From Acidobacteria bacterium RIFCSPLOWO2_12_FULL_68_19 (GTDB lineage Bacteria > Acidobacteriota > Vicinamibacteria > Vicinamibacterales > UBA2999): 64,000 bases of DNA. The stretch is from contig MELF01000038.1 in NCBI GenBank assembly GCA_001767525.1, forward strand, positions 1-64,000, read 5' to 3'. The translations under genes and the position numbers were made by a program. Below the pieces are notes generated by a model. That model was given only the letters and a program-made list of their open reading frames with translations, was not told the DNA's origin and made no database searches. Below are positions 1 to 64,000 of this stretch, piece by piece. Position 1 is the first letter of the stretch, and every line of letters starts with the position of its first letter.

Positions 1-1
1 C

Positions 2-790
2 CGGGTCGGCGATCCCGATCGCAAAGGGAAGGTCGAAGCCGGCGTCGGCCACGCGCAGAAGACGCCGCTCAAAGGACTGCGCTTCGAGACGCTCGACGAG
101 GCGCAAGCGTATTTGGATCGCTGGGAGACGCGCTGGGCTGACACGCGCATCCACGGCACGACGAAACGGCAAGTCGCCGTGATGTTTGCCGAGGAGCAGC
201 CCGCGCTCGGTCCGCTCCCGCTCGAACCGTTTCGCTACTACCGGTACGGGGACCGCACCGTGCACCTCGATGGGTGCGTCGAGGTCGAGGCCGCGTACTA
301 CGGCGCCCCGCCGGGCTGGATCGGGCAGCGCGTCCAGGTGCAGTGGAATGATCTGTACGTCCGCCTCCTGGCCCCGAAGACGGGGCAGCTCCTGCGCGAG
401 CATCTGCGCGCCCCGCGCGGCTGGCACCGCCTCCATGACGACGATCGTCCCGCGCGGACCCCGGCGAGCACCGTGGCGGTGCTCGCCCGCGCCACCACCG
501 CCGGCGCGCACATCAGTGCGGTGTGTACGTACATTCACCAGCACGAAGGCGCCGCGGGCGTGCGTCGCATGCTCGGCGTGCTGGCCCTCGCGAAGAAACA
601 CGGCCCGGCCGTTGTGGACGAGGCCGCCAAAGCGGCGCTCGATCTCGGCGTGCCGACGTACCGCTTTCTCCGTCGGTATCTCGAACGCCGACTGCCAGTG
701 CCCCTGACGCTCCGCCAAGTCGACCCGCTCATTCGGCAGCTCACCCTCTATCGCGATCTCATCGATCGCAAAACAGGAGACCCGGTATGA
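2..790 (+). CDS. istA: IS21-family transposase IstA, C-terminal part (runs in from the left edge)
   Basis: The reading frame is open from base 2, so the gene starts outside the window. The visible 262 residues include the end of the integrase catalytic region followed by the Mu-transposase-like C-terminal beta-barrel (near 'HGTTKRQV' and 'EAAYYGAPP'), as in IS21 IstA. IstA catalyses strand cleavage and joining for element movement. Its stop overlaps the istB start as ATGA at 787-790, the usual IS21 arrangement. The frame looks intact. A TTG at 113 is an internal codon, not a start. The DDE residues lie mostly outside the window. Confidence 0.93.
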   Translation, partial: RVGDPDRKGKVEAGVGHAQKTPLKGLRFETLDEAQAYLDRWETRWADTRIHGTTKRQVAVMFAEEQPALGPLPLEPFRYYRYGDRTVHLDGCVEVEAAYYGAPPGWIGQRVQVQWNDLYVRLLAPKTGQLLREHLRAPRGWHRLHDDDRPARTPASTVAVLARATTAGAHISAVCTYIHQHEGAAGVRRMLGVLALAKKHGPAVVDEAAKAALDLGVPTYRFLRRYLERRLPVPLTLRQVDPLIRQLTLYRDLIDRKTGDPV

Positions 791-1548
791 ATCTCGTCGA
801 GCTCGATCACGCCCTTCGTAAACTCCGCCTCTCGGGGATGGCGGTCGTCCTCGAAACCCGGTTACGCCAGGCCCAGACCGAGAAGCTGACGCCGATCGAT
901 TTGGTGTCACCGCTCGTGTCCGACGAGCTCCTGCGTCGGCAGGACCGACTGCTCGAACGCCGGCACAAACAAGCGGGCTTTCGCGACCCCCACCCCTCAC
1001 TGGACACCTTTGACTTTGATTTCAACAAGAAGATGAACCGCGCGCTGATCCACGAGCTGGCCACGGGGCGCTTCCTCGCGCAGCGCGAGGACGCGCTCTT
1101 TCTCGGACCACCAGGGACGGGGAAAAGCCACTTGGCCCAAGCCATCGGCCGCGCCGTGATCCAGCAAGGCTACCGCGTCCTCTATCGCGAAGCGCACACG
1201 CTCCTCGAGGAACTCGCCGACGCGACGCTGGACGGAACCCGCAAAGCCTATTTCGCGGATCTGGCCACGGTCCCGCTCCTAATCGTCGACGACCTCGGGA
1301 TGCGGAAGCTCCCACACACGGCCGCCGAAGACCTCCTGGAAGTCGTCATGCGTCGCTACGAGCGCGCCTCGACGCTCTTGACGTCGAACCGACCCGTCGA
1401 CGATTGGGGCAAACTGCTCGGCGACACCGCGGCCGTCACCGCGCTGCTCGATCGGCTCTTACATCACGCCCACGTCCTCAAGTGCGGACCACGGAGCTGG
1501 CGCACCAAAGTCCACACCGACTTGCGTCCGGAGGAGGCCACAAGGTAA
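787..1548 (+). CDS. istB: IS21-family helper ATPase IstB
   Basis: This 253-aa protein is a DnaC-like AAA+ ATPase that assists IstA in target selection and transposition. It has Walker A GPPGTGKS at residues 107-114 and Walker B LLIVDDL near 164-170. The family length is about 240-260 aa, so it looks complete. ATG 787 is chosen because it overlaps the istA stop as ATGA; the open frame upstream is antisense or shadow sequence. No frameshift is seen, so the element may still be active if istA is whole to the left. Confidence 0.95.
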   Translation: MNLVELDHALRKLRLSGMAVVLETRLRQAQTEKLTPIDLVSPLVSDELLRRQDRLLERRHKQAGFRDPHPSLDTFDFDFNKKMNRALIHELATGRFLAQREDALFLGPPGTGKSHLAQAIGRAVIQQGYRVLYREAHTLLEELADATLDGTRKAYFADLATVPLLIVDDLGMRKLPHTAAEDLLEVVMRRYERASTLLTSNRPVDDWGKLLGDTAAVTALLDRLLHHAHVLKCGPRSWRTKVHTDLRPEEATR

Positions 1549-1580
1549 AACTCCACGAGTCTCGGTCGCCCGTCAGAAAC

Positions 1581-1625
1581 GGCGGGGTTTGAACTGTCGA
1601 TTAATGGCGGGTTTTGAGCTGTCCA
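1581..1625 (+). repeat. Right end of the IS21 element: two tandem terminal repeats
   Basis: Two 20-bp direct units, 1581-1600 (GGCGGGGTTTGAACTGTCGA) and 1606-1625 (GGCGGGTTTTGAGCTGTCCA), match at 17 of 20 positions and are separated by 5 bp. IS21-family ends carry multiple terminal repeats and end in CA; 1625 fits that rule. The left end lies outside the window, so the inverted partner cannot be checked. Confidence 0.75.
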
Positions 1626-1745
1626 CCGAGGCCTGCATTCCGACACGAGATCCATGCCGCACTGCTGACAGTGAATCTCTACGACTTCAGCGCGTAGCGG
1701 TTCCAAGCGTCCACTCATCAGAATATGCTATCCTTATCGCTAAGC

Positions 1746-2018
1746 ATGCCACAAACACCGAAAGGCCACAAGCGCCCGGCCGACGTGATCTCGAACGCTG
1801 TCACGGTCATGAAGATCGCCACGGGCGAGATCGAGGAGGCGGTGACGACCCAGAACGACGGGAAGAATGCGGCAGCCGTCGAGCTAGGGCGGAAGGGTGG
1901 TCAGGCCAGAGCTGCGAACTTATCAGCGAAAAGGAAGTCGGCCATCGCCGTTAGTGCGGCAAATGCTCGATGGGCCAAGCGTCAGCGCCGCTCCCGCGCC
2001 AAGAAACAAAGCACCTGA
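1746..2018 (+). CDS. Small basic conserved protein with Gly-Gly/Ala-rich C-terminal motif
   Basis: The protein has 90 residues if started at ATG 1746; ATG 1725 would add seven residues (MLSLSLS). It is Lys/Arg rich and ends with a 'LGRKGGQARAANLS...RWAKRQRR' region. This RKGG-A-RA pattern recurs in small, probably nucleic-acid-binding proteins carried on accessory DNA in many bacteria; I know of no proven function. Its 3' end overlaps the convergent gene at 1982-2431 by 37 bp. It lies 120 bp beyond the IS21 end, so it is probably cargo of the same accessory segment. Confidence 0.6.
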   Translation: MPQTPKGHKRPADVISNAVTVMKIATGEIEEAVTTQNDGKNAAAVELGRKGGQARAANLSAKRKSAIAVSAANARWAKRQRRSRAKKQST

Positions 2019-2431
2019 CCGTAGCACGGACCGTTCACGTCATCCGCAGTGCTGTGCGTCACGTCTTCGCAATTGCCGAGTTTACTAGTCCATCTTCCGT
2101 CGCGTAACTGCAGAGCCGCATGGGTCGGCTGTTCTGCACCGGCTGGACCCTTACCATAGATCGCAACTTTCTCGATGCCGTCCTCCAGGTTGCCATCGAA
2201 GCAAAGCCGAAATCCGAGCGTGCTATAGGCCCGCAAGAAGGCGTCCGTTGTCAGAGTTCGCGGAGCATCATCAGGCCAATAGTACTGGCCCATTGGATCT
2301 GGCTCCCACCATCGAGTGTCGTCGCCACCGGCCCATGCAAGGCAGTTGTAGTCCGCTGTTGCCGGACTCGTAATGATGCAGTTGTGTTCCGTGAGATGGG
2401 GTAGATCCTGCGGGGGCCAACTACCAGGCAT
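1982..2431 (-). CDS. Uncharacterised 149-aa protein, DUF7689-like
   Basis: A soluble, Trp- and Cys-containing protein. It has an early 'NCIITSPATADYNCLAWA' segment, a WW(E)PD motif and a late 'PTHAALQL...GRWTSKLG' segment. This layout resembles the DUF7689 type, where an N-terminal Asn-Cys plus a later His suggests a papain/NlpC-like fold; a catalytic role is only an inference. The start at 2431 gives an 11-bp overlap with the upstream gene; ATG 2494 would overlap it by 74 bp. It is the last of three co-directional unknown genes. Confidence 0.6.
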   Translation of the reverse strand: MPGSWPPQDLPHLTEHNCIITSPATADYNCLAWAGGDDTRWWEPDPMGQYYWPDDAPRTLTTDAFLRAYSTLGFRLCFDGNLEDGIEKVAIYGKGPAGAEQPTHAALQLRDGRWTSKLGNCEDVTHSTADDVNGPCYGQVLCFLARERR

Positions 2432-2882
2432 ACCCTTGCAACGATCCCCATTCCAGCCATGCCGCCGCCATCCTCTTGAGATTGCCACGGTCATTGGCCG
2501 ACACGGGGTCAGCCCCAGAGATGGCTTTCAAAGCCCAAAACCAATGATCTGGCTTGTCGCCGTCGGACTTCAGTTGCTTGAGGAGTAAAGGCACAGCGTC
2601 TGGCCCCATTCCAAGAATGCTTTGATAGGCCGGACACATTGCTGCTTCGGTGATCGACGACTTCGCTCCTCGCTCCAGTCGCCACGCATCAACAAGGCTC
2701 TGGAACTTGATCCCGGCTTCCTGCGCAGCCATTACAGCTGCCTCTGGCGCTGCGAAGATCATTCGAAATTTCGTGCCATAGGTCGTTGTTTCTACTGTGC
2801 CTTGGGAGCAAAAATTCTCGTGGGCGCCCTGAATGATGACGATCGATGGCGCCTGAGTGGTCGTGGACAATATCTGCGGCAT
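2421..2882 (-). CDS. Uncharacterised 153-aa protein
   Basis: I do not recognise a named family with certainty. The C-terminal 70 residues (PAYQSILGMG..AVPLLLKQL....PDHWFWALKAISG.DPV....R....M..AWLEWG) are helical and HEAT-like. I recall similar sequences beside small unknown genes in accessory regions. No signal peptide or membrane segment is visible. It sits 8 bp after the 2891-3244 gene and overlaps the 1982-2431 gene, so the three are probably co-transcribed. Confidence 0.6.
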   Translation of the reverse strand: MPQILSTTTQAPSIVIIQGAHENFCSQGTVETTTYGTKFRMIFAAPEAAVMAAQEAGIKFQSLVDAWRLERGAKSSITEAAMCPAYQSILGMGPDAVPLLLKQLKSDGDKPDHWFWALKAISGADPVSANDRGNLKRMAAAWLEWGSLQGYAW

Positions 2883-2890
2883 GAAACCTC

Positions 2891-3244
2891 TTAGTGAGCC
2901 GTAGAACCGCCGGCACCCTTCTTCAGGTGCTCAGGTGCGCTCACAGTCATGATCTGATTTGCCTTCAACGAGTACATCGGATTTCCCTCGTTGTCATACT
3001 GGTCCACCACTCGGACAACAGCGAGGATCACCGTCTTAATTCGGATCTGGCTTCCATCGGCAAGGCGGATCTCTGTCCACCGCTCTGTGGCTTCCTCCAC
3101 CGGCACTTCAACGGCATCAACCATCGTCTGGGTGCCTGGCAGTGGAACCTTCACCGTTTTGTTAGCCAATATTTCACCTCGTGGGCGCCATGTTAACAGC
3201 TTCGATTCAGGATTTGTACTATCATTATACTTGACGCTAAGCAT
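2891..3244 (-). CDS. Uncharacterised small protein, first gene of a three-gene unit
   Basis: The 117-aa frame has a beta-rich middle section ('TERWTEIRLADGSQIRIKTVILAVVRVVDQYDNEG'). The start is uncertain. ATG 3244 gives a Ser/Asn-rich leader that looks less conserved than the part from 'RPRGEILANK' on, so a non-ATG start near 3190 is possible. No function is proposed. It heads the minus-strand unit and is divergent from the IS1-like transposase, sharing an upstream region of only about 16 bp. Confidence 0.5.
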   Translation of the reverse strand: MLSVKYNDSTNPESKLLTWRPRGEILANKTVKVPLPGTQTMVDAVEVPVEEATERWTEIRLADGSQIRIKTVILAVVRVVDQYDNEGNPMYSLKANQIMTVSAPEHLKKGAGGSTAH

Positions 3245-3260
3245 AAACGTTCATATCATT

Positions 3261-4127
3261 ATGGACATGAACAAGCTGCCGGTTGCCAAGCGCGCCCAGA
3301 TCCTCTCGCTGTTTTGCGAGGGAACCTCGATGCGGGCAGTGTCCCGGTTGGCCGACGTGTCGATCAACACCGTAACGAAGCTCCTGGTGGACGCTGGCCG
3401 GCTCTGTGCGGCCCTCCACGATGATCGGGTGCGCGGCGTGAAGGCGCAGCGGGTTCAGGTGGACGAAATCTGGAGCTTCACCTACGCGAAGGCGAAGAAC
3501 GTTCCGAAGGCAAAGAAGGCGCCGGCCGGAGCTGGCGATACGTGGACGTGGACCGGGCTCGATGCGGACTCCAAACTGATCGTCTCGTGGCTTGTGGGAC
3601 CGCGTGACGCGGGTTCCGCGTTCACGTTCGCCAGTGATCTCAAGGCGCGCCTTGCGAACCGCGTGCAGCTCACGTCAGACGGCCTGAAGCTCTATTTGGA
3701 CGCAGTTGAGGACGTGTTCGGCGCGGACATCGATTACGCGCAGCTCGTGAAGCTCTACGGGGCCTCTGGCGAGAACGAGACGCGCTACAGCCCGGCGAAG
3801 TGCATCGGCTGCATCTCGAAGGAAATCACGGGCGATCCCGATCCGAAGCACATCTCGACTAGCTATGTTGAGCGCCAGAACCTTACGATGCGGATGCACA
3901 TGCGGCGGTTCACACGCCTGACGAACGGCTTCAGCAAGAAGCTCGATAACCACGTTCACATGATCGCGCTCTACACCGTGTTCTACAATTTCACTAAGAT
4001 TCACAAGACGCTGAGGGTCACGCCCGCGATGCAGGCTGGACTGACGGAGCACGTTTGGAGCATGGAAGACGTGGTGCGGCTACTTGAAGAGGTCGAGGCG
4101 CCCGCCCCGGCGGCTCAGGCAAACTGA
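3261..4127 (+). CDS. IS1-family-like transposase (288 aa)
   Basis: An N-terminal helix-turn-helix (residues ~5-45, 'RAQILSLFCEGTSMRAVSRLADVSINTVTKLL') is followed by an IS1/IS240-like DDE domain. The first catalytic Asp is in 'VQVDEIWSF', a second candidate is in 'LTSDGLKLY', and a late 'TSYVERQNLTMR' segment holds the Glu. Start ATG 3261 (or 3267) is the first sensible Met after the HTH boundary. Classical IS1 uses a frameshifted two-ORF design; this is a single ORF. I found no convincing inverted repeats on either side, so it may be a remnant or a stand-alone gene. It converges on the PQQ dehydrogenase with a 22-bp gap. Confidence 0.85.
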   Translation: MDMNKLPVAKRAQILSLFCEGTSMRAVSRLADVSINTVTKLLVDAGRLCAALHDDRVRGVKAQRVQVDEIWSFTYAKAKNVPKAKKAPAGAGDTWTWTGLDADSKLIVSWLVGPRDAGSAFTFASDLKARLANRVQLTSDGLKLYLDAVEDVFGADIDYAQLVKLYGASGENETRYSPAKCIGCISKEITGDPDPKHISTSYVERQNLTMRMHMRRFTRLTNGFSKKLDNHVHMIALYTVFYNFTKIHKTLRVTPAMQAGLTEHVWSMEDVVRLLEEVEAPAPAAQAN

Positions 4128-4149
4128 GACACTACCCGGCCCCGGCACG

Positions 4150-6198
4150 CTACGGCAGGGACAACGCGACGAGCTCCGGCAGCGCGTCGGCGCCCTGCGG
4201 CCGCACCGTCAGCGCGATGTACTGGGTGTCGTCCAGGAGGTACGTCATCGGCGTGCCGACGGCCACACCGGGCAGATCGACGGAGGCGAGCTCTCTGCCG
4301 GTCCTCTTGTCGTAGGCGACCAGTCGCGGGCCGTCGCTCCTTCCGCCGGCGGTGAGCGCGTAGACGAGCAGCGTCTTGGTGAGCAGCGGGCCGCTCAGCG
4401 TCGTGTCGCCACCAAGGGGCGGCAGGTCGAGCGGCTCGAGCAGCGGCAGGCGCCCGACGCCGTTGCCGGTCGGCACCATCCACACGTGCTCGCCGGTATT
4501 CATGTCGATCCCGGTCATCCGGGAGTAGGGCGGCTTGAACAGCGGAAGCCCCCCGGGCATCGTCGGACCCGGCCGCGGCCGCTGCACGTAGCGCAGGTTG
4601 CTCTTCAATTCCGGCTCCGGCGGAGCGACACGGACCACGCTCCATCCCTGATGCGACGGGACGTACATCATCCCGGTCTCGGGATCGACCGCCGCACCGG
4701 ACCAGTTGCCCCCGCCGCTCGTGCCGGGCCGCTGGATCGTTCCCTCGATCGAGGGAGGCGTGAACAGCGGGCCCAGCCGGTACCCCTGTACCGCCTTGAC
4801 CGCCATCGCGCGGATCTCCGGCGTGAAGTCGACGAGGTCGTCAATGGTGGCGCCCTGATACTCGAAGGGCGCCGGCCTGGTGGGGAACGGCTGCGTCGGC
4901 GCCGCGCGCTCGCCAGGCACATCCGACGGCGGGACCGGCCGCTCCTCGATCGGCCAGACGGGGGCGCCGGTCGCACGGTCGAACGTATAGACGAATCCCT
5001 GTTTCGTGATCTGCGCTAGCGCCTTGATCCGCTTGCCCCCGACCGTGATGTCCAGCAGGTTCGGCGCCGCCGGATTGTCGTAATCCCACAGGCCGTGATG
5101 CACCGTCTGGAAGTGCCAGACGCGCCGGCCGGTCTTCACGTCGATCGCCAGAATGCTCTCGGCGAACAGGTTGTCGCCGGGCCGGTGCCCACCGTAGTAA
5201 TCCGGCGCCACGGTGTTGGTCGGCGCGTACAACAGCCCCAGTTCCTCGTCCGCGCTGAACATCGACCAGACGGTGACCTTCCCGGAGTACGCCCACGAAT
5301 CCTCCGCCCACGTCTCCACGCCGAACTCGCCCGGCGCCGGTATGGTCCTGAAGGTCCATCGCACCCGTCCCGTGCGCACGTCGAAGGCCCGAATCCAGCC
5401 GGGAATCTGCTCCTTCTTGCTGACGAGCGACGAGATGGAGGCCGGCGTGACGACGAGGTCGCCGACGACGAAGGGCGGCGACTGGACCGAGTAGGTGAGC
5501 GCGTTGAGGTAGTCGCGCTCGCCGCGCCTGGCGCGCGGAAGCCCCTGCATCAGATCGACGCGGCCGTTGACCCCGAACCCGGTCGACGGGCGGCCGGTCC
5601 TGGCATCGACCGCGACGAGATAGCCGTCCCCCGTGCCCCAGAAGATCCGCTCCTCGCTCCCGTCGGTCCAGTACGCCACGCCGCGCTGATTCCACCGGGC
5701 GGTCATGGTCGTCGTGCCCGCCTCGTAGCTCTTCGGGTTGTACAGCCACCGCACGGCGCCGGTCCGCGCGTCGTAGGCGGCGGCGACCGAGGAGGGCGAG
5801 TTGAGATAGAGGGTGCCGCCTACCATGAGCGGCGTCGCCTTGAAGTTGCTCACGAAGGGCGGCTGACCGTCGCGCCAGCGCTTGGGGTTGAGGCGGTTGA
5901 GCTCCGCGAAGATCTCCCGCGCTCCCGCCGTCCACTCCGCCCCGTTGGACAGCGTCATCGTGAGGACGGCGTCTGGCGTCCGGGCGCGCCACGCGACCCG
6001 GAGTTGCCCGAAGTTGCCCGCATGGATCTGATCGAGCGGCGAGTACTTCGAGCCGGCGAGATCGCCGCCGTAGGTCGGCCACTCGCCGCGGGCGGTCGAG
6101 GGACCGCTCGCGTGCTGCGCCGAGAGGGCGACGACGCCGACGACCATTGCCGTCAGAGCCATCCAGACAGGGGTGCTCCGGCGGGAATCGTTCGGCAT
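4150..6198 (-). CDS. PQQ-dependent quinoprotein dehydrogenase (periplasmic)
   Basis: The protein has 682 aa with an N-terminal hydrophobic signal (residues ~12-28, ending in ALSAQ). An eight-bladed PQQ-enzyme propeller follows: 'GEWPTYGGDLAGSKYSPLDQI' is the classic first blade, with further 'ARTGRVRW'-type tryptophan-docking repeats. It is predicted to oxidise an alcohol, sugar or polyol using PQQ and pass electrons to a cytochrome or quinone. There is no C-terminal cytochrome c domain and no N-terminal five-helix membrane domain, unlike quinohaemoprotein or mGDH types. The neighbouring 6281-7729 cytochrome protein is a plausible electron acceptor. It is last in a probable four-gene minus-strand operon. 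The substrate is unknown. Confidence 0.9.
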   Translation of the reverse strand: MPNDSRRSTPVWMALTAMVVGVVALSAQHASGPSTARGEWPTYGGDLAGSKYSPLDQIHAGNFGQLRVAWRARTPDAVLTMTLSNGAEWTAGAREIFAELNRLNPKRWRDGQPPFVSNFKATPLMVGGTLYLNSPSSVAAAYDARTGAVRWLYNPKSYEAGTTTMTARWNQRGVAYWTDGSEERIFWGTGDGYLVAVDARTGRPSTGFGVNGRVDLMQGLPRARRGERDYLNALTYSVQSPPFVVGDLVVTPASISSLVSKKEQIPGWIRAFDVRTGRVRWTFRTIPAPGEFGVETWAEDSWAYSGKVTVWSMFSADEELGLLYAPTNTVAPDYYGGHRPGDNLFAESILAIDVKTGRRVWHFQTVHHGLWDYDNPAAPNLLDITVGGKRIKALAQITKQGFVYTFDRATGAPVWPIEERPVPPSDVPGERAAPTQPFPTRPAPFEYQGATIDDLVDFTPEIRAMAVKAVQGYRLGPLFTPPSIEGTIQRPGTSGGGNWSGAAVDPETGMMYVPSHQGWSVVRVAPPEPELKSNLRYVQRPRPGPTMPGGLPLFKPPYSRMTGIDMNTGEHVWMVPTGNGVGRLPLLEPLDLPPLGGDTTLSGPLLTKTLLVYALTAGGRSDGPRLVAYDKRTGRELASVDLPGVAVGTPMTYLLDDTQYIALTVRPQGADALPELVALSLP

Positions 6199-6280
6199 GC
6201 GTGCCTCGGACTCGAGGCACGGAGACGTGCAGTTCCCCTCGGCGTCTCCGTGTCTCGATGGCTGATGGTCTGGCGACGAG

Positions 6281-7729
6281 TTACTGCAGACGCGCCGTCG
6301 AGTTGCGCTTCGGCACGTGCCCGACGGGGATCCGCGCCGTTTCCTTCATCGACGCGATGTCGATCGCGGAGGTCCAGTTCGATCCCGACATCGCGACGTA
6401 GGCGGTCCGGCCGTCCGGCGTCAGCGTCACCCAGTTCGGGTCGATGCCACCGGTCATCTCCACCTCGCCGAGCATCTTGAAGTCGGGCAGCGAGTACTTG
6501 TAGACCTTGTTGTTCAGCCGGCTGTTGACGATCAGCGTCTTGGAGTCTGGCGTCACGGCAACGCCGTGCGACACGTTGCCGCCGACCTTCACCTGCTTGG
6601 CCGCCGGCACTTCGGGGAACGCGACCCGCCGCAGCTCCTTGCGCGCCGCGAAGTCGACGACCATGAAGCCGTTGAACTCGCTCAGCTGCGCGAAGATGTA
6701 CCGGGTGGAGCCGTCGGGGTTCTGGTCGAACGCCATCGGCCGGATCCCCAGATCCACGTCGAGGAACCAGGCGATCTCGTCGGTCGCGGTATCGATCACA
6801 TTGATGCGCCCGACCGGTGTCGACCCGGCGACGGCATAACGCCCGTCGGGCGTCACATAGGTGTTGTGGATGCCGTGATTCGTGCGGACCGTCTTGGCGA
6901 GCGTCCTGGCCACCGTGTCGACGACGTCCACGCCACCCGGCGCCGATCGGACCGACACGTACACCTTGCGCCCGTCCCTGCTGATGGCGATATTGTTCGG
7001 ATGCCCGCTCAGCGGGACCTTCACCATGACGCGGAGGGTCCGGACGTCGACGAAATCGAGCGTGCTCTCCGCTTCGTTGCTGACGTAGATCCACCGGCCG
7101 TCGGGCGACCCGACCGCGCCGTGGCCGACCTCGATGCCCTCGATGACGCCGACCACCTTGTTGCTCACCGGGTCGATGATGTGCACGTTGTCGCCGGCGC
7201 TGTTCGTCTGGAGGATGCGCACGTTGCCCGCGGTCGCCGCGCCGCCCGTGGCGGCGGCCTGAGTGACCGTCCGCCCCTGCACCCAGGCGGCCAGTGTCTG
7301 CCACTCGGGATCGTCCTTCGACGTCCAGTGCTTGCCGCCGCTGTGGTAGAGGTCGCCACCGCCTTCATTGGCGAGCGGATGGACCAGCAGACGGCTGCTT
7401 CCCGGATTGCCGGGCACGACGCGCGTCCGCACCAGCTCGAAGTTCTTGCGCGACTGCTCCTCGTTCCACGTGGTCGCGCCCGCCGACATCTCCTGCAGCC
7501 GCATCGGCGTACCCTCGACGTGGCACGAGACGCAGCGCGCGTGGCCCTCGCGCTTGGCCATGAAAATCGGCTGGACGTTGTTCTTGAAGAACTCGTAGTC
7601 CAGCGAGACGGCCTTCGTGCCGGCTTCCTGCGCCCGCGACACGGGCATGGCCCACACCAGCACACACACGGCGGCGCCGCACGCAGTCGCCCAACGACGG
7701 TTCAGAGACGATGTCTTCGATCGCGTCAT
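6281..7729 (-). CDS. Secreted c-type cytochrome fused to a YVTN beta-propeller
   Basis: The protein has 482 aa from ATG 7729 (a longer frame upstream is discounted because signal-like sequence begins here). A signal peptide covers residues ~1-33. One haem-binding CVSCH lies at residues 66-70. From ~160 there are repeated YVTN/'DGRWIYVSNE'-type blades. It is likely a periplasmic electron carrier or sensor working with the PQQ enzyme downstream (82-bp gap) and with the upstream paralogue P1 (46-bp gap). Whether the propeller binds a ligand cannot be told from sequence. Confidence 0.85.
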   Translation of the reverse strand: MTRSKTSSLNRRWATACGAAVCVLVWAMPVSRAQEAGTKAVSLDYEFFKNNVQPIFMAKREGHARCVSCHVEGTPMRLQEMSAGATTWNEEQSRKNFELVRTRVVPGNPGSSRLLVHPLANEGGGDLYHSGGKHWTSKDDPEWQTLAAWVQGRTVTQAAATGGAATAGNVRILQTNSAGDNVHIIDPVSNKVVGVIEGIEVGHGAVGSPDGRWIYVSNEAESTLDFVDVRTLRVMVKVPLSGHPNNIAISRDGRKVYVSVRSAPGGVDVVDTVARTLAKTVRTNHGIHNTYVTPDGRYAVAGSTPVGRINVIDTATDEIAWFLDVDLGIRPMAFDQNPDGSTRYIFAQLSEFNGFMVVDFAARKELRRVAFPEVPAAKQVKVGGNVSHGVAVTPDSKTLIVNSRLNNKVYKYSLPDFKMLGEVEMTGGIDPNWVTLTPDGRTAYVAMSGSNWTSAIDIASMKETARIPVGHVPKRNSTARLQ

Positions 7730-7775
7730 GATCCTCACTCCTGTCCTTCCGAACTGCGACCTCCGCGAGGGCTCG

Positions 7776-8657
7776 CTATCGGCCCGCCGGGACCGCCCCT
7801 CGATACGGCTTGAGGCCGGCACTTTCTCCACCTTCGATGCTCCGGTTGCCTTCGTGACACGCCTGCTCGAACAGCTCGAAACCCGGCTGCTTGTTGCGGA
7901 GCAGGGCCGAGACCATCGTCCACGGACGCGTGTACACCTTGGGATCCTCGATGCTGGCCTGGTAGTGAATGGCGTCGGCGCCCATCATGGTGTAGCGCTC
8001 GACGACGTGGAGGGTATCGCTGTAGAAGTTCCCGGCATTGTCGATCCACGTCAGGCCGTTCGAGTTCCTGACGTCGACGACGAGCGTGTGTCCCTCCCAG
8101 CGTCCACGCGAGTCGCCGTTGTACAGCCTGATCCCGCCGCCGACGTACGGTTTCGACGTCGTGGGGACGACTCGGTAGGAATGCGCGAACTCGATCAGGT
8201 CGAACACGTAGCCCGGCGATTGAATGATTTCATGCGTCCCTGGCGCAATCACGAACCGCGGCACGCCCGGAGAAAGGCAGGCCGCCAGCGGCGAAATGTA
8301 CCGGGCGACGATCGTCTTCTTGAACTCCGCCGCCCACGGCTGGTAGGGCACCTTCCGGTCGAGCGTATCGACCACGATGCTCGGGCCCTTCTGCGTGTTC
8401 ATCGCGTCCGCCTCGTGCTCCTCGATATCCTGCGACATGTAGGCGCGCTCCCAGTAGCCCTGCATGTCGGGAACGCCGTCCGCCGTCTTCGGCGGCGTGA
8501 AGGTCTTCACCTTCTCGACGGCGCAGGCATGGAACGTGACCGGATCGGCGAGCGGACAACCCGCGGCCATGCGCGGCGCCGGCTGGGCAAACGCCGCGGC
8601 CCCCGAGACCAGGACCAGGAGGGTGCCGGCAGCACAGCGACCGAGGAAATGCGTCAT
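7776..8657 (-). CDS. Secreted protein of the W(D/E)G(D/H/E)TLV family, paralogue P1
   Basis: The protein has 293 aa with a signal peptide (~1-23, ending AAAFAQ). It carries the signature shared by six genes in this window: 'YW.RA', a 'PW...F' segment, 'ACLSPGVPR', 'IIQSPG', 'GRWEGHTLVVDV' then 'TWIDNAG', 'H.VERY' and 'IEDPKVYTRPW'. In this copy the usual CLP is CLS and the usual G-D-T is G-H-T. Function is unknown. The conserved Trp, His and Asp/Glu suggest a compact beta-rich enzyme or binding protein, but that is inference. It sits in the PQQ operon. Confidence 0.75.
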   Translation of the reverse strand: MTHFLGRCAAGTLLVLVSGAAAFAQPAPRMAAGCPLADPVTFHACAVEKVKTFTPPKTADGVPDMQGYWERAYMSQDIEEHEADAMNTQKGPSIVVDTLDRKVPYQPWAAEFKKTIVARYISPLAACLSPGVPRFVIAPGTHEIIQSPGYVFDLIEFAHSYRVVPTTSKPYVGGGIRLYNGDSRGRWEGHTLVVDVRNSNGLTWIDNAGNFYSDTLHVVERYTMMGADAIHYQASIEDPKVYTRPWTMVSALLRNKQPGFELFEQACHEGNRSIEGGESAGLKPYRGAVPAGR

Positions 8658-8686
8658 CCCAACACCTGTCCCCGCGCCGTAGCGCG

Positions 8687-9391
8687 CTACTTCAGTTCGA
8701 ACTCCACCAACTCGACGCGCGTGCTGCCCCGGTTGCGGACCGCCCGCGGGACTCCCGGATCCTGCCAGTAGAACTCCCCCGTCCGGAGTTGCATCGCACG
8801 GTCGGGCTGACCGGGCACGACCTCGACAATCTCCCCCCCGCTCACAACCACCCGGAGTCCCGGCGCCTGCTGCGTGACCGCGGCCGCCGACTGTCCGGGC
8901 TCGAGCACCAGCCGCCATCCCCGGACGCGCTCGTTGTCCATGATCGACGCGTAGGCGGGCACCGCCGCACGCGACGACGGCGTCACACCGAGCGGCGCCG
9001 GTGACGTGAAGATGAACGACACGTTGTGAAACGGCGTCGTGCCGACGTTCGTGTTCTTGTGCGACCTCGGCGGTTGCCTGCCGTAGGGCGTGAACTGCGC
9101 GCGCCCGCGCTCGGCCCGCTGCGACGGCACCACCTTCGGCGACCCGAGATCCTGACTGACATTGTCGGCCGGTTCGATGTTCACCGACACGCTGTCGCGG
9201 CGGTGGGTGTGAAAGCCGGTATCGCGCTGCGGCGGAATCTCGATCTTCAGTACGGTGACGTACTCGTTGGTGAAGACCGGGAGGTGGTAGGGCGCCTGTT
9301 CAATCGGCACCGCCCCCTCCTCGCCCTGAGCCAGCGCCGAAGGCGCACTCCCGGCGAGCGCGATGACGACGGCCGGAAGGATCAGCCTCAT
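8687..9391 (-). CDS. Secreted cupin-like protein
   Basis: The protein has 234 aa with a signal peptide (~1-21). The core pattern 'LKIEIPPQRDTGFHTHRRDSVSV...' resembles cupin motif 1 (G(X)5HXH...). A second barrel-like half around 'RLVLEPGQSAAAV' and 'GEFYWQDPGVPRAVRNRG' suggests a bicupin. Only two or three of the usual metal-binding His/Glu are visible, so a catalytic role is uncertain. It is the first gene of the 9391-to-4150 unit, 29 bp upstream of P1. Confidence 0.7.
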   Translation of the reverse strand: MRLILPAVVIALAGSAPSALAQGEEGAVPIEQAPYHLPVFTNEYVTVLKIEIPPQRDTGFHTHRRDSVSVNIEPADNVSQDLGSPKVVPSQRAERGRAQFTPYGRQPPRSHKNTNVGTTPFHNVSFIFTSPAPLGVTPSSRAAVPAYASIMDNERVRGWRLVLEPGQSAAAVTQQAPGLRVVVSGGEIVEVVPGQPDRAMQLRTGEFYWQDPGVPRAVRNRGSTRVELVEFELK

Positions 9392-9457
9392 CCGTCTCCT
9401 TCGAAGTCGCCAGATGATACCCCGCCCGGGCCCCGTGGACCAGTGTAGAGTAGCAGA

Positions 9458-9964
9458 ATGGTGCGTACTGCCTGTGCCGCTGCGGCATTGTGCCTGCTGC
9501 CGGGCCTCGCGGCAGCGCAGGGCGTCCTGCCGAGCGCCACGCTTCAGATGGACCCGCCGAGCGCGGCGCTTTCGATGCGCCCGCCGGAGGCATCACCGCC
9601 CCACGACGTGTTCGGCGCCGCGCCCGACACCTACGCGCCCGGTTTCGAGGAGCCACCTCGGTTCGATCGGCGCTTCCGTCCCTGCTGCGGCGCCTTCCCG
9701 GCGCCGGTGGTCGTGTCGGCGGTCCCGTGGTGGGCGGCGCAACCCCAGGTGGTGTTCGTGCCGTTGGTTCCGCCCGACCCGCCGCGCGCCGCACCGCAGC
9801 CGCCCGTCCCGCCTGCGCCGCCAGCCGCCCCTCGGCCCGGTGTCGTGAAGACCTTCTACGTGATTCCGCGCTGCTACGCCGGCGACAGACCGCCCGATCC
9901 GCGCGCGCTGCCGCACACCTGCGATCTCGCCACGCTCCGGACCATTCCGCCGCGCGTCCCCTGA
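9458..9964 (+). CDS. Secreted proline-rich protein of unknown function
   Basis: The protein has 168 aa with a clear signal peptide (~1-21, ending GLAAAQ). A Pro-rich middle (~100-125, PPDPPRAAPQPP...) could cross the peptidoglycan. The C-terminal part has two spaced cysteines ('PRCYAGDRP' and 'HTCDLATLR') that could form a disulphide. No family is recognised. It is divergent from the cupin gene and convergent with the quinone oxidoreductase; a REP-like hairpin lies between the convergent pair. Confidence 0.6.
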   Translation: MVRTACAAAALCLLPGLAAAQGVLPSATLQMDPPSAALSMRPPEASPPHDVFGAAPDTYAPGFEEPPRFDRRFRPCCGAFPAPVVVSAVPWWAAQPQVVFVPLVPPDPPRAAPQPPVPPAPPAAPRPGVVKTFYVIPRCYAGDRPPDPRALPHTCDLATLRTIPPRVP

Positions 9965-10000
9965 CGCACGTCGTGTCCGCCTTTGGCGTCGGACAGCGGT

Positions 10001-10026
10001 AGGCCGGGTCCCTTTGGACCCGGCTA
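10001..10026. repeat. REP-like hairpin, copy 1
   Basis: The arms GCCGGGTCC (10003-10011) and GGACCCGGC (10016-10024) are a perfect 9-bp stem with a CTTT loop, preceded by GTAG. It lies between two convergent genes and overlaps the stop codon of the quinone oxidoreductase, so it could act as a transcript 3' end. Further copies lie near 11093, 13008 and 14141. Confidence 0.7.
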
Positions 10027-11001
10027 TGGAATCAGCAACGACGACCCGACCGTACGCCCGGCCTCCAGATCGCCATGCGCGCGGGCGGCCTCGGCGAGCG
10101 GATACCGTGCGCCGATGCGGACGGTGAGCGCGCCGCGATCGAGCAGATCGAAGAGCGCCCCGGCCGAGGCCAGCAGTTCGTCCCGCGTACTGATGTAGGT
10201 GAAGAGCGTCGGGCGCGTGAAGTACAGGGAGCCGCGCTTCTGCAGTGTTGCCGCCTCGACCGGCGGCGGGGCACCGGTCGTGGTGCCGAAGGACACGAAG
10301 TATCCGCGCGGGCGGAGCGAGGCGAGCGACGCCTCGAACGACGCCTTGCCGACCGAGTCGTAGACGACAGGCACGCCCTTGCCGCCGGTGATCGCCTTGA
10401 CACGTTCGGCCACGTCCTCTCGGGTACGATCGATCACGTCGTCGTAGCCGTACTCCCGGGCGAGACGGCACTTGTCGGCGCCGCCCGCCACGCCGATCAT
10501 GCGCGCGCCGAGATGCTTCCCCCAGCGCCCGGCGAGCAGGCCAACGCCGCCGGCGGCCGCCCAGAACAACACGAAGTCGCCCGGTCGCACCGGGTAGGTG
10601 CGGTTCAGCAGGTATTCGACGGTCATCCCTTTCAGCATGACCGCCCCCGCCGTCTCCTCCGACACGTGATCCGGCAGTTTCACCAAGCGCGCGGCAGGCA
10701 TGACGCGATGGCTCGCGTACGCCCCGGGAACGTTGTGCACGTACGCCACGCGATCTCCGGGCTCGACCTCGGTCACGCCAGCTCCGACGCGCTCGACGAC
10801 CCCGGCCGCCTCGCTGCCGATGCCGGTCGGCAACGGAAGCGGATAGATGCCGCAACGGTGATAGACGTCGAGATAGTTGATGCCTGCGACGGTCTGCCGC
10901 ACGAGCGCCTCGCCCGCCGCCGGCTCCGGCAGCGAGATCGACTCGAGCTTCATGACGTCGGGGCCCCCCTGGGCGGCGATGCGGATGGCGCGTGGATTCA
11001 T
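10024..11001 (-). CDS. Quinone oxidoreductase (zeta-crystallin/QOR type, MDR superfamily)
   Basis: The 325 aa match the full length of NADPH:quinone reductases. Visible parts are the GroES-like N-terminal half ('GINYLDVYHRCGIYPLPLPTGIGSEAAGVVERVG'-type region), the 'VLFWAAAGGVGLLAGRWGKHLGA' NADPH-binding glycine motif at ~140-165, and no structural or catalytic zinc cysteines. It is predicted to reduce quinones or alpha,beta-unsaturated carbonyls in the cytoplasm. It is a single gene followed by a REP hairpin; an upstream heptamer array lies at 11019. Confidence 0.9.
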   Translation of the reverse strand: MNPRAIRIAAQGGPDVMKLESISLPEPAAGEALVRQTVAGINYLDVYHRCGIYPLPLPTGIGSEAAGVVERVGAGVTEVEPGDRVAYVHNVPGAYASHRVMPAARLVKLPDHVSEETAGAVMLKGMTVEYLLNRTYPVRPGDFVLFWAAAGGVGLLAGRWGKHLGARMIGVAGGADKCRLAREYGYDDVIDRTREDVAERVKAITGGKGVPVVYDSVGKASFEASLASLRPRGYFVSFGTTTGAPPPVEAATLQKRGSLYFTRPTLFTYISTRDELLASAGALFDLLDRGALTVRIGARYPLAEAARAHGDLEAGRTVGSSLLIP

Positions 11002-11018
11002 GTCTCTTGTCTTCGGAT

Positions 11019-11056
11019 GTTGGGCGTTGGGCGTTGGGCGTTGGGCGTTGGGCGTT
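11019..11056 (+). repeat. GTTGGGC heptamer tandem repeat
   Basis: Five perfect 7-bp units plus GTT lie directly upstream of the quinone oxidoreductase start (11001 on the minus strand). A unit length not divisible by three in a promoter or leader position could vary by slippage. The following bases hold the REP hairpins at 11093-11145. Confidence 0.85.
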
Positions 11057-11092
11057 GAAGTCTATTAGACCACGTCGCGAGAGTACGAGACG

Positions 11093-11145
11093 TAGGCCGG
11101 GTCCTTTCGGACCCGGCTGAGGGCGGGTCTAAGAAGACCCGCCCT
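11093..11145. repeat. REP-like hairpin copy 2 plus a second adjacent hairpin
   Basis: The first hairpin is GCCGGGTCC / GGACCCGGC (11096-11104 / 11109-11117, loop TTTC). The second is GGGCGGGTCT / AGACCCGCCC (11121-11130 / 11135-11144, loop AAGA). The 252 bases between the quinone oxidoreductase start and the tctA stop contain only this and the heptamer array; no gene is seen. The pair could terminate tctA transcription. Confidence 0.7.
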
Positions 11146-11254
11146 CGCCGACCTGAAGGTCGAACCGATCGCGTGGAACGTCGGACCGATGGCAGCGGTG
11201 ACTCCTCTCTGCCGGGCGATCGTGCGATTCTGCTGATTGTTTCCGCCGGTCGAC

Positions 11255-12742
11255 TTACGCGGCGCTGGTCCCGCCCCTGGCTAGCGACGACCGGATCTGC
11301 CAGCCGATGATTGCCGCAGTCAGCGCGAAGAAGACCAGCGCAACCGGGCTCTCCAGGAAGATCCGATGGCTCCCTTCGCTCAGGATGAGCGCCGTGCGGT
11401 ACTGCTGCTCCAGCGTCGGGCCGAGCACCAGCCCAAGGACTACCGGCGCCAGCGGAATGCGTGCGCGCTGCAGCAGATAGCCGCCCAGCCCGAAGACGGC
11501 CATCGCGTAGACGTCGAAGATGGAGTTGCGCGCGGCATATGCCCCAATGGCGCAGAGCACCATAATGCAGACCGCCAGCAGGTGCGCGGGCACCCTCAGC
11601 ACCTTGACGAACACCCGGATGCCGGCGACCTGGACGAGCAGGATGACGAACCACGACACGATCACGGTGACGTAGAGCGCGTAGATCACGTCGAGGTTCG
11701 ATTGAAAGAGGAGCGGCCCCGGCTGCAGGCCGTGAATGAGCAGGCCGCCCAGGATGATGGCCGTCGCCGCGTCGCCGGGAATGCCGAGGCTCAGCATCGG
11801 AATGAGCGCGCCGCCCATGACCGCGTTGTTGGCCGCCTCGGGCGCGACAACGCCGCCGATCTCCCCTGTGCCGTATGCGTCCGGATTCCGGCTGAACCGG
11901 CGCGCGTGGTCGTACGCGAGGAACGACGCGATGGGGCCGCCCGTCCCCGGCACCGCCCCGACGACGGTACCGATGACCGACGCGCGCGTCATGAGTCCCC
12001 AGTAGCCGTGCAGGCGCGACCACGGCAGCAGCCCGCGAACATCCTCTGTCACAATCTCCGGTTTGACACGCCCATGGCCTGCGAAGGTCCCGATCACCTG
12101 CGGCACGGCGAACAGGCCGATCATCGCGACCAGCATGTGCACGCCCTGCTGGAGCTGCACCGTGCCAAACGTCAGCCGCCCCACGCCGTCGATCTCGTCG
12201 AGGCCGATCGTCATGATCATCAGCCCGAGCACACCCGCGATGAGTCCCCGGACGAGCGATCGTTCGGCGAGTCCGCAGATCGTGGAGAGGCCGAACAGGA
12301 CCAACGCGAAGATCTCGGCGGGCCCGAACCGGATCGCGAGCGCCGCGATCGGCTCGAGCAGCATCATCATGACCACCAGACTGAACACGCCCCCGAAGGC
12401 CGAGGCGATGACCGCCGCGCCGAGCGCCACGCTCGCCTCGCCCTTCCGCGCCATGGCGTAGCCGTCGAATACCGTCGCCGCGGCTGAGGGCGTCCCGGGA
12501 ATCCCGATCAGAACGGCCGACACCGCCCCGCCGGTCATGCCGCCCGAGTACACGCCCAGGAGCATCGCGATCGCCGGAATCGGATCCATCGCGAAGGTGA
12601 ACGGCATCACGAGGATGAGTGCCAGCGAAAACGTCAGCCCGGGGATGGCGCTCACCACGAGTCCGACGAGCGCGCCCGCGGTGGTCGCGGCGAGCACCGC
12701 AGGCTGCATCGCAGCCACGATCGCCTGGAGGACCATGTCCAT
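11255..12742 (-). CDS. tctA: Tripartite tricarboxylate transporter, large permease TctA
   Basis: The protein has 495 aa with about 11-12 membrane helices and the TctA signature segments 'LVVSAIPGLTFSLALILVMPFTFAM', 'GVYSGGMTGGAVSAVLIGIPGTP' and 'GTGEIGGVVAPEAANNAVMGGALIP'. It forms the transport channel of a TTT system with TctB and periplasmic TctC, all encoded directly upstream on the same strand (14-bp gap to tctB). The cargo is probably a carboxylate, but TTT specificity cannot be read from the permease. Confidence 0.95.
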   Translation of the reverse strand: MDMVLQAIVAAMQPAVLAATTAGALVGLVVSAIPGLTFSLALILVMPFTFAMDPIPAIAMLLGVYSGGMTGGAVSAVLIGIPGTPSAAATVFDGYAMARKGEASVALGAAVIASAFGGVFSLVVMMMLLEPIAALAIRFGPAEIFALVLFGLSTICGLAERSLVRGLIAGVLGLMIMTIGLDEIDGVGRLTFGTVQLQQGVHMLVAMIGLFAVPQVIGTFAGHGRVKPEIVTEDVRGLLPWSRLHGYWGLMTRASVIGTVVGAVPGTGGPIASFLAYDHARRFSRNPDAYGTGEIGGVVAPEAANNAVMGGALIPMLSLGIPGDAATAIILGGLLIHGLQPGPLLFQSNLDVIYALYVTVIVSWFVILLVQVAGIRVFVKVLRVPAHLLAVCIMVLCAIGAYAARNSIFDVYAMAVFGLGGYLLQRARIPLAPVVLGLVLGPTLEQQYRTALILSEGSHRIFLESPVALVFFALTAAIIGWQIRSSLARGGTSAA

Positions 12743-12756
12743 TCAGCGCGATCCTG

Positions 12757-13206
12757 CTACCACGTCACCCACGCCCCGCGCGGCAGCGGGATACCGAGCA
12801 GCGTGTTGAAGACGATCCAGCAGCCGAACGAGAACGTCGCCGCGAAGGCGGCCACGAAGAGCCAGCGCCGGATCCGCAGCACGCCCGCGAGGGCGGCCAC
12901 CATCAACGCGACGGTGGAGATGACGAATCCAGCTCTGTCGAGGAGGAACGCGTAGACAACGAGCAGGGCGAAGGTTGCCAGCGCGATGCCGGTTTCGCGG
13001 CGGGTGCCGCCGGGGCCCTTCGGACCCGGCTCCAGCGCCAGCGCGATGCCGAGGATGGCGAGCACGATGCCGAGCAGAAACGGGACGGCCCTGGGGCCGG
13101 GCTCTCCTTCCGTAAGGACCTCGGGGATGTGGCGATCGACGAGCCACAGCCACGCGAGCGCGACGAGGACAAAGGTGGCCCCGAGCCGGCGGTCGACGCG
13201 TGACAT
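12757..13206 (-). CDS. tctB: Tripartite tricarboxylate transporter, small permease TctB
   Basis: The protein has 149 aa with four predicted membrane helices and the TctB layout. Start ATG 13206 is chosen because the long open frame upstream lies inside tctC in another frame. A REP-like hairpin (13008-13031) falls inside the coding sequence, encoding the cytoplasmic-loop residues 'EPGPKGPGGTRRE' between helices 2 and 3. This suggests the repeat was tolerated as a loop insertion. It lies 11 bp after tctC. Confidence 0.85.
   Translation of the reverse strand: MSRVDRRLGATFVLVALAWLWLVDRHIPEVLTEGEPGPRAVPFLLGIVLAILGIALALEPGPKGPGGTRRETGIALATFALLVVYAFLLDRAGFVISTVALMVAALAGVLRIRRWLFVAAFAATFSFGCWIVFNTLLGIPLPRGAWVTW
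13008..13031. repeat. REP-like hairpin, copy 3 (inside tctB)
   Basis: GCCGGGGCCC, loop TTC, GGACCCGGC: a slightly diverged copy of the same hairpin, in frame within tctB. It encodes a Gly/Pro-rich loop between membrane helices. Confidence 0.6.
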
Positions 13207-13217
13207 GAACGATGGGA

Positions 13218-14171
13218 TTATCGCTTCTTGAGCCCGAGCTGCGTCATCAGCGCCGCAATGGCTGCGTCGTCGCGGGCTACGAGCGCGCCGAACTCGCCGG
13301 CTGACAGGAATGCCGGCTCGAAGCCGAGCTTGGCGCTCAGTTCCTTGAAGCGCGGGCTGGCGACCACGCGCCGCGCGGCGCCCTCGATCCTGGCAATGAC
13401 CTCTTTCGGTGTCCCTTTCGGCACCGCGAGGCCACGCCACATGACGAGGTCGACGTCGAACCCCTGCTCCTTCGCCGTCGGCACCTCGAGGAGCACCGGG
13501 ATGCGGGCCGGACTGGTCACGGCAAGCACGCGCAGTTGTTTCGCGCCCACCTGACCGGTGAACTGATTGGGCCACTGCAGGGCCGCATCGACCCGTCCGC
13601 CGAGCAGTTCCGCCGGCGCGGTCCCCTGCCCGTAGGGCACGTACACCACGTCGACCCCCATCCTGCTGAACAGCGCGGCCGACACGAGGTGGATGAAGGA
13701 GCCGCGTCCGGAGATCCCGACGCGCATCCGCTTCTGTCTGGCCGCGGCGGCAAACTCCCTGAGGGTGCGCCAACTGGAGTCCGCCCGCACGGCCAGAGCG
13801 GGCACCTCCATCCCGATCCGCGCGACCGGATCGAAGGCCCGGTAGTCGAAGTCGATGTTGCCGCTGTGGAAGACCGTGCTGATGGAGTTCGAGTTCCAGA
13901 CGATCGTGTAGCCGTTCGGCGGACTCGACCGCACGAACGAATAGCCGACCGCGCCGCCGGCGCCCGTCCGGCTCACCGCGGCCACCGGCACGCCCAGCTC
14001 CTTCGACATCGCGTCGGCCAGGACTTGCGCGATCGTGGCGCTCGAGCCGCCGAAGAGCACCGTCATCTCGACGGCCCTCTGCGGGTATTGCGCTCCGGCG
14101 GTCACCGGCAGCAGCGCCACGAGCGCCAGCACGGCCCCCGTAGGCCGGGTCCTTCGGGGCCCGGCTAGCAT
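13218..14171 (-). CDS. tctC: Tripartite tricarboxylate transporter substrate-binding protein (TctC/Bug family)
   Basis: The protein has 317 aa: a signal peptide (~12-28), then the Bug fold with 'YPQRAVEMTVLFGGSS', 'GAGGAVGYSFVRSSPPNGYTIVW', and a C-terminal 'FKELSAKLGFEPAFLSAGEFGALV' region typical of the family. It captures a solute in the periplasm for TctAB. ATG 14171 overlaps the end of the Gfo/Idh gene by 7 bp. Its first dozen codons are made of REP sequence (14141-14167), so the true N-terminus may be a later GTG just before the hydrophobic signal. Confidence 0.92.
   Translation of the reverse strand: MLAGPRRTRPTGAVLALVALLPVTAGAQYPQRAVEMTVLFGGSSATIAQVLADAMSKELGVPVAAVSRTGAGGAVGYSFVRSSPPNGYTIVWNSNSISTVFHSGNIDFDYRAFDPVARIGMEVPALAVRADSSWRTLREFAAAARQKRMRVGISGRGSFIHLVSAALFSRMGVDVVYVPYGQGTAPAELLGGRVDAALQWPNQFTGQVGAKQLRVLAVTSPARIPVLLEVPTAKEQGFDVDLVMWRGLAVPKGTPKEVIARIEGAARRVVASPRFKELSAKLGFEPAFLSAGEFGALVARDDAAIAALMTQLGLKKR
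14141..14167. repeat. REP-like hairpin, copy 4 (at the Gfo/Idh stop and tctC start)
   Basis: TAGGCCGGGTCC, TTC, GGGGCCCGGCTA. It supplies the TAG stop of the upstream oxidoreductase and the first codons of tctC. Confidence 0.65.
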
Positions 14172-15175
14172 CGCTCCTCCAGCACGTCGTCCACCCTCAC
14201 CGTCCGTCCCTCGCGGGCCGATCGGATCCCGGCCAGGACGACGGCGAGCGATCGCGTCGAGCGCTCGCCGTCCATCTCCGGCTCGCCGGCGCCGCGCACG
14301 GCGCTGGCGAACTCCTCGAGCTCCCCCGCGATGGTATCGATGGGCTGGCATGCCACGGGCTGGACGCCCGGCGTGCCCCGTCTCACGAACCGGAGGCCCT
14401 GCTGCAGATCGTAGAACGCGCTCGCCTCCTTGCCGTAGATGTTCATCACGTAGTGCTCGGACGCCGACGCGTAACTCGCATTGAGCGTCGCGAGGGCGCC
14501 GTTCTCGTGCTCCAGCACCAGGCTCGCCACGTCCGGATTGTCGCCGGGAAGCACGAGCTGCGCCAGGCGTCCGGTGACGGCCGCCACCGGTCCCATCAGG
14601 TACTCCAGCACGTCGGTGTAGTGAATGCCGATCTGCAGCATCACCCCGCCGGGCATCCCCTCGGCGCTGTAGCGCCATGAGGTGAGGTCGACCGTGCCGA
14701 GCCGATCCCGGCTGATGTTCGCCTCCGCGTTCACCAGACGGCCGAACGCTCCCGCGTCGATCCGCTCCCGCACCCAGCGGAAGTGCGTTTCGCGCCGGCG
14801 CTGGTAGCCGAGCGCGAGTACAGTGCCGGCGGCGCGGCAGGCGGAGGTCAGCGCGCGCGCGTCGGCAATGGTGTTGGCGATCGGCTTGTCGAGGAAGACG
14901 TGCTTGCCCGCCGCCGCCGCCGCGCGCGTCGTCTCGAGGTGGGCGTTGTTCGGCGTCGTGTTGATGATCGCCTCGACGCGGCGGTCGGCGAGCATGGCGT
15001 CGTAGCACGACGCGGCCTCACAGCCGTACTTCGCCGCAAAGGCCCGGCGCTTCTCTTCCGATCGCGTGAAGCAGGAGACGATCTGCAGCCTGCCTGAGCG
15101 TGTGACGGCGTCGGCGAGCACGTCCGACCACCACCCCATGCCCAGGCAGCCCACTCGAACCGGGTCACGAGTCAT
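14165..15175 (-). CDS. Gfo/Idh/MocA-family oxidoreductase
   Basis: The protein has 336 aa from ATG 15175. An N-terminal Rossmann fold begins 'RVGCLGMGWWSDVLADAV' (GxGxxx nucleotide site). The 'VFLDKPIANTIADARAL' segment is the family's conserved E/D-K-P region. A C-terminal alpha/beta substrate domain starts near 125. It is predicted to be an NAD(P)-dependent dehydrogenase of a sugar or inositol-like substrate. It heads the run into tctC-tctB-tctA, so its substrate or product may relate to the transported solute. The Lys-Pro motif has Asp in place of the common Glu. Confidence 0.9.
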   Translation of the reverse strand: MTRDPVRVGCLGMGWWSDVLADAVTRSGRLQIVSCFTRSEEKRRAFAAKYGCEAASCYDAMLADRRVEAIINTTPNNAHLETTRAAAAAGKHVFLDKPIANTIADARALTSACRAAGTVLALGYQRRRETHFRWVRERIDAGAFGRLVNAEANISRDRLGTVDLTSWRYSAEGMPGGVMLQIGIHYTDVLEYLMGPVAAVTGRLAQLVLPGDNPDVASLVLEHENGALATLNASYASASEHYVMNIYGKEASAFYDLQQGLRFVRRGTPGVQPVACQPIDTIAGELEEFASAVRGAGEPEMDGERSTRSLAVVLAGIRSAREGRTVRVDDVLEERC

Positions 15176-15241
15176 ATCGCCTGTGGACCTCGGGCCGTGA
15201 GCTCCGGCCGACGCCCGGAGCCCCAAGCCCGACGCCGACGA

Positions 15242-16060
15242 TCACTCTGTGACGTACACCTGGTTGGGACGCTGGTTCAGCTCGATGTACGTGCCCCATG
15301 GGTCGTAGACGAACGCCAGTCCGCCGCCCTGATTGTTCGGCGTGAACGGGCGGTCGATCTTGACGCCGGCCGCCTCGAGCTTCTTCACGAACGCCGCCAG
15401 ATCCCGGACGTCGAAGCCGATGTGGTCGAGCACCCGGCCCTTCGTCGTCACCGTCGGCATGTCGGTCGGCGAGAACGTCAGGTTCACCCCCGGCAGGTCC
15501 GCGGCCTGGTTCTGCCCCCGCATGCCCGGGCGCGCCCCGAAGTGCTTCGCGTACCATGCCTGGATCTCCGTGACCTGCGCCTGAGGCACCCAGAAGTGCA
15601 CGTGATGGTGCTGGATCGGGAACTTCTGGTTCCGATCCTCGAGAATCTCGATCCGCAGGCTGTCGGGCGTCTCGACGAACGCCTGATCGGTCCGGTTGTT
15701 GTTGCCCGGTATCACCGCCAGTCCCGCCGCCTTCCACCGCGCCACCGACTGCTGCACGTTCTGCACGATGAAGCCGACGTGGTTGACGACGGTTCCGACC
15801 GTGCCGCCGGTCGGGGGCGGCACGTTGTTCTGATGCAGGTACACCACGACGCCCGGGAAGCGAACCACCTCGAAGTTGCCCGCCTTGGTCGCCTCGCCGC
15901 CCAGCGTCACGAAGATCTTCTTGTGCGCTTCGATGTCGCGGGTGTTGAGGTGCCAGTGGCCCATCGTGACGCCCGTCTCGTTGGGCGGGAACGCCTGGGC
16001 CCGCGCCAGGCCGGCCCCCGCCAGCCAGGCGATCGTCAGCATCGCAATGAGTCTTCTCAC
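15242..16060 (-). CDS. Secreted VOC (glyoxalase-fold) protein with two modules
   Basis: The protein has 272 aa with a signal peptide (~1-22, ending ARAQ). Two vicinal-oxygen-chelate modules span ~30-140 and ~150-265. Metal-ligand candidates are His in 'TMGHWHLNTRD' and 'NHVGFIVQN' of the first half and 'HHHVHFWVP', 'LDHIGFDVRD' and 'GTYIELNQ' (Glu) of the second. Family members include dioxygenases, lyases and binding proteins; a periplasmic one is unusual but common in this gene style. It lies 67 bp downstream of nothing on its own strand, so it may be monocistronic or follow 16121-16573. Confidence 0.82.
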   Translation of the reverse strand: MRRLIAMLTIAWLAGAGLARAQAFPPNETGVTMGHWHLNTRDIEAHKKIFVTLGGEATKAGNFEVVRFPGVVVYLHQNNVPPPTGGTVGTVVNHVGFIVQNVQQSVARWKAAGLAVIPGNNNRTDQAFVETPDSLRIEILEDRNQKFPIQHHHVHFWVPQAQVTEIQAWYAKHFGARPGMRGQNQAADLPGVNLTFSPTDMPTVTTKGRVLDHIGFDVRDLAAFVKKLEAAGVKIDRPFTPNNQGGGLAFVYDPWGTYIELNQRPNQVYVTE

Positions 16061-16120
16061 GCTTCCACCTCCTGAAAGACTTGACTTGCGCCCGGCGGGT
16101 CCGCGTCGGCGGCATCCGCC

Positions 16121-16573
16121 CTACTTGTCGTCAATCCAGTAGCCTGCGCCGATGGCCTCGACGGCCGCGCGCGCCGCGCGATCGTCGAACTCCCAGCTCC
16201 CGCCCGACACGCCGATGCCGCCGATGCAGTCGCCCTCGACGATCACCGGATAGCCGCCCTCCATCGCCGTCCACCGCTCCGGGCCCGCGGCCAGCGCCAA
16301 CCCGATCGCGTGTCCCACGTCGAGCGCCTGCGCCTGCGCGCCGTAAGAGCCGGTCGGCCGCTTGTTGGAGGCGGCCGACACCGCCTTCGTCGTCGAGGAC
16401 TGGACCGTGTGAAACCGCCCACCGTCCATCCGCTCGAGCAGGATCAGATGACCGCCGGCGTCGGCGACCGCCACGGTGATGGCAATCCGTTCCTCTTCCG
16501 CCATCGCCATCGCGGTGGCCACCATCTGTCGCGCGCCCGCGAGCGTCAGGCGCCTGGCCGGGGCGACGTACAT
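16121..16573 (-). CDS. GlcG/HbpS-family haem-binding protein
   Basis: The 150 aa match the GlcG/HbpS family: 'LTLAGARQMVATAMAMAEEERIAITVAVADAGGHLILLERMDG' at the N-terminus and 'GGYPVIVEGDCIGGIGVSGG' near the end. HbpS binds haem and senses redox stress; GlcG members are found with glycolate and propanediol genes. The ATG at 16573 directly abuts the MITE-like element (16574 on), leaving no Shine-Dalgarno of its own, so its translation signals are either within the element's end or lost. Confidence 0.85.
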   Translation of the reverse strand: MYVAPARRLTLAGARQMVATAMAMAEEERIAITVAVADAGGHLILLERMDGGRFHTVQSSTTKAVSAASNKRPTGSYGAQAQALDVGHAIGLALAAGPERWTAMEGGYPVIVEGDCIGGIGVSGGSWEFDDRAARAAVEAIGAGYWIDDK

Positions 16574-16855
16574 CTAGGAGCCTGTCCGAGTAATAGCATG
16601 GGCCGCGTTCCGAGCGCCGCGCCGGCAGATGCCAGGCGACGCGACGCAGGCAATGCCGGGGCGCATTGGCGAGGAGCGGCAACGCCGCAGATGCCGGTGC
16701 GCCGCCGGAACCCGCAGGGCGCATGGGGGTTGCGGGTGAGCTCGGCGTTGCTCGTCGTCGCCGATGCGCACGGGCATCGCCTCCTCCTCGCGCCTTGATC
16801 TCGCCTCGCAAGCCCCATGCGCGCGACCCATGCTATTACTCGGACAGGCTCCTAG
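16574..16855. mobile_element. 282-bp MITE-like element with 29-bp terminal inverted repeats
   Basis: The left end (16574-16602, starting CTAGGAGCCTGTCCGAG) and the reverse complement of the right end (16827-16855) are identical over 29 bp, and similarity continues for a few more bases. The CTAG (or TA within it) at both outer edges is palindromic and may be the target duplication. No transposase domain is seen inside; short ORFs on both strands look like shadows. It lies exactly between the GlcG/HbpS start codon and the lipocalin-like stop codon. A mobilising IS is not in the window. Confidence 0.8.
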
Positions 16856-17394
16856 CGCACACGCTCCCACATGCGGAGTGTCACGCGCTCCTTGCCGTCC
16901 GGGCCCCTTGCCACGGTGTTCAGCGAGAGGCGGTCCTGGCTCACCTCGACGAAGCGGTGCATCCCGTTGCCGATGTTGCGCGGGTTGACGCTCCCTTCCA
17001 CGTGGTGCGTCACCGATTGATCGTCTTCGTTGACAGTGTAGTGGCCGAAGTAGGCCGTGTAGGAAGCGTAGGCCCGGGCCTGCTCTTGTTCGGTCATCGG
17101 CGCCGCACCGTTGCGCGGCGGGCGCACTTCGTCGCTGTTCATGATCTGGACGTACATCCGGCCCTGAGCGTCGTAGATGATGAAGCCCGCCGGCGTCCTG
17201 CCCCGCGGATACGTCGTCGGACCGCTGCCATCAACCACCCGCGTCTCGACGCCGGCCATCCGCCAGGTGCCGACAATCAGCGACGCGACCTGCCCCCGGG
17301 GCGCCTTCGGCGCTCCCTGGGCGAAACCGGGCGTCGCCATCACCAGGATCCCGAGCGCCAACGCGGCGCAGTGCCGTACACGCATGATGTTCAT
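16852..17394 (-). CDS. Secreted lipocalin-like domain protein
   Basis: The protein has 180 aa from ATG 17394 (an alternative Met is three residues later) with a signal peptide (~1-22, ending GFAQ). It carries the lipocalin-like pattern 'LIVGTWRMAGVETR...GFIIYDAQGRMYVQIMN', then 'YTAYFGHYTVNEDDQSVTHHVEGSVNP'. Proteins of this type fold as small beta-barrels; ligands are unknown. Its TAG stop lies in the edge of the MITE-like element, so the last residue or two may have been altered by insertion. Confidence 0.8.
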   Translation of the reverse strand: MNIMRVRHCAALALGILVMATPGFAQGAPKAPRGQVASLIVGTWRMAGVETRVVDGSGPTTYPRGRTPAGFIIYDAQGRMYVQIMNSDEVRPPRNGAAPMTEQEQARAYASYTAYFGHYTVNEDDQSVTHHVEGSVNPRNIGNGMHRFVEVSQDRLSLNTVARGPDGKERVTLRMWERVR

Positions 17395-17491
17395 CCCCCG
17401 CCGACCAGCGCCTGCACAGGAGCGCAGCAAGCGTACCCGGAACAGCCGGACGGCGTCCATCGGTTCTTGGAACACGTTGCGAAACGTGCTC

Positions 17492-18421
17492 TCAGCCTGT
17501 GCGGACTCGCTTCCGTGTCAGTCGAAGGGCGTCCCGACTGGACTGAAGAAGCTCCAGGACGGTCGAGGACTTCTCGTTGGCGCGCCAGACCATGCTGACC
17601 GAAATCCTGGAGCCGGGCTCCTTCAGCGGCACGACCGCGATGCCGTGCGACCCGTCGACCGAGAGGAACGAGTTGCGCACGATGTTCTCGGATACGAGGC
17701 AAATCCCCCGGCCGGAGGCAATCTGCAAGAGCGCCGCCTGCTGGAGAGGAAGCGCCGGCACCGTCATGGTCTTGGGCGCGATCTTGGCTGCGGCATAGAG
17801 CCCCAGCCACCGGTCGTAGGCCACCGGCGCGAGCTTGCGGTCGTGCAGGAGCAAGGTGTCGTGCGCGAGATCCTTCAGCCGGACGGCTTGGCGTGTCGCA
17901 AGACGGTGCCCCTGGGGCAGCAGCACGACGAGCCCCTCATCGAAGAGCGGCTCGCTCCACAGGCGCGAGGAATTCACCGGATCGCGTGAGATCCCCACGT
18001 CAATCCGACGGCGGCGCAGCGCGTCGGCCTGTTCGTGCGAGCTCAGATCAATGGTCTCGAGGGACACGTACGGAAACCGCGTCGCGTGATACGCACGCAC
18101 GCGATCGACCGCCTGCCACAGCCCTGGTCCGATGCCCACCTTCACGAGCCCGCCCCTTTCGTCCCCGATCGCCCGCGCGACGCCGAGGAACTCCTCGCCC
18201 GTGGCGACGAGATCCTGCGCCAGGCGCAGGAGCCGGTGGCCGGCGGCGGTCAACACGACGCGGGGGCGCGTCCGCTCGAAGAGCGCGACGCCGATTTCCT
18301 GCTCGAGCTGACGGATGTGCCGGCTGAGCGGCGGCTGCGAGACGTGCAGCCGCTCGGCGGCCCGCGTGAAGTGCAGCTCTTCGGCGACGGCGACGAACGC
18401 CCGCAGGTGGCGGAAATCCAC
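17492..18421 (-). CDS. LysR-family transcriptional regulator
   Basis: The protein has 309 aa. The N-terminal winged HTH (residues 1-60: 'LRAFVAVAEELHFTRAAERLHVSQPPLSRHIRQLEQEIGVALFER') and the C-terminal LysR effector domain are both complete. It is transcribed divergently from the TonB receptor cluster at 18578, which is the usual geometry for a LysR regulator and its target. The lipocalin-like gene follows 97 bp downstream on the same strand. The effector is unknown. Confidence 0.93.
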   Translation of the reverse strand: MDFRHLRAFVAVAEELHFTRAAERLHVSQPPLSRHIRQLEQEIGVALFERTRPRVVLTAAGHRLLRLAQDLVATGEEFLGVARAIGDERGGLVKVGIGPGLWQAVDRVRAYHATRFPYVSLETIDLSSHEQADALRRRRIDVGISRDPVNSSRLWSEPLFDEGLVVLLPQGHRLATRQAVRLKDLAHDTLLLHDRKLAPVAYDRWLGLYAAAKIAPKTMTVPALPLQQAALLQIASGRGICLVSENIVRNSFLSVDGSHGIAVVPLKEPGSRISVSMVWRANEKSSTVLELLQSSRDALRLTRKRVRTG

Positions 18422-18577
18422 GGGAGGTGATTATGCCAAATCGGTATCGACAGAGTCCCGAAATCGTATTGGACAAGCGGCGACGGCGGGCCGATGCTCG
18501 TGCGCGTCGCGCCGCAGCCAGGGCTCCGCGCACCGCTCCCGTCATGATTCGTCCCATCTTCATAAAGGAGCGGAACC
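18422..18577. promoter_or_regulatory. Divergent control region between the LysR gene and the TonB receptor cluster
   Basis: This 156-bp region between divergent genes contains two related half-sites, CCAAATCGGT (18437-18446) and the inverted ATCGTATTGG (18465-18474), forming an imperfect dyad. That would suit a LysR box, but spacing and contacts are guesses. A strong AGGAG lies about 10 bp before ATG 18578. Confidence 0.35.
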
Positions 18578-21500
18578 ATGACTGTCCGGCGATCGATGTC
18601 ACTCGTCGTCTGGGGTTTCCTGTTCCTGCCGGCCACGCTGTGGGCCCAGGCCGCCACCGGCAGCATTGCCGGGGTCGTTCGTGACACCTCCGGAGCGGTG
18701 CTGCCCGGAGTGACCGTCGAGGCCGCCAGTCCGGCCTTGATCGAAAAGGCGCGCGCCGCCGTGACCGACGCCGCGGGCGCGTACCGCCTGGTCGAACTGC
18801 GGCCGGGGACCTACACGGTCACCTTCAGCCTGCCCGGGTTTGCCACCGTGCGCCGTGAGGGGATCGAGCTGACCTCGTCGTTCACCGCGGCGGTGAACGC
18901 CGATCTGAAGGTCGGCGCCGTCGAGGAGACGGTCACCGTCACCGGTGAAAGTCCGGTCGTCGACCTCTCCAGCGCCCGCCAGCAGACGACCGTCTCGCGC
19001 GACGTGCTCGACGCGATCCCGACGACGAAGCGGCTCGGGCAGTACGCGTCCTTCATCCCGGGCGCCACCTACTACAACCCGACCTTCCAGGACTCGGGCG
19101 GCACGGCCGGTGAGGGTGGCGCGTTCGGCGTCCACGGCCAACGGGCGCGGGACCAGATCGTCAACATGGACGGGTTGAACCAGAACCTCTTCCTCCTCGA
19201 CGTCTACAGCTACAACTCCCAGGCGATTCAGGAAGTCGTGGTCGAGACGGGCGGCACCTCCGCCGAAGCAATGACGGGCGGCGTTCAGCTCAACATCGTC
19301 CCCAAGGAAGGGGGCAACAACTGGTCCGGAACCTTCAACGGCTCCTGGACCGGTCCGTCGCTGCAGAACGACAATCTCGACGACGAGCTGCGCGCGCGAG
19401 GTCTGCGGGCCGGCGCGTCGGTCAAACGATTCAGGGACAACGGCGGCTCCTTCGGAGGCCCCATCGCGCGGGACCGGCTCTGGTTCTACACGGCTCATCG
19501 GTACTGGGGCACCCAGAAGTACATCCAGGGCACCTACTACAACAAGAGTCCGAACAAGCTGTTCTGGGTGCCCGACCTCGACCGGCTCGCGTACACGAAC
19601 TGGTATTACCACGACAACAACGCGCGCCTGACGTGGCAGGCGACCCCGCGCAACAAGATTGCTGTCTTCTATTCCCACGAGGATTCCTGCAACTGCCCGG
19701 TCGGCTTGAGCGGGATCGGCGGCGCCAACGCGATCAAGGGATCGCCCGAATCGCGTCCCAAGCATCTGTTCAACCCGCTCATCAACGGGGTGGTCAGCTG
19801 GAACTCGCCGGTCACCAACAAGCTGCTCGTCGAGGGGACCTATTCCTTCCAGGCGCTGAACGTGCAGACCGAAGCGATGGAAGGGGTTTCGCGGAACGAT
19901 ATCGGGATTACCGACGTGGGGCTCGGCATCGAGTACGGCGGGCTCGCCGGCGGCGGCAATCCGGGCGGCAATACCTTCTACGGCACCTCCCAGCGCCGGG
20001 ACGTCAGGCGCTACACCGGCCGCGCCACCGTGTCCTACGTGACCGGGTCGCACACCTTCAAGAGCGGATTCATGATGCTCCGCTACAATACCGGCCGCGA
20101 AGGTGCCCACACCGACCCCGACGCGATTGCCGGTGGCCGCGCCTACGTCTTCCGCAACCAGGTGCCCATCCAGGTCCGGTTGTGGGCGGTGCCGTTCGAA
20201 ATCGTGGAGCACTGGAGGAGTGTCGGGGTGTACGCCCAGGACCAGTGGACGATCAGAAGACTCACCCTGAACATGGGGCTCCGGTATGACAGCTTCCTCG
20301 GGACGGTGCCCCCTCACCGCCTGCCGGCGGGCTACTTCGTCCCGGCGCGCGAGTTCCCGGCGGCCGACAACGTGCCGAACTACAAGAACCTCGACCCGCG
20401 GTTCAGCGCGACCTACGACCTGTTCGGCAACGGCAAGACCGCGCTCAAGGCCTCGCTCGGCCGGTACGTCCCCTGGGTGACCGCCACCATCGGCAATCCC
20501 CAGATAGGGCAACCCGCCTTTACCACCGTCACCTGGAACGACTCCTTCTTCGGCCCCGGCGACCCGCGCACGGGGAACTTCGCCCCCGACTGCGACCTGA
20601 GGAACGTGAGCGGCAGCGGCGAATGCGGACCGTGGGCCGACCGCGGCTTCGGTCAGGTCAGACTGGGGACCCGTTTCGACGAAGACGCGATCACCGGGTT
20701 CAACAAGCAGCATTACAACTGGCAGACCTCAGTGTCGCTGCAACAGGAGCTGCGGCCGGGGATGGCGCTCAACGTCGGCTACTTCCGTACCTCCTATGGG
20801 AACTTCCTGATCACCGACAACCTGGCGACCACCGCGGCCGACTACGATCCGTTCTGCGTCACACTGCCGGCAACCGATTCTCGCCTGCCCGGCGCGGGCC
20901 AGCAGCGGTGCGGCTTCTTCGACGTCAAGCCAAGCCTGTTCGGGCGCGTCGACAACTTCCGGACGCAGGCGTCGAACTACGGCCGCCGGAGCGAGGTCTA
21001 CAACGGCGTGGACGTGACGATGACGGCGCGGTTCGCCCAGGGCGGGCAATTCTCCGGGGGCCTCAGCGTGGGGCGCACGGTGGCCGACGCCTGCGACATT
21101 GCCGCGAAGATACCCGAAGCGCTGTTCGGAACCGACGTGGCGCTCGGCGGGGACAACCTCGGCCCGGGCACGCTCAACACGGGAGTGGCCGGCTCGTGGA
21201 GCTCCATGCTCGCCTGCAGGATCACGCCGCCCTGGTCGGCCGGCACGCAGGTGAAATTCCTGGTCGTGTACCCGCTGCCGTGGGACCTCCAGTTCAGCGC
21301 GATCTACCAGAATTTTCCCGGCGTGCCGATCACGGCGACCTGGGCGGTCAGTAACGGCATCGTCGGGTCGTCGCTTGGCCGCAACATCGCCGCGTGCGGC
21401 GCCACCTGCGTTCCGACGAGCAGCTTCGGCAACATCGAGTTGATCTCTCCCGGAGCGGCCTACGAAGATCGCCAGAACCAGGTGGACCTGCGATTCACGC

Positions 21501-21670
21501 GGCGCTTCAGGGTGGGGCGCGCCAGCGTGCGGCCGAGCCTCGATCTCTCGAACCTCTTTAACGCGGGCAACATCTACTCGGCCAACACCGGGTTCGGCTC
21601 GCAGTGGCTCGTCCCGTACGAGATCCAGGGCGGACGCCTGGCGCGAATCAACCTGGGGGTCGAGTTCTGA
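18578..21670 (+). CDS. Oar-like TonB-dependent receptor with N-terminal carboxypeptidase-regulatory domain
   Basis: The protein has 1030 aa. After a signal peptide (~1-25) comes a carboxypeptidase-regulatory-like domain (~28-105, 'GSIAGVVRDTSGAVLPGVTVEAASPALIEK'). A plug region follows (~115-240, with 'VNMDGLNQN' and 'IQEVVVETGGTSAEAMTGG'), then a large outer-membrane barrel ending in Phe. This architecture is strongly expanded in Acidobacteriota and imports large substrates. It lies 7 bp before P2 and is likely controlled by the divergent LysR gene. The substrate is unknown; the following secreted hydrolase and P2/P3 suggest a complex organic compound. Confidence 0.92.
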   Translation: MTVRRSMSLVVWGFLFLPATLWAQAATGSIAGVVRDTSGAVLPGVTVEAASPALIEKARAAVTDAAGAYRLVELRPGTYTVTFSLPGFATVRREGIELTSSFTAAVNADLKVGAVEETVTVTGESPVVDLSSARQQTTVSRDVLDAIPTTKRLGQYASFIPGATYYNPTFQDSGGTAGEGGAFGVHGQRARDQIVNMDGLNQNLFLLDVYSYNSQAIQEVVVETGGTSAEAMTGGVQLNIVPKEGGNNWSGTFNGSWTGPSLQNDNLDDELRARGLRAGASVKRFRDNGGSFGGPIARDRLWFYTAHRYWGTQKYIQGTYYNKSPNKLFWVPDLDRLAYTNWYYHDNNARLTWQATPRNKIAVFYSHEDSCNCPVGLSGIGGANAIKGSPESRPKHLFNPLINGVVSWNSPVTNKLLVEGTYSFQALNVQTEAMEGVSRNDIGITDVGLGIEYGGLAGGGNPGGNTFYGTSQRRDVRRYTGRATVSYVTGSHTFKSGFMMLRYNTGREGAHTDPDAIAGGRAYVFRNQVPIQVRLWAVPFEIVEHWRSVGVYAQDQWTIRRLTLNMGLRYDSFLGTVPPHRLPAGYFVPAREFPAADNVPNYKNLDPRFSATYDLFGNGKTALKASLGRYVPWVTATIGNPQIGQPAFTTVTWNDSFFGPGDPRTGNFAPDCDLRNVSGSGECGPWADRGFGQVRLGTRFDEDAITGFNKQHYNWQTSVSLQQELRPGMALNVGYFRTSYGNFLITDNLATTAADYDPFCVTLPATDSRLPGAGQQRCGFFDVKPSLFGRVDNFRTQASNYGRRSEVYNGVDVTMTARFAQGGQFSGGLSVGRTVADACDIAAKIPEALFGTDVALGGDNLGPGTLNTGVAGSWSSMLACRITPPWSAGTQVKFLVVYPLPWDLQFSAIYQNFPGVPITATWAVSNGIVGSSLGRNIAACGATCVPTSSFGNIELISPGAAYEDRQNQVDLRFTRRFRVGRASVRPSLDLSNLFNAGNIYSANTGFGSQWLVPYEIQGGRLARINLGVEF

Positions 21671-21677
21671 CCACGAG

Positions 21678-22493
21678 ATGACGCAGAATCAGTCGATGAG
21701 CGTCACCCGGCGGGCCGCCTCGGCTCTGGCGATCAGCGTCCTGGTCGCGTGTGCGCTGGCCTCGTCCGCGGCGGCGCAGTGGCTCACGGTGCCCCAGGCG
21801 TCGACGCCTCGCACGCCCGATGGACGACCGGACCTGGCGGCACCGACCCCACGAACCCCGGACGGCAAGCCGGACCTGTCGGGGATCTGGCAGCGGCCGC
21901 GCGGCCTTCCGGTCTCGTCGGTGGGACCCGACGGGATCGCCGCCGGCGTGGAGGTGCTGTTCCAACCGTGGGCCGAAGCCCTCTACAAGGCCCGCGGTGC
22001 GAGCGGCAGCAAGGGCACCCCGAGCGAGCGGTGCCTGCCGCACGGCATCACGAAGGCGGTGTCGGTGCCCGAACCGTTCAAGATCGTCCAGACGCCTGGG
22101 CTCGTGCTGATTCTTCTCGAGGAATTCAATCACCATCGCCAGATCTTCACCGACGCGCGCCCGGTGCCTGCGTCGCTGGCGCCGACCTGGTTCGGATTCT
22201 CGCGCGGCACCTGGGACGGCGACACGTTCGTGGTCGAGACGAGGGGGTTCGTCAACGACACGTGGCTCGACTTCCGCGGCCATCCGGCGACCGACGCGCT
22301 GCGTCTGGTCGAGCGGTACCGGCGTCGAGACTTCGGACATCTGGAGATTCAGTTCACCATCGACGATCCCAAGGCCTATCTCAAACCATGGGGCGTGACG
22401 CTCGCCTTCGATCTGCTGCCCGACACCGAGCTGATCGAGCACATCTGCGAGAACGAGCGGGATTCCACGCTGAACCTCATCGTGGGCAAGTAG
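21678..22493 (+). CDS. Secreted protein of the W(D/E)G(D/H/E)TLV family, paralogue P2
   Basis: The protein has 271 aa with a signal peptide ending ~residue 35 (SSAAAQW). The N-terminal 'TPRTPDGKPDLSGIWQ' pattern is followed by 'SERCLPHG', 'KIVQTPGLVLILLEEF...RQIFTDARP', 'GTWDGDTFVVETRGFVNDTWLDFRGHPATDALRLVERYRRRDFG', 'FTIDDPKAYLKPW' and 'ELIEHICENE'. These motifs are shared with P3, P4 and P5. Function is unknown. It follows the TonB receptor by 7 bp and overlaps nothing; P3 begins 5 bp later, so the three are surely co-transcribed. Confidence 0.8.
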   Translation: MTQNQSMSVTRRAASALAISVLVACALASSAAAQWLTVPQASTPRTPDGRPDLAAPTPRTPDGKPDLSGIWQRPRGLPVSSVGPDGIAAGVEVLFQPWAEALYKARGASGSKGTPSERCLPHGITKAVSVPEPFKIVQTPGLVLILLEEFNHHRQIFTDARPVPASLAPTWFGFSRGTWDGDTFVVETRGFVNDTWLDFRGHPATDALRLVERYRRRDFGHLEIQFTIDDPKAYLKPWGVTLAFDLLPDTELIEHICENERDSTLNLIVGK

Positions 22494-22498
22494 CGGCC

Positions 22499-23200
22499 AT
22501 GAGGAGCCTCTTCGCACGGTGGATGGCGGCGGCCGCGGCAGTCGCGCTCCTGACGTGCGGCGCGGCCGGCGCTCAGGAGTCGCGGTCGCCCCGGACGCCG
22601 AACGGCAGGGCCGATCTCTCTGGGATCTGGCGGAGCGCCAGCAACCGGTTCCTGAACGATCTCGCCGCCGGAGCGAGCGAGGTCGCTCTCACGCCGTGGG
22701 CCGCAGCGCTCTACAAGGAGCGCCTCGCCAGCAACGGCAAGGGCCGGCCCTCCGAGCGCTGTCTCCCTCGCGGCGTGCCAGGCGTGATGCTGGCACGGGA
22801 ACAGCCGTGGAAGATCGTGCAGACCCCGGGAGCGGTCATCATCCTCTTCCACGAATCGCTGCATTTCCGGCAGATCTTCACCGACGGACGAGCCTTTCCC
22901 GCCGACTCCGCGCCGAGCTGGTTCGGCTACTCCGTCGGCCGATGGGACGGTGAGACGCTGGTCGCCGAGACGGTCGGCCTCAACGAGGAGACATGGCTGG
23001 ACGAGCGAGGCCATCCGCACAGCGACGCGCTGCGTGTGACGGAGCGCTTTCGCCGCCCCACCCCCGGGGCCATGGACGTCGACATTACGATTGACGATCC
23101 CAAGGCCTACGCCAAGCCGTGGACCGTCACCGTACGGTTCGAGCGTGTCGCCGGCGACGCTCTCGGCGAGGAGGTCTGCGCCATCCGGCCTGCCGCGTAA
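22499..23200 (+). CDS. Secreted protein of the W(D/E)G(D/H/E)TLV family, paralogue P3
   Basis: The protein has 233 aa from ATG 22499 (a much longer open frame upstream is a shadow of P2). A signal peptide covers ~1-25. It is the shortest copy, keeping 'GRADLSGIWR', 'SERCLPRGVPG', 'KIVQTPGAVIILFHESLHFRQIFTDGR', 'WFGYSVGRWDGETLVAETVGLNEETWLDERGHPHSDALRVTERFRR' and 'ITIDDPKAYAKPW'. It lies 5 bp after P2, so P2 and P3 look like a tandem duplication inside one operon. Confidence 0.8.
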   Translation: MRSLFARWMAAAAAVALLTCGAAGAQESRSPRTPNGRADLSGIWRSASNRFLNDLAAGASEVALTPWAAALYKERLASNGKGRPSERCLPRGVPGVMLAREQPWKIVQTPGAVIILFHESLHFRQIFTDGRAFPADSAPSWFGYSVGRWDGETLVAETVGLNEETWLDERGHPHSDALRVTERFRRPTPGAMDVDITIDDPKAYAKPWTVTVRFERVAGDALGEEVCAIRPAA

Positions 23201-23299
23201 GCGTCACCGGAGACAACCCTGCGCGGCCGCGCACTTGCACGGCCAAGAGCCTGAGCGCAGAATTGGGCGTCGAATTCCTAGCGCGACGGGAGAGCCACG

Positions 23300-25351
23300 A
23301 TGCAGACAGACGTACTCCGGCCTCGAGCCCTGGGCACCGCGCTCCTGGCCGTTCTCATCGGCCTGCCGGCGGTCGCCGCCGCCCACATCACGCGGATTGT
23401 CATCGACCCTGCGCTGTCGCAGTCGCCCGTCTTCGAGGGGCGCGTCTTCGGACCGAACGGGAGCGTGGGTCCGTACGAGAAGCTCCGGGGCAAGGCGTAC
23501 GGCGAGCTCGACCCGAACGATCCGCGCAACGCGGTGATCACCGACCTGAAGCTGGCGCCGCAGAATACCCGAGGCATGGTCGAGTACTCGATGGATGTCT
23601 TCATCCTGAAGCCGATCGACGTGCGCAAGGGTAATCACAAGGTGATCCTCGATTTCAACAACCGGGGCGACATGCGGGTGTCGACGCTGAACGAGGCGCC
23701 CGGCACCAACAACCCGTCGGCCGCCGCGGACGCGGGCAACGGCTTCATCATGGACCTTGGCTACACCGTCGTCGCCAACGGGTGGGACATCGGCGCCACC
23801 GAGGGGCTGACCATCACGGTACCCGTCGCACGGAATCCCGACGGATCGAGCATCACCGGACCGTCCTACGAGTACATCGTCTTCGACAACCCGAAGAGCG
23901 TCCGTTACGGGCTGGCGTATCCGGCGGCGTCGCTCGACAAGTCGAGCGCGACACTGACCGTGCGGGAGCGGCTCGACGACGCGCCGGCCCCGGTGCCGGC
24001 GAGCGGCTGGGAGTACGCCGACGAGCGGACCATCCGCCTGCTTCCGGCGGGGACCCCGTTCAAGCAGAGTCACGTCTACGAGTTCACCTACACGGCCAGG
24101 GATCCCCTCGTGGCGGGCATCGGCCTCGCGGCGACGCGCGACTTCGTCTCGTTCCTGCGCCACGCGAAGGCCGACGAGTCGGGCCGGAGGAACCCGCTGG
24201 CGGGCGACGTGCGCTACACGTACAGCTTCTCCATCTCGCAGCCGACGCGAACGCTCAACGATTTCCTGCAGTTCGGCTTCAATCAGGACGAGCGGGGCGC
24301 GCGGGTGATCGACGGGATGCTGAAATGGGTGGGCGCCGGCAACGGCGTCCAGATCAACTACCGATTCGCGCAGCCCGGCCGGACCGAGCGCAACCGGCAG
24401 AACCACCTGTACCCGGAGGGCGTCTTTCCCTTCGCCTATCAGACGACCACCGATCACCTGAGCGGCAAGAGAGCCGGGAGGCTGGAGCGCTGCGCGGCCA
24501 CGAACACGTGCCCGAAGATCGTCAATGCGAACTCGTCGAATGAGTACTGGGTGAAGGCCGGGTCGCTCCTCCACACCGACTCGCGCGCGAACGATCTGCC
24601 GGATCCCGGGAACGTGCGCTTCTACCTGATGTCAGGGCTGTCGCACGGCGTCGGCAACGTCACGAGCCGGGGCAACTGCCAGCAGTTCCTGAATCCGACG
24701 AGCCCGTACCCGGCGCTCCGCGCGCTGCTCATGGCGCTGGACGACTGGGTCGTGAAGGGGACCGAGCCGCCGCCGAGCCGCGTGCCGCGGCGCTCCGACG
24801 GCACGGCGGTGATGGTGCAGCCGCGCCAGGGCCATCAGACCGGCGCCGTACCGAAGGAGACACTTGGCTGGCCGGCGATCCCCGGGGTGACCTACACCGG
24901 CGTGATCACGACGCGCTACCACCTCGATTTCGGACCGACGCTCGATCAGGGCATCGTCTCGCGCTATCCGCCGTCGCTCGAAGCGAGGCCGGCGTACCCG
25001 ATCTTCGTCTCCAAGGTGGATCAGGACGGCAACGAGGTGAGCGGCATTCGTCTGCCGCCGGTCGAGGCGCCGATTGCCACGACGACCGGGTGGGCGCTGC
25101 GACGCGAAGGCTTTGGCGTCAACGACGGCTGCGAGGCCAACGGCCAGCACATCGCGTTCGCCAGAACGAAGGCCGAGCGGTTGGCTGCGAGCGATCCACG
25201 GCTCTCCCTCGAGGAGCGCTATACGGATCACGCGGGCTACGTGGCTGCGGTGACGCGCGCCGCAGAACGACTCCATCAGCAGCGGCTGTTGCTGGCGGCC
25301 GACGTCCAGCGGTACGTGGAACAGGCGCTGGCGAGCGACGTGCTGCGGTGA
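23300..25351 (+). CDS. Secreted alpha/beta-hydrolase-domain protein (PF20091 type)
   Basis: The protein has 683 aa with a signal peptide (~1-28, ending VAAAH). The body matches the large 'alpha/beta hydrolase domain' proteins of PF20091: a long beta-rich front ('YEKLRGKAYGELDPNDPRNAVITDLKLAPQNTRGMVEY'), then a hydrolase-like core and a C-terminal region with 'VTYTGVITTRYHLDFGP' and 'YPIFVSKVDQDGNEVSGIRLP'. 'QFGFNQDE' takes the place where a nucleophile elbow is expected. I cannot place a Ser-Asp-His triad with confidence. It is 99 bp after P3 in the same direction. Confidence 0.8.
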   Translation: MQTDVLRPRALGTALLAVLIGLPAVAAAHITRIVIDPALSQSPVFEGRVFGPNGSVGPYEKLRGKAYGELDPNDPRNAVITDLKLAPQNTRGMVEYSMDVFILKPIDVRKGNHKVILDFNNRGDMRVSTLNEAPGTNNPSAAADAGNGFIMDLGYTVVANGWDIGATEGLTITVPVARNPDGSSITGPSYEYIVFDNPKSVRYGLAYPAASLDKSSATLTVRERLDDAPAPVPASGWEYADERTIRLLPAGTPFKQSHVYEFTYTARDPLVAGIGLAATRDFVSFLRHAKADESGRRNPLAGDVRYTYSFSISQPTRTLNDFLQFGFNQDERGARVIDGMLKWVGAGNGVQINYRFAQPGRTERNRQNHLYPEGVFPFAYQTTTDHLSGKRAGRLERCAATNTCPKIVNANSSNEYWVKAGSLLHTDSRANDLPDPGNVRFYLMSGLSHGVGNVTSRGNCQQFLNPTSPYPALRALLMALDDWVVKGTEPPPSRVPRRSDGTAVMVQPRQGHQTGAVPKETLGWPAIPGVTYTGVITTRYHLDFGPTLDQGIVSRYPPSLEARPAYPIFVSKVDQDGNEVSGIRLPPVEAPIATTTGWALRREGFGVNDGCEANGQHIAFARTKAERLAASDPRLSLEERYTDHAGYVAAVTRAAERLHQQRLLLAADVQRYVEQALASDVLR

Positions 25352-25373
25352 CCGAGCGCCGGGACGTCCGCTC

Positions 25374-25592
25374 CTACGCCAGTTGGGCGCGCCGGGGCGC
25401 GCGGCGCTTCGCTCGAACCGGCTTCGACGGCGCGGACGTCGAGGACCGCTCGAGCCGGACGAGCCGCGTGGCGAACGTGCGGCAGCCGTGCTCGTCGAAG
25501 TCGATGACGGTATGGTGATCGTTGCGGGCCGTGATGGTCCCGTGCCCGTACTGTGCTTGCGACACCCGGTCGCCCACCGAATAACCGAACAC
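25374..25592 (-). CDS. Small Tudor-like protein (PcrA/UvrD C-terminal-domain type)
   Basis: The protein has 72 aa. GTG 25592 is chosen because it follows GGAGGAGG by a proper gap and starts the conserved part; the longer open frame upstream has no family features. 'GYSVGDRVSQAQYGHGTI....NDHHTVIDFDEHGCRTFATRLVRLERS' matches the Tudor-like fold found at the C-terminus of PcrA/UvrD helicases, followed by a basic tail. It may bind RNA polymerase or nucleic acid. It stands alone, convergent with the hydrolase gene. Confidence 0.75.
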   Translation of the reverse strand: MFGYSVGDRVSQAQYGHGTITARNDHHTVIDFDEHGCRTFATRLVRLERSSTSAPSKPVRAKRRAPRRAQLA

Positions 25593-25836
25593 GTTACTTC
25601 CTCCTCCGCCTTGCGTTGGCTCGCCAGCGTTCGGCAGCGTGTTGCCCGTCGAGCTTCGATGAAGGCTGCCGCGGCGCTCCGTTTCACGCGCAAGAACGGT
25701 CGTCAGGAAGGCGGCCCCAGTCATTATATCCCGCAGCACGGGACCACGCGCGAGTACCTGGTCAATCGCCCCTTGGCGCCGCGACGACCGATGCCCTGCC
25801 TGCGCTGCGGCGGCATCCCGCCGGGCGGGCGTCGAG

Positions 25837-25842
25837 TATAAT
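25837..25842 (+). promoter_or_regulatory. Candidate -10 element (TATAAT) upstream of P4
   Basis: A perfect TATAAT lies 77 bp before the P4 start. No clear -35 is seen 17 bp upstream, so the assignment is tentative. Confidence 0.35.
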
Positions 25843-25918
25843 CGCGCCGACATCCACATCGTCGGTTTCGCGCATCCTTCGGGTTCGACTCCTCGGCCCC
25901 TCACGCAGGAGATGAGTC

Positions 25919-26986
25919 ATGAAGCGTTTCGCCCTGACGATCGTCCTGTTCGCCCTTGCAACGCCGCTCGCAGCACAGTGGCTGAACTATCCAACGCCCG
26001 GCATTCCGCGCACCCCCGACGCCAAGCCGATCATGGCCGCGCCGGCGCCGCGGACCCCCGACGGCACGCCTGATCTGTCGGGACTCTGGCAGCGGACCAA
26101 CAACCAGAAGTACCGACGCAACATCGCGGCGGATCTCCGACCCGAGGAGATTCAACCGTGGGCGCGCACCCTCGTGGCCGAGCGCAGGGAAGCGCTCGGG
26201 AAGGGCCACATGGCCGTTCACTGTCTGCCGTGGGGTCCCGCCTACCTCACCAGCGAGCGGATGTTCAAGTTCGTGCAGGCCCCGGGCGTGATCATCATGC
26301 TCGACCCGGATCTGGTCTATCGGCAGATCTTCATGGACGGACGCCCACTGGAGAAGGAGCCCAATCCAACATGGATGGGCTACTCGGTCGGACGCTGGGA
26401 GGGCGACACCCTCGTGGTCGAGAGCCACGGATACAACGACAAGACCTGGCTCGACTCCTACGGCCATCCCCATACGGAGGCGCTGCGTCTGACGGAGCGC
26501 TACCGGCGGCGCGACTTCGGGCACATGGACATCGAAGTCACCCTCAACGACCCGAACGTCTACGCGCGGCCGTGGACGGTGAAGTTCGGCGCCAGGCTGG
26601 AACCGGACACGGAGATCTTCGACGCGGTGTGCGCCGAGGGCGCGTACAGGAGCCTCGAGAGCTGGGTGGGCACCGCGTCGGACGAAAAGAAGAACGAGGT
26701 CATGGTGGCGCCGGCGATTCTGGCCAGGTACGTCGGCACGTATGTCGAAAAGGACCTTTGGGGAGAAGGGCCGCATCCGAGAACCATTCACGTCACCGTC
26801 GAGAACGGACGGCTGGCTGCCGAGTTGAGCAACAGAGGAAAGGCGACCCTGATCGCGCAGTCGGACACGACCTTCGCCGGTCTGTTCGGATGGGGGGTCA
26901 CGTTCGTCACCGACGGCAGCGGCGTGCCGACGCACCTGCTCGAGATGCATGTCTCGGGCGACTACCGGTTCCTCAGGCAGAAGTAG
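25919..26986 (+). CDS. Secreted protein of the W(D/E)G(D/H/E)TLV family with C-terminal extension, paralogue P4
   Basis: The protein has 355 aa with a signal peptide (~1-20, ending PLAAQ). The family core runs from 'DGTPDLSGLWQR' through 'VHCLPWGPAYL', 'KFVQAPGVIIML', 'YSVGRWEGDTLVVESHGYNDKTWLDSYGHPHTEALRLTERYRRRDFGHMDIEVTLNDP' and 'YARPWTV'. An extra ~110-residue C-terminal domain begins 'ILARYVGTYVEKD' and resembles the small beta-barrel (DUF3471-like) found after serine-hydrolase domains. P5 has the same extension. It is likely monocistronic. Confidence 0.8.
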   Translation: MKRFALTIVLFALATPLAAQWLNYPTPGIPRTPDAKPIMAAPAPRTPDGTPDLSGLWQRTNNQKYRRNIAADLRPEEIQPWARTLVAERREALGKGHMAVHCLPWGPAYLTSERMFKFVQAPGVIIMLDPDLVYRQIFMDGRPLEKEPNPTWMGYSVGRWEGDTLVVESHGYNDKTWLDSYGHPHTEALRLTERYRRRDFGHMDIEVTLNDPNVYARPWTVKFGARLEPDTEIFDAVCAEGAYRSLESWVGTASDEKKNEVMVAPAILARYVGTYVEKDLWGEGPHPRTIHVTVENGRLAAELSNRGKATLIAQSDTTFAGLFGWGVTFVTDGSGVPTHLLEMHVSGDYRFLRQK

Positions 26987-26998
26987 GACGATCCCGGC

Positions 26999-28120
26999 TC
27001 AGGCGGCCGCACCGCCCCAGACGTCGCGGGTCACGGCGAGGATCCGCTCGAGCTTTGCCCACTGGTCCGCTTCGGTGATCTGATTCCCGTGAACGGTGCT
27101 GGCGAAGCCGCACTGCGGTGACAGGCACAGGTTCTCGAGCCATACGTGGCGCGCCGCTTCGCCTATCCGGCGCGTCAGGTCCGCCGCGGATTCGAGAGAG
27201 GCCACCTTCGTCGTCACCAGCCCCAGCACCACGGTCTTGTCCTTCGGCACAAACCGGAGCGGTTCGAACGACCCGGACCGGGCGTCGTCGTACTCGAGGA
27301 AGTAGGCGTCGACGTCGAGGGCGTTGAAGAGCGCGTCGGCGACCGGTTCGTAGCCCCCCTCGGCCACCCACGCGCTCCTGAAGTTGCCGCGACAGAGGTG
27401 AATCGCCACCGTCAGGTCCTTCGGACGGCCGTTGACGACGGCGTTGATGAGCGCCGCGTAGGCGTACGGCAGCTCGTTCGGATCGTCGCCCCGCTCCCTT
27501 GCCTGCGCCCGGAGCTGCGGGTCGCACAGGTACGCCAGGTTCGTGTCGTCGAACTGGATGTACCGGCACCCGGCGTCGTAGAGCGACGCCACTTCCTCCC
27601 GGTACACCTGCGCGAGGTCCTCGAAGAACTCGTCGAGGTCCGGGTAGGCGTGGATGTCGATCCCCTTGCGCCCGCCGCGGAAGTGCACCATCGTCGGCGA
27701 GGGGATCGTCACTTTGGGCGTCTTCGTCGCGACCGACTTCAGGAAACGAAAGGCGTCGGTCTGGATGTCCTGCACGTGCCGGAGCGTGCCGCTGACGGTG
27801 ATGCGCGGCGGCGCGAAGTCGATGTCGCCCTCGCGCGTGTGGAACTTGGCGGCGATGCCGCCCGAGACCGACACGCCCTGGAGCCGCTGGAGGAAGTCGA
27901 TGTGAAAGAACGTGCGGCGGAACTCGCCGTCGGTGATGCTCTGCAGTCCGATGGCCTCCTGCCGCTTCACCACCCCTCGGATCGCCTCGTCTTCGGCGGC
28001 GCGCAGCTCGTCCCTCGTGATCTGGTTGTTCTGGAAGCGCTCGCGGGCGTCCTTGAGCCGCTGCGGTCTGAGGAGACTGCCGACCTGATCGGCCCGGAAC
28101 GGTGGATGCAGACGGGACAT
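26999..28120 (-). CDS. Cobalamin-independent methionine synthase family protein (MetE C-terminal domain type)
   Basis: The 373 aa correspond to the catalytic C-terminal half of MetE only. The zinc-ligand set is visible as His and Cys in 'VAIHLCRGNFRS', a downstream Glu in 'YFLEYDD', and Cys in 'LSPQCGF'. 'DGEFRRTFFHIDF' near residue 55 is typical of the shorter YxjG/YxjH-like group. It is predicted to transfer a methyl group to homocysteine or a related thiol, with a donor different from full MetE. ATG 28120 begins the conserved part; a longer frame upstream is discounted. It converges with P4 (12-bp gap). Confidence 0.85.
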   Translation of the reverse strand: MSRLHPPFRADQVGSLLRPQRLKDARERFQNNQITRDELRAAEDEAIRGVVKRQEAIGLQSITDGEFRRTFFHIDFLQRLQGVSVSGGIAAKFHTREGDIDFAPPRITVSGTLRHVQDIQTDAFRFLKSVATKTPKVTIPSPTMVHFRGGRKGIDIHAYPDLDEFFEDLAQVYREEVASLYDAGCRYIQFDDTNLAYLCDPQLRAQARERGDDPNELPYAYAALINAVVNGRPKDLTVAIHLCRGNFRSAWVAEGGYEPVADALFNALDVDAYFLEYDDARSGSFEPLRFVPKDKTVVLGLVTTKVASLESAADLTRRIGEAARHVWLENLCLSPQCGFASTVHGNQITEADQWAKLERILAVTRDVWGGAAA

Positions 28121-28418
28121 CGTTCTGACCCTCCGGAAGGGAGCACGCATCTTACCCGTTTCCCGACGTCTTGTGAGGGGCAGGACCGTGATCGGCCGAC
28201 GCTCCGCCCTCGCGCCGGTCCGCGCCCACCTCCGGTGGCTGCATGACGGGGCGCCAGGTGCGCTACAATCCCCGCGAACCGACGTGCTGCGATGACATTC
28301 CGTTGCCTCGTCACGCTGTCCTTCGATCGGCCGTCTCGGTGGCGTGCCGGTCTGGGGATGTGGCGTCGCGCAGGTCGCCGGCGCGGCATGAGACCCCGGC
28401 GCTGAAAGGATCCGCATC

Positions 28419-28868
28419 GTGATTCGAACAGCACGTCGCGTCGTCATCGTGGGCGTCGCCGCCTGGCTGCTCTCTCCGGCGCCCACGCTCATCGGCGAGG
28501 GCGACCCGGGCAACGTCGGCTTCATCGGCGCCTACAAGGTCGCGCGAGAGAAGATCGACCCGTCGCAGCTGCCGTTCATCGGCGCATGGCGGATCAACCT
28601 CGCGAAGTCGGACCCGGCGATCCAGCCGCGCTTCACACCCACGGCCATGAACATCTTCATCGCCGAGAACGGCGGGATCCGGCAGGAGGTCTATCAGGAC
28701 TATCCGCCGAAGGTGAACACGGTCAGGACCGTGTTCGACGAGCGGGTCCTCTACCGCGTATCGCCGGATGGAAGGACGCTCGTCTGGACCAATTTCGCCA
28801 ACGTCACCCGAGACAGCGGCCAGAACGTCTGGGACCGCGTCGACATGCCCTCGCGCCCGCAGAACTGA
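28419..28868 (+). CDS. Small secreted protein of unknown function
   Basis: The protein has 149 aa starting at GTG 28419, with a hydrophobic N-terminus (~6-26). The mid-section 'LPFIGAWRINLAKSDPAIQPRF' matches a widespread secreted pattern (F-x-G-x-W-x-x-N-x-x-K-S) in Acidobacteriota and Proteobacteria with no assigned role. It is followed 49 bp later by the cyclase gene on the same strand, so they may be co-transcribed. The 298 bases upstream (28121-28418) between divergent starts show no further gene. Confidence 0.65.
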   Translation: MIRTARRVVIVGVAAWLLSPAPTLIGEGDPGNVGFIGAYKVAREKIDPSQLPFIGAWRINLAKSDPAIQPRFTPTAMNIFIAENGGIRQEVYQDYPPKVNTVRTVFDERVLYRVSPDGRTLVWTNFANVTRDSGQNVWDRVDMPSRPQN

Positions 28869-28917
28869 ACGCGATCGACCGGCACGCGTCGAACCGGTGC
28901 CCAGGAGGAAAACGAGC

Positions 28918-29874
28918 ATGCCCCGCGTGATTGTCGCCCTGGCGTTCGTGTCGGCTCTCTGTCTTGGTGGCGTCCCGGCCGGCGCCCAGAGTTGGCGGCC
29001 GCCGTCCGACGCCGAGCGCTGTCCCTCGAGGTGGGGAGCCGGCGACGAGCGGGGCGCCGCCAATCTGATGACACCGGCGCTCGTGCTGCGCGCCGCCCGG
29101 CTCATCAGGACCGGCGAGGTGATCGAGCTCGGCCACCCGCTGTTTGAAGGGATGCCCTTCTACGGCGACCGGATTTTCAGCCAGCAGTTGAAGAGAACCG
29201 CCTGGCCGCCCGCGTCGAACAACCGCGGGTCGAACGAGGAGATCGTGACGACGGAGCTGGGCCAGGTCGGGACGCAGATCGACGGCTTCAGCCACCAGTC
29301 GATCGGCAACAGTCTGTACAACTGCGTCAAGATGGACGAGGTCGCCACTCGAACGGGCTTCACCAGCCTGGGCATCGAGAAGGCGGGCGCGCTCTTCACG
29401 CGCGGCGTGCTCATCGACGTGGCGGCGCTGCGGGGAGTCGAGATGCTCGGCGACCGGTACGAGATCACGGCCCGGGACCTGCAGGAGGCGCTGGCGCGGC
29501 AGCGGTTGACGCTCGAGACGGGCGACGCGGTCATCGTCTACACCGGGTTTGGACGGCTGTGGGGGAAGGAGAACGTCCGCTACTACCGGACCCAACCCGG
29601 GCTCGGCGTCGAAGCGACCGAGTGGCTCGTGCGGCAGAATCCGATGATCGTCGGTTCCGACACCTGCTGCGTCGAGGTCAACCCGAATCCGGATCCGACG
29701 TTGAGCTCCCCCGTGCACCAGATCCTGCTCGCGGCCAACGGGATCTACATGATCGAGAGTCTCAAGCTCGACGAACTCGCCGCCAAGGGGATTCACGAGT
29801 TCGCGTTCATCGTGCAGCCGCTGAAGCTGCAGGGCGCGACCGGCTCGTCGGTGGCGCCGGTCGCGGTGCGATGA
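28918..29874 (+). CDS. Secreted cyclase-family protein (PF04199), altered metal motif
   Basis: The protein has 318 aa with a good AGGAGGA 9 bp before ATG 28918 and a signal peptide (~1-23). The fold is that of kynurenine formamidase/cyclase proteins: 'IELGHPLFEGMPFYG', then 'GQVGTQIDGFSHQ' where the canonical HxGTHxDxxxH stands. Two His ligands are replaced by Gln here, while Asp and the last His remain. It could bind a different metal or act on a different substrate. Members of this secreted sub-type are seen in soil bacteria; the substrate is unknown. Confidence 0.82.
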   Translation: MPRVIVALAFVSALCLGGVPAGAQSWRPPSDAERCPSRWGAGDERGAANLMTPALVLRAARLIRTGEVIELGHPLFEGMPFYGDRIFSQQLKRTAWPPASNNRGSNEEIVTTELGQVGTQIDGFSHQSIGNSLYNCVKMDEVATRTGFTSLGIEKAGALFTRGVLIDVAALRGVEMLGDRYEITARDLQEALARQRLTLETGDAVIVYTGFGRLWGKENVRYYRTQPGLGVEATEWLVRQNPMIVGSDTCCVEVNPNPDPTLSSPVHQILLAANGIYMIESLKLDELAAKGIHEFAFIVQPLKLQGATGSSVAPVAVR

Positions 29875-29954
29875 CCGCGGCACGGGCGGCCCCGGGCGAA
29901 TGTTCAGCGCCGCCCTCCCTCCCGTGCTAAGGTACCCACAGCTGTTCTGAGCCT

Positions 29955-30004
29955 CCCGCACTCCTGCGGGTTCCTCACCATGGCATCGCCCGGGGAGGAA
30001 CCTG
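29955..30004 (+). promoter_or_regulatory. Mutually exclusive hairpins in the leader of the RpoZ-like gene
   Basis: CCCGCA/TGCGGG (29955-29960/29965-29970) competes with CGGGTTCCTC/GAGGAACCTG (29967-29976/29995-30004, one G-U pair). Both cannot form together. This could be an attenuator-like switch or chance; no known riboswitch consensus is recognised. Confidence 0.3.
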
Positions 30005-30074
30005 TGCACTCACCTGTCATACGCGTCCCGGCTCTGCCGATCCACGCCTCGACCGTCGGACCCGCCGTGCCGGC

Positions 30075-30287
30075 GTGGAGCGCGAGATGGTGACTCGTCC
30101 GGCGCACCTCAACGCCTACGAGTTCGTCGTCGTCTCGGCGCTGCGCGCGCAGCAGTTGCTCGCCGGCTGCACGCCGCGGCTCCAGGGCGACCACAGCGCC
30201 GCGACGATGGCCCAGATGGAAGTGGCCGCAGGGTGCGTCGCTCGCGCGAACGACGCGACACCCAAGCCGTCCCGGCCCTGTTCGTGA
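30075..30287 (+). CDS. RNA polymerase omega-like small protein
   Basis: The protein has 70 aa (GTG 30075, or 65-66 aa from ATG 30087). 'AYEFVVVSALRAQQLLAGCTPR' followed by '...TMAQMEVAAGCV' matches the helix pair of the omega subunit (RpoZ), especially the Acidobacteriota type (N.(F/Y)EFVV..SLRA.QL..GC.PR.......T..AQ.EV..GKV). The final basic GKV is GCV here. It may be the genuine omega or a second copy; the usual gmk/coaBC neighbours are absent, which favours a paralogue. Confidence 0.6.
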   Translation: MEREMVTRPAHLNAYEFVVVSALRAQQLLAGCTPRLQGDHSAATMAQMEVAAGCVARANDATPKPSRPCS

Positions 30288-30329
30288 CACGCCCGACGGG
30301 ATGGCTCCATCTCCCGCCGCGCTCGTTCA

Positions 30330-30416
30330 AGTCTTAATTCTTTAGTCTTAATTCCTTAATTGACCGGTGGCGGGGGCCGTGCTAGAGTGGCACCATCTCT
30401 TAAATCCTTAAGAGAT
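30330..30416 (+). promoter_or_regulatory. Promoter and operator of the BlaI-M56 unit
   Basis: A -35 TTGACC (30360-30365), a 17-bp spacer and a -10 TAGAGT (30383-30388) are followed by a perfect 9-bp palindrome with a 4-bp centre, ATCTCTTAA/TTAAGAGAT (30395-30403/30408-30416), at the expected start-site region. Two AGTCTTAATTC repeats 14 bp apart (30330-30340, 30344-30354) precede the -35. The palindrome is well placed for autorepression by the BlaI-family protein encoded next. Confidence 0.7.
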
Positions 30417-30429
30417 CGAATGGAGGCCC

Positions 30430-30804
30430 ATGGCGCGCAGACCGTCCCGGGCGCTGACCGACGCCGAAGCGCGCGTCATGGCGGTGCTCTGGGAGCGCCA
30501 GACGGCGACCGTCGCCGATGTCGTCCGCACGCTGAGCAGGCGGCGGGCCGTGAGCTACAGTACGGTGCAGACGATCCTCCGAATCCTCGAGGCCAAAGGG
30601 TACGTCTCGCACGACAAGGTCGCACGGACGTTCATCTACTACACGCTGGTCGATGAGCGTCAGGCTCGGCGCCGCGCGCAGCGGCACCTGGTCACTCGCC
30701 TCTTCAAGGGCTCGCCAAGCCTCCTCGTGTTGAACGTGCTGGAGGACGATCGCATCGACCCGGACGAACTGAAGCGGCTCAAGAAGCTCATCGGGAACGC
30801 ATAA
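30430..30804 (+). CDS. BlaI/MecI/CopY-family transcriptional repressor
   Basis: The protein has 124 aa, the family length. The N-terminal winged helix ('LTDAEARVMAVLWERQTATVADVVRTLSRRRAVSYSTVQTILRILEAKGYV') is followed by a dimerisation helix. Family repressors bind palindromes and are cleaved or released when an M56 sensor peptidase is activated; that peptidase is encoded 11 bp downstream. The AT-rich palindrome at 30395-30416 is the likely site, giving self-control of the whole unit. Confidence 0.93.
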   Translation: MARRPSRALTDAEARVMAVLWERQTATVADVVRTLSRRRAVSYSTVQTILRILEAKGYVSHDKVARTFIYYTLVDERQARRRAQRHLVTRLFKGSPSLLVLNVLEDDRIDPDELKRLKKLIGNA

Positions 30805-30815
30805 GGAGCACTCGT

Positions 30816-32282
30816 GTGGAGCTGATCCTGAACTGGCTGTGGCAGGGTGGCGTCGTCGCGCTCGCGACTGCCGGCCTTCTCCGGGTGATTCCACTGTCGC
30901 GACCGCAGGCGCGCTACCGGGCGGCGTGGGCGTCGTGCGCCGCGGTGCTCGCGCTCCCGCTCGTGCCACCTGTCTGGGCCGCGGCGCTGTCGCCGGCTGC
31001 CGGCGGCAGTCTGGCGCCGGTCGCCCCGGTCGTGTCGATGCCGGTCGCCTGGTGGACTTCGACGACCCTCGCGCTTGGCGCGTGGGCGCTCTGGGTCGCC
31101 GTTCAGGCCCTTCGCGTCACGACGGCGGCGACGGCACTCCGACGGGCGAAGAGACAGTGCCGCGAGTTCCCCGCCCAGGTCGAAGCGCGCCTCGCCCACT
31201 GGACCCGTCTGAACGCCACGGGCCGACGGGCACGGCTCGTCCTGTCGGACCGCGTGACGGCCGCCGCGGTACTCGGCGGCGCCTCTCCGCTCATCGCGGT
31301 GGCACCGCCGCTCCTCGGGCGCCTCGGCGATGCGGACCTCGATCGCATCGTCGTGCACGAATGGGCGCACGTGCAGCGACGCGACGACGTGGCACAGGCC
31401 GTCCAGCTCCTCGTTCGCGCGCTCGCCGGCTGGCACCCCGCGATCTGGTGGCTCGAGCGGCAGCTCCATCTCGAGCGGGAGGTCGCTTGCGATGAAGCCG
31501 TCGTGGCGGTGACTGGATCCGCCAAGGGCTACGCCGCGTGCCTCACGACACTCGCGGGCCTCCCGGTTTCCGCGCTACGGCGACTGCCCGTCATGGCGGC
31601 TGCTTCCCCCTCGGGCCTCAGCCGCCGCATCGTGCGGATCCTGGCGACCCGCCACGCCGTCGCCTCCTCATGCCGGGCGACGGCACTCCTCGGCGCGCTC
31701 GCGGTCGGCACGCTCACCCTGGGCGTGGGGAATCTGCCCGTTGTCCGCACAGCCTTCTCCTCGCCCCCGGCGCCCGGCGCGGTCGCGCTCAGTGCGGCCG
31801 GCGTCGTCGCGCCGCCCGGTCGGGTGGCGATGCCAGCGGTTCCGCACGCGCGTCCAACGGACGAGCCGACACCGGTCGGGGTTCGGTCGTCCCGGCGAGC
31901 GGCTTCCGAGGCGGAGGGGCACGCTGCGGCGCGCGTGACCGAGGGCGCCGTGCAACCTGCGCTCGAACCCGAGCCGTCCGCGGCCGCGACCGTGCCGCAG
32001 CCGGCGAGCGAGCCGATTGCGGGCCTCCTGCTCGCTCCGGCCATGCTCGCGCCGCTCGGCCCGCCGGCCGCGCCGGCGCCCGGCACGGCGATGCCAGCGC
32101 CAGACGGTCCGCCCGTCGCCGGCGACGACGCGCCGGAGATATGGGGCGCCGCTGCGGATGCGGGCAAGGCCATCGGCCGGCGCTCCGGGGACGCGGCGGT
32201 CGTCACCGCGCGATTGTTCACCAGGTTCGGCAGCACCATTGCCAGTGCCTTCCGAGGATCACATGCGAGTACATCTCGTTAA
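30816..32282 (+). CDS. BlaR1/MecR1-like M56 sensor metallopeptidase
   Basis: The protein has 488 aa from GTG 30816 (AAGGAG 7 bp upstream). Three N-terminal membrane helices (~8-25, 38-55, 80-100) precede the cytoplasmic M56 zinc peptidase with HEWAH at 181-185 and the third ligand in 'LEREVACDEA' (~220-227). A further helix lies near 290-305, then a Pro/Ala-rich tail. There is no penicillin-binding sensor domain, so the signal is not a beta-lactam in the usual way. Its last 20 bp overlap the radical SAM gene, implying translational coupling. Confidence 0.9.
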   Translation: MELILNWLWQGGVVALATAGLLRVIPLSRPQARYRAAWASCAAVLALPLVPPVWAAALSPAAGGSLAPVAPVVSMPVAWWTSTTLALGAWALWVAVQALRVTTAATALRRAKRQCREFPAQVEARLAHWTRLNATGRRARLVLSDRVTAAAVLGGASPLIAVAPPLLGRLGDADLDRIVVHEWAHVQRRDDVAQAVQLLVRALAGWHPAIWWLERQLHLEREVACDEAVVAVTGSAKGYAACLTTLAGLPVSALRRLPVMAAASPSGLSRRIVRILATRHAVASSCRATALLGALAVGTLTLGVGNLPVVRTAFSSPPAPGAVALSAAGVVAPPGRVAMPAVPHARPTDEPTPVGVRSSRRAASEAEGHAAARVTEGAVQPALEPEPSAAATVPQPASEPIAGLLLAPAMLAPLGPPAAPAPGTAMPAPDGPPVAGDDAPEIWGAAADAGKAIGRRSGDAAVVTARLFTRFGSTIASAFRGSHASTSR

Positions 32283-33813
32283 TCCCAGCGACGTTTCGTT
32301 CGGTACCGCCGTCATCACGCCGCGCTGGCTGTACGTGCTCGCCGCCGCGACACCGTCGCACTTCGGTGCGCCGATCATCGCCGACGAGACGCTGGAGCGC
32401 TTCGACGTGGCCAGCGTCGCGCCGGGCGATCTGGTCGGCATCGGCATTCACACTGCCAACGCCCTGCGCGGGTACACCGTCGGCCGGCTCGCCCGCGCCC
32501 GCGGGGCGACGGTGGTCTTCGGCGGCATTCACGCGACGCTCTTCCCCGAGGAAGTCCGCGAACACGGCGGCGCCCATGTCGTCGTGAGCGGAGACGGGGA
32601 TCTGGTGTGGCCGCGCGTGCTGACGGACTGCGAAGCCGGGACGCCGGCACGGTCGTACGAGGGCGGGCGTATCGAAGGCACCGCCTTTTCGTCGGCACGG
32701 TGGGACCTGCTGCCGGAGAACCGCTACATGTGGGGATCGGTGCAGACGCTGCGCGGGTGTCCGAAGCACTGCTCGTTCTGTTCGGTGTGGCGGACCGACG
32801 GGCAGAAGCCGCGTCAGCGTCCCGTCTCCGACGTCGTGCGCGAGGTCGTGGAACTCCGGCGAAAGGGATTCCGATTCGTCCTGCTGGCCGATGACAACTT
32901 CTATCCCGTCCCGCTGGCCGACCTCGCCGCGGCCGACCGCCGCAGCGACAAGCAGCAGTTTCACGCGTTGACCGCACTGCGGCAGGACCGATTCGACCTG
33001 ATGGCGCAGCTCGAACAGCTGCCCGCCGACATGGTGTTCTTCACGCAGATCACCATGGAGGCGGCCGAAGATCCCGAGTTCCTGGCGGCGATGCGCCGTG
33101 CCCGAATCCGGGGTGCGCTGGTCGGTGTCGAATCGGTGACTCCGGAAGGGCTGAAGGCCGTGTACAAGAACTTCAACCTCGCCGGCGAGGGGCTGGTGGC
33201 GCAGCTCCAGGCGTTCCGGACGCACGGCGTGCACGTGCTTGGATCCTTCATCTTCGGACTGCCGACCGACTCGGGCAGCACGTTCGAGGCCACCTCCGAT
33301 CTGGCCGAGCGCAGCGGCGTGTCGTTCGCCCAGTTCGTGATGCTCACGCCCTTTCCGGGCACCCTCGATTTCGCCAAGTGGGAACAGGAGGCGGACGCCA
33401 CCCCCTCGGTCGACGGAATCCCCCTGACGCGGTACTGGCTCATCCCTTCCTCGCAGCGCCCGAGGGTCTACGCGCCGCATCCGACGATGTCGGCCGACGA
33501 GATTCGCCGCGGCACCCAGCGCGTGTGGGACAGCTTCTACGCGCTTCCTGCCGTATGGCGGCGGTCCGCGTGCGTCCGCTCCCTCCGCGCCCGTCTGGCG
33601 TTCGTGTTGATTTCGAAGCTGTACCGCCAGATGTACGCGAACACCGGCATCGCCACCGACAGCGCCCGCGTGGCGCGGTCGGCGCGGCGCGCCCGCTGGC
33701 TCGCCAAGATGGCCCGCCGCCTCTTCATCGCCGCGCCGATGCCCGACCTCGCCGAGCCCGCGGCGCAGTCTCCTACCGCGCCCCCACCGTTTCCCGTGCG
33801 TGTGGTGTCGTGA
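32263..33813 (+). CDS. B12-binding-type radical SAM protein
   Basis: The protein has 516 aa from ATG 32263. A cobalamin-binding-like N-terminal domain (residues ~1-135, with 'GDLVGIGIHTANA' and 'VVFGGIHATLFPEE') precedes the radical SAM core with CxxxCxxC at C166, C170 and C173 ('RGCPKHCSFCSV'). The C-terminus is helical. This architecture is shared by BchE-, HpnJ- and methyltransferase-type enzymes. The signature His-x-x-Gly of B12 binding is not obvious, so cobalamin use is uncertain. It sits within a BlaI-M56 unit, which is unusual. Confidence 0.88.
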   Translation: MRVHLVNPSDVSFGTAVITPRWLYVLAAATPSHFGAPIIADETLERFDVASVAPGDLVGIGIHTANALRGYTVGRLARARGATVVFGGIHATLFPEEVREHGGAHVVVSGDGDLVWPRVLTDCEAGTPARSYEGGRIEGTAFSSARWDLLPENRYMWGSVQTLRGCPKHCSFCSVWRTDGQKPRQRPVSDVVREVVELRRKGFRFVLLADDNFYPVPLADLAAADRRSDKQQFHALTALRQDRFDLMAQLEQLPADMVFFTQITMEAAEDPEFLAAMRRARIRGALVGVESVTPEGLKAVYKNFNLAGEGLVAQLQAFRTHGVHVLGSFIFGLPTDSGSTFEATSDLAERSGVSFAQFVMLTPFPGTLDFAKWEQEADATPSVDGIPLTRYWLIPSSQRPRVYAPHPTMSADEIRRGTQRVWDSFYALPAVWRRSACVRSLRARLAFVLISKLYRQMYANTGIATDSARVARSARRARWLAKMARRLFIAAPMPDLAEPAAQSPTAPPPFPVRVVS

Positions 33814-33815
33814 CG

Positions 33816-34547
33816 ATGCGCCCGCGCCCGGTCGCGCCTGCCTCGCGCGCTCCGGCGCGGCGGCGGTCCGTCGCGGGCGTCGTCGGCGCCCTGGCGTTGA
33901 CCGCCTGGTCGCTGCAAACCATCGCCGCCAGCGCGCCAAGTCCAGATGCCCTCGCGGCCATGGAGATGTTCCTGGCACGGCCGGCAGGCGCGCACCCGTA
34001 TCGGGCATCGCGGCGCCTGGAGGCGTCGGGCAGCGGCCAGCGCGGCTGGCTGGACGTCCAGACCGATTTCACCGTGTCCTCCGGGCTGCAGTACGAAGTG
34101 ACGGCCGAAGGGGGTTCCGGGTACATCCGCACGCGCGTCCTTCGCTCGCTGCTCGACGAAGAACGGCGCCTCATCGCGAACGGCCGAGGGCCGGCGGTCG
34201 CGATATCGGGAGCCAACTACCAGTTCAGGCTCGAAGGCGTCAACGAGGAGGGGCTCACGGTCGTGAGCCTGCGACCGCGCCGGAAGGATCGTTCACTCAT
34301 CAACGGTCGGATGTTCCTCACGACCCTCGACGGCGACCTGGTGCGCATCGAGGGGCGGCTCGCCAGGAATCCGTCCTTCTGGATCACCCGCGTGCAGGTC
34401 GTGCGATTGTATCGACGCATCGACGGCGTCCTGATGCCCGTGTCGCTCGACACGACCGCACAACTGCGACTGCTGGGATCGTCATCGCTTCGCATGACCT
34501 ACCGCTACTCGCACATCGACGAGCGCCCCGTCAGCGACGGAAGCTGA
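33816..34547 (+). CDS. Secreted LolA-like / outer-membrane lipoprotein-sorting-type protein
   Basis: The protein has 243 aa from ATG 33816 (a GTG at 33810 would overlap the preceding TGA). The hydrophobic N-terminus (~19-38) is followed by beta-strand patterns such as 'GWLDVQTDFTVSSGLQYEVTAEGGSGYI', 'QFRLEGVNEEGLTVVSLRPRRKD' and 'GRMFLTTLDGDLVRIEGRLARNPSFWITRVQV'. This suggests the half-barrel of LolA/LolB-related secreted proteins. It may receive or carry a hydrophobic product of the radical SAM enzyme; that is inference from adjacency. Confidence 0.65.
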   Translation: MRPRPVAPASRAPARRRSVAGVVGALALTAWSLQTIAASAPSPDALAAMEMFLARPAGAHPYRASRRLEASGSGQRGWLDVQTDFTVSSGLQYEVTAEGGSGYIRTRVLRSLLDEERRLIANGRGPAVAISGANYQFRLEGVNEEGLTVVSLRPRRKDRSLINGRMFLTTLDGDLVRIEGRLARNPSFWITRVQVVRLYRRIDGVLMPVSLDTTAQLRLLGSSSLRMTYRYSHIDERPVSDGS

Positions 34548-34602
34548 CGGGCTCGCCTTCCCGCCTTGACGCCGGTGCCGCGCCGCGATCGCAGCGCACG
34601 GC

Positions 34603-35412
34603 TCAGAACCGCGTGCCGATGCGAAAGGCGTAGCTGACCAGCGTTCCCTTCTCCACCTCCGCCGACAGCACGAACGCCCGCCAACGATACGAGAGCCCCG
34701 CGTAGGCGAGCGAACCCGCGGCAGTCGCCGGGTCCAGGTCGACATCCTCCGCCCGTTCGACCGCCAGCGACGCGGTTGTCGCCACACCGGCGTATGGCGA
34801 CAGCGCGCCCAGCGCCCGACTGACGGACACGTCGATACTGGCGTTGCCGGCCCACACCTCCGACGGCCCCAGGAGTGACGTGATGCTCGGCCTGATCGAG
34901 ACGGACACCGGCCGGTCGGCGCCCTGCCTCACCAGAGCAATCTTGGTGTCGGCGCCAACCAGCCCGTAGTTCGACCCGGGGCTGAGTCCGCCCCACGCGC
35001 CCACGTCGACCCGATCGGTCACTCCGAACCTGGCGACGACTCGCGGGAACGAGATGGATCCTCCCAGATAGTGGTCCGCCGCGGGATGCGACATGGTGTT
35101 GTTCCACGCCCCCTTCGAATCGTCGATGCGCGTGCTCGTGAACTGCATGCTGATGTCGACGTTGCCCATGCCGAGCGTCGCCGTATCGCCGAGCTGACGG
35201 AACCGCAGGATCGAGCCGAGTTCGGCGGTGAACTCCTCGAACTGCTCCTTCGTGAGCTCGGGATGCAGGTCGAAAAAGCAGCTACTGTAGGCGTCGCTGA
35301 CGTGCAGGTGCGGAGCCGCGCCGGCGTTGCCTGCATACTGGGCGCTGGCGGGTGCGGCGGCGAGCGTCGCCACGAGCGTCAAGGTGCTGGTTGCTGTCGA
35401 GAAGCGTCTCAT
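34603..35412 (-). CDS. Predicted outer-membrane beta-barrel protein
   Basis: The protein has 269 aa with a signal peptide (~1-25, ending ASAQ). Alternating beta-strand pattern throughout the second half ('RVVARFGVTDRVDVGAWGGLSPG', 'VSVSIRPSITSLLG') and a final Phe suggest an outer-membrane barrel. An N-terminal 'SSCFFDLHPELTKEQFEEFTAELGSILRF' helix precedes the barrel. No named family is recognised. It lies 113 bp downstream of the AraC regulator gene on the same strand, so it is a plausible target or operon partner. Confidence 0.65.
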   Translation of the reverse strand: MRRFSTATSTLTLVATLAAAPASAQYAGNAGAAPHLHVSDAYSSCFFDLHPELTKEQFEEFTAELGSILRFRQLGDTATLGMGNVDISMQFTSTRIDDSKGAWNNTMSHPAADHYLGGSISFPRVVARFGVTDRVDVGAWGGLSPGSNYGLVGADTKIALVRQGADRPVSVSIRPSITSLLGPSEVWAGNASIDVSVSRALGALSPYAGVATTASLAVERAEDVDLDPATAAGSLAYAGLSYRWRAFVLSAEVEKGTLVSYAFRIGTRF

Positions 35413-35525
35413 GAGACCTCCATGGCCATACGGCCGTCGAGGGCAAGTTACGAGACGTTCCGCGCTGTACTCTTGCCCAGAGGCGACAGCGCCTTGACAT
35501 TCGGCGACAATTCGCGCCGGCGCCG

Positions 35526-36536
35526 CTAGACGGCGGCGGCCTGACGGCGGTACTCGGACGGCGTTTGACCGGACCAGCGCTTGAACGCGCGATTGAACGA
35601 GCTCTGCTCGGCGAATCCGAGCAGATACGCGACCTCCGTACCGGCAACGTCCCCGTGCGCCAGGTAGGATTTCGCCGCCCGAAAGCGCAGCGCGTCCAGC
35701 AGGTCGTTGAAGACGACGCCCTGATTCCTGAGGCGTCGCTGCAGGGTCCGTGGGCTCATCGCCAGTTGCCTGGCGACCGATTCGAGAGTCGGGCTGCCTC
35801 CGCGCAGCTCAGCCTCGATCGCTTCACGCGTGCGGCCGACGGTGTCGGCAGGGCTGGGCAGTTGGTCCAGCAGCATCCTGGCATGGGTGTCGAGGATGGA
35901 GAACATGTCGGGATGACTGCCGGTGCTCGGCGTGTCCCAGACGTCCCGGGCGATCACCATCTGGCAGGTGGCCGCCCCGAACCCGACCGGGCACTCGAAG
36001 ATGCGCTCGTGCTCGCTGGTGTCCGCCGGCCGAGGGTGGCTGAACTCCACCCGCAGCAACCGGTACGGCTGGTTGGTGGCGATGCGCGTGCGCAGGAAGA
36101 CGGCGGCCAGGGTGTACTCCGCATAGGGCCGCGTGATCGTGGCGGGACGCGATGGCGCCTCGACGGCGAAGGTGACATGGCGGTCGCCCACCGCGTACGG
36201 CAGGCGGACCACCCTGTTGATGAGCGGAAAATAGTCGGAGACCTTGGCGAGCGCCGCGCCGATGGTCGGCGCGCTCGACGCCAGGAAATCGATGATGCGG
36301 TAGGCTCCAAACGGCAGCACCTCGACCGCGTGGAGGGCCAGGTTGGGGTCGGCGGACAACTCGTAGGCCGTCCGCCACAGCGCCTCGACCTGCTCGACGG
36401 GAATCCGGGAGTCCGGGTCCTGGAGGGTGACCGGGTCGAGCTGCGCGGCTTCGAGGATCTGACTCGTGTCGAGGCCCATTCGGGCGCATGCATCGAGCAG
36501 GGCCCGGCTGGACACGCTGAGGACTGAACCGCCCAC
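35526..36536 (-). CDS. AraC-family regulator with arabinose-binding-type sensor domain
   Basis: The protein has 336 aa. The N-terminal ~200 residues match the PF12625-like sensor of OruR/ArgR-type regulators ('LLDACARMGLDTSQILEAAQLDP', 'FGAYRIIDFLASSAPTIGAAL'). The C-terminal double HTH (~240-330: 'LESVARQLAMSPRTLQRRLRNQGVVFNDLLDALRF...FAEQSSFNRAFKRWSGQTPSEYR') is complete. It likely controls the outer-membrane protein gene just downstream. The effector is unknown. Confidence 0.92.
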   Translation of the reverse strand: MGGSVLSVSSRALLDACARMGLDTSQILEAAQLDPVTLQDPDSRIPVEQVEALWRTAYELSADPNLALHAVEVLPFGAYRIIDFLASSAPTIGAALAKVSDYFPLINRVVRLPYAVGDRHVTFAVEAPSRPATITRPYAEYTLAAVFLRTRIATNQPYRLLRVEFSHPRPADTSEHERIFECPVGFGAATCQMVIARDVWDTPSTGSHPDMFSILDTHARMLLDQLPSPADTVGRTREAIEAELRGGSPTLESVARQLAMSPRTLQRRLRNQGVVFNDLLDALRFRAAKSYLAHGDVAGTEVAYLLGFAEQSSFNRAFKRWSGQTPSEYRRQAAAV

Positions 36537-36637
36537 CGACCGAATCTTATCCGGCGGGAAGGGCGCTTCTCAATTCATCGTGCCGCGCCGCGGCGTGCGC
36601 ACGGCGCGGCGACGACAGTCGTCCGCCCGATCTCGAG

Positions 36638-36774
36638 GGAGGCTGGCGTCCCCAATGCCCGCCAGTTGCAACCAGATCGCCGACTGGCTGAGCTTGCTGG
36701 ACGGCTTTCGCCGAGCTTCGTGCGCTGATAGATCGCCGTTTACCTGCGCGGAGGGCCTGGTCGCGCCGTAAGCC
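36638..36774. repeat. Diverged ~140-bp intergenic repeat, copy A
   Basis: It aligns over its length with copy B at 38029-38165 (about 70% by eye). Each has TGGCGTCCC near its left edge (here 36644-36653 TGGCGTCCCC), a middle TTCGCCGxGCTTC and a right GAGGGCCxGGTCGCGC. No complete gene is visible in 36537-36785. The TGGCGTCCCC block is identical to the 3' end of tRNA-Glu at 42593-42602. Confidence 0.6.
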
Positions 36775-36785
36775 GGTGTTCCCGG

Positions 36786-37847
36786 TCAACGCAACCGCGG
36801 GTACCGATAGGAGCCCGATGTGCGAATCTCCACGACATCGGTCACCGTACCCGTGTCGTCGACAATGAACTGATAAAAAAGTCCCTGACCTTCAAACAGC
36901 GTCTGGGATTGCGGCACCAGCTGCCGCGTCTCGACCGCGTCGAGGAGGCCGACGCCGGGGGCACCAACGCCGGGGACACCGACGAATGTGGCGATCAATT
37001 GGGCGCCTGAAAGCGACACCTGAACGGTCCGCTTGGTTTCCTGGTAGAGCCCGCTGTACACGCCGACGTACCGTGCCAGCACGTCGGGCGCAACGGATAC
37101 GGCCCGATTCGCGGCGTCCGAGAAGCTGCCGATCCAGTGCACGCTGCTGCGTTCGCAGACCGACTCGAGCATGTCTGTATCGGCGGCCAGCGCCATATTG
37201 GCCGTGAAGCTCCAGGGCTTTGCGTACGTAGCCGGATCGGTGAAGGTGACCTCGACCCGCAGGTGGCCGACGTCCACGCGCCGGTATCGCTCCCTCACAC
37301 GCAGCGCCTCGGAATGCGGCAGCCCGCGCTGGCTCAGCCACGTCTTGTCGTTGAATCCGGCGCTGTCCACGATCAGCGTATCGCCGTCCCACCGCCCCAC
37401 CGAGTATCCCATCCAGCTTGGAGCGGGGTTGGTCTCCAGCTCGCGGCCGTCCATGAAGATCACGCGATAGGTGAGATCGTCGTTCAGGATCGCGAGAGCG
37501 GTTGGCGTCTGGAGGAGGCGCTTCCACCCGGCAAATCTGTCAGCCTCAGGCCCGCTCGGCAGGCACTGATAGGAGGGACGGGCCCTGTAGTAGTCGTGCT
37601 GACGCTGACGGGCGAGGTCGATCACCCACGGCTCCGCATTGGCGGGATCGAAGGGGGGGACGGAAACCGTCCCGTTCCACACGCCCGTCAAATCGGGCTT
37701 CCCGTCGGGCCCGCGCGGGGCCGGTGCGGTGAGGTTAGGCGTGCCGTCGGGACTGCGCGGAATGCCAGGGGTCGGCCGATCCAGCCACTGGGCCACGGCC
37801 GGCATCGTCCCCGCCATCAGCATGAGCGCCGCGACAAACAACCTCAT
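36786..37847 (-). CDS. Secreted protein of the W(D/E)G(D/H/E)TLV family with C-terminal extension, paralogue P5
   Basis: The protein has 353 aa with a signal peptide (~1-20). CGGAGGG lies upstream of ATG 37847. It keeps 'GKPDLTGVWNG', 'YQCLPSGPEADR', 'GYSVGRWDGDTLIVDSAGFNDKTWLSQRGLPHSEALRVRERYRR' and 'YAKPWSF'. The C-terminal extension starts 'VLARYVGVYSGLYQE', as in P4, and contains a Val/Gly-Pro-rich stretch 'GVPGVGAPGVG' that looks like a small in-frame repeat. It is not obviously in an operon. Confidence 0.8.
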   Translation of the reverse strand: MRLFVAALMLMAGTMPAVAQWLDRPTPGIPRSPDGTPNLTAPAPRGPDGKPDLTGVWNGTVSVPPFDPANAEPWVIDLARQRQHDYYRARPSYQCLPSGPEADRFAGWKRLLQTPTALAILNDDLTYRVIFMDGRELETNPAPSWMGYSVGRWDGDTLIVDSAGFNDKTWLSQRGLPHSEALRVRERYRRVDVGHLRVEVTFTDPATYAKPWSFTANMALAADTDMLESVCERSSVHWIGSFSDAANRAVSVAPDVLARYVGVYSGLYQETKRTVQVSLSGAQLIATFVGVPGVGAPGVGLLDAVETRQLVPQSQTLFEGQGLFYQFIVDDTGTVTDVVEIRTSGSYRYPRLR

Positions 37848-38028
37848 TACAGGCCCTCCGATTTCGTGCGTAGGTCGCCGCCGCCGCTCGACGGCCAGAT
37901 GGTAGCACGCACAACAGGGACGTTTGGTTCGGGCCGCGCAGTGAACCTCGCCACAGCGAAGCTCGAAGGGCGCGCCGAACCTGAACACGAACCGAGAACG
38001 AAGAACCGAGAAGTGTGAATGACGATGG

Positions 38029-38165
38029 AGGGTTGGCGTCCCTGATGCCGGTCAGTTGGAACCAAATCGTTGAATGGATGGGGTTGTTGGAGGGCCTTCG
38101 CCGGGCTTCATAACGCCCTGAGGAGCCCCGGTTCACTTGGGTAGAGGGCCAGGTCGCGCGGTAAA
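38029..38165. repeat. Diverged ~140-bp intergenic repeat, copy B
   Basis: Partner of copy A; TGGCGTCCC at 38034-38042 marks the left side. Its right end runs into the 3' end of the PIN toxin gene and supplies its last codons and stop. The rest of 37848-38132 is non-coding and includes a GAACCGAGAA-type short repeat near 37990-38012. Confidence 0.55.
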
Positions 38166-38549
38166 TCGATGTGTGAAATCCGAGTCCACCGCGAGAGCTT
38201 CGTTGATCCCCAGTTTCTCCATCACTACGAAGCTCAGGCAGTCCACGAAGCTGTACGTCTGGTCCTGGTGCCGCTTGAAGTAGGCGAATGCCGCGCGCTC
38301 TTCGTCGGGGCTCGCCCAATGGATACGCGCCAACTTCTGGGCGTAGAGTTGCTCGCCGATCCGAGTGGCTTCGTCGTGGCCGATCTTCAGCGTGAGCGTG
38401 ATTGTCTCGGCAATCACGTGATTGGTCGTCAGCAGATGGTCGGCAAGCCGGAGATTCCTGAACGTGCGAAAGACTTCGACGACGCGCGCATGGTGCGCAT
38501 CCTTCTTTGAAACGAGCGCGAACAGGAATCCGGTGTCGAGGAAGGTCAC
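38133..38549 (-). CDS. PIN-domain ribonuclease toxin (VapC-like)
   Basis: The protein has 138 aa. The PIN acidic residues are visible: Asp in 'TFLDTGF' (residue 5), Glu in 'NHVIAETITL', Asp in 'YSFVDCLSF' and Asp in 'LAVDSDFTHRF'. Such toxins cleave RNA and are held by the cognate antitoxin. It overlaps the antitoxin stop/start as ATGA (38546-38549). The C-terminal residues 'RPGPLPK' are encoded in repeat B. Confidence 0.9.
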   Translation of the reverse strand: MTFLDTGFLFALVSKKDAHHARVVEVFRTFRNLRLADHLLTTNHVIAETITLTLKIGHDEATRIGEQLYAQKLARIHWASPDEERAAFAYFKRHQDQTYSFVDCLSFVVMEKLGINEALAVDSDFTHRFTARPGPLPK

Positions 38550-38773
38550 GCCTTCGGCGCGCCGTAGAGGTACTGATCGTGATGCTCGGCCATATCCGCA
38601 GGCGCATCATCGATGAAGCCGATCAGCGCCTCCGCTGCTTTCCATCCGGTCGGATCCTCAGCGTCGCTGGAGGCGGCCGCCGGGATCACGATTTCGACCT
38701 CCGTATGCTCTTCGAGCTGGATCGGCTCGCGAGGCTTGAACACGCCGTTCTCGTAGATCGCCTTCACGGTCAT
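38546..38773 (-). CDS. DUF104/AF2212-type antitoxin
   Basis: The protein has 75 aa. 'VKAIYENGVFKPREPIQLEEHTEVEIVIP' is the hallmark of the AF2212-like antitoxin family (DUF104), with a helical C-terminus that would wrap the PIN toxin. It is coupled to the toxin by ATGA, and its ATG overlaps by one base the stop of the zinc-ribbon ORF (TGATG at 38771-38775). Antitoxins of this type usually repress their own promoter. Confidence 0.9.
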   Translation of the reverse strand: MTVKAIYENGVFKPREPIQLEEHTEVEIVIPAAASSDAEDPTGWKAAEALIGFIDDAPADMAEHHDQYLYGAPKA

Positions 38774-39237
38774 CAGCTTGGCCTCAACGACATTGTAGCG
38801 CGGTGTGGGGTCGGGCGAGGCGGGAAGTCATCGGGCGAAGCCTGACCAGCGTTCTCGTTCGATAATTCCCAGTGCGCGGGTGTGACTTCTACCCGCAAAT
38901 ACCGTTTGAAGTCCGCCATATGTTCTCGAACATCTGCGAGCAGCGCGTCTCCTGCCAGGCCGCGGCGCCAGGTGCGCCGGTCTATCGTGCCGAGCACGAC
39001 GAACACGGGCACCTTGCCCCCATCGGAGATACCGGCCGCGACGATGACGTGTTCCAATTCAGCTCGATCGACGACGAGCGTCTCGCACAACGGGCAGAGG
39101 CGGCACGTCTTGTTCAGAAGAATCAGCCTCGGGCCATCGAGGTGATCGATATGAACAACCAGCGGAAGTGTGCGGACCCGCGTTTGCGCGGCGCAACTCG
39201 GACACTTAGTGAACCGCTCGCCACTGTACGGATTCAG
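38773..39237 (-). CDS. Zinc-ribbon-like ORF lacking a clear start codon
   Basis: The minus frame reads 'LNPYSGERFTKCPSCAAQTRVRT...HIDHLDGPRLILLNKTCRLCPLCETLVVDRAELEHVIV', with two CxxC pairs, then a second region with 'VFVVLGTIDRRTW'. The frame is open back to a stop near 39334 but holds no ATG/GTG/TTG before the conserved part; CTG 39237 is given as a nominal start and GTG 39090 would omit the cysteines. It may use a CTG start, have lost its 5' end, or be decayed. The stop overlaps the antitoxin start. Confidence 0.45.
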   Translation of the reverse strand: MNPYSGERFTKCPSCAAQTRVRTLPLVVHIDHLDGPRLILLNKTCRLCPLCETLVVDRAELEHVIVAAGISDGGKVPVFVVLGTIDRRTWRRGLAGDALLADVREHMADFKRYLRVEVTPAHWELSNENAGQASPDDFPPRPTPHRATMSLRPS

Positions 39238-39356
39238 AACGAGTACCGGGCCGGCAACGCGCCGAGTCGACGCGACGAGACGTGATGATGCGTCGGTATG
39301 CGGAACCCTTGTGGAGTCGGGCTACATTATCGCAAAGATGAAGGGCAGCGCCGCTT

Positions 39357-39674
39357 CTACGTAGCGGCGACATCCGGTGTAAGTCGGATTGCCGTTTCGA
39401 CTTGCTGACTAAGAGCCGCCGGCCCAGAAGTGAGGGATTCCGGAAGCTTCGTCACGGCATACGGATTCGAAAGCAAACGCCACCACCATGCGCTCTTTTC
39501 CGTGGTCGGTACATCCATAAAGAGGAGGATGCCCGACACGCGGGTCCACTGCTCGAAGAAGGTTTCAATCTGAGGCGGCAGATCGCGAAACGCCGCCGGT
39601 ACACCCGACACGTCGACTGCCAGAAGAAACGGGTAACCCGGTTGGCCCTGGGGACGATCGGCCTTCTTCATCAC
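39357..39674 (-). pseudogene. C-terminal fragment of an unrecognised protein
   Basis: The frame ('PFLLAVDVSGVPAAFRDLPPQIETFFEQW..VSGILLFMDV') has protein-like composition but only 105 codons. It continues upstream without a good start to a stop near 39766. It looks like the 3' end of a larger gene cut by rearrangement. No family is assigned. Confidence 0.4.
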
Positions 39675-39772
39675 CGGATTGATATACGCAATAGGGGAAC
39701 GCCGAACAGGACGCGCACTTGACCAGGTGCCTGCATTGACTCGGGTCCGGCGAGAAATACCTCAAAGACTAT

Positions 39773-39994
39773 TTGACGAAGCACGTCGCGCGGCCACCAC
39801 GCGGGGGCCGCGTCGAACCCAACGAAATCGTTGAAGATGCTCTCGCCGGCTATCTGGAAGAGGTGGCGGCGGTACACAAGGAGCTCGACAGTCGGTATGA
39901 CGACCTCAAGAGTGGTCGCGTCACACCTATCGACGGCGAGGAGGCTTTCAGGCAACTCCGCGAAAGAAGTAAGCGCCGGCGTCCAGGCGGATGA
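39773..39994 (+). pseudogene. Antitoxin remnant (ribbon-helix-helix/ParD-like C-terminal half)
   Basis: 'VEDALAGYLEEVAAVHKELDSRYDDLKSGRVTPIDGEEAFRQLRERSKRR' is typical of the C-terminal region of RHH antitoxins paired with ParE. The frame is open only back to a TGA at 39737, and the usual DNA-binding N-terminus is absent. Its stop overlaps a following ATG as ATGA, the normal antitoxin-toxin junction. The N-terminus seems to have been lost. Confidence 0.55.
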
Positions 39995-40095
39995 GCGGCT
40001 ACTCCCTTCAGCCGGGTGATCCGGAATACCCGATAAACCTGCTTGCCGCCTGTTGGTCTCCGATCCACGAGGACCATTCGGGGGCAAGGCCGCAC
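39991..40095 (+). pseudogene. ParE-like toxin stub
   Basis: It begins 'MSGYSLQP', a common ParE N-terminus, coupled by ATGA to the antitoxin remnant. The sequence then departs from the family and runs antisense into the DUF4276 gene, so only the first few residues of the toxin survive. The break between about 40015 and 40095 may mark the edge of the inserted AAA/DUF4276 segment. Confidence 0.4.
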
Positions 40096-40857
40096 TCACG
40101 GTGGGTCAAGCTCAATCAGTCTGGTAATCCAACTGTCAAAATGGGGGCAGTCGTTGCGCAGCCGCGGCAATCCGATTTGCTTCACGATCAACGGCCCGGC
40201 TACCGCCTTGGTGTACTCAGGGATGACCTCCAGGATTCTCTTGGAAGGAGCGCTCGTCTTGCCGTCGTCGATATCCTCTGGTCCTGCGAATTGCTGACGA
40301 ATTACGTCTAGCCGATGCACAGCCCCGGTCTCTGCTGGGAAAGCGACGAGTAGCTTGGCTGGCTCGCAAAATACGAACGTCTCGAATTCGTGAAGTTGAA
40401 TATAGGGAACAAGACAGCGTGCGACGGCATTGCCAAGCTCCCGAATGATGTCATCAACGAGGTGTCGTTCGAGGCATTCGGCACGCTGAATGGGCACCGC
40501 AATTCGGCCACACTCCGCATAACCGGGAAAATCGCCAGGCAGCGCGTACAGGTCGACCATCGTTGTGAACCTGGCGTCCGCATCTTGGTCCTGTTTCATC
40601 CACAGGACCAGGTCTCTCTGAAGCTTCTGGTAGCTGTCCCACCCGCCGCGATGGGTGCGGCCATGCTTGCGCCCGGTGGTTATCCGGTGTGCGTCGGTGA
40701 AGGTGTTGTGAGCTCCGAGCTCTGGGGCCAGTACTTCATTCACGAAGGTCTCTTCGGTCTGACCTTCGACGACGATATGAAGCCGAATCAGTGTGATGGC
40801 CTCCCACCGAGAACGTTCTTCTCCCAGAGCTCGGAAAGCGTGTAGTCCTTCAGCCAA
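40096..40857 (-). CDS. DUF4276-family protein, TOPRIM-like (candidate effector)
   Basis: The protein has 253 aa if ATG 40857 is used, overlapping the upstream ATPase by 70 bp. The conserved part starts nearer 'LIRLHIVVEGQTEETFVNEVLAPEL'. Acidic residues in 'VVEGQTEE', 'TMVDLYALPGDFP' and 'IQLHEFETFVF' fit the TOPRIM-like nuclease core proposed for DUF4276. DUF4276 genes are typically paired with AAA ATPases, as here. By analogy with OLD nucleases and PARIS-type pairs it may be the effector of a phage-defence unit. The role is inferred, not shown. Confidence 0.8.
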   Translation of the reverse strand: MAEGLHAFRALGEERSRWEAITLIRLHIVVEGQTEETFVNEVLAPELGAHNTFTDAHRITTGRKHGRTHRGGWDSYQKLQRDLVLWMKQDQDADARFTTMVDLYALPGDFPGYAECGRIAVPIQRAECLERHLVDDIIRELGNAVARCLVPYIQLHEFETFVFCEPAKLLVAFPAETGAVHRLDVIRQQFAGPEDIDDGKTSAPSKRILEVIPEYTKAVAGPLIVKQIGLPRLRNDCPHFDSWITRLIELDPP

Positions 40858-41900
40858 TCTGCGAATTCGTCCGGACCCAAACGCCGAAGACGCGACTCCT
40901 GTTCCGAACGTTCTGTCACCACTATGTGTTGCGGCTCAAAGCGGTCAACCAGCGAGACCGATTGCGTCGCAACGATCACTTGGACCTGAGTCGCCGCGCT
41001 CTTGACAAGGCCCGCTAGCACCTCAATCGCATACGGGTGGAGTCCCAACTCAGGTTCATCGAGAATGAGTACGTCTGGCAGATCCCGTTCTGGCTGAAGA
41101 AGCAGGGACACGAGCGCCATCGCCCGCAGCATTCCGTCGGCAGCTTGCGAGGCGTTGAAAATGCGATCTGTTCCCCGCTCACGCCAACGCAGCAGAATAT
41201 GGCCATACTCCGGCTGGAGTTCAAAAGTCGCGAAGAACGGAAGAATCAGGCGGATTGTCTCGACGATCCGTTGGTAGTACTTCGGCTCAACATTCTGTAG
41301 ACGATGCAGAAACGCCGCAAGATTCCCAGCGTCTTCCTTCAGGCGTCTGCCGTCGTCCACGTCCCACTTCGTGCGAATACGCGCGCCGGAAGATGTGTCG
41401 TGGAACTGATGAACGATAATCCGTCGCAGCATCGATAGGATCGTCGACGCGGTCACATTGCCTTCTTCCGCTTTCGAGATCAGCTGGGGCTCTTTGTGTC
41501 CCGCGCCGAGTCCTGGCACCTGACGGTCATCATGATCCGGGCGCCTGAAACGGAACCATTCGTCTGCGAACACAAGCGTGTCGCCTGCAGCATGGAACAA
41601 CCTAAAGCTGTACTCGTTGACGCCCGCATCGGTCGTCAGCCGCAGATGTGCCTCCATCTCGCGTGCCGGAACCGATCCCTGGTGGAGAATCGCACTCGCC
41701 CCACCTTGCTTCGCAACGAACGTCTGGAGCTGACCAGGCGGCACTAGGGCCCACGACAGCATCCTGAAGAAGGAAATGAAATTGCTCTTGCCGGCACCGT
41801 TCGGCCCGATGAGCACGCTTAATGGTCCCGGCTCGAAGTCACGGAGATCGCGAATGGTCTTGAAGCCGCACAACGTCAGCCGAGACAGCCTAGGCCTCAT
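40788..41900 (-). CDS. AAA ATPase (RecF/OLD-like, AAA_21 type), sensor partner of DUF4276
   Basis: The protein has 370 aa from ATG 41900. Walker A GPNGAGKS lies at 32-39, Walker B 'LILDEPELGLHP' at ~278-289, and the ABC-like signature region is 'NASQAADGMLRAMAL'. There is no C-terminal TOPRIM domain of its own; the separate downstream gene supplies one. Such two-gene units resemble split OLD systems and are often found in defence islands. It lies between broken toxin-antitoxin genes and an IS3 fragment, near a tRNA. Confidence 0.88.
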   Translation of the reverse strand: MRPRLSRLTLCGFKTIRDLRDFEPGPLSVLIGPNGAGKSNFISFFRMLSWALVPPGQLQTFVAKQGGASAILHQGSVPAREMEAHLRLTTDAGVNEYSFRLFHAAGDTLVFADEWFRFRRPDHDDRQVPGLGAGHKEPQLISKAEEGNVTASTILSMLRRIIVHQFHDTSSGARIRTKWDVDDGRRLKEDAGNLAAFLHRLQNVEPKYYQRIVETIRLILPFFATFELQPEYGHILLRWRERGTDRIFNASQAADGMLRAMALVSLLLQPERDLPDVLILDEPELGLHPYAIEVLAGLVKSAATQVQVIVATQSVSLVDRFEPQHIVVTERSEQESRLRRLGPDEFADWLKDYTLSELWEKNVLGGRPSH

Positions 41901-42044
41901 GACAGGTAAGGTACTACGAATTCCAACGGAGTCGCGCAAGCAGTATCCAGGCCCCGCTGACCCTGCCGGGTGCGCTTTTCACGGCGTGGCACTGCGACCA
42001 ATCGAGCGAAGCCATCGGTCTGCTACGTCCCGGCACGGTGGATC

Positions 42045-42245
42045 TCATTCTCGTGCTATCTCCCCATTACGATAGAGCTTCAGTCCTATGTCATTCAGGC
42101 TGGCGATTCGTCGGCACCAAGCGCGCCAGGCATCCCGAACACGATTCTCCAGAGCCACTGCGATCGCCTCGGACGCCTCTCGCGAAGCCGACCGGTTGGC
42201 GCAGAACACGGCGTAGTGCTCACGTTCGAAGCATCGAGAGTGGGC
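42045..42245 (-). pseudogene. Possible C-terminal fragment of an unknown gene, cut by IS3 insertion
   Basis: The minus frame ending at 42045 has a protein-like tail ('REASEAIAVALENRVRDAWRAWCRRIASLNDIGLKLYRNGEI'). Beyond about 42245 the frame runs into the IS3 orfA sequence antisense. No family is recognised. The remaining bases of 41901-42294 show nothing else. Confidence 0.3.
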
Positions 42246-42573
42246 TTGATCCGGTTTCGTGGACATCTTCCGAAAGGCGGCTACGATGTCCCGAATGGCC
42301 GAGACGAAGCGCCGGCGCCCCCGCCGGCAATTTGATGAGGAGTTCCGCAGCCAGGCGGTCCGGCTGGTCCTGGATGACGGCAAGACCATCGCCACGGTGG
42401 CGCGCGATCTGGATCTGACACCGTCGGCGCTGCGGACGTGGGTGCTGCAGGCCCGGGCGGATCGCACGAAGGGGCGCACCGGGCTCACGACGGCGGAGCG
42501 CGAGGAGCTCGCCCGACTGCGGAAGGAGAATCGCGAGCTCCGGACCGAGCGAGAAATCGTCAATTACCCCTGA
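42246..42573 (+). mobile_element. Truncated IS3-family element (left end and orfA)
   Basis: The sequence TGATCCGGTTTCGTGGACAT at 42247-42266 resembles a left inverted repeat of the IS3 group. It is followed by most of orfA. The element stops at 42573 within orfA; the orfB transposase and right end are missing. The right edge lies 20 bp from the tRNA-Glu 3' end. Confidence 0.55.
42295..42573 (+). pseudogene. IS3-family OrfA (HTH protein), 3' truncated
   Basis: The protein has 92 aa from ATG 42295 (GTG 42259 would add 12). 'RRQFDEEFRSQAVRLVLDDGKTIATVARDLDLTPSALRTWV' is the HTH of IS3/IS911 OrfA, followed by a leucine-zipper start ('ELARLRKENRELRTERE'). After 'REIV' the frame becomes 'NYP' and stops, where the family continues 'LKKAAAFF...'. 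The slippery overlap with orfB is lost. Confidence 0.8.
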
Positions 42574-42592
42574 TCTACCCGTCAAAATAATT

Positions 42593-42668
42593 TGGCGTCC
42601 CCACCGGGATTCGAACCCGGGTTTCAGCCTTGAAAGGGCCGCGTCCTAGGCCTCTGGACGATGGGGAC
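42593..42668 (-). tRNA. tRNA-Glu (anticodon TTC)
   Basis: The 76-nt gene begins GTCCCCATCGTCCAGAGG. It has anticodon loop CTTTCAA with TTC, T-loop GGTTCGAATCC and an encoded CCA end (42593-42595). All four arms pair well. Its 3' end faces the accessory region to the left, the usual side for integrase-mediated insertions. Confidence 0.96.
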
Positions 42669-42831
42669 GGCGAATCATCATTGTGACATACGCCGCACGC
42701 AGGCCTGAAGCGCTCGGATCACGACCTTCGTCATGGTGCCCGCCGGAAATCGTGGAAGCGATCGCAGCCGGTCGTGGCAATCGTCAGCGGCCACGGCGGC
42801 ATGACACAGTCGGAAGACCCGGGAGTACCGC

Positions 42832-43317
42832 CTACCAGTAGCCGATCATGCGTCCGGCCGTCACGGCGGTCAGCCAACTGGCCAGCGAGATCCCACCCAG
42901 GACCGCCAACTGGCGGCGCTCGCCGCGGGTCAACTCCCGCTCCCCCGCCGCGCGCCAGGCCGGCAACCGGCTGATGATGGCAACGTTCACGGCGCCGACG
43001 AGAATCGCCGGGAACTTGATCAGCAGAAACGGATTTCCCACGTACTCGGTCGCGTTGGTGCAGATCATGGTCGCGCCGGTGGCCGCCGCGAGGGCAAACC
43101 CCGCCTGCGCCAGCGGCACGCTGACGCTCGCGAGCGCCTCGATCGGCACCCGCCGCGTGACACCCAGCAGGCGCAGGTCGAGAACCAGCACCGACCCGAA
43201 GAGCGTCGACACGCCGAGAATGTGGAACAGGTTGAGGAACGCGTAGGTCCAGACGCCGGACCCGCGCACCAACACTCCGAGCATGGATGCTTCCATCCAC
43301 GCCAGGAGATCAGCCAT
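42832..43317 (-). CDS. Four-helix membrane protein, DUF6644-like
   Basis: The protein has 161 aa from ATG 43317 with four hydrophobic segments. 'FLNLFHILGVSTLFGSVLVLDLRLLGVTRRVP' and 'AGFALAAATGATMICTNATEYVGNPFLLIKFPAI' match the DUF6644 pattern. It lies 78 bp downstream of the DUF6152 gene on the same strand, a pairing I recall from other genomes; both may serve periplasmic metal or redox tasks, but that is unproven. The 163 bases to the tRNA hold no gene. Confidence 0.7.
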   Translation of the reverse strand: MADLLAWMEASMLGVLVRGSGVWTYAFLNLFHILGVSTLFGSVLVLDLRLLGVTRRVPIEALASVSVPLAQAGFALAAATGATMICTNATEYVGNPFLLIKFPAILVGAVNVAIISRLPAWRAAGERELTRGERRQLAVLGGISLASWLTAVTAGRMIGYW

Positions 43318-43395
43318 CAGTGAGGTCTGGATCCGACCCGGAATCCGGGACCCGGAACCCCGGATCCCGAATCCCACATCGTGCGCGAGACGCGC

Positions 43396-43776
43396 TCAGT
43401 GCCGATCGCCGTACACCGGGAACGTACGGTTGTTCCACTGCACCGACTCGGTCTTCATCTCGAACCGGCCGGCAGTCGTGTTCCGATGTCCCTTCACCGT
43501 CACGGCCGCGCCGAGCGGAATGAGCCCTTCCTTCAGCCCCGCGCCGGCCGTACGCGCCGGCGGCGCCATCGTGATGTCCCAGACCTGTCCGTCCGACGTC
43601 TTGATCTTCATCGTGGCATGCGGGCCGGCCAGACTCACCGGCGCGGCCAGCGTACCCGTCAACGTCGTCTCCTCCTGGGCCTGCCCGCCCCACCCGTGGT
43701 GGGCTGCGGCGGGAGCGGCGAGGAGCGCAACCAGCCCGAAGGCGACGACAAGAGCCACACTGGGGTGCTTCAGCAT
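43396..43776 (-). CDS. DUF6152-family secreted protein
   Basis: The protein has 126 aa from ATG 43776 with a signal peptide (~1-25, ending APAAAHHGWGG). 'AHHGW' directly after the cleavage site, then 'TTLTGTLAAPVSLAGPHATMKIKTSDGQVWDITMAPPARTAGAGL', is the DUF6152 pattern. It is predicted to be a small periplasmic beta-barrel (OB-like). The paired His at the mature N-terminus could bind metal. A GC-rich imperfect repeat (ACCCGGAATCCGGGACCC) lies between it and the next gene. Confidence 0.85.
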   Translation of the reverse strand: MLKHPSVALVVAFGLVALLAAPAAAHHGWGGQAQEETTLTGTLAAPVSLAGPHATMKIKTSDGQVWDITMAPPARTAGAGLKEGLIPLGAAVTVKGHRNTTAGRFEMKTESVQWNNRTFPVYGDRH

Positions 43777-44099
43777 CGAGGTGCCTCCCTTATGTCCGAC
43801 CAATTCTAGCCGAATTCTGTGAGAGGCCGCCGCTCCCTCGTCGCGTACCCCCTGAGACGTCTGTAAGTAACCGCCGCTTCGGCGGTTATCGTGACCACCC
43901 CCCTTGTAAGAGACGATTCGCACTGCTGGCCCCGCCCCCCCTTTCCTATGCACCGCCGGCGCCCGCGGGAAGGCAAAAACGTCCTACAATCGACTGCTCG
44001 ACGAGATTGCCCGCGACACCGATACGGAGCGTCCGACTGCGTGAATCGCCCGGACGTTCGCGGGCCGACAGGCCACACGTTCGCTGGAGGATTGTTCGT
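43777..44099. promoter_or_regulatory. Divergent intergenic region with hairpin and candidate -10
   Basis: This 323-bp region between divergent genes has no ORF support. It contains a hairpin TAACCGCC/GGCGGTTA (43868-43875/43881-43888), a C-run, and TACAAT (43985-43990) that could be a -10 for the 44100 gene. GGAGG precedes ATG 44100 by about 8 bp. Confidence 0.4.
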
Positions 44100-46241
44100 A
44101 TGCGCGTGAATCGACCGCTCAGAGTGCTGCTCGGACTCGCCGCGTCCACGCTCCTCGTCTCGTGGATCTTCACCGTCTCGCACGCGCAGCAGCGTGCCGC
44201 CGTCGAGATCGACAACGACGACATCGGCGGCGTCGTCACCGGACCGAACGGTCCGGAGGCGGGCGTCTGGGTGATCGCCGAAACCCGCGACTTCCAGTCG
44301 CGCTTCATCAAGAGCGTCGTCACCGACGACCAGGGGCGCTACGTCGTCCCGGACCTGCCGAAGGCGAACTACAAGGTCTGGGCGCGCGGCTACGGCCTCG
44401 TCGACAGCGACAAGTCGGACGCGGCGCCGGGACGTATCGTCAACATCACGGCGAAGGTGGCGCCAACGCCCGCGGAAGCCGCGCACTACTACCCCGCCAT
44501 CTACTGGTTCTCGATGCTGAAGATTCCCGACGCCAGCCAGTTCGACGGCAAACAGATTCCCGCCGGGATCACCCAGCAGCGCTGGCTGAACCAGATGAAG
44601 AACAACGGCTGCGTCGGCTGCCACCAGCTCGGCCACCTCGCGACGCGAACGTTCCCGGAGCCGTTTGCGGGCCTCCCCTCGCGGGACGCGTGGATCCGGC
44701 GCGTGCAGTCGGGGCAGAGCGGCGCCCAGATGATGGGCCAGCTCTCCCAGCTCGGCCCGCTGGCCGTTCAGAACTTCGCCGACTGGACCGACCGCATCAA
44801 GACGGGCGAGCTGCCGTTTGCCACGCCGTCGCGCCCGCAGGGCGTCGAGCGCAACGTGGTCGTCACGCTGCGCGACTGGTACTACGAAGACAAGTACCTC
44901 CATGATCTGATCTCGAGCGACCGGCGCTACCCCACGGTCAACGCCAACGGACTGCTCTACGGGTCGCCCGAGTACGCCGGAGACGAGATTCCGATGCTCG
45001 ATCCGATCAAGAACACCTGGACGACCTTCCGCCCGCCGGTCAGCGAGGACGCGCCGCTCGCGCTCGGGCCGGGCCACGCGGCCGGCCTCGACGCGGCGCA
45101 GCCGTCGGCCTTCTGGGGCAGCCGCCGGATCTGGGACACCCACATCAACAATCACAACTCGATGCTCGACCGGCAGGGGCGCGTCTGGATGACCGCGTCG
45201 GACCGCACGCCGGACAATCCGCCGTACTGCAAGCAGGGGTCGGATCACCCATCGGCCCGGGCGTTCCCGATGGAGCGCAGCGTGCGCCAGGCGGCGCTCT
45301 TCGATCCGAAGACGAAGAAGTATACGTACCTCGACCTCTGCTTCGGCACGCATCATCCGCAGTTCGGCTACGACGCCAACGACACCGTCTGGTTCAGCGG
45401 CGGCGGCGAGGTGCTCGGCTGGATCAACACGAAGCTGTACGACCAGACCGGCGACATCGTGAAGGCGCAGGGATGGACGCCGTTCGTCCTCGATACCAAC
45501 GGCAACGGCAGGCGCGACGCCTACGTCGGCCCGAAGGACCCGGTGGATCCCACCAAGGACAAGAGGGTCGAGGCCGGCTTTTACGCCGTCATGCCGAACC
45601 CTGCGGACGGATCCATCTGGGGCACCTACCGGGGCGAGCCGAGCGCGGTCGTGCGTGTGATGCCGGGATCGAACCCGCCCGACACGGCCATCACCGAAAT
45701 CTACAACGTGCCGGCTCCCGGCTTCGGACCGCGCGGCGGCGACATCGACCGCAACGGCGTCGTCTGGGTGTCGCTGGCGAGCGGCCACTTCGGGAGCTTC
45801 GATCGCCGCAAGTGCAAGGAGCCGCTGAACGGACCGAAGGCGACCGGCGACCACTGCCCCGAGGGGTGGGCCTTCCACAAGTTCCCGGGTCCCGGTTTCC
45901 GGGGCATCGGCGACAACAGCGCCGAGTCGAGCTACTACTCGTGGGTGGACCAGCACAACACGCTCGGTCTGGGCGAGAACGTGCCAATCGCCACGGGAAA
46001 CCTGAACGACGGCTTCATCGCCTTCCGCAACGGCCAGATGGTCGTGCTGCGCGTGCCGTATCCGATCGGCTTCTACGCCAAGGGGCTCGACGGCCGCATC
46101 GACGACCCGAAGGGGGGCTGGAAGGGACGGGGGCTCTGGGCCTCCAACGGCGACCGCACGCCGTGGATGATTGAAGGGGGCAAGGGATCCAAGCCATTCG
46201 CCGCGCACTTCCAGGTGCGCCCGAACCCGCTGGCGAAATAG
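44100..46241 (+). CDS. Secreted multidomain protein: regulatory-like domain, c-type haem site and beta-propeller
   Basis: The protein has 713 aa with a signal peptide (~1-29). A carboxypeptidase-regulatory-like fold lies at ~42-120 ('GGVVTGPNGPEAGVWVIAETRD...GRYVVPDLPKANYKVWARGYG'), a haem-binding CVGCH at 171-175, and a long propeller-like region to the end ('GGDIDRNGVVWVSLASGHFGSFDRRK'). It is probably a periplasmic redox or lyase-type protein; the haem suggests electron transfer. It resembles the 6281-7729 protein in combining one haem with a propeller. The stop is followed by a strong hairpin. Confidence 0.82.
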   Translation: MRVNRPLRVLLGLAASTLLVSWIFTVSHAQQRAAVEIDNDDIGGVVTGPNGPEAGVWVIAETRDFQSRFIKSVVTDDQGRYVVPDLPKANYKVWARGYGLVDSDKSDAAPGRIVNITAKVAPTPAEAAHYYPAIYWFSMLKIPDASQFDGKQIPAGITQQRWLNQMKNNGCVGCHQLGHLATRTFPEPFAGLPSRDAWIRRVQSGQSGAQMMGQLSQLGPLAVQNFADWTDRIKTGELPFATPSRPQGVERNVVVTLRDWYYEDKYLHDLISSDRRYPTVNANGLLYGSPEYAGDEIPMLDPIKNTWTTFRPPVSEDAPLALGPGHAAGLDAAQPSAFWGSRRIWDTHINNHNSMLDRQGRVWMTASDRTPDNPPYCKQGSDHPSARAFPMERSVRQAALFDPKTKKYTYLDLCFGTHHPQFGYDANDTVWFSGGGEVLGWINTKLYDQTGDIVKAQGWTPFVLDTNGNGRRDAYVGPKDPVDPTKDKRVEAGFYAVMPNPADGSIWGTYRGEPSAVVRVMPGSNPPDTAITEIYNVPAPGFGPRGGDIDRNGVVWVSLASGHFGSFDRRKCKEPLNGPKATGDHCPEGWAFHKFPGPGFRGIGDNSAESSYYSWVDQHNTLGLGENVPIATGNLNDGFIAFRNGQMVVLRVPYPIGFYAKGLDGRIDDPKGGWKGRGLWASNGDRTPWMIEGGKGSKPFAAHFQVRPNPLAK

Positions 46242-46280
46242 CGCAATTTGCGAAGTCTACGGATCCTCGAATGCAGGACA

Positions 46281-46312
46281 GAACCGGGGCCTCGCGGCCC
46301 CGGTTCTCTCGT
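46281..46312. terminator. Bidirectional terminator-like hairpin
   Basis: A perfect 11-bp stem GAACCGGGGCC/GGCCCCGGTTC (46281-46291/46296-46306) with loop TCGC lies between convergent genes and is followed by TCTCGT. Confidence 0.75.
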
Positions 46313-46347
46313 ACGACGAATCCATCAATCGTCGCTTCGCCGGCGCT

Positions 46348-47097
46348 TCAATGCCGCGGGTTCCAGTGCTCCGCGACGTGCGCCGCCACGCGGTCGCGCC
46401 GCTCGAATGTCTTCACGAGCACGATGCCCGCGAGAAACCCGCCCAGGTGCGCCCAGAACGCCACGCCGCCGGTTTGCGCGGAGACGACGCTCGTGACGCC
46501 GCCGGCAAACTGCAGAAGGGCCCAGTAGACGAGCATCATCCAGGCGGGAAGCGCCATCGACTGCATGAAGAACCCGAGCGGGACCATCGTGTAGACGCGG
46601 ACGCGCGGGAAGAGCACGAGGTAGGCGCCCATCACGCCGCTGATCGCCCCCGAGGCGCCGACCATCGGCACCTCGGACGAGGGCCCGGAGGCCACCTGCG
46701 CGAGCGCCGCCGCCAGCCCGGTCAGCAGGTAGAACGCGACGAAGCGCGGCCGCGTCATCGAATCCTCGATGTTGTTCCCGAACAGCCACAGGAACCACAT
46801 GTTGCCGAGCAGGTGCATCCACGAGCCGTGGAGGAACATCGAGGTAAGGACGTTGGAGATCTGCCGTCCCGGGTCGGTCAGGCACGCGAGCCCCTCGCCC
46901 ATCGGGTACGGCGTGCCGGGCGCGAGCGACAGCGTCAGCTCGCCCGGGATGAGACCCAGCTCGCAGACCGACTCGGCCAGCGTCAGCGCGCTGCCGGCGC
47001 CCTGCACGACGAGCCACGCCAGCGTGGTCACAGCGATCAGCGCGATTGTGACGTAGGGGGTGCGCTGGGTCTGGTTCTCGTCGTGGTACGGAATCAC
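46348..47097 (-). CDS. Rhomboid-family intramembrane serine protease
   Basis: The protein has 249 aa with about six membrane helices. The active-site Ser is in GASG (S149) and the His in 'FWAHLGG' (H217). 'FLHGSWMHLLGNMWFLWLFG' is the conserved loop/helix 2 region. It cleaves single-span membrane substrates within the bilayer. It resembles the bacterial group that keeps long first periplasmic loops. It is monocistronic; the 237 bases upstream hold no other gene. Confidence 0.93.
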   Translation of the reverse strand: MIPYHDENQTQRTPYVTIALIAVTTLAWLVVQGAGSALTLAESVCELGLIPGELTLSLAPGTPYPMGEGLACLTDPGRQISNVLTSMFLHGSWMHLLGNMWFLWLFGNNIEDSMTRPRFVAFYLLTGLAAALAQVASGPSSEVPMVGASGAISGVMGAYLVLFPRVRVYTMVPLGFFMQSMALPAWMMLVYWALLQFAGGVTSVVSAQTGGVAFWAHLGGFLAGIVLVKTFERRDRVAAHVAEHWNPRH

Positions 47098-47334
47098 GGC
47101 CCTTCGATCATCTCACGATCCTCCCTGCGCGGATGACAACCATCTGAGTCACAACGACTTACCGGGTGGCCCCTTGCCGACTCGAGCGGCTGCCGCCTGC
47201 CTGGTCCTGCACGCCCCTGCGCACCATCGCCGCCCGGCTCCTCTTCAGTCTCCGGGGCCTGCCGGCGCGGGGCGCGCAAAGGTGGCTTGAGTGCGCCTGA
47301 CTCTGCCGGTATGCTCAGGCGGCCGGAGGATCAC

Positions 47335-50058
47335 ATGCTGGATGCGCTAAGAGGACTGACGGGCGGCAAGTCGCAGAAGCAGGCCGAGGAATTCCAGGCC
47401 CTCATCGCCGCCGCCAAGGAAGAGCGCAGCGCGCTCAACACGATGCTGACGCAGATCACGATGCGCAGCTCGCGTCTGGCCCAGATCGGGAAGACGCTGG
47501 GCGAAGTCGACGACAAGACCACCTCGACCGCGGGGCGGATCGCGGACGTCGACAAGCGTGTCGCGGGTCTCGAGGAGCGCGTTCGCTCGTTTACCGAGAT
47601 CGACGCGCGCATCCAGGCGCTGCTCAAGGCGGCCAAGGACGCCCAGGACGCGGCCGAGGCGCTCGTCGCGCCCGACGGTGAGATCCAGAAGCAGCGGCAG
47701 TCGATCCAGCAGCTCTCGTCGCAGGCGCTCGAGGCGCAGGCGGCGGCCGCCGCACTCAAGAAGGAGCAGGCGACGCTCGAGGAGTTCCGAACCGATCTCC
47801 GGCAGACGCAGGGCGAGATCGAGAGCACCCTGAAGCAGGCCGCTGCCGTCCGCGGCGAGCTCGACCAGGTCCGGGGCACCGCCGGACAGCTCGCGCAGGA
47901 GTACGCGCGGCTGCGCGACACCTCCAAGGAGGCGCGCGAGGACTCGCGCGCCGCGGCCGAGACCGTCAAGGACGTCGAGAAGAAGCTCGGGCCGCTGATG
48001 CAGCTGCAGGAGTTGAGCAAGACGACCGAGGAGAAGCTCGCCGGGCTCAACGCTCTCGCCGAGCACGTCGCCCAGAAGGCGAAGGCGCTCGAGGGCCAGA
48101 AGCACACCGTCGAACGCGCCGTCGTCGAAGCCAACCGCCTGAACGAAATGGTCTGGAACATGGACGTCCAGATCAACAAGCTCAACGAGGCGCTCAAGGA
48201 GGCGCACAAGAGCGAGGAGACGGTCTCCCGGGTCGAGGCGCTGGTCCATCAGACCAACGTGTCGGTCGAGGCGGTCACCCGCGCGCGCGACGATCTCGCG
48301 CGGCTGTCGGTCCGGTTCGAGAAGGAAGGGCGCGTCCTCATGGACAGCCTGCGGGGATCCCTCGATCGCCTGGCGCTCGAGAAGAAGGACATCGACGCCA
48401 TCGACTCGCGCCTGCGTGCCCTCCAGGTGGCTGCCGGCGAGGGAGAAGCGCGGATGGACGCGCTCTCCGCCAAGGAGCGCAGCCTCGCCCAGCTCCACCA
48501 GAAGATCGACGTGCTCAGCAAGGACTTCCAGACCCTCACCGCGCAGGCCGACGATCTGGCGAAGAAGCAGGCCTCGCTCGAGTCGCTGCACGAGCGCCTC
48601 GACCAGGTCGACGAACTCGCCAAGCGCACGGCGCTCCAGCACGACTCGCTGCTGCGCGGACGGCAGGACCTGGACGCGCTGCGCCAGCAGATCCACGAGT
48701 TCCACAAGGCCTACGCCGACATCTCGCAGCTCCGGGACACGCTGGCCGCCGACCGCACGGCGCTCGAGGCCTTCGGCGAGCGCATGACATCGTTCATGGC
48801 GCGCACGCCGCAGCTCGACGCGACCCTCAACGCGATCAACGCGAAGCTGGGACTCGTCGAGGAGGGCGTGAGGCAGACCACGCGGCTCGGAGAGATCACC
48901 AGCCAGCTCGACGCGCAGACCGCTCAGGCCTCCTCGCGCGTTCAGTTCGTCGAGAAGCTCCAGTCGCGCATCGACGCGCTGCACACCCTCGCCGGCGACG
49001 TCGACGGGAAGCTCGCCGAGCAGCTCGCCCGCCGCAGCGAGCTGGAGACGCTCAAGAGCCAGTGCGACGCCGTCCTCGTCCAGACGCTCGACGCGCAGCA
49101 GAAGATCGAGGCCGTGGTCGAGCGCCAGAAGAAGCTGCTTCCGCTCGCCACCAGACTCGCCTCGCTCGAGGAACAGCTCGAGCGGATCCATGCACGCGTG
49201 AAGGACGTGAAGCGCGACGAGGCGACGGTCCGCGAACAGGACGCGCGCCTCACCGAGACGCTCGAGACGAGCCGGACGCTCGCCGCCGAGGCGAACGAGC
49301 GCATGAAGCAGGCCGAGGCGCTCAACGACGAGCTCGCCCGCGCCGCGGTGATCAAGGAAGAGCTCATCGGCGAGCTCGCCCGCATCCAGACGCACCAGCG
49401 CGAAGCGGTCGCGCAGGTCGCCGCCACCGAGGATCAGCTCAAGCGGACCGAGACGCTCCTCAAGCAGCTCGAGCAGCGGCGGACGCAAGTGGCCTTCTCC
49501 GAGAAGAAGGTCGCCGGCGTCGAGGCCAAGGTCACCGAGCTGCTGCAGAAGGCCGCCGGGCTCGATCAGTTGATCAAGAGCATCGCCGAGCGCGAAACCG
49601 TCGTCGCCGCCGTCAAGGCGCAGGTCGAGGCCGTGCACGAGATCGGCGCGCGCGGCAAGGCCGACCTGCAGTTCGTGGCCGGGCATCGCGAGGAGGTCTC
49701 CGCGGTCAGGAAGCAGATCCAGGAGATGCTGGTGACCGCCACCGAAACCGAGGAGAAGATCGCCGCCATCGAGGCGCGGCGGCAGATGGTCGACGAGGTG
49801 CAGGCGAAGACGAACCTGATCTCGAACCTGCTCGAGGACGTCAGCGTGAACCTCGAGGCGCTCAACGAGCAGAAGACGATGATCGACCATCTCACCGAGC
49901 AGCTCGCGCGGATCGACTTCACGATGCAGGAGGCGCAGACGGCGCTGCAGACGCTCAAGCAGGAGCGCGAGCTCGCCGAGCGTCTCGAGAAGAGCATCAA
50001 GCAGCTGCGCATGAAGACGGCGAAGGCCGAGCTGCCGCGGAAGGCCGCGACGGCGTAG
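47335..50058 (+). CDS. Very large coiled-coil protein (907 aa)
   Basis: ATG 47335 is chosen because GGAGGA precedes it by 4 bp; TTG 47287 and ATG 47311 are in frame upstream. Nearly the whole chain is heptad-like coiled coil rich in Ala, Glu, Lys, Arg, Leu and Gln. No Walker A, membrane helix or signal peptide is visible. It is not an SMC protein, which would need ATPase heads. It may be a cytoskeletal, filament-forming or spacer protein. A 6-bp gap to gamma-glutamyltransferase suggests co-transcription. Related very long coiled-coil proteins are easily mis-aligned, so homology should be judged with composition correction. Confidence 0.8.
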   Translation: MLDALRGLTGGKSQKQAEEFQALIAAAKEERSALNTMLTQITMRSSRLAQIGKTLGEVDDKTTSTAGRIADVDKRVAGLEERVRSFTEIDARIQALLKAAKDAQDAAEALVAPDGEIQKQRQSIQQLSSQALEAQAAAAALKKEQATLEEFRTDLRQTQGEIESTLKQAAAVRGELDQVRGTAGQLAQEYARLRDTSKEAREDSRAAAETVKDVEKKLGPLMQLQELSKTTEEKLAGLNALAEHVAQKAKALEGQKHTVERAVVEANRLNEMVWNMDVQINKLNEALKEAHKSEETVSRVEALVHQTNVSVEAVTRARDDLARLSVRFEKEGRVLMDSLRGSLDRLALEKKDIDAIDSRLRALQVAAGEGEARMDALSAKERSLAQLHQKIDVLSKDFQTLTAQADDLAKKQASLESLHERLDQVDELAKRTALQHDSLLRGRQDLDALRQQIHEFHKAYADISQLRDTLAADRTALEAFGERMTSFMARTPQLDATLNAINAKLGLVEEGVRQTTRLGEITSQLDAQTAQASSRVQFVEKLQSRIDALHTLAGDVDGKLAEQLARRSELETLKSQCDAVLVQTLDAQQKIEAVVERQKKLLPLATRLASLEEQLERIHARVKDVKRDEATVREQDARLTETLETSRTLAAEANERMKQAEALNDELARAAVIKEELIGELARIQTHQREAVAQVAATEDQLKRTETLLKQLEQRRTQVAFSEKKVAGVEAKVTELLQKAAGLDQLIKSIAERETVVAAVKAQVEAVHEIGARGKADLQFVAGHREEVSAVRKQIQEMLVTATETEEKIAAIEARRQMVDEVQAKTNLISNLLEDVSVNLEALNEQKTMIDHLTEQLARIDFTMQEAQTALQTLKQERELAERLEKSIKQLRMKTAKAELPRKAATA

Positions 50059-50064
50059 ACCACG

Positions 50065-51888
50065 ATGATGCGGGTCCGGCGGCTCGTCCTCGTCGGCGTC
50101 ATCCTCGCGGGCGGCTGGGCGGCCACCGGCGCCGCGCAGTCGCCGCACCCCTTCGGCATTCCGACCGCTGAGGCGCCAAACCCCGCCGAGCGGATCGAGA
50201 CGGTCCCCGGACTGCGCGCGCAGGGGTGGTCCGGGCAGGGCCGGTCCGAGGTGCTCGCGCGTCACGGCGTGGTGGCAACGAGCGACCCGCTGGCTGCGCA
50301 GGCGGGTCTCGAGATCCTGCAAAAGGGCGGCAACGCCATCGACGCGGCCGTGGCCGCCGGCGCCGTCCTCGACGTCACCTCCCAGAACGACACCGGCATC
50401 GGCGGGGATCTGTTCGCGCTCGTCTGGTCCGCCCGGGACAGGAAGTTGTACGGCCTGGCGGCCGCCGGCTGGGCGCCGGCGGGATGGACGCCGCAGTTCT
50501 TCCGCGAACGGCTCGGCGCCGGATCCGTTCCGGGGCGCGGGGTGAACGCCGCGACGGTTCCCGGCGCCATCGCCGGCTACGACGCGCTGCTCACGCGCTT
50601 CGGCACGCTGACCTTCAAGGAGACCTTCGACCGCGCCGCTCGCCTCGCCGACCAGGGCTGGGCGCTCGCCGAGCGCCGCCACGACGACGTGCTCGGGGCC
50701 GTCGGCACGCTCCGAGCCGACCCCGAATCCGCCGAGGCGTTTCTCGTCGAGGGGCAGGCGCCGCGCCTCTACAGCATCATCCGCAATCCGCCTCTCGCGG
50801 CGGCACTGCGGCTGATGCAGCAGCAGGGGCGCCACGCCTTCTACCGCGGCGAGATCGCCGCGGCGATCGTCGAGAAGGTCCAGAGGCACGGCGGCGTCAT
50901 GACGCGCGCCGACCTGGCGGAGTTCGAGCCGGAATGGGTCGAACCGATCTCGACGACCTATCACGGCTACGACGTCTTCGAGCTGCCGCCGCCAGGCCAG
51001 GGGATGGCGGCGCTCGAGATGCTCAACATCCTCGAGGTGTGCGTCCCGCGGCTCGGGTTCGACCTCGGGCGGCTCGGGCACACCAGCCCGATGTACTGGC
51101 ACCTGCTCGTCGAGGCGAAGAAGCTCGCCTACGCGGACCTGTACGCCTACAACGCCGACCCGCGCTTCTCACAGGTGCCGGCGGCGCGGCTCCTGTCGAA
51201 GGAGCACGCGGCGACGCTCTGCGGCCGGATCGACCCGAACGCCGCCTCCCCGCCCGGCGCGGCGGCGCGGACCGACGGGGGCACGATCTACCTGGCCACG
51301 GCGGACCGCTGGGGCAACATGGTGTCGCTCATTCACAGCGTCTACAGCGTGTACGGCAGCGGCATGACGGTGGGGCGCTACGGCTTCGTCCTCCACAACC
51401 GCGGCGCGGGCTTCTCCCTCGACCCGCGCAGCCCGAACCTCGTCGCGCCGCACAAGCGGCCGTTCCACACGATCATCGCCGGCTTCGTCATGAAGGACGG
51501 CCTGCCGCTGATGGCCTTCGGCAACATGGGCGGCAGCGTCCAGCCGGAGACGCACGCGCAGCACATGATCAACCTCGTCGATCTCGGCATGAACGTGCAG
51601 ATGACGAGCGACGCGGCGCGCTTCACGCACAGCCAGGGATCGAACCTCCTGTCGCTCGAGGCGAGTCTCTTCGGTCTGGTGGGAACGGCGCTCCGCGCCA
51701 AGGGGCACACGGTGCAGCCGGTCGACGGCGGCGCCGTCGGCGGCTATCAGGGGATCCTGTTCACGCGCGACCCGCGCCTGCCCGAGCCGACCCTCGACCG
51801 GCGCAGCATCACCGACGACCTGCCCGTCAACGGCATCTACCGGGCCGGATCCGACCACCGCAAGGACGGACAGGCCGTCGGCTGGTAG
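50065..51888 (+). CDS. Gamma-glutamyltransferase family protein (periplasmic)
   Basis: The protein has 607 aa with a signal peptide (~1-24). GGT fold: 'VVATSDPLAAQAGLEILQKGGNAIDAAVAAGAVLDV', 'NDTGIGGDLF', the autoprocessing Thr in 'DGGTIYLATAD' (T407) and 'GNMGGSVQPETHAQHMINLVDLGMN'. The Thr is present, so it is predicted to self-cleave and to transfer or hydrolyse gamma-glutamyl groups, e.g. of glutathione. Some related proteins act on cephalosporin-like amides. It follows the coiled-coil gene by 6 bp. Confidence 0.92.
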   Translation: MMRVRRLVLVGVILAGGWAATGAAQSPHPFGIPTAEAPNPAERIETVPGLRAQGWSGQGRSEVLARHGVVATSDPLAAQAGLEILQKGGNAIDAAVAAGAVLDVTSQNDTGIGGDLFALVWSARDRKLYGLAAAGWAPAGWTPQFFRERLGAGSVPGRGVNAATVPGAIAGYDALLTRFGTLTFKETFDRAARLADQGWALAERRHDDVLGAVGTLRADPESAEAFLVEGQAPRLYSIIRNPPLAAALRLMQQQGRHAFYRGEIAAAIVEKVQRHGGVMTRADLAEFEPEWVEPISTTYHGYDVFELPPPGQGMAALEMLNILEVCVPRLGFDLGRLGHTSPMYWHLLVEAKKLAYADLYAYNADPRFSQVPAARLLSKEHAATLCGRIDPNAASPPGAAARTDGGTIYLATADRWGNMVSLIHSVYSVYGSGMTVGRYGFVLHNRGAGFSLDPRSPNLVAPHKRPFHTIIAGFVMKDGLPLMAFGNMGGSVQPETHAQHMINLVDLGMNVQMTSDAARFTHSQGSNLLSLEASLFGLVGTALRAKGHTVQPVDGGAVGGYQGILFTRDPRLPEPTLDRRSITDDLPVNGIYRAGSDHRKDGQAVGW

Positions 51889-51895
51889 CGGATTC

Positions 51896-51950
51896 GCCTA
51901 CCACCTACCGCCTACCGGCTACCGGCTACAGGCTACCGGCTAGAACCTAC
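51896..51950. repeat. CTACCGSCTAC tandem array 1
   Basis: About five imperfect CTACC(A/G)SCTAC units lie between the convergent GGT and NHL-propeller genes. It is the same unit as arrays 2 and 3. Confidence 0.8.
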
Positions 51951-53029
51951 GGCCTCACTCTGACGTACTTCCTCAGCTGCTTCGGCCGGGGCTCTCCGCC
52001 GTAGATGTTGCCGTCGCGGTCCACCGCGACGAACTCGGCGCCGTTGCCCGCCGTGTCGCGCGGGTCGGCCCACGGGAACAGGATGAATTCGTTCACCCCG
52101 CCGGTGCGGGCCTCGCCGATCCGAATCCCCATGTCCCATCCCGGATTCTGCACGTCGTCGGACTCCGAGTCGGCAACGAGGATCCGGCCGCGATCGTCGA
52201 AGAAGACGCCGCTCGGCCGGCCGAACTGCGTCCACTGCGCGAGGAACTTTCCGTCCTGGTCGAAGATCTGGACGCGGTTGTTGAAGCGGTCGGCGACGAA
52301 GAGCCGTCCCTGCGCGTCGAGCGCGATGGCATGCAGCGTGCGGAACTCGCCCGGAGCGTAGCCGGTCTTCCCCCAGCTCGTGATGAACTTGCCGTCCTTG
52401 GAGAACTTGACCACCCGGTTGTTGCCGTTCTCGTTGTGGCCGTCGGCCACGAACACGTCGCCGTTGCGGCCCACGACGACGTCGGCCGGCGAGTTGAAGT
52501 GGGCCGGGCCGTCGCCCGCCATGCCGGCCATGCCGAGCGTCATGAGCACCTTGCCCTGGGGGCTGAACTTGACCACCTGGTGCCCCCGCTTGTCACCTTT
52601 CGGGATCCGCTGCGGCGCGACGGCGTCGGTGATCCACACGTTGCCGTCCGGGTCGACCTCGATGCCGTGCGGCCAGATGAACATGCCGCCGCCGAAGCTG
52701 GTGACGACCGTCCCGTCGGGCGCGAACTTGTAGACCGCGTCCACCTTCGAGTCGCGGCATTCGTCGCCGAACCGGGCCGGGTCCGCCAGCGCCTCGCACC
52801 GGACGACCGCCCAGATGTGCCGGCCGTCGCGGTCGATCGTCACGTCGCCCACGGCGCCCATGGCGCGGCCGCCCGGCAGCTTCGCCCAGCTCTCTACCAT
52901 GCGGTAGGGGTTGGGAAGAGCCTGCGCCGACACGGCGCCGCCGGTCCCGGCCGCCGCGGCGAGCGCCAGCACTCCCGCCAGGGCGAACGCCGGCGTCTTC
53001 AGAGATAGTCCTCGCTGTGCCTCTCCCAT
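51947..53029 (-). CDS. Secreted NHL-repeat beta-propeller protein
   Basis: The protein has 360 aa with a signal peptide (~10-36, ending AVSAQ). NHL blades are visible: 'WPHGIEVDPDGNVWITDA', 'HFNSPADVVVGRNGDVFVADG', 'FRTLHAIALDAQGRLFVADRFNNRVQIFDQDGKFL' and 'FGRPSGVFFDDRGRILVADS'. It is similar in kind to 58250-59410. Such propellers in this phylum are of unknown role, sometimes annotated as peptidylglycine lyase-like. It is divergent from P6, with array 2 in between. Confidence 0.85.
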   Translation of the reverse strand: MGEAQRGLSLKTPAFALAGVLALAAAAGTGGAVSAQALPNPYRMVESWAKLPGGRAMGAVGDVTIDRDGRHIWAVVRCEALADPARFGDECRDSKVDAVYKFAPDGTVVTSFGGGMFIWPHGIEVDPDGNVWITDAVAPQRIPKGDKRGHQVVKFSPQGKVLMTLGMAGMAGDGPAHFNSPADVVVGRNGDVFVADGHNENGNNRVVKFSKDGKFITSWGKTGYAPGEFRTLHAIALDAQGRLFVADRFNNRVQIFDQDGKFLAQWTQFGRPSGVFFDDRGRILVADSESDDVQNPGWDMGIRIGEARTGGVNEFILFPWADPRDTAGNGAEFVAVDRDGNIYGGEPRPKQLRKYVRVRP

Positions 53030-53100
53030 CGCTGCACCTCGTTGTCAGATTGCGGAGTCAGTTGTATACCAGATCGTCGATAATGCCGCACGGCCGGCCG

Positions 53101-53154
53101 GTAGCCGGTAGGTGGTAGCCGGTAGGTGGTAGCCGGTAGCCGGTAGTCGGCAGC
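53101..53154. repeat. CTACCGSCTAC tandem array 2 (reverse orientation)
   Basis: The units read GTAGCCGGTAGGTGG on the plus strand, the reverse complement of arrays 1 and 3. It sits in the divergent control region between the NHL gene and P6, 19 bp before the P6 start. Confidence 0.8.
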
Positions 53155-53172
53155 TGGCAGCGGAGGTGTGAT

Positions 53173-54024
53173 GTGACGAAAGGCCTCATGGTCGTAGCCA
53201 CCGTCCTGGGACTCGCCGCCGCGGTTCTGGTGCAGGCGCAGGGACAGCCCCAGCCGCAGGAAGAGCGGGTGCGTGGGATTCCGGCCGGTCCGCCCGGTCC
53301 GGTGACGACCGACCCGAAGATCATCAATCTGCCCGTGCCGCGGCTCCATGACGGGAAGCCCGATCTGACGGGCCCGTGGGTCGGGGGAGGCTCCGACGCG
53401 GACATCGAGCGCGAAGGCGGGCTGAAGCCGGGCGAGCTGCCGCTGCTGCCCTGGGCGCGCGAGCTGCGAGCCGCACGCGAAAAGGTGACCTACGAGGAGC
53501 CGTACATCTATTGCCTGCCGATGAGCGTACCGCGGGTCAATCCGTACCCCTGGACGTTCTCGATGTCGTACACGTCGAAGGGACTCACATATATCTACCT
53601 GCTGCACGAGACCGGCGACGCCGGCGCGCACCGCGTGGTGTACATGGACGGCCGCAGGCATCCCGCCGCCGACCGTCTGTTCCCGACCTGGTGGGGGCAC
53701 TCGATTGGATCGTGGGACGGCGACACGCTCGTGATCGACACCGTCGGCTACAACGACAAGTTCTGGTTCGACGCTCGCGGAACTCCGCACACCGAGCAGC
53801 TGCATACGATCGAACGGTGGACCCGCATCACCAACGGGAGGCTCGTCAACGACTTCACGCTGGACGATCCAGGAGCATTCTCGCGTCCGGTGCAGCTCAG
53901 GTTCGAGGCGAAGCTCGCGGCGCCGGGCATCGACCTGCTGGAGTACATCTGCACCGAGAACAATCAGGTGGGCATCGCCGGCGGGTACTACCTGAACAGC
54001 GACGGCAAGGTCGAGAAGAGATAG
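53173..54024 (+). CDS. Secreted protein of the W(D/E)G(D/H/E)TLV family, paralogue P6
   Basis: The protein has 283 aa from GTG 53173 (CGGAGG 6 bp upstream); the N-terminus is hydrophobic (~1-22). It is the most diverged copy: 'GKPDLTGPWVG', 'YCLPMSVPRVN', 'HSIGSWDGDTLVIDTVGYNDKFWFDARGTPHTEQLHTIERWTR' and 'FTLDDPGAFSRPVQ', ending 'LLEYICTENN'. The PW after the DDP motif is PV here. It is bracketed by inverted CTACC arrays 2 and 3. Function is unknown. Confidence 0.75.
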   Translation: MTKGLMVVATVLGLAAAVLVQAQGQPQPQEERVRGIPAGPPGPVTTDPKIINLPVPRLHDGKPDLTGPWVGGGSDADIEREGGLKPGELPLLPWARELRAAREKVTYEEPYIYCLPMSVPRVNPYPWTFSMSYTSKGLTYIYLLHETGDAGAHRVVYMDGRRHPAADRLFPTWWGHSIGSWDGDTLVIDTVGYNDKFWFDARGTPHTEQLHTIERWTRITNGRLVNDFTLDDPGAFSRPVQLRFEAKLAAPGIDLLEYICTENNQVGIAGGYYLNSDGKVEKR

Positions 54025-54067
54025 GCCGTCGGTCGGTGGGCGGTAGAGGGAACCAATCGCTGGACTG

Positions 54068-54200
54068 GCTACCGCCTACCGCCTACCTACCGGCTACCGC
54101 CTACCGCCTACCTACCGGCTACCGCCTACCGGCTACCTACCGGCTACCGCCTACCGCCTACCGGCTACCTACCGGCTACCGGCTACCGGCTACCGGCTAC
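54068..54200. repeat. CTACCGSCTAC tandem array 3
   Basis: About 133 bp of CTACCGCCTAC/CTACCGGCTAC units, some joined as CCTACCTACC, between P6 and the convergent metallo-hydrolase gene. It is the longest of the three arrays. Confidence 0.9.
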
Positions 54201-54210
54201 GAGCTGGTGC

Positions 54211-55092
54211 CTACGTTCCCCGTCCCCACAGCGCGCAGTAGCGGCGCAGCGCGAAGATCAGGTTCGCTTCGTACCCTGGCCACTTCTCGTACTTGGGCAG
54301 CTTCAGCTCCTTCTCCACCGGCTCCCAGCAGCGTCCCTGCTGCGCCTCTGCCTTGACGGCGGCCGAGACGTCCTGCAGGAACTGGAGCTGCTCCTGCGCG
54401 TCCTTCTTCGTCCCCAGCCGGTTGTTCGGCGCGCCGGGATGTCCCGGGATCAGGCGGTCCCAGTCCATCGACATGATCTGCTTGATCGACTGCTCCGCTT
54501 CGAACGGATAGAAGTCGATCAGGCCGCGGCCCGGCAGCGCCCCGACCGGAATCAGGTCGACCAGGAAGATGACCCGTTCCTTCGGCAGCCTCATGACAAG
54601 CGTGCTGTCGGAGTGGTTCAGGCCCACATACGTGAGCTCGACCGCGGTGCCGCCCAAGGTGATCGTACGGCTCTTGTCGAACGTCTCGTCCGGCAGCACC
54701 GTGTTGGGATCGTTCAGCACCTTGAGGCGCTCGAGCGCCCGCCGGTGCGCCACGACCCTGGCGCCCGCCTCCTTGAAGGCGCGGCCGCCGGCGATGTGAT
54801 CGAAGTGATGATGGCTGTACACGAGGTAGCGAATCGGCTGGTTCGTGACCTTCCTGATTTCCGCCAGGTACTGCGCCCCCCCCTGGGGCCGTCCGTATCC
54901 GACCGGGTCGGTGGCGATCACCCCCTCACTGGTGACGATGAACATCGCCTGACTGTTCTGGTTGCGGAAGGTGTAGACGTTGTCGGTGCCGTCCACCTTC
55001 TTCACCTCGATCTGGGGCGCCTGCTGTCCCTGCGACCACGCCGGTGTGGCCAGCAGGAGACCGGCGAGCGCCGTGAGCACTGTCCGCTTCAT
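54211..55092 (-). CDS. Metallo-beta-lactamase-fold hydrolase (secreted)
   Basis: The protein has 293 aa from ATG 55092 with a signal peptide (~1-21). The zinc motif 'SHHHFDHIAG' (H94, H96, D98, H99) is intact, with 'GLNHSDSTLVMRLP' (third His region) and 'LIPGHPGAPNN' (later His). It differs from classical beta-lactamases; its activity could be on a lactone, ester or thioester. Its start overlaps the upstream gene's stop as ATGA (55089-55092), so the pair is translated together. Confidence 0.85.
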   Translation of the reverse strand: MKRTVLTALAGLLLATPAWSQGQQAPQIEVKKVDGTDNVYTFRNQNSQAMFIVTSEGVIATDPVGYGRPQGGAQYLAEIRKVTNQPIRYLVYSHHHFDHIAGGRAFKEAGARVVAHRRALERLKVLNDPNTVLPDETFDKSRTITLGGTAVELTYVGLNHSDSTLVMRLPKERVIFLVDLIPVGALPGRGLIDFYPFEAEQSIKQIMSMDWDRLIPGHPGAPNNRLGTKKDAQEQLQFLQDVSAAVKAEAQQGRCWEPVEKELKLPKYEKWPGYEANLIFALRRYCALWGRGT

Positions 55093-56003
55093 GGTCGTCC
55101 CCCTCTCTGCTCCTCTAATGTGGCTCGATACATCGCCTCTTGAATGTCGGTCTCGAGATGACAGTTCGCGGCGTCGATGAATGGGTTCGCGCCGCCGCTC
55201 CGTAGTTTCTCGTGCTTGGCCTGCATGTTGTACTGCGCGGGATGGTCGCCGAGCGGAACGTCGCACGGCAGGGACCGTACGACCGTGAACGTGCGCTCGA
55301 ACTCGGCGACGACCTCGGGCGACGGCGCAGCCGGCGCGCGCAGGCTGCAGTTGATCACCACGTTGTAGGAACGCCCGCCCTCCTGCACTCTCATCGTCCA
55401 CGTGGTGCAGCCGCGGGTGTGCCCCGCCGTCAGATGCGCCGTCAGCGTCGTCCCGCCCAGCGTCACCGTGTCGCCGTCCTGGAGCATGCGGTCGATTGTC
55501 TGTTCCCGATCGCCCACCTTCATCGCCCGCAGCGCAGGCACGTCCTGGGCCATCGCCATGGTCCGCGCGCCGGTCATCTGCCTGACCAGCCCGTCCCCCT
55601 CCTGATGGTCGCGATGGGCGTGCGTGCCGAGCACGATCTTCACGTCGGCGAACGTGAACCCGAGCTGCTCCACCGATTTGGCGATTGTCGGCACGTTCCG
55701 TTCGTACGTGGTGTTGATCAAGACGTGCCCCTCGGGCGTCGTCACGAGGAACGAGCTGAGGGTTCGCGTCCCGACGTAGTAGATGTTGCCGATCACGCGG
55801 TGCGGAGTGAACGCCGTCGTCTGATCCGCCTCGGTCCCCATGTTCCGCGCGAGGATCGACCGGGGCGTATAGGTCTGCCCCCGAACGGTCACGGCCGGAC
55901 GGTCCGGCGGCGGCTGTCCCTGCGCCCCGGCGAGGCGCGCGCCGCCCCCTGCCGTCGTCCCGACGAGACCTGCAACGACCGCCAGCCTGCACAGGTGCCT
56001 CAC
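55089..56003 (-). CDS. Subclass B3-like metallo-beta-lactamase
   Basis: The protein has 304 aa from GTG 56003 (GGGAGG upstream) with a signal peptide (~1-27). The B3 ligand set is present: HAHRDH (128-133), His in 'TAGHTRGCTTW' (H195) and His in 'GDHPAQYN' (H254). The overall order and length agree with environmental B3 enzymes such as those of Bradyrhizobium and Janthinobacterium. It is predicted to hydrolyse beta-lactams in the periplasm, but substrate range cannot be read. It is coupled by ATGA to a second MBL-fold gene. Confidence 0.85.
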   Translation of the reverse strand: MRHLCRLAVVAGLVGTTAGGGARLAGAQGQPPPDRPAVTVRGQTYTPRSILARNMGTEADQTTAFTPHRVIGNIYYVGTRTLSSFLVTTPEGHVLINTTYERNVPTIAKSVEQLGFTFADVKIVLGTHAHRDHQEGDGLVRQMTGARTMAMAQDVPALRAMKVGDREQTIDRMLQDGDTVTLGGTTLTAHLTAGHTRGCTTWTMRVQEGGRSYNVVINCSLRAPAAPSPEVVAEFERTFTVVRSLPCDVPLGDHPAQYNMQAKHEKLRSGGANPFIDAANCHLETDIQEAMYRATLEEQRGGRP

Positions 56004-56167
56004 ACGCCCTCCCAAGCGTGGAATTGTAGCCGGATTCCGGTGCGCCGCGAGATCTCCTTGATCGAGGAATGACCTGTCGTTCACCCTTCCGCGTTCTCGA
56101 TTCTCGGTTCGTGTTCCGGTGCGGTTCTTCCAGGTTCCTGGTCCCCGGGGGGGTGGGCGACGGAGCG

Positions 56168-56905
56168 TCAATCCCGACCGAGCGCCCTTCTCAGCAATGT
56201 CTGTAGGCGCTCGTAGTGCGACCCGCGCCAGTAGACGCGCCCACAGACCTCGCACAGGCAAAACCGGTCGAACTCCGCACGCGTACGCGGCGGCAGGCGA
56301 TCGAGCACCGCCTCTTTCGTCACCGGACGCAGCTCCACGTTGCAGCAGAGGCAGCGGGTGAACGGCCTGGCGCCCGCGGCAAGCGTGAACCGGCGCACGA
56401 TCTCCGCGAACTGTCCCGGCGGGTCGGCGCTGCGCACCCAGCAGCCCCACCGCACCTCGGTGCGCTTGAGCAGCTCACGGTCCCGCGTCAGCACGACGCG
56501 CCGGTCGCGCCGGCCCATGCGGGCGATCTCCGCGTCCTCGGCGAGCACGGCGGCGTCGAACCCTGCCAGCCGGAGGAGTGACGCGAGCTTCCGCAGGTGG
56601 ATGTCGAGAACGAAGCGCACCGGTTCCGGCGGCGGCGCGCCGACGCGCAGGACGCCGCCCAGATCGACCGATCGGAAGGCAGGATAGACGGCGATGCGGT
56701 CGCCGTCTCGCGGCACGTGGCCGACGTCGACGGCCGTGCCGTTGACGACGATGAGGTCGACCTCGGAGTGCGGTACGCCGAGCGCCTCGATGGCGTCCTT
56801 CACCGACGAGAGTCCGCGCAGCGCGTGGAGGGACCCACGGCCCCGCCGCTCCGGCCGCACGAAGTCGTTCAGCTCACCGTAGAACCGGAACCATGCTGCC
56901 GGCAT
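56168..56905 (-). CDS. Mut7-C RNase-domain protein with N-terminal ubiquitin-like domain
   Basis: The protein has 245 aa. Residues 1-85 look like the ThiS/MoaD-like ubiquitin fold found before Mut7-C ('FRFYGELNDFV', 'VDLIVVNGTAVDVGHVPRDGDRIAVYPAF'). The Mut7-C part (~95-240) has PIN-like acids ('RFVLDIHLRKLASLLRLAGFD', 'VVLTRDRELLKR') and a zinc ribbon ('RCLCCNVEL', 'FCLCEVCGRVYW'). Its role in bacteria is unknown; RNA cleavage is proposed for the family. It lies 4 bp after the MFS gene, so probably co-transcribed. Confidence 0.88.
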   Translation of the reverse strand: MPAAWFRFYGELNDFVRPERRGRGSLHALRGLSSVKDAIEALGVPHSEVDLIVVNGTAVDVGHVPRDGDRIAVYPAFRSVDLGGVLRVGAPPPEPVRFVLDIHLRKLASLLRLAGFDAAVLAEDAEIARMGRRDRRVVLTRDRELLKRTEVRWGCWVRSADPPGQFAEIVRRFTLAAGARPFTRCLCCNVELRPVTKEAVLDRLPPRTRAEFDRFCLCEVCGRVYWRGSHYERLQTLLRRALGRD

Positions 56906-56909
56906 TGCC

Positions 56910-58190
56910 TCACTGCGGCTCGGTTTCCGCGACGACCCGCGCGCCGGAGGGCAAGGTGGCCATCCGCTCGCGCGCCAGCAGCCAGACGGCGACGAGCACG
57001 AACGCGAGACACGAGAGTTCGAGCGACAGCCGGACGCCGATGAACGTGCCGATCACCCCGACGGTGATGCCGCTCCCGGCGCGCAGTCCCAGCATCGACG
57101 TGTTGAAGAGGCCGACGATCGTGCCGCGCACCGAGGCCGGCGCCAGCATCTGCACGAGGGTCTGCGCCATCGAGGTGAACGCGATGCTGAAGACCCCCGC
57201 GACCACCAGGAACCCCACGGCAGCCGCGTAGTTCTGCGCAAGCGGGAAGAGCCCCATGGCGATTCCCCAGAGAATCGCGAACAGGATCGCCGTGCGGACG
57301 CTCGGCCGCAGATTCGCGCCCCCCTCGAGCCAGAGGACGCCGACGACCGCGCCCGCCGCGTTGGCCGCCAGCAGAATGCTGTACAGCGCCCCGCCGTCGT
57401 CGGCGCCGAGGTACTGGGCGTACTCCGGCATCTGTGCCTGGAAGGCGTTGCCGACGAAGAAGGACGAGGCGCCCGCCAGCACGATCATCGTCATGATCCG
57501 CGAGTCGGCACGGACCGTCGCCAGCACGCGGACGACATCGCTCCAGGCGAACGGCCGCGCGCTCCGTCCCACCGCCCGTACTCCGTGTCCCGTGTAGGGC
57601 GTGCGCAACGCGAAGATCGTGAACGGGAGGAAGATGAGAACGTTCGCCAGCAGTCCCCAGGCGGGGCCGAGCAGGAGCATGAGTCCGCCGCCAATGGCCG
57701 GACCCAGCAGGATGGCCAGGTAGCGGCTGCTCGCGTTCAGCCGGATGGCGCTCGGGAGCTGCTCGGTCCCGACCATCTCGTGAATGATGAGCTGCGAGGC
57801 GGGCGCCACGATCACGCCGGCGGCGCCGTGAATCAGCAGGATCACCACCGCGTGCCACATCTCCAGCGTGTCGGTCAGGAACAGCAGCCCCCACGCGCCC
57901 GACGCCACGATGAAGAGCGCCTGGGAGGCGTGAATCAGCTTCCGGCAGTCGTACCGATCGGCCAGGGCGCCGGTGTGCAGCGAGAAGAGCAGGAACGGCA
58001 CCCAGTGGCTGATCACCGCGAATCCCGCCAGCGCCGGCGAGTGGAACTCCTCGAACATCACCCAGTAGCTGATGACGTGCTCGATGTTGTCGGCAATCAT
58101 CGACAGCAGCAGGACGATGAAGTACCGGCGATACGCGGGAACGTGGAGGGCGGCGAACTTCGGCGACGACGAGGGCGACTCTGCGGGCAT
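56910..58190 (-). CDS. MFS transporter, enterobactin-exporter-like (MFS_3 type)
   Basis: The protein has 426 aa with about 11-12 helices, ATG 58190. 'PAYRRYFIVLLLSMIADNIEHVISYWVMFE' and 'GALADRYDCRKLIHASQALFIVASGAWG' (MFS A motif) match the EntS/PF05977 group, exporters of siderophores or drugs. A long open frame upstream in another frame is a shadow of the next gene. It is followed by the Mut7-C gene. Confidence 0.9.
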   Translation of the reverse strand: MPAESPSSSPKFAALHVPAYRRYFIVLLLSMIADNIEHVISYWVMFEEFHSPALAGFAVISHWVPFLLFSLHTGALADRYDCRKLIHASQALFIVASGAWGLLFLTDTLEMWHAVVILLIHGAAGVIVAPASQLIIHEMVGTEQLPSAIRLNASSRYLAILLGPAIGGGLMLLLGPAWGLLANVLIFLPFTIFALRTPYTGHGVRAVGRSARPFAWSDVVRVLATVRADSRIMTMIVLAGASSFFVGNAFQAQMPEYAQYLGADDGGALYSILLAANAAGAVVGVLWLEGGANLRPSVRTAILFAILWGIAMGLFPLAQNYAAAVGFLVVAGVFSIAFTSMAQTLVQMLAPASVRGTIVGLFNTSMLGLRAGSGITVGVIGTFIGVRLSLELSCLAFVLVAVWLLARERMATLPSGARVVAETEPQ

Positions 58191-58249
58191 CCTGAAGAGT
58201 GTACTGGAACGAAGAGGGCCGCAGCCCGGCGGGCTCCGCCCCGGCCTGC

Positions 58250-59410
58250 CTATCGCGTGGAAGTGGCTCCCCGCACCATCAGCTTGACGATGCGCCAGTT
58301 GTTCATGTCGGCGACGAGCAGCTCGTTCTCCGACGGACAGGCGAGGCCGTGCGCCCAGTTGAACTGGCCGATCCCACGCCCCGACTCGCCGTAGTAGCCT
58401 GTAATCCTGCCGTCGAGCGTCATCTTGTAGAGCCGCCCCGGCTCGGAATCCATCACGTAGAGGTACTGCGTCGGCGTGTTGGTGATGCACATCGTCCAGG
58501 GCGCCGTCTCGTCGGGACGATTCTTCGTCACGTTGCCGAGCACCGGGTGGCGCATCTTGTCGTAGGGGACGTTCATGTGCAGGAAGCGCTGGAAGCGCCC
58601 GTCGCCGTCGAACACGTGGATGCGGCGGTTGCCCCGATCGCCCGCGTAGATGTTCCCCTGGCGGTCGATCTGCATGGTGTGGACGTTGCGGAAGTGGCCC
58701 GGGTTCAGGTTCGCGTGCTCGCCCCCTTCGCCGTACTGTCCCCACGTCTTGATCCAGTTGCCGTTCTTGTCGAACTTCGCGATGCGGTTGTTGACGTACC
58801 CCTCGCTGACGTAGATGTTGTCCTGTGCGTCCCAGCCGATGTCGGTCGGGCCGTTGAACAACCCATCGACCGGCACTGCCTGCGGCGGCTCCGGCCGGTG
58901 ATACTCCCCTTCGTACCCTTCGGGCCGCCGGCCCAGATTGAGCGTCACGTAGCCGGCGGGATTGAACTTGACGACCGCGTTGGTCCCCTTGTCGACGACC
59001 CAGAGGTTGTCGTACCGGTCGAAGCGGACCGAGTGGCCGTAGCCGAGACCGTAGACCCCCTGCCCCATCTCCTTGACGAAGCGGCCGTTGCGATCGAAGA
59101 CGAGCAGTTGGGTCGTGGCGTTCCCGTAGAGCGGGCCCGTCGTGGCCGATCCGGGATGGTTGAGGACGACGATCTCGCCCTTCGAGTTGACCGCCACGGC
59201 GAGCGTCTCGCCGAGATTCATCGTCGGGGGGTACTTCAGGAAGTCGGCGATGAACTCGACCTGCAGCCGCGGGGCGCCCGCGTTGTCGGCCGGCATCGGG
59301 GCCTGGGCCGAGGCCGGAGCCGCCCATGGTGACGACCCCCGGAGCTCGATGAGGAGCAGCAGTACGGCGAGCGCTACGAGCGCCGCCGGAAGCAGGTGGA
59401 ACCGTCGCAC
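58250..59410 (-). CDS. Secreted NHL-repeat beta-propeller protein
   Basis: The protein has 386 aa with an N-terminal hydrophobic segment (~7-23) and signal-like 'ASAQ'. Blades include 'GYGHSVRFDRYDNLWVVDKGTNAVVKFNPAG', 'FNGPTDIGWDAQDNIYVSEGYVNNRIAKFDKNGNWIKTWG', 'VHTMQIDRQGNIYAGDRGNRRIHVFDGDG' and 'FNWAHGLACPSENELLVADMNNWRIVKL'. It is of the peptidylglycine-lyase-like NHL kind without obvious active-site His/Met sets. It lies 59 bp upstream of the MFS gene on the same strand. Confidence 0.85.
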   Translation of the reverse strand: MRRFHLLPAALVALAVLLLLIELRGSSPWAAPASAQAPMPADNAGAPRLQVEFIADFLKYPPTMNLGETLAVAVNSKGEIVVLNHPGSATTGPLYGNATTQLLVFDRNGRFVKEMGQGVYGLGYGHSVRFDRYDNLWVVDKGTNAVVKFNPAGYVTLNLGRRPEGYEGEYHRPEPPQAVPVDGLFNGPTDIGWDAQDNIYVSEGYVNNRIAKFDKNGNWIKTWGQYGEGGEHANLNPGHFRNVHTMQIDRQGNIYAGDRGNRRIHVFDGDGRFQRFLHMNVPYDKMRHPVLGNVTKNRPDETAPWTMCITNTPTQYLYVMDSEPGRLYKMTLDGRITGYYGESGRGIGQFNWAHGLACPSENELLVADMNNWRIVKLMVRGATSTR

Positions 59411-59552
59411 GGCACCCTCCTTTGAAAACTTGCGAGTGGCGAGTGGCGATCGATGATTGGTCGTTCTCGATTGCGCGCGTGGTGATTATGCCACGTGGGG
59501 CCGATCCGCACCCGGTTCGCGTAGGGCCGAACCGTTCGAACACCTGGTCGGA

Positions 59553-60851
59553 TCAGCGCGGCGAAGCGGGTCCTCCGCCGTGTGGATCGAACACGAGCGG
59601 CGGTGGCTCGTTCGCAACCAGGTACTCGAACCGGCGGCGGAACTCCTGTTCCGGCAGCTTCGCCGTGGCGGCGAGCTTGGCCAGCTCGTGCGGGTCGTCG
59701 AAGTCGTCCCTGCGCAGCCGGATCATGTACCGGCGCGCGATCGCATAGCGCGTCGAGCCGATATCGACCAGCCGCGTTCGTGGGCGCCCCGCCGGGCTCG
59801 CGAGCGACTCGAACGAGATCGGCACGAGACGGCCCCCTTCCATCGAAATCACCGCTCCCGAACCGCCCGCCAGGACGTACTTGGCCGCGCAAAAGCCGAG
59901 ATCCCGCGCGTATTCCACATCGAACGGTATCGGGTCGGCGCAGCGAAGTTCGTACCCGATGCTCTTGGCCACGATCGTCGTCTTGATTCCAAGCTCCCGC
60001 AGCCGAGCGACGGCCTGCGCCTTGAGGATCTCGCCGAGGTTGACCTCCGCGATCCGAAGGTGACCGTGGGAGTCTCGCTCCACCTCATGGAGGCCCTCGA
60101 GGTCTGCCGGCGCGATGTCGAGCACGACGCCCTCGGCGACGACCGCCACGCCATCCGGGCGGCCGGCGCTCAGGCGCTTGATGATCGCGCCGACGAGCGT
60201 ATCGACAATCGTCCGGAGACGGATGGGAGCCTCGAACTCCTCCGCGATGAGCGTCACCGTCGCTCCAGCGGCCTTGCCAATCCCGAGCGCCAGATGCCCG
60301 GCCTTGCGCCCCATCGTGACAACGAAGTACCAGCGCGAGGTCGTCTTGGCATCGACCATCAGGTTCTTGACGATCTCCGCGCCGTAGTGCCGAGCCGATT
60401 GATAGCCGAACGTGTCCACGTGCGCCGGCAGGTCCATGTCGTTGTCGATCGTCTTCGGCACGTGAACGACGCGCAGCCGGCCGCCCGCGCGACGTTCGAG
60501 GCGCATGGCCGAGAACGCCGTGTCGTCCCCGCCAATGGTGATGAGCTGCGACACGTTCAGCCGCAGCAGGCTCGAGATCGTGTTGTCCAGGAGCACGTCA
60601 TCGACAGTGGGATTGGCACGCGAGATGCCGAGGTAGGAACCACCGCGGAAGTGGATGCGGCTGACCGCATCGATCGTGAGTGGCGTGACGCGGCTGATGT
60701 CGCCGGCCATGATCCACTCGAAGCCGTCGCGCACGCCGACGACCGGCACGCCTTCCAGGCAGGCGCGAATCGTGGCGGCGCCGATAACGGCGTTGATTCC
60801 TGGTGCGGGCCCTCCGCCGACGAGGATGGCCAGGCCCTTGTGGTGCTCCAT
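59553..60851 (-). CDS. Phosphofructokinase, PPi-dependent type
   Basis: The protein has 432 aa. Residues that set the phosphoryl donor are GGDDT (107-111; Asp in place of the second Gly of ATP-type GGDG) and PKTIDND (132-138; Lys in place of Gly). Both point to pyrophosphate as donor. 'MGRKAGHLALGIG' is the fructose-6-phosphate site region. It works in glycolysis, reversibly when PPi-dependent. A 142-bp gap to the upstream neighbour contains a GCGAGTGGCGAGTGGCGA short repeat near 59430. It stands apart from the adjacent TolC gene. Confidence 0.9.
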   Translation of the reverse strand: MEHHKGLAILVGGGPAPGINAVIGAATIRACLEGVPVVGVRDGFEWIMAGDISRVTPLTIDAVSRIHFRGGSYLGISRANPTVDDVLLDNTISSLLRLNVSQLITIGGDDTAFSAMRLERRAGGRLRVVHVPKTIDNDMDLPAHVDTFGYQSARHYGAEIVKNLMVDAKTTSRWYFVVTMGRKAGHLALGIGKAAGATVTLIAEEFEAPIRLRTIVDTLVGAIIKRLSAGRPDGVAVVAEGVVLDIAPADLEGLHEVERDSHGHLRIAEVNLGEILKAQAVARLRELGIKTTIVAKSIGYELRCADPIPFDVEYARDLGFCAAKYVLAGGSGAVISMEGGRLVPISFESLASPAGRPRTRLVDIGSTRYAIARRYMIRLRRDDFDDPHELAKLAATAKLPEQEFRRRFEYLVANEPPPLVFDPHGGGPASPR

Positions 60852-60976
60852 CTACATGGAAGTGTACTGCCAGCCGGTGCGCCAGTAGAGGCATATCCAG
60901 TCTACGTCGAGCTCGTTCGCCGCGGCCGGGGACATCGCGGCGGAGACACGTCACTCGCGCGACCCCGAGCGATGGA

Positions 60977-62512
60977 TCACGGCGCCTCCTGCGCCTGCTC
61001 GAGATCGACGAGCACCTTGCGGAAGTCGAGCAGCGCCCGCAGCTCGTTGGTCTGCGCCGTGGCGAGGTCGCGCTGCGCCTGCAGGACGAGGAACGTCGTC
61101 GACAGCCCCACCTGCAGCCGCGCGTTCTCCGCGTCGAGCCGCCGCCCGGCGAGCTGCCGCGCCGACATCGACGCCTGCACCTGCTGGCTCGTGTTCATCA
61201 CCTGGTCGGCCAGCCGCGCGATCGTGGCGGCAATCTCGAGCTCCAGTGTCCGCAGTCTCGCGTCCACCTGACGACGCTCGACCCGGCCGCGGGCGGCGGC
61301 CGCATCGGCGGCGCTCGTACCGAGCGGAACACTCACGGTCACGCCAGCGATCCACGTCGGGTAGTCGAGCGAGCCCATCGCGCCAAGCGCATCGAAGTAC
61401 CCGCCCGGAATCGCGCCCACGCCCGTCGTGCCCAGCACGTTGCCCGTCCGCAGAATCCGGGTGCCGCCGACGCCGTTCAGCGTGAGCGCCAGATTCAGGT
61501 CGACCGCCGGCTTCCGCTGATCGTCCAGCAGCCGGAGGTTGAGCTCGGCGCTCTCGCCCTGCCGCCGCAGCACGTCGACGTCGGTGCGGTTGGCGATCGC
61601 CCGCGCGACGATGGCCGCGACGTCAAGGGCCGGCATCGTCTCGTACCCGGGACGGTCGGTCGGCGCGAGCGTCGTTCGCCACAGCGGGTCGGTCGTGTCG
61701 GTCACGATGAGCTGTCCGAGCGCCACCTGCGCCGCTCGCCACGCCCCTTCGGCCGCCACCGCGGCCTGCGTGCGCGCGGCGACCTCGGCGTCCGACTGCA
61801 GGACGTCGATCTCCGCGACGGTGCCGAGCTCCAGGCGCAGGCGGTTCTCCTGTGCCTGCCGCTCGGCGAGCGCGACCGACTGCCGCGCCGTCTGCAGCGC
61901 ATCCACTGTATAGACGAGATCCCAGTAGGCGCGCCGGACGGCCGCCAGGATCTGCCCCGTCCGCTGTCGCGCGGTCGTGTCGGCGGATGCTCGACCGAGC
62001 CTGGCCTGCGCCACCTGTTCCCGAGTCTGATCGATCCGGAAGCCCCGGAGCAGCGGCTGCGTGAGGGAGGAGGTCACCGACGAGGCGTAGCTCGGATTGA
62101 AGTTCGCGAACAGGTTCGACGTCGCCTGCCGGTCGTTGCCGAAGTCGACCGACAGACGGCCGCCGCCCCACTCGAGCGCCTTGTCCACGGTCGACCCGTA
62201 CGACGAGGTCGTGTTCTGGACGGAGGTCACGCCGGCCCCGCCGACGAGCTGATTCGTCGCCGGATTCGTCTGGTTCCGTTGCGTCAGATAGGTGGTGACC
62301 GTCGTCCCGAAGGCGGCCTGTCGTTGGACGATCGTGAGATCGGCCGCCTCCACGCCGAGGCGGGCTTCGATGAGCTGCGGGTTCGACTCGACCGCGCGCC
62401 GCTCCGCCTCGGCGAGTGACAGCGGAGTCCCGGCGAATGGATCGGACTGCGCCCCCGCGGTCGCGGACCAGAGCAGCGCCGACACGACGAGACGGATGCG
62501 ACACATGGACAT
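60977..62512 (-). CDS. TolC-family outer-membrane efflux protein
   Basis: The protein has 511 aa from ATG 62512 (or ATG 62506) with a signal peptide (~1-22). It has two TolC repeats: 'LSLAEAERRAVESNPQLIEARLGVEAADLTIVQ' and 'LDVAAIVARAIANRTDVDVLRRQGESAELNLRLL', with long helices and periplasmic alpha-barrel pattern. It exports substrates delivered by the MacB-like permease directly upstream (2-bp gap). The membrane-fusion protein should lie beyond the right edge. Confidence 0.93.
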   Translation of the reverse strand: MSMCRIRLVVSALLWSATAGAQSDPFAGTPLSLAEAERRAVESNPQLIEARLGVEAADLTIVQRQAAFGTTVTTYLTQRNQTNPATNQLVGGAGVTSVQNTTSSYGSTVDKALEWGGGRLSVDFGNDRQATSNLFANFNPSYASSVTSSLTQPLLRGFRIDQTREQVAQARLGRASADTTARQRTGQILAAVRRAYWDLVYTVDALQTARQSVALAERQAQENRLRLELGTVAEIDVLQSDAEVAARTQAAVAAEGAWRAAQVALGQLIVTDTTDPLWRTTLAPTDRPGYETMPALDVAAIVARAIANRTDVDVLRRQGESAELNLRLLDDQRKPAVDLNLALTLNGVGGTRILRTGNVLGTTGVGAIPGGYFDALGAMGSLDYPTWIAGVTVSVPLGTSAADAAAARGRVERRQVDARLRTLELEIAATIARLADQVMNTSQQVQASMSARQLAGRRLDAENARLQVGLSTTFLVLQAQRDLATAQTNELRALLDFRKVLVDLEQAQEAP

Positions 62513-62514
62513 AC

Positions 62515-63735
62515 TTACTCGTAACGCAGCGCGTCGATGGGATCGAGCGCCGCCGCTTTTCGGGCCGGATAGAAGCCGAAGAAGATACCAATCGCCGCCG
62601 CACAGCCGAACGACAGGAGCACCGCGTCGACCGTGACGAGCGACGACCACGACATGAGACGGCCGAGAAGGTAGGAGGCGCCGAATCCGACGGCGATCCC
62701 GATGGCGCCTCCTGCCAGGCTCAGCACCACCGCCTCCATGAGGAACTGCAGGAGCACGTCGACGTCCCGCGCCCCGACCGAGAGGCGCAACCCGATCTCG
62801 CGGGTCCGCTCCGTGACCGACACCAGCATGATGTTCATGATGCCGATCCCGCCGACGAGCAGCGACACGGCGGCGATGCTCGCCAGCAGATACGTCATCG
62901 TCGTCGTGGTCGACGTGAGGATGCTCGCGATCTCCTCCTGCGTGCGGACCATGAAGTCATCGTCTCCGCCGGGCGGAATCGTGTGCCGCTCCCGGAGCAG
63001 CGCACCGATGGCCCTCGTCGTCTGCGCCGTGTCGACGCCGTTCTCGGTGGAGATCGTGATGTCGCGGAGATGGTCCTGGCCGAGCAGGCGCTTCATGGCC
63101 GTCGTGAACGGCACGTACACCATGTCGTCCTGGTCCTGCCCGAACATCGCCTGCCCTTTGGTCGCCAGCACGCCGATGACGCGAAACGGCTGGTTCCGGA
63201 TCCGAATCACCTGCCCGATCGGGTCCGTGCCCGACCCGAAGAGCTGATCCCGCACGACCGATCCAATGACGGCGACGCGGGCGGATCGCCGGATGTCGTC
63301 TTCGGTGAAGAAGCTCCCGAACTGCAGGGGCCACGACCGAATCGCCGGCAGCGCCTCGCTGGTGCCCTGCACGACCGTGTTCCAGTTGCCGGTGCCCGCC
63401 ACCACCTGCGTGCGCGTGACGACACCCGGCGAGAGGTACCGGATGCCGGAGATCTCGCGGCGAATCGTCTCGGCGTCCTCGATTGTCAGCGTGGTGGTCG
63501 CCCCCTGCCCGCCGCGCACGGGGCCGAATCCGCCGGCGCCCGCGTTGACGAGGATGACGTTGGACCCGATCGTGCGGATCTGCGCCTCGATCGTGGCGCG
63601 GGCGCCGCTGCCGAGCGCCATCATCACGATGACGGCGGCGACGCCGATGATCATGCCGAGCGCGGTGAGCGCCGTCCGCATCGTGTTGCGCCGCAGCGCC
63701 TTGATCGCCACGACGAACGTCATCAGGAGTGACAT
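62515..63735 (-). CDS. MacB-like ABC transporter permease
   Basis: The protein has 406 aa: one N-terminal helix (~20-42), a large periplasmic MacB_PCD domain (~45-270) and three C-terminal helices (FtsX domain), with 'LGMIIGVAAVIVMMALGSGARATIEAQI' and 'VGGIGIMNIMLVSVTERTREIGLRLSVGA'. There is no ATP-binding domain; the separate ATPase is the partial gene at the right edge. It drives mechanotransmission-type export of peptides, lipids or drugs with TolC. Confidence 0.93.
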   Translation of the reverse strand: MSLLMTFVVAIKALRRNTMRTALTALGMIIGVAAVIVMMALGSGARATIEAQIRTIGSNVILVNAGAGGFGPVRGGQGATTTLTIEDAETIRREISGIRYLSPGVVTRTQVVAGTGNWNTVVQGTSEALPAIRSWPLQFGSFFTEDDIRRSARVAVIGSVVRDQLFGSGTDPIGQVIRIRNQPFRVIGVLATKGQAMFGQDQDDMVYVPFTTAMKRLLGQDHLRDITISTENGVDTAQTTRAIGALLRERHTIPPGGDDDFMVRTQEEIASILTSTTTTMTYLLASIAAVSLLVGGIGIMNIMLVSVTERTREIGLRLSVGARDVDVLLQFLMEAVVLSLAGGAIGIAVGFGASYLLGRLMSWSSLVTVDAVLLSFGCAAAIGIFFGFYPARKAAALDPIDALRYE

Positions 63736-63749
63736 GCCATCCTCAAGGG

Positions 63750-63830
63750 GGTCAGACCCCGGTGATGGGGCGACTCAGGGTTGCTGAAATGGGTGCATGA
63801 CCTCGAGTCGCCCTATCGCCGGGGTCTGCC
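63750..63830. repeat. Large imperfect inverted repeat at the ABC-ATPase 3' end
   Basis: The arms are 63750-63776 (GGTCAGACCCCGGTGATGGG...) and 63805-63830, complementary at about 24 of 26 positions, with a 28-bp loop. The arms contain GACCCCGG/CCGGGGTC. It overlaps the last ~27 codons of the ATPase and its stop. Confidence 0.75.
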
Positions 63831-64000
63831 TCCTCACCGGCCAGGTTCTCCAACTCGACCGCCGCCGTGCGCCGGCGCCCGACCGGCCGGTCGAACCGGA
63901 CGCGGCCGTCGAGAAAGGACACGACCCGCGTGGCGTACTCCGCGATGTCGTGTTCGTGGGTGACGAGCACGATCGTCAGACCGCGCTCGACGTTCAGCCG
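63752..64000 (-). CDS. ABC transporter ATP-binding protein, C-terminal part (runs off the right edge)
   Basis: The open frame continues to 64000. '[32 protein letters not shown]' is the H-loop and end of a MacB/LolD-type ATPase. After it comes an unusual tail '...[20 protein letters not shown]', encoded across a large inverted repeat (63750-63830), so the gene's 3' end seems to have been replaced or extended by repeat DNA. It partners the permease 16 bp downstream. Confidence 0.85.

Follow-up and report, generated by a model that had tools for sequence, protein, structure and literature searches.

A CTAG-bounded MITE with IS1182-type ends and a conserved double-hairpin core in an Acidobacteria bacterium

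Bacterial MITEs such as Correia, ERIC, NEMIS and similar elements are short, non-coding and multicopy, with inverted-repeat ends and a tendency to fold back on themselves, and their bodies are usually regarded as passive deletion scars. REPINs are doublets of REP sequences, GTAG/CGTC-tagged hairpin units of about 25 nt, and are moved by RAYT transposases. Among autonomous insertion sequences (ISs), IS1272 of the IS1182 family has been reported to use stem-loops as targets and to replace them, a preference for palindromic targets being reported for the family (PMC5678879), and IS5 duplicates a 4-bp Py-T-A-Pu target, most commonly CTAG (PMC5493358).

The element analysed here lies in a 64,000-nucleotide stretch (the window) of the genome of Acidobacteria bacterium RIFCSPLOWO2_12_FULL_68_19, and resembles each of these systems in part. 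Like the Correia, ERIC and NEMIS-type MITEs, it is short, non-coding, multicopy, bounded by inverted repeats and able to fold back, but its length of about 280 bp, its two homologous inverted arms around a 3-nt centre and its CTAG duplication set it apart from them, as does a core that is found under many different ends and across phyla. Like REPINs, it is a mobile dimer made of two hairpin units in inverted orientation, but its arms are about 107 nt rather than about 25 nt long, it has the long terminal repeats of a DDE IS, and no GTAG-tagged REP unit was identified in it. The outer 20 bp of its ends and its CTAG edges are those of IS1182 ISs (including IS1272), a family with CTAG-bounded members in several Acidobacteriota genomes; unlike these ISs, it has no transposase gene and contains a double-hairpin core that none of the inspected ISs possesses, and, unlike IS1272, it duplicates CTAG and deleted no stem-loop at its target. 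The duplication recalls the Py-T-A-Pu duplication of IS5, whereas the transposase found with these ends scores as IS1182.

The element and its insertion site

The element, its ends and the two flanking genes are arranged as follows (positions of the window).

16121..16573, minus strand: HbpS/GlcG-like gene (PF03928, E 6e-30), its ATG touching the element
16574..16855, no strand: complete MITE of 282 bp, both CTAG edges counted, with a net insert of 278 bp (seven full copies and an empty site in genome G001)
16574..16577, no strand: CTAG target-site copy adjoining the HbpS ATG (single (C)TAG in the empty site)
16574..16602, plus strand: left terminal inverted repeat, 29 bp, perfect; its outer 20 bp are the ends of the IS1182-family ISs L116 and L161
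16827..16855, minus strand: right terminal inverted repeat, pairing perfectly with the left 29 bp
16852..16855, no strand: CTAG target-site copy containing the lipocalin stop TAG (16852-16854, minus strand; from the sequence and the empty site)
16852..17475, minus strand: lipocalin-like gene (PF13924, E 4e-29), its TAG within the target CTAG

An earlier note on this DNA had described perfect 29-bp terminal inverted repeats with CTAG edges bounding a 282-bp non-coding element, and the sequence bears out this description. CTAG is the edge sequence at either end, and the complementarity of the end arms extends over 34 nt (16574-16607 and 16822-16855; 97% complementary overall and perfect in the outer 29 bp). 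A 17-mer of the element end occurs at only two sites in the 64-kb window, both of them element ends (expected 0.08). The 282-bp sequence folds at -191.5 kcal/mol, against -135.6 +/- 5 kcal/mol for shuffled sequences (z = -11), and contains neither a transposase gene nor an open reading frame conserved between copies.

The corresponding site is empty in G001, a genome of the same genus: a lone (C)TAG there marks the point at which the lipocalin TAG runs directly into the HbpS ATG, and the two flanks of the element, joined by a single CTAG, align to this site without gaps over 718 bp (84% identity). This single CTAG indicates that the insertion duplicated the tetranucleotide; the duplication is a plain one, and nothing was lost on insertion. 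The placement of the element exactly between a stop and a start codon, which the earlier note had pointed out, is thus confirmed, and follows from the target being CTAG. The same note had also proposed that one element end supplies the lipocalin stop codon, which is correct insofar as the right CTAG holds the TAG, but this TAG is already present in the empty site of G001, so that the stop codon predates the insertion.

The insertion separated two formerly touching genes. If the element is removed, a GGGAG motif lies 12 nt upstream of the HbpS ATG, and it is now about 290 bp away. A search for a sigma-70-like promoter for HbpS found none, and a terminator-like match at 17068 lies outside the element and is at chance level. 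The element has probably severed the translational coupling of HbpS to the lipocalin gene. With the GGGAG displaced and no such promoter detected, the proposal of the earlier note, that HbpS either depends on signals within the element or is poorly translated, is plausible. A different palindromic insert (GGGGTCGGAGGTCATTTAAAGAGGACACTC...GAGTGTCCTCTTTAAATGACCTCCGACCCC) is found just 3' of the HbpS orthologue in the sister species G001 (L271, about 1410-1500), and is absent from the window.

Genomic copies, CTAG targets and IS1182-type ends

Within its own genome (4.21 Mb in 52 contigs), the element is represented by seven full copies that are 98-100% identical, lie in both orientations and have unrelated flanks, and additionally by a fragment located at the end of a contig and a 55-bp derivative reduced to little more than the ends. 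A second empty site, again with a single CTAG, was found in G001 for the copy on contig C31. Additional genomic copies and single-CTAG empty sites are what the earlier note had proposed to look for, and both are at odds with a sequence that has no other copies and is conserved at this locus in distant relatives.

Six of the eight complete insertions (the seven full copies and the 55-bp one), that of the window included, are located at TAG stop codons of recognisable genes, namely gyrB (gyrase B), purA together with a convergent PilZ gene, serA, a dicarboxylate symporter gene together with a convergent dapF, lptF/G, and the lipocalin gene. A census of 464 kb returned 91 CTAGs, where 1374 were expected from base composition (i.e., about 15 times more) and 336 from a Markov model; according to a simple gene caller, 20 of these are at TAG stops, 37 within genes and 34 intergenic. 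For insertions distributed evenly among the 54 CTAGs that lie outside gene interiors, 20 of which are at stops, a binomial estimate gives a probability of about 3% that at least six of eight fall at stops. Since CTAG is rare and a sizeable share of the sites are NNC-TAG stops, surviving insertions tend to fall at gene ends, and a CTAG target combined with the loss of damaging insertions thus explains most of the stop-codon pattern. This amounts to a simple rule by which insertions can coincide exactly with stop codons and leave genes intact, namely a CTAG target in a genome where CTAG is rare and many of the remaining sites are TAG stops.

Two of the copies differ in form or setting. The 55-bp element (L009, 1501-1555; G000:C20:119074-119128) is nearly nothing but the two terminal repeats with CTAG on either side, and is perhaps an internal deletion across the hairpin. 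In another copy (L007; G000:C47:116050-116333), the CTAG touches the start codon (ATG) of a gene recognised, by eye only, as carbamoyltransferase-like, possibly a second case of a lost upstream region.

The end sequence CTAGGAGCCTGTCCGAGTAA recurs, either exactly or with one end carrying up to three substitutions, in ISs of 1475-1567 bp hosted by an Acidobacteriota genome of the same order, Nitrospira, a deltaproteobacterium, Bradyrhizobium and Dehalococcoidia. Two IS1182-type ISs (L116 and L161) are identical to the element in the outer 20 bp, and the IS of G046 differs from it by one base in this region; the transposase of the latter (P0001) scores 368 bits against the IS1182 model NF033551 (cut-off 270). 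ISs with identical ends, for which the earlier note had suggested a search, thus exist, and all are of IS1182 type where examined. Other IS1182 ISs of Acidobacteriota are CTAG-edged as well; those of G297, G001, G332 and G191 have other ends, and hence yielded no helper for the other end types described below. In the element's own 52-contig assembly, neither an IS1182 transposase nor an autonomous copy was found, and the helper may have been lost, may be unassembled, or may be of a different kind.

Overall, the element is a MITE in that it is short and without a transposase gene, its ends match those of an autonomous IS, and its copies are dispersed and accompanied by single-target empty sites. 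A helper IS in the same genome, which is usual for MITEs without being an absolute requirement, and a body derived from the IS are the two MITE features that were not found for it. We consider it very probable that the 282-bp sequence is a mobile, non-autonomous, MITE-type element with IS1182-type ends. An IS1182-family DDE transposase would move it in trans, and insertion into CTAG would leave one CTAG at each edge; at NNC-TAG stops, such an insertion would regenerate the stop on both sides, and gene ends would thus be tolerated as sites.

A double-hairpin core under varied ends

Between the terminal repeats, the body of the element consists of two homologous arms, each about 107 nt long, in mutually inverted orientation.

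16605..16713, plus strand: arm 1, a hairpin whose reading direction is from the left end towards the centre (82.1 bits with covariance model R1)
16714..16716, no strand: 3-nt centre of symmetry between the arms, CCC-NNN-GGG (same spacing in most of the listed paired copies)
16717..16824, minus strand: arm 2, homologous hairpin, inverted, its reading direction being from the right end towards the centre (97.8 bits with covariance model R1)
16781..16790, minus strand: internal loop of arm 2, 5' side, CGAGGAGGAG, tandem G-A module (from the sequence)
16751..16760, minus strand: internal loop of arm 2, 3' side, CGACGACGAG (from the sequence)

Arms 1 and 2 of many elements can be aligned together, and their pairing was evaluated with RNAalifold on 45 arms. 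The predicted pairs are formed in 94.1% of cases, compared to 69% for shuffled and 26-52% for slid alignments, with changes on both sides in 19 of 20 pairs, and the excess of pairing persists when either arm is considered alone. The internal loop has fixed G-A steps on both sides, while the Watson-Crick pairs that separate them change from G-C in one arm to C-G in the other, a pattern that corresponds to the signature of tandem sheared G-A pairs. Two-fold modules (i.e., two or more G-A steps, the inner one counted even when not closed) are present in 18 of 31 Acidobacteriota arms (2.1% of shuffles) and in 10 of 29 other arms (1.0% of shuffles), and none was detected on the antisense strand of the arms; a single G-A module is not significant alone, being present in about 80% of shuffles. 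Counts of G-U versus A-C (20:5 in arm 2, 12:13 in arm 1) do not separate RNA from DNA. In each arm, the active strand points from the element end towards the centre, so that each strand of the element contains one, and only one, arm in active polarity. Taken together, the covarying stems and the strand-polar tandem G-A loop suggest that each arm acts as a folded single strand, either RNA or ssDNA/cruciform.

This core is not confined to one type of element. Elements of about 280 bp from other Acidobacteriota families match the body at 74-84% identity, and the same core is found beneath at least eight different terminal repeats, nearly all CTAG- or TTAG-edged (among others CTAGCAGCCC..., CTTAGTACTCCC..., TTAACAGCCCGTGG..., CTAGTGTCCTGTCCC... 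and CTAGGGTCTGG...). A one-arm covariance model has matches in 27 of 119 Acidobacteriota genomes, mostly as a plus arm followed by a minus arm. Contigs fetched by end sequence gave 27 matches, in Planctomycetota, Gemmatimonadota and other Acidobacteriota, all of which sit 10-34 bp inside an end of the right polarity; since these foreign loci were chosen by end sequence, the cross-phylum result covers arms near such ends only, and many of the genomes compared are metagenome bins, in which single contigs may be misbinned. Rfam covariance models run on six loci (E up to 10) gave no credible match on the element, phage and plasmid records gave none in a DNA search with the whole element, and no description of it was found in the open-access literature searched. 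The MITE reading of the earlier note is thus supported but incomplete, as the note made no mention of the double-hairpin core that forms the body and that is conserved across phyla beneath ends of different kinds. A non-coding core that keeps its fold across phyla while its mobile ends change is at variance with the way MITE bodies are usually regarded.

Candidate roles of the core

An ordinary internal-deletion MITE of an IS1182 element would have a roleless inner sequence, shared through recent horizontal spread, and several observations fit such an origin: the ends match ISs of several phyla exactly, the copies in the own genome are near-identical and hence of recent spread, and armless elements with such ends also move. 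Two copies of an armless 117-bp element with the same type of ends were indeed detected in G058, from which it follows that the arms are not strictly needed for movement. However, inspection and folding of the untranslated parts of six full-length ISs revealed no arms, the arm model run on five ISs gave no match, and a body derived as a deletion product or piece of an IS was rejected for these six ISs. Stems that covary and a G-A loop that stays fixed and strand-polar across 65-85% identity, together with a core placed beneath at least eight different ends, likewise speak against a passive remnant, and we regard this origin as unlikely. Instead, the core could be transcribed into a structured RNA that serves the host or the element (as a regulatory RNA or a protein-binding decoy), the MITE being its vehicle. 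Structured RNAs typically show covariation and conserved tandem G-A internal loops with strand polarity, and insertions mostly at gene ends would place the core in the 3' ends of transcripts, but no Rfam family matches, the G-U bias is seen in one of the two arms only, and the core is seen almost only inside CTAG/TTAG-edged mobile elements, which leaves this possibility a serious but doubtful one. Alternatively, the arms could be a cis-acting ssDNA or cruciform feature, recognised by palindrome-targeting IS1182-type transposases and raising MITE transposition. Such a feature would fit the association of the core with CTAG/TTAG edges and not with any single end sequence, and is in line with the stem-loops at which IS1272 is reported to insert and which it replaces (PMC5678879). 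Autonomous ISs do without the arms, however, and armless elements move, and we hold such a feature to be about as credible as a transcribed RNA. It is highly improbable that the element encodes a small protein: most arm-2 copies have a Shine-Dalgarno-like sequence (AGGAGG) before an ATG, which here opens a 67-aa frame to the terminal TAG, but this ATG belongs to the apical stem, and the frame shifts between copies, with lengths of 5 to 566 aa and no conserved sequence, refute such a protein for the element family.

The interpretation that we tentatively put forward, with somewhat less than even confidence, is that of an undescribed and widespread module, an inverted dimer of an arm of about 107 nt with tandem sheared G-A loops, which would work as single-stranded RNA or ssDNA and move between genomes of at least three phyla by swapping the ends of different CTAG-targeting ISs. 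In such an inverted duplication, whichever strand is exposed or transcribed would have one arm in active polarity. One may further speculate that the arm module helps the element itself rather than the host, either because structure-sensitive IS1182-type transposases choose it or because it is tolerated in transcripts. A structurally constrained MITE body would make both a functional RNA cargo and a transposase-recruiting DNA fold testable.

Related copies in other genomes show some variation in number and size. In three genomes of one genus (G297, G311 and G381; L250-L265), the same core occurs under CTTAGTACTCCC-type ends in dozens of copies per genome, for which no helper IS was found, and some of the CTTAGTACTCCC-type end pairs are only about 165 bp apart, perhaps as one-arm versions. 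In G332, two MITE copies (L266, 193-516; L268, 234-580) are enlarged by short GATCTGGGTCCGAAGGCCCAG-type palindrome inserts inside the core, i.e., a nested small element.
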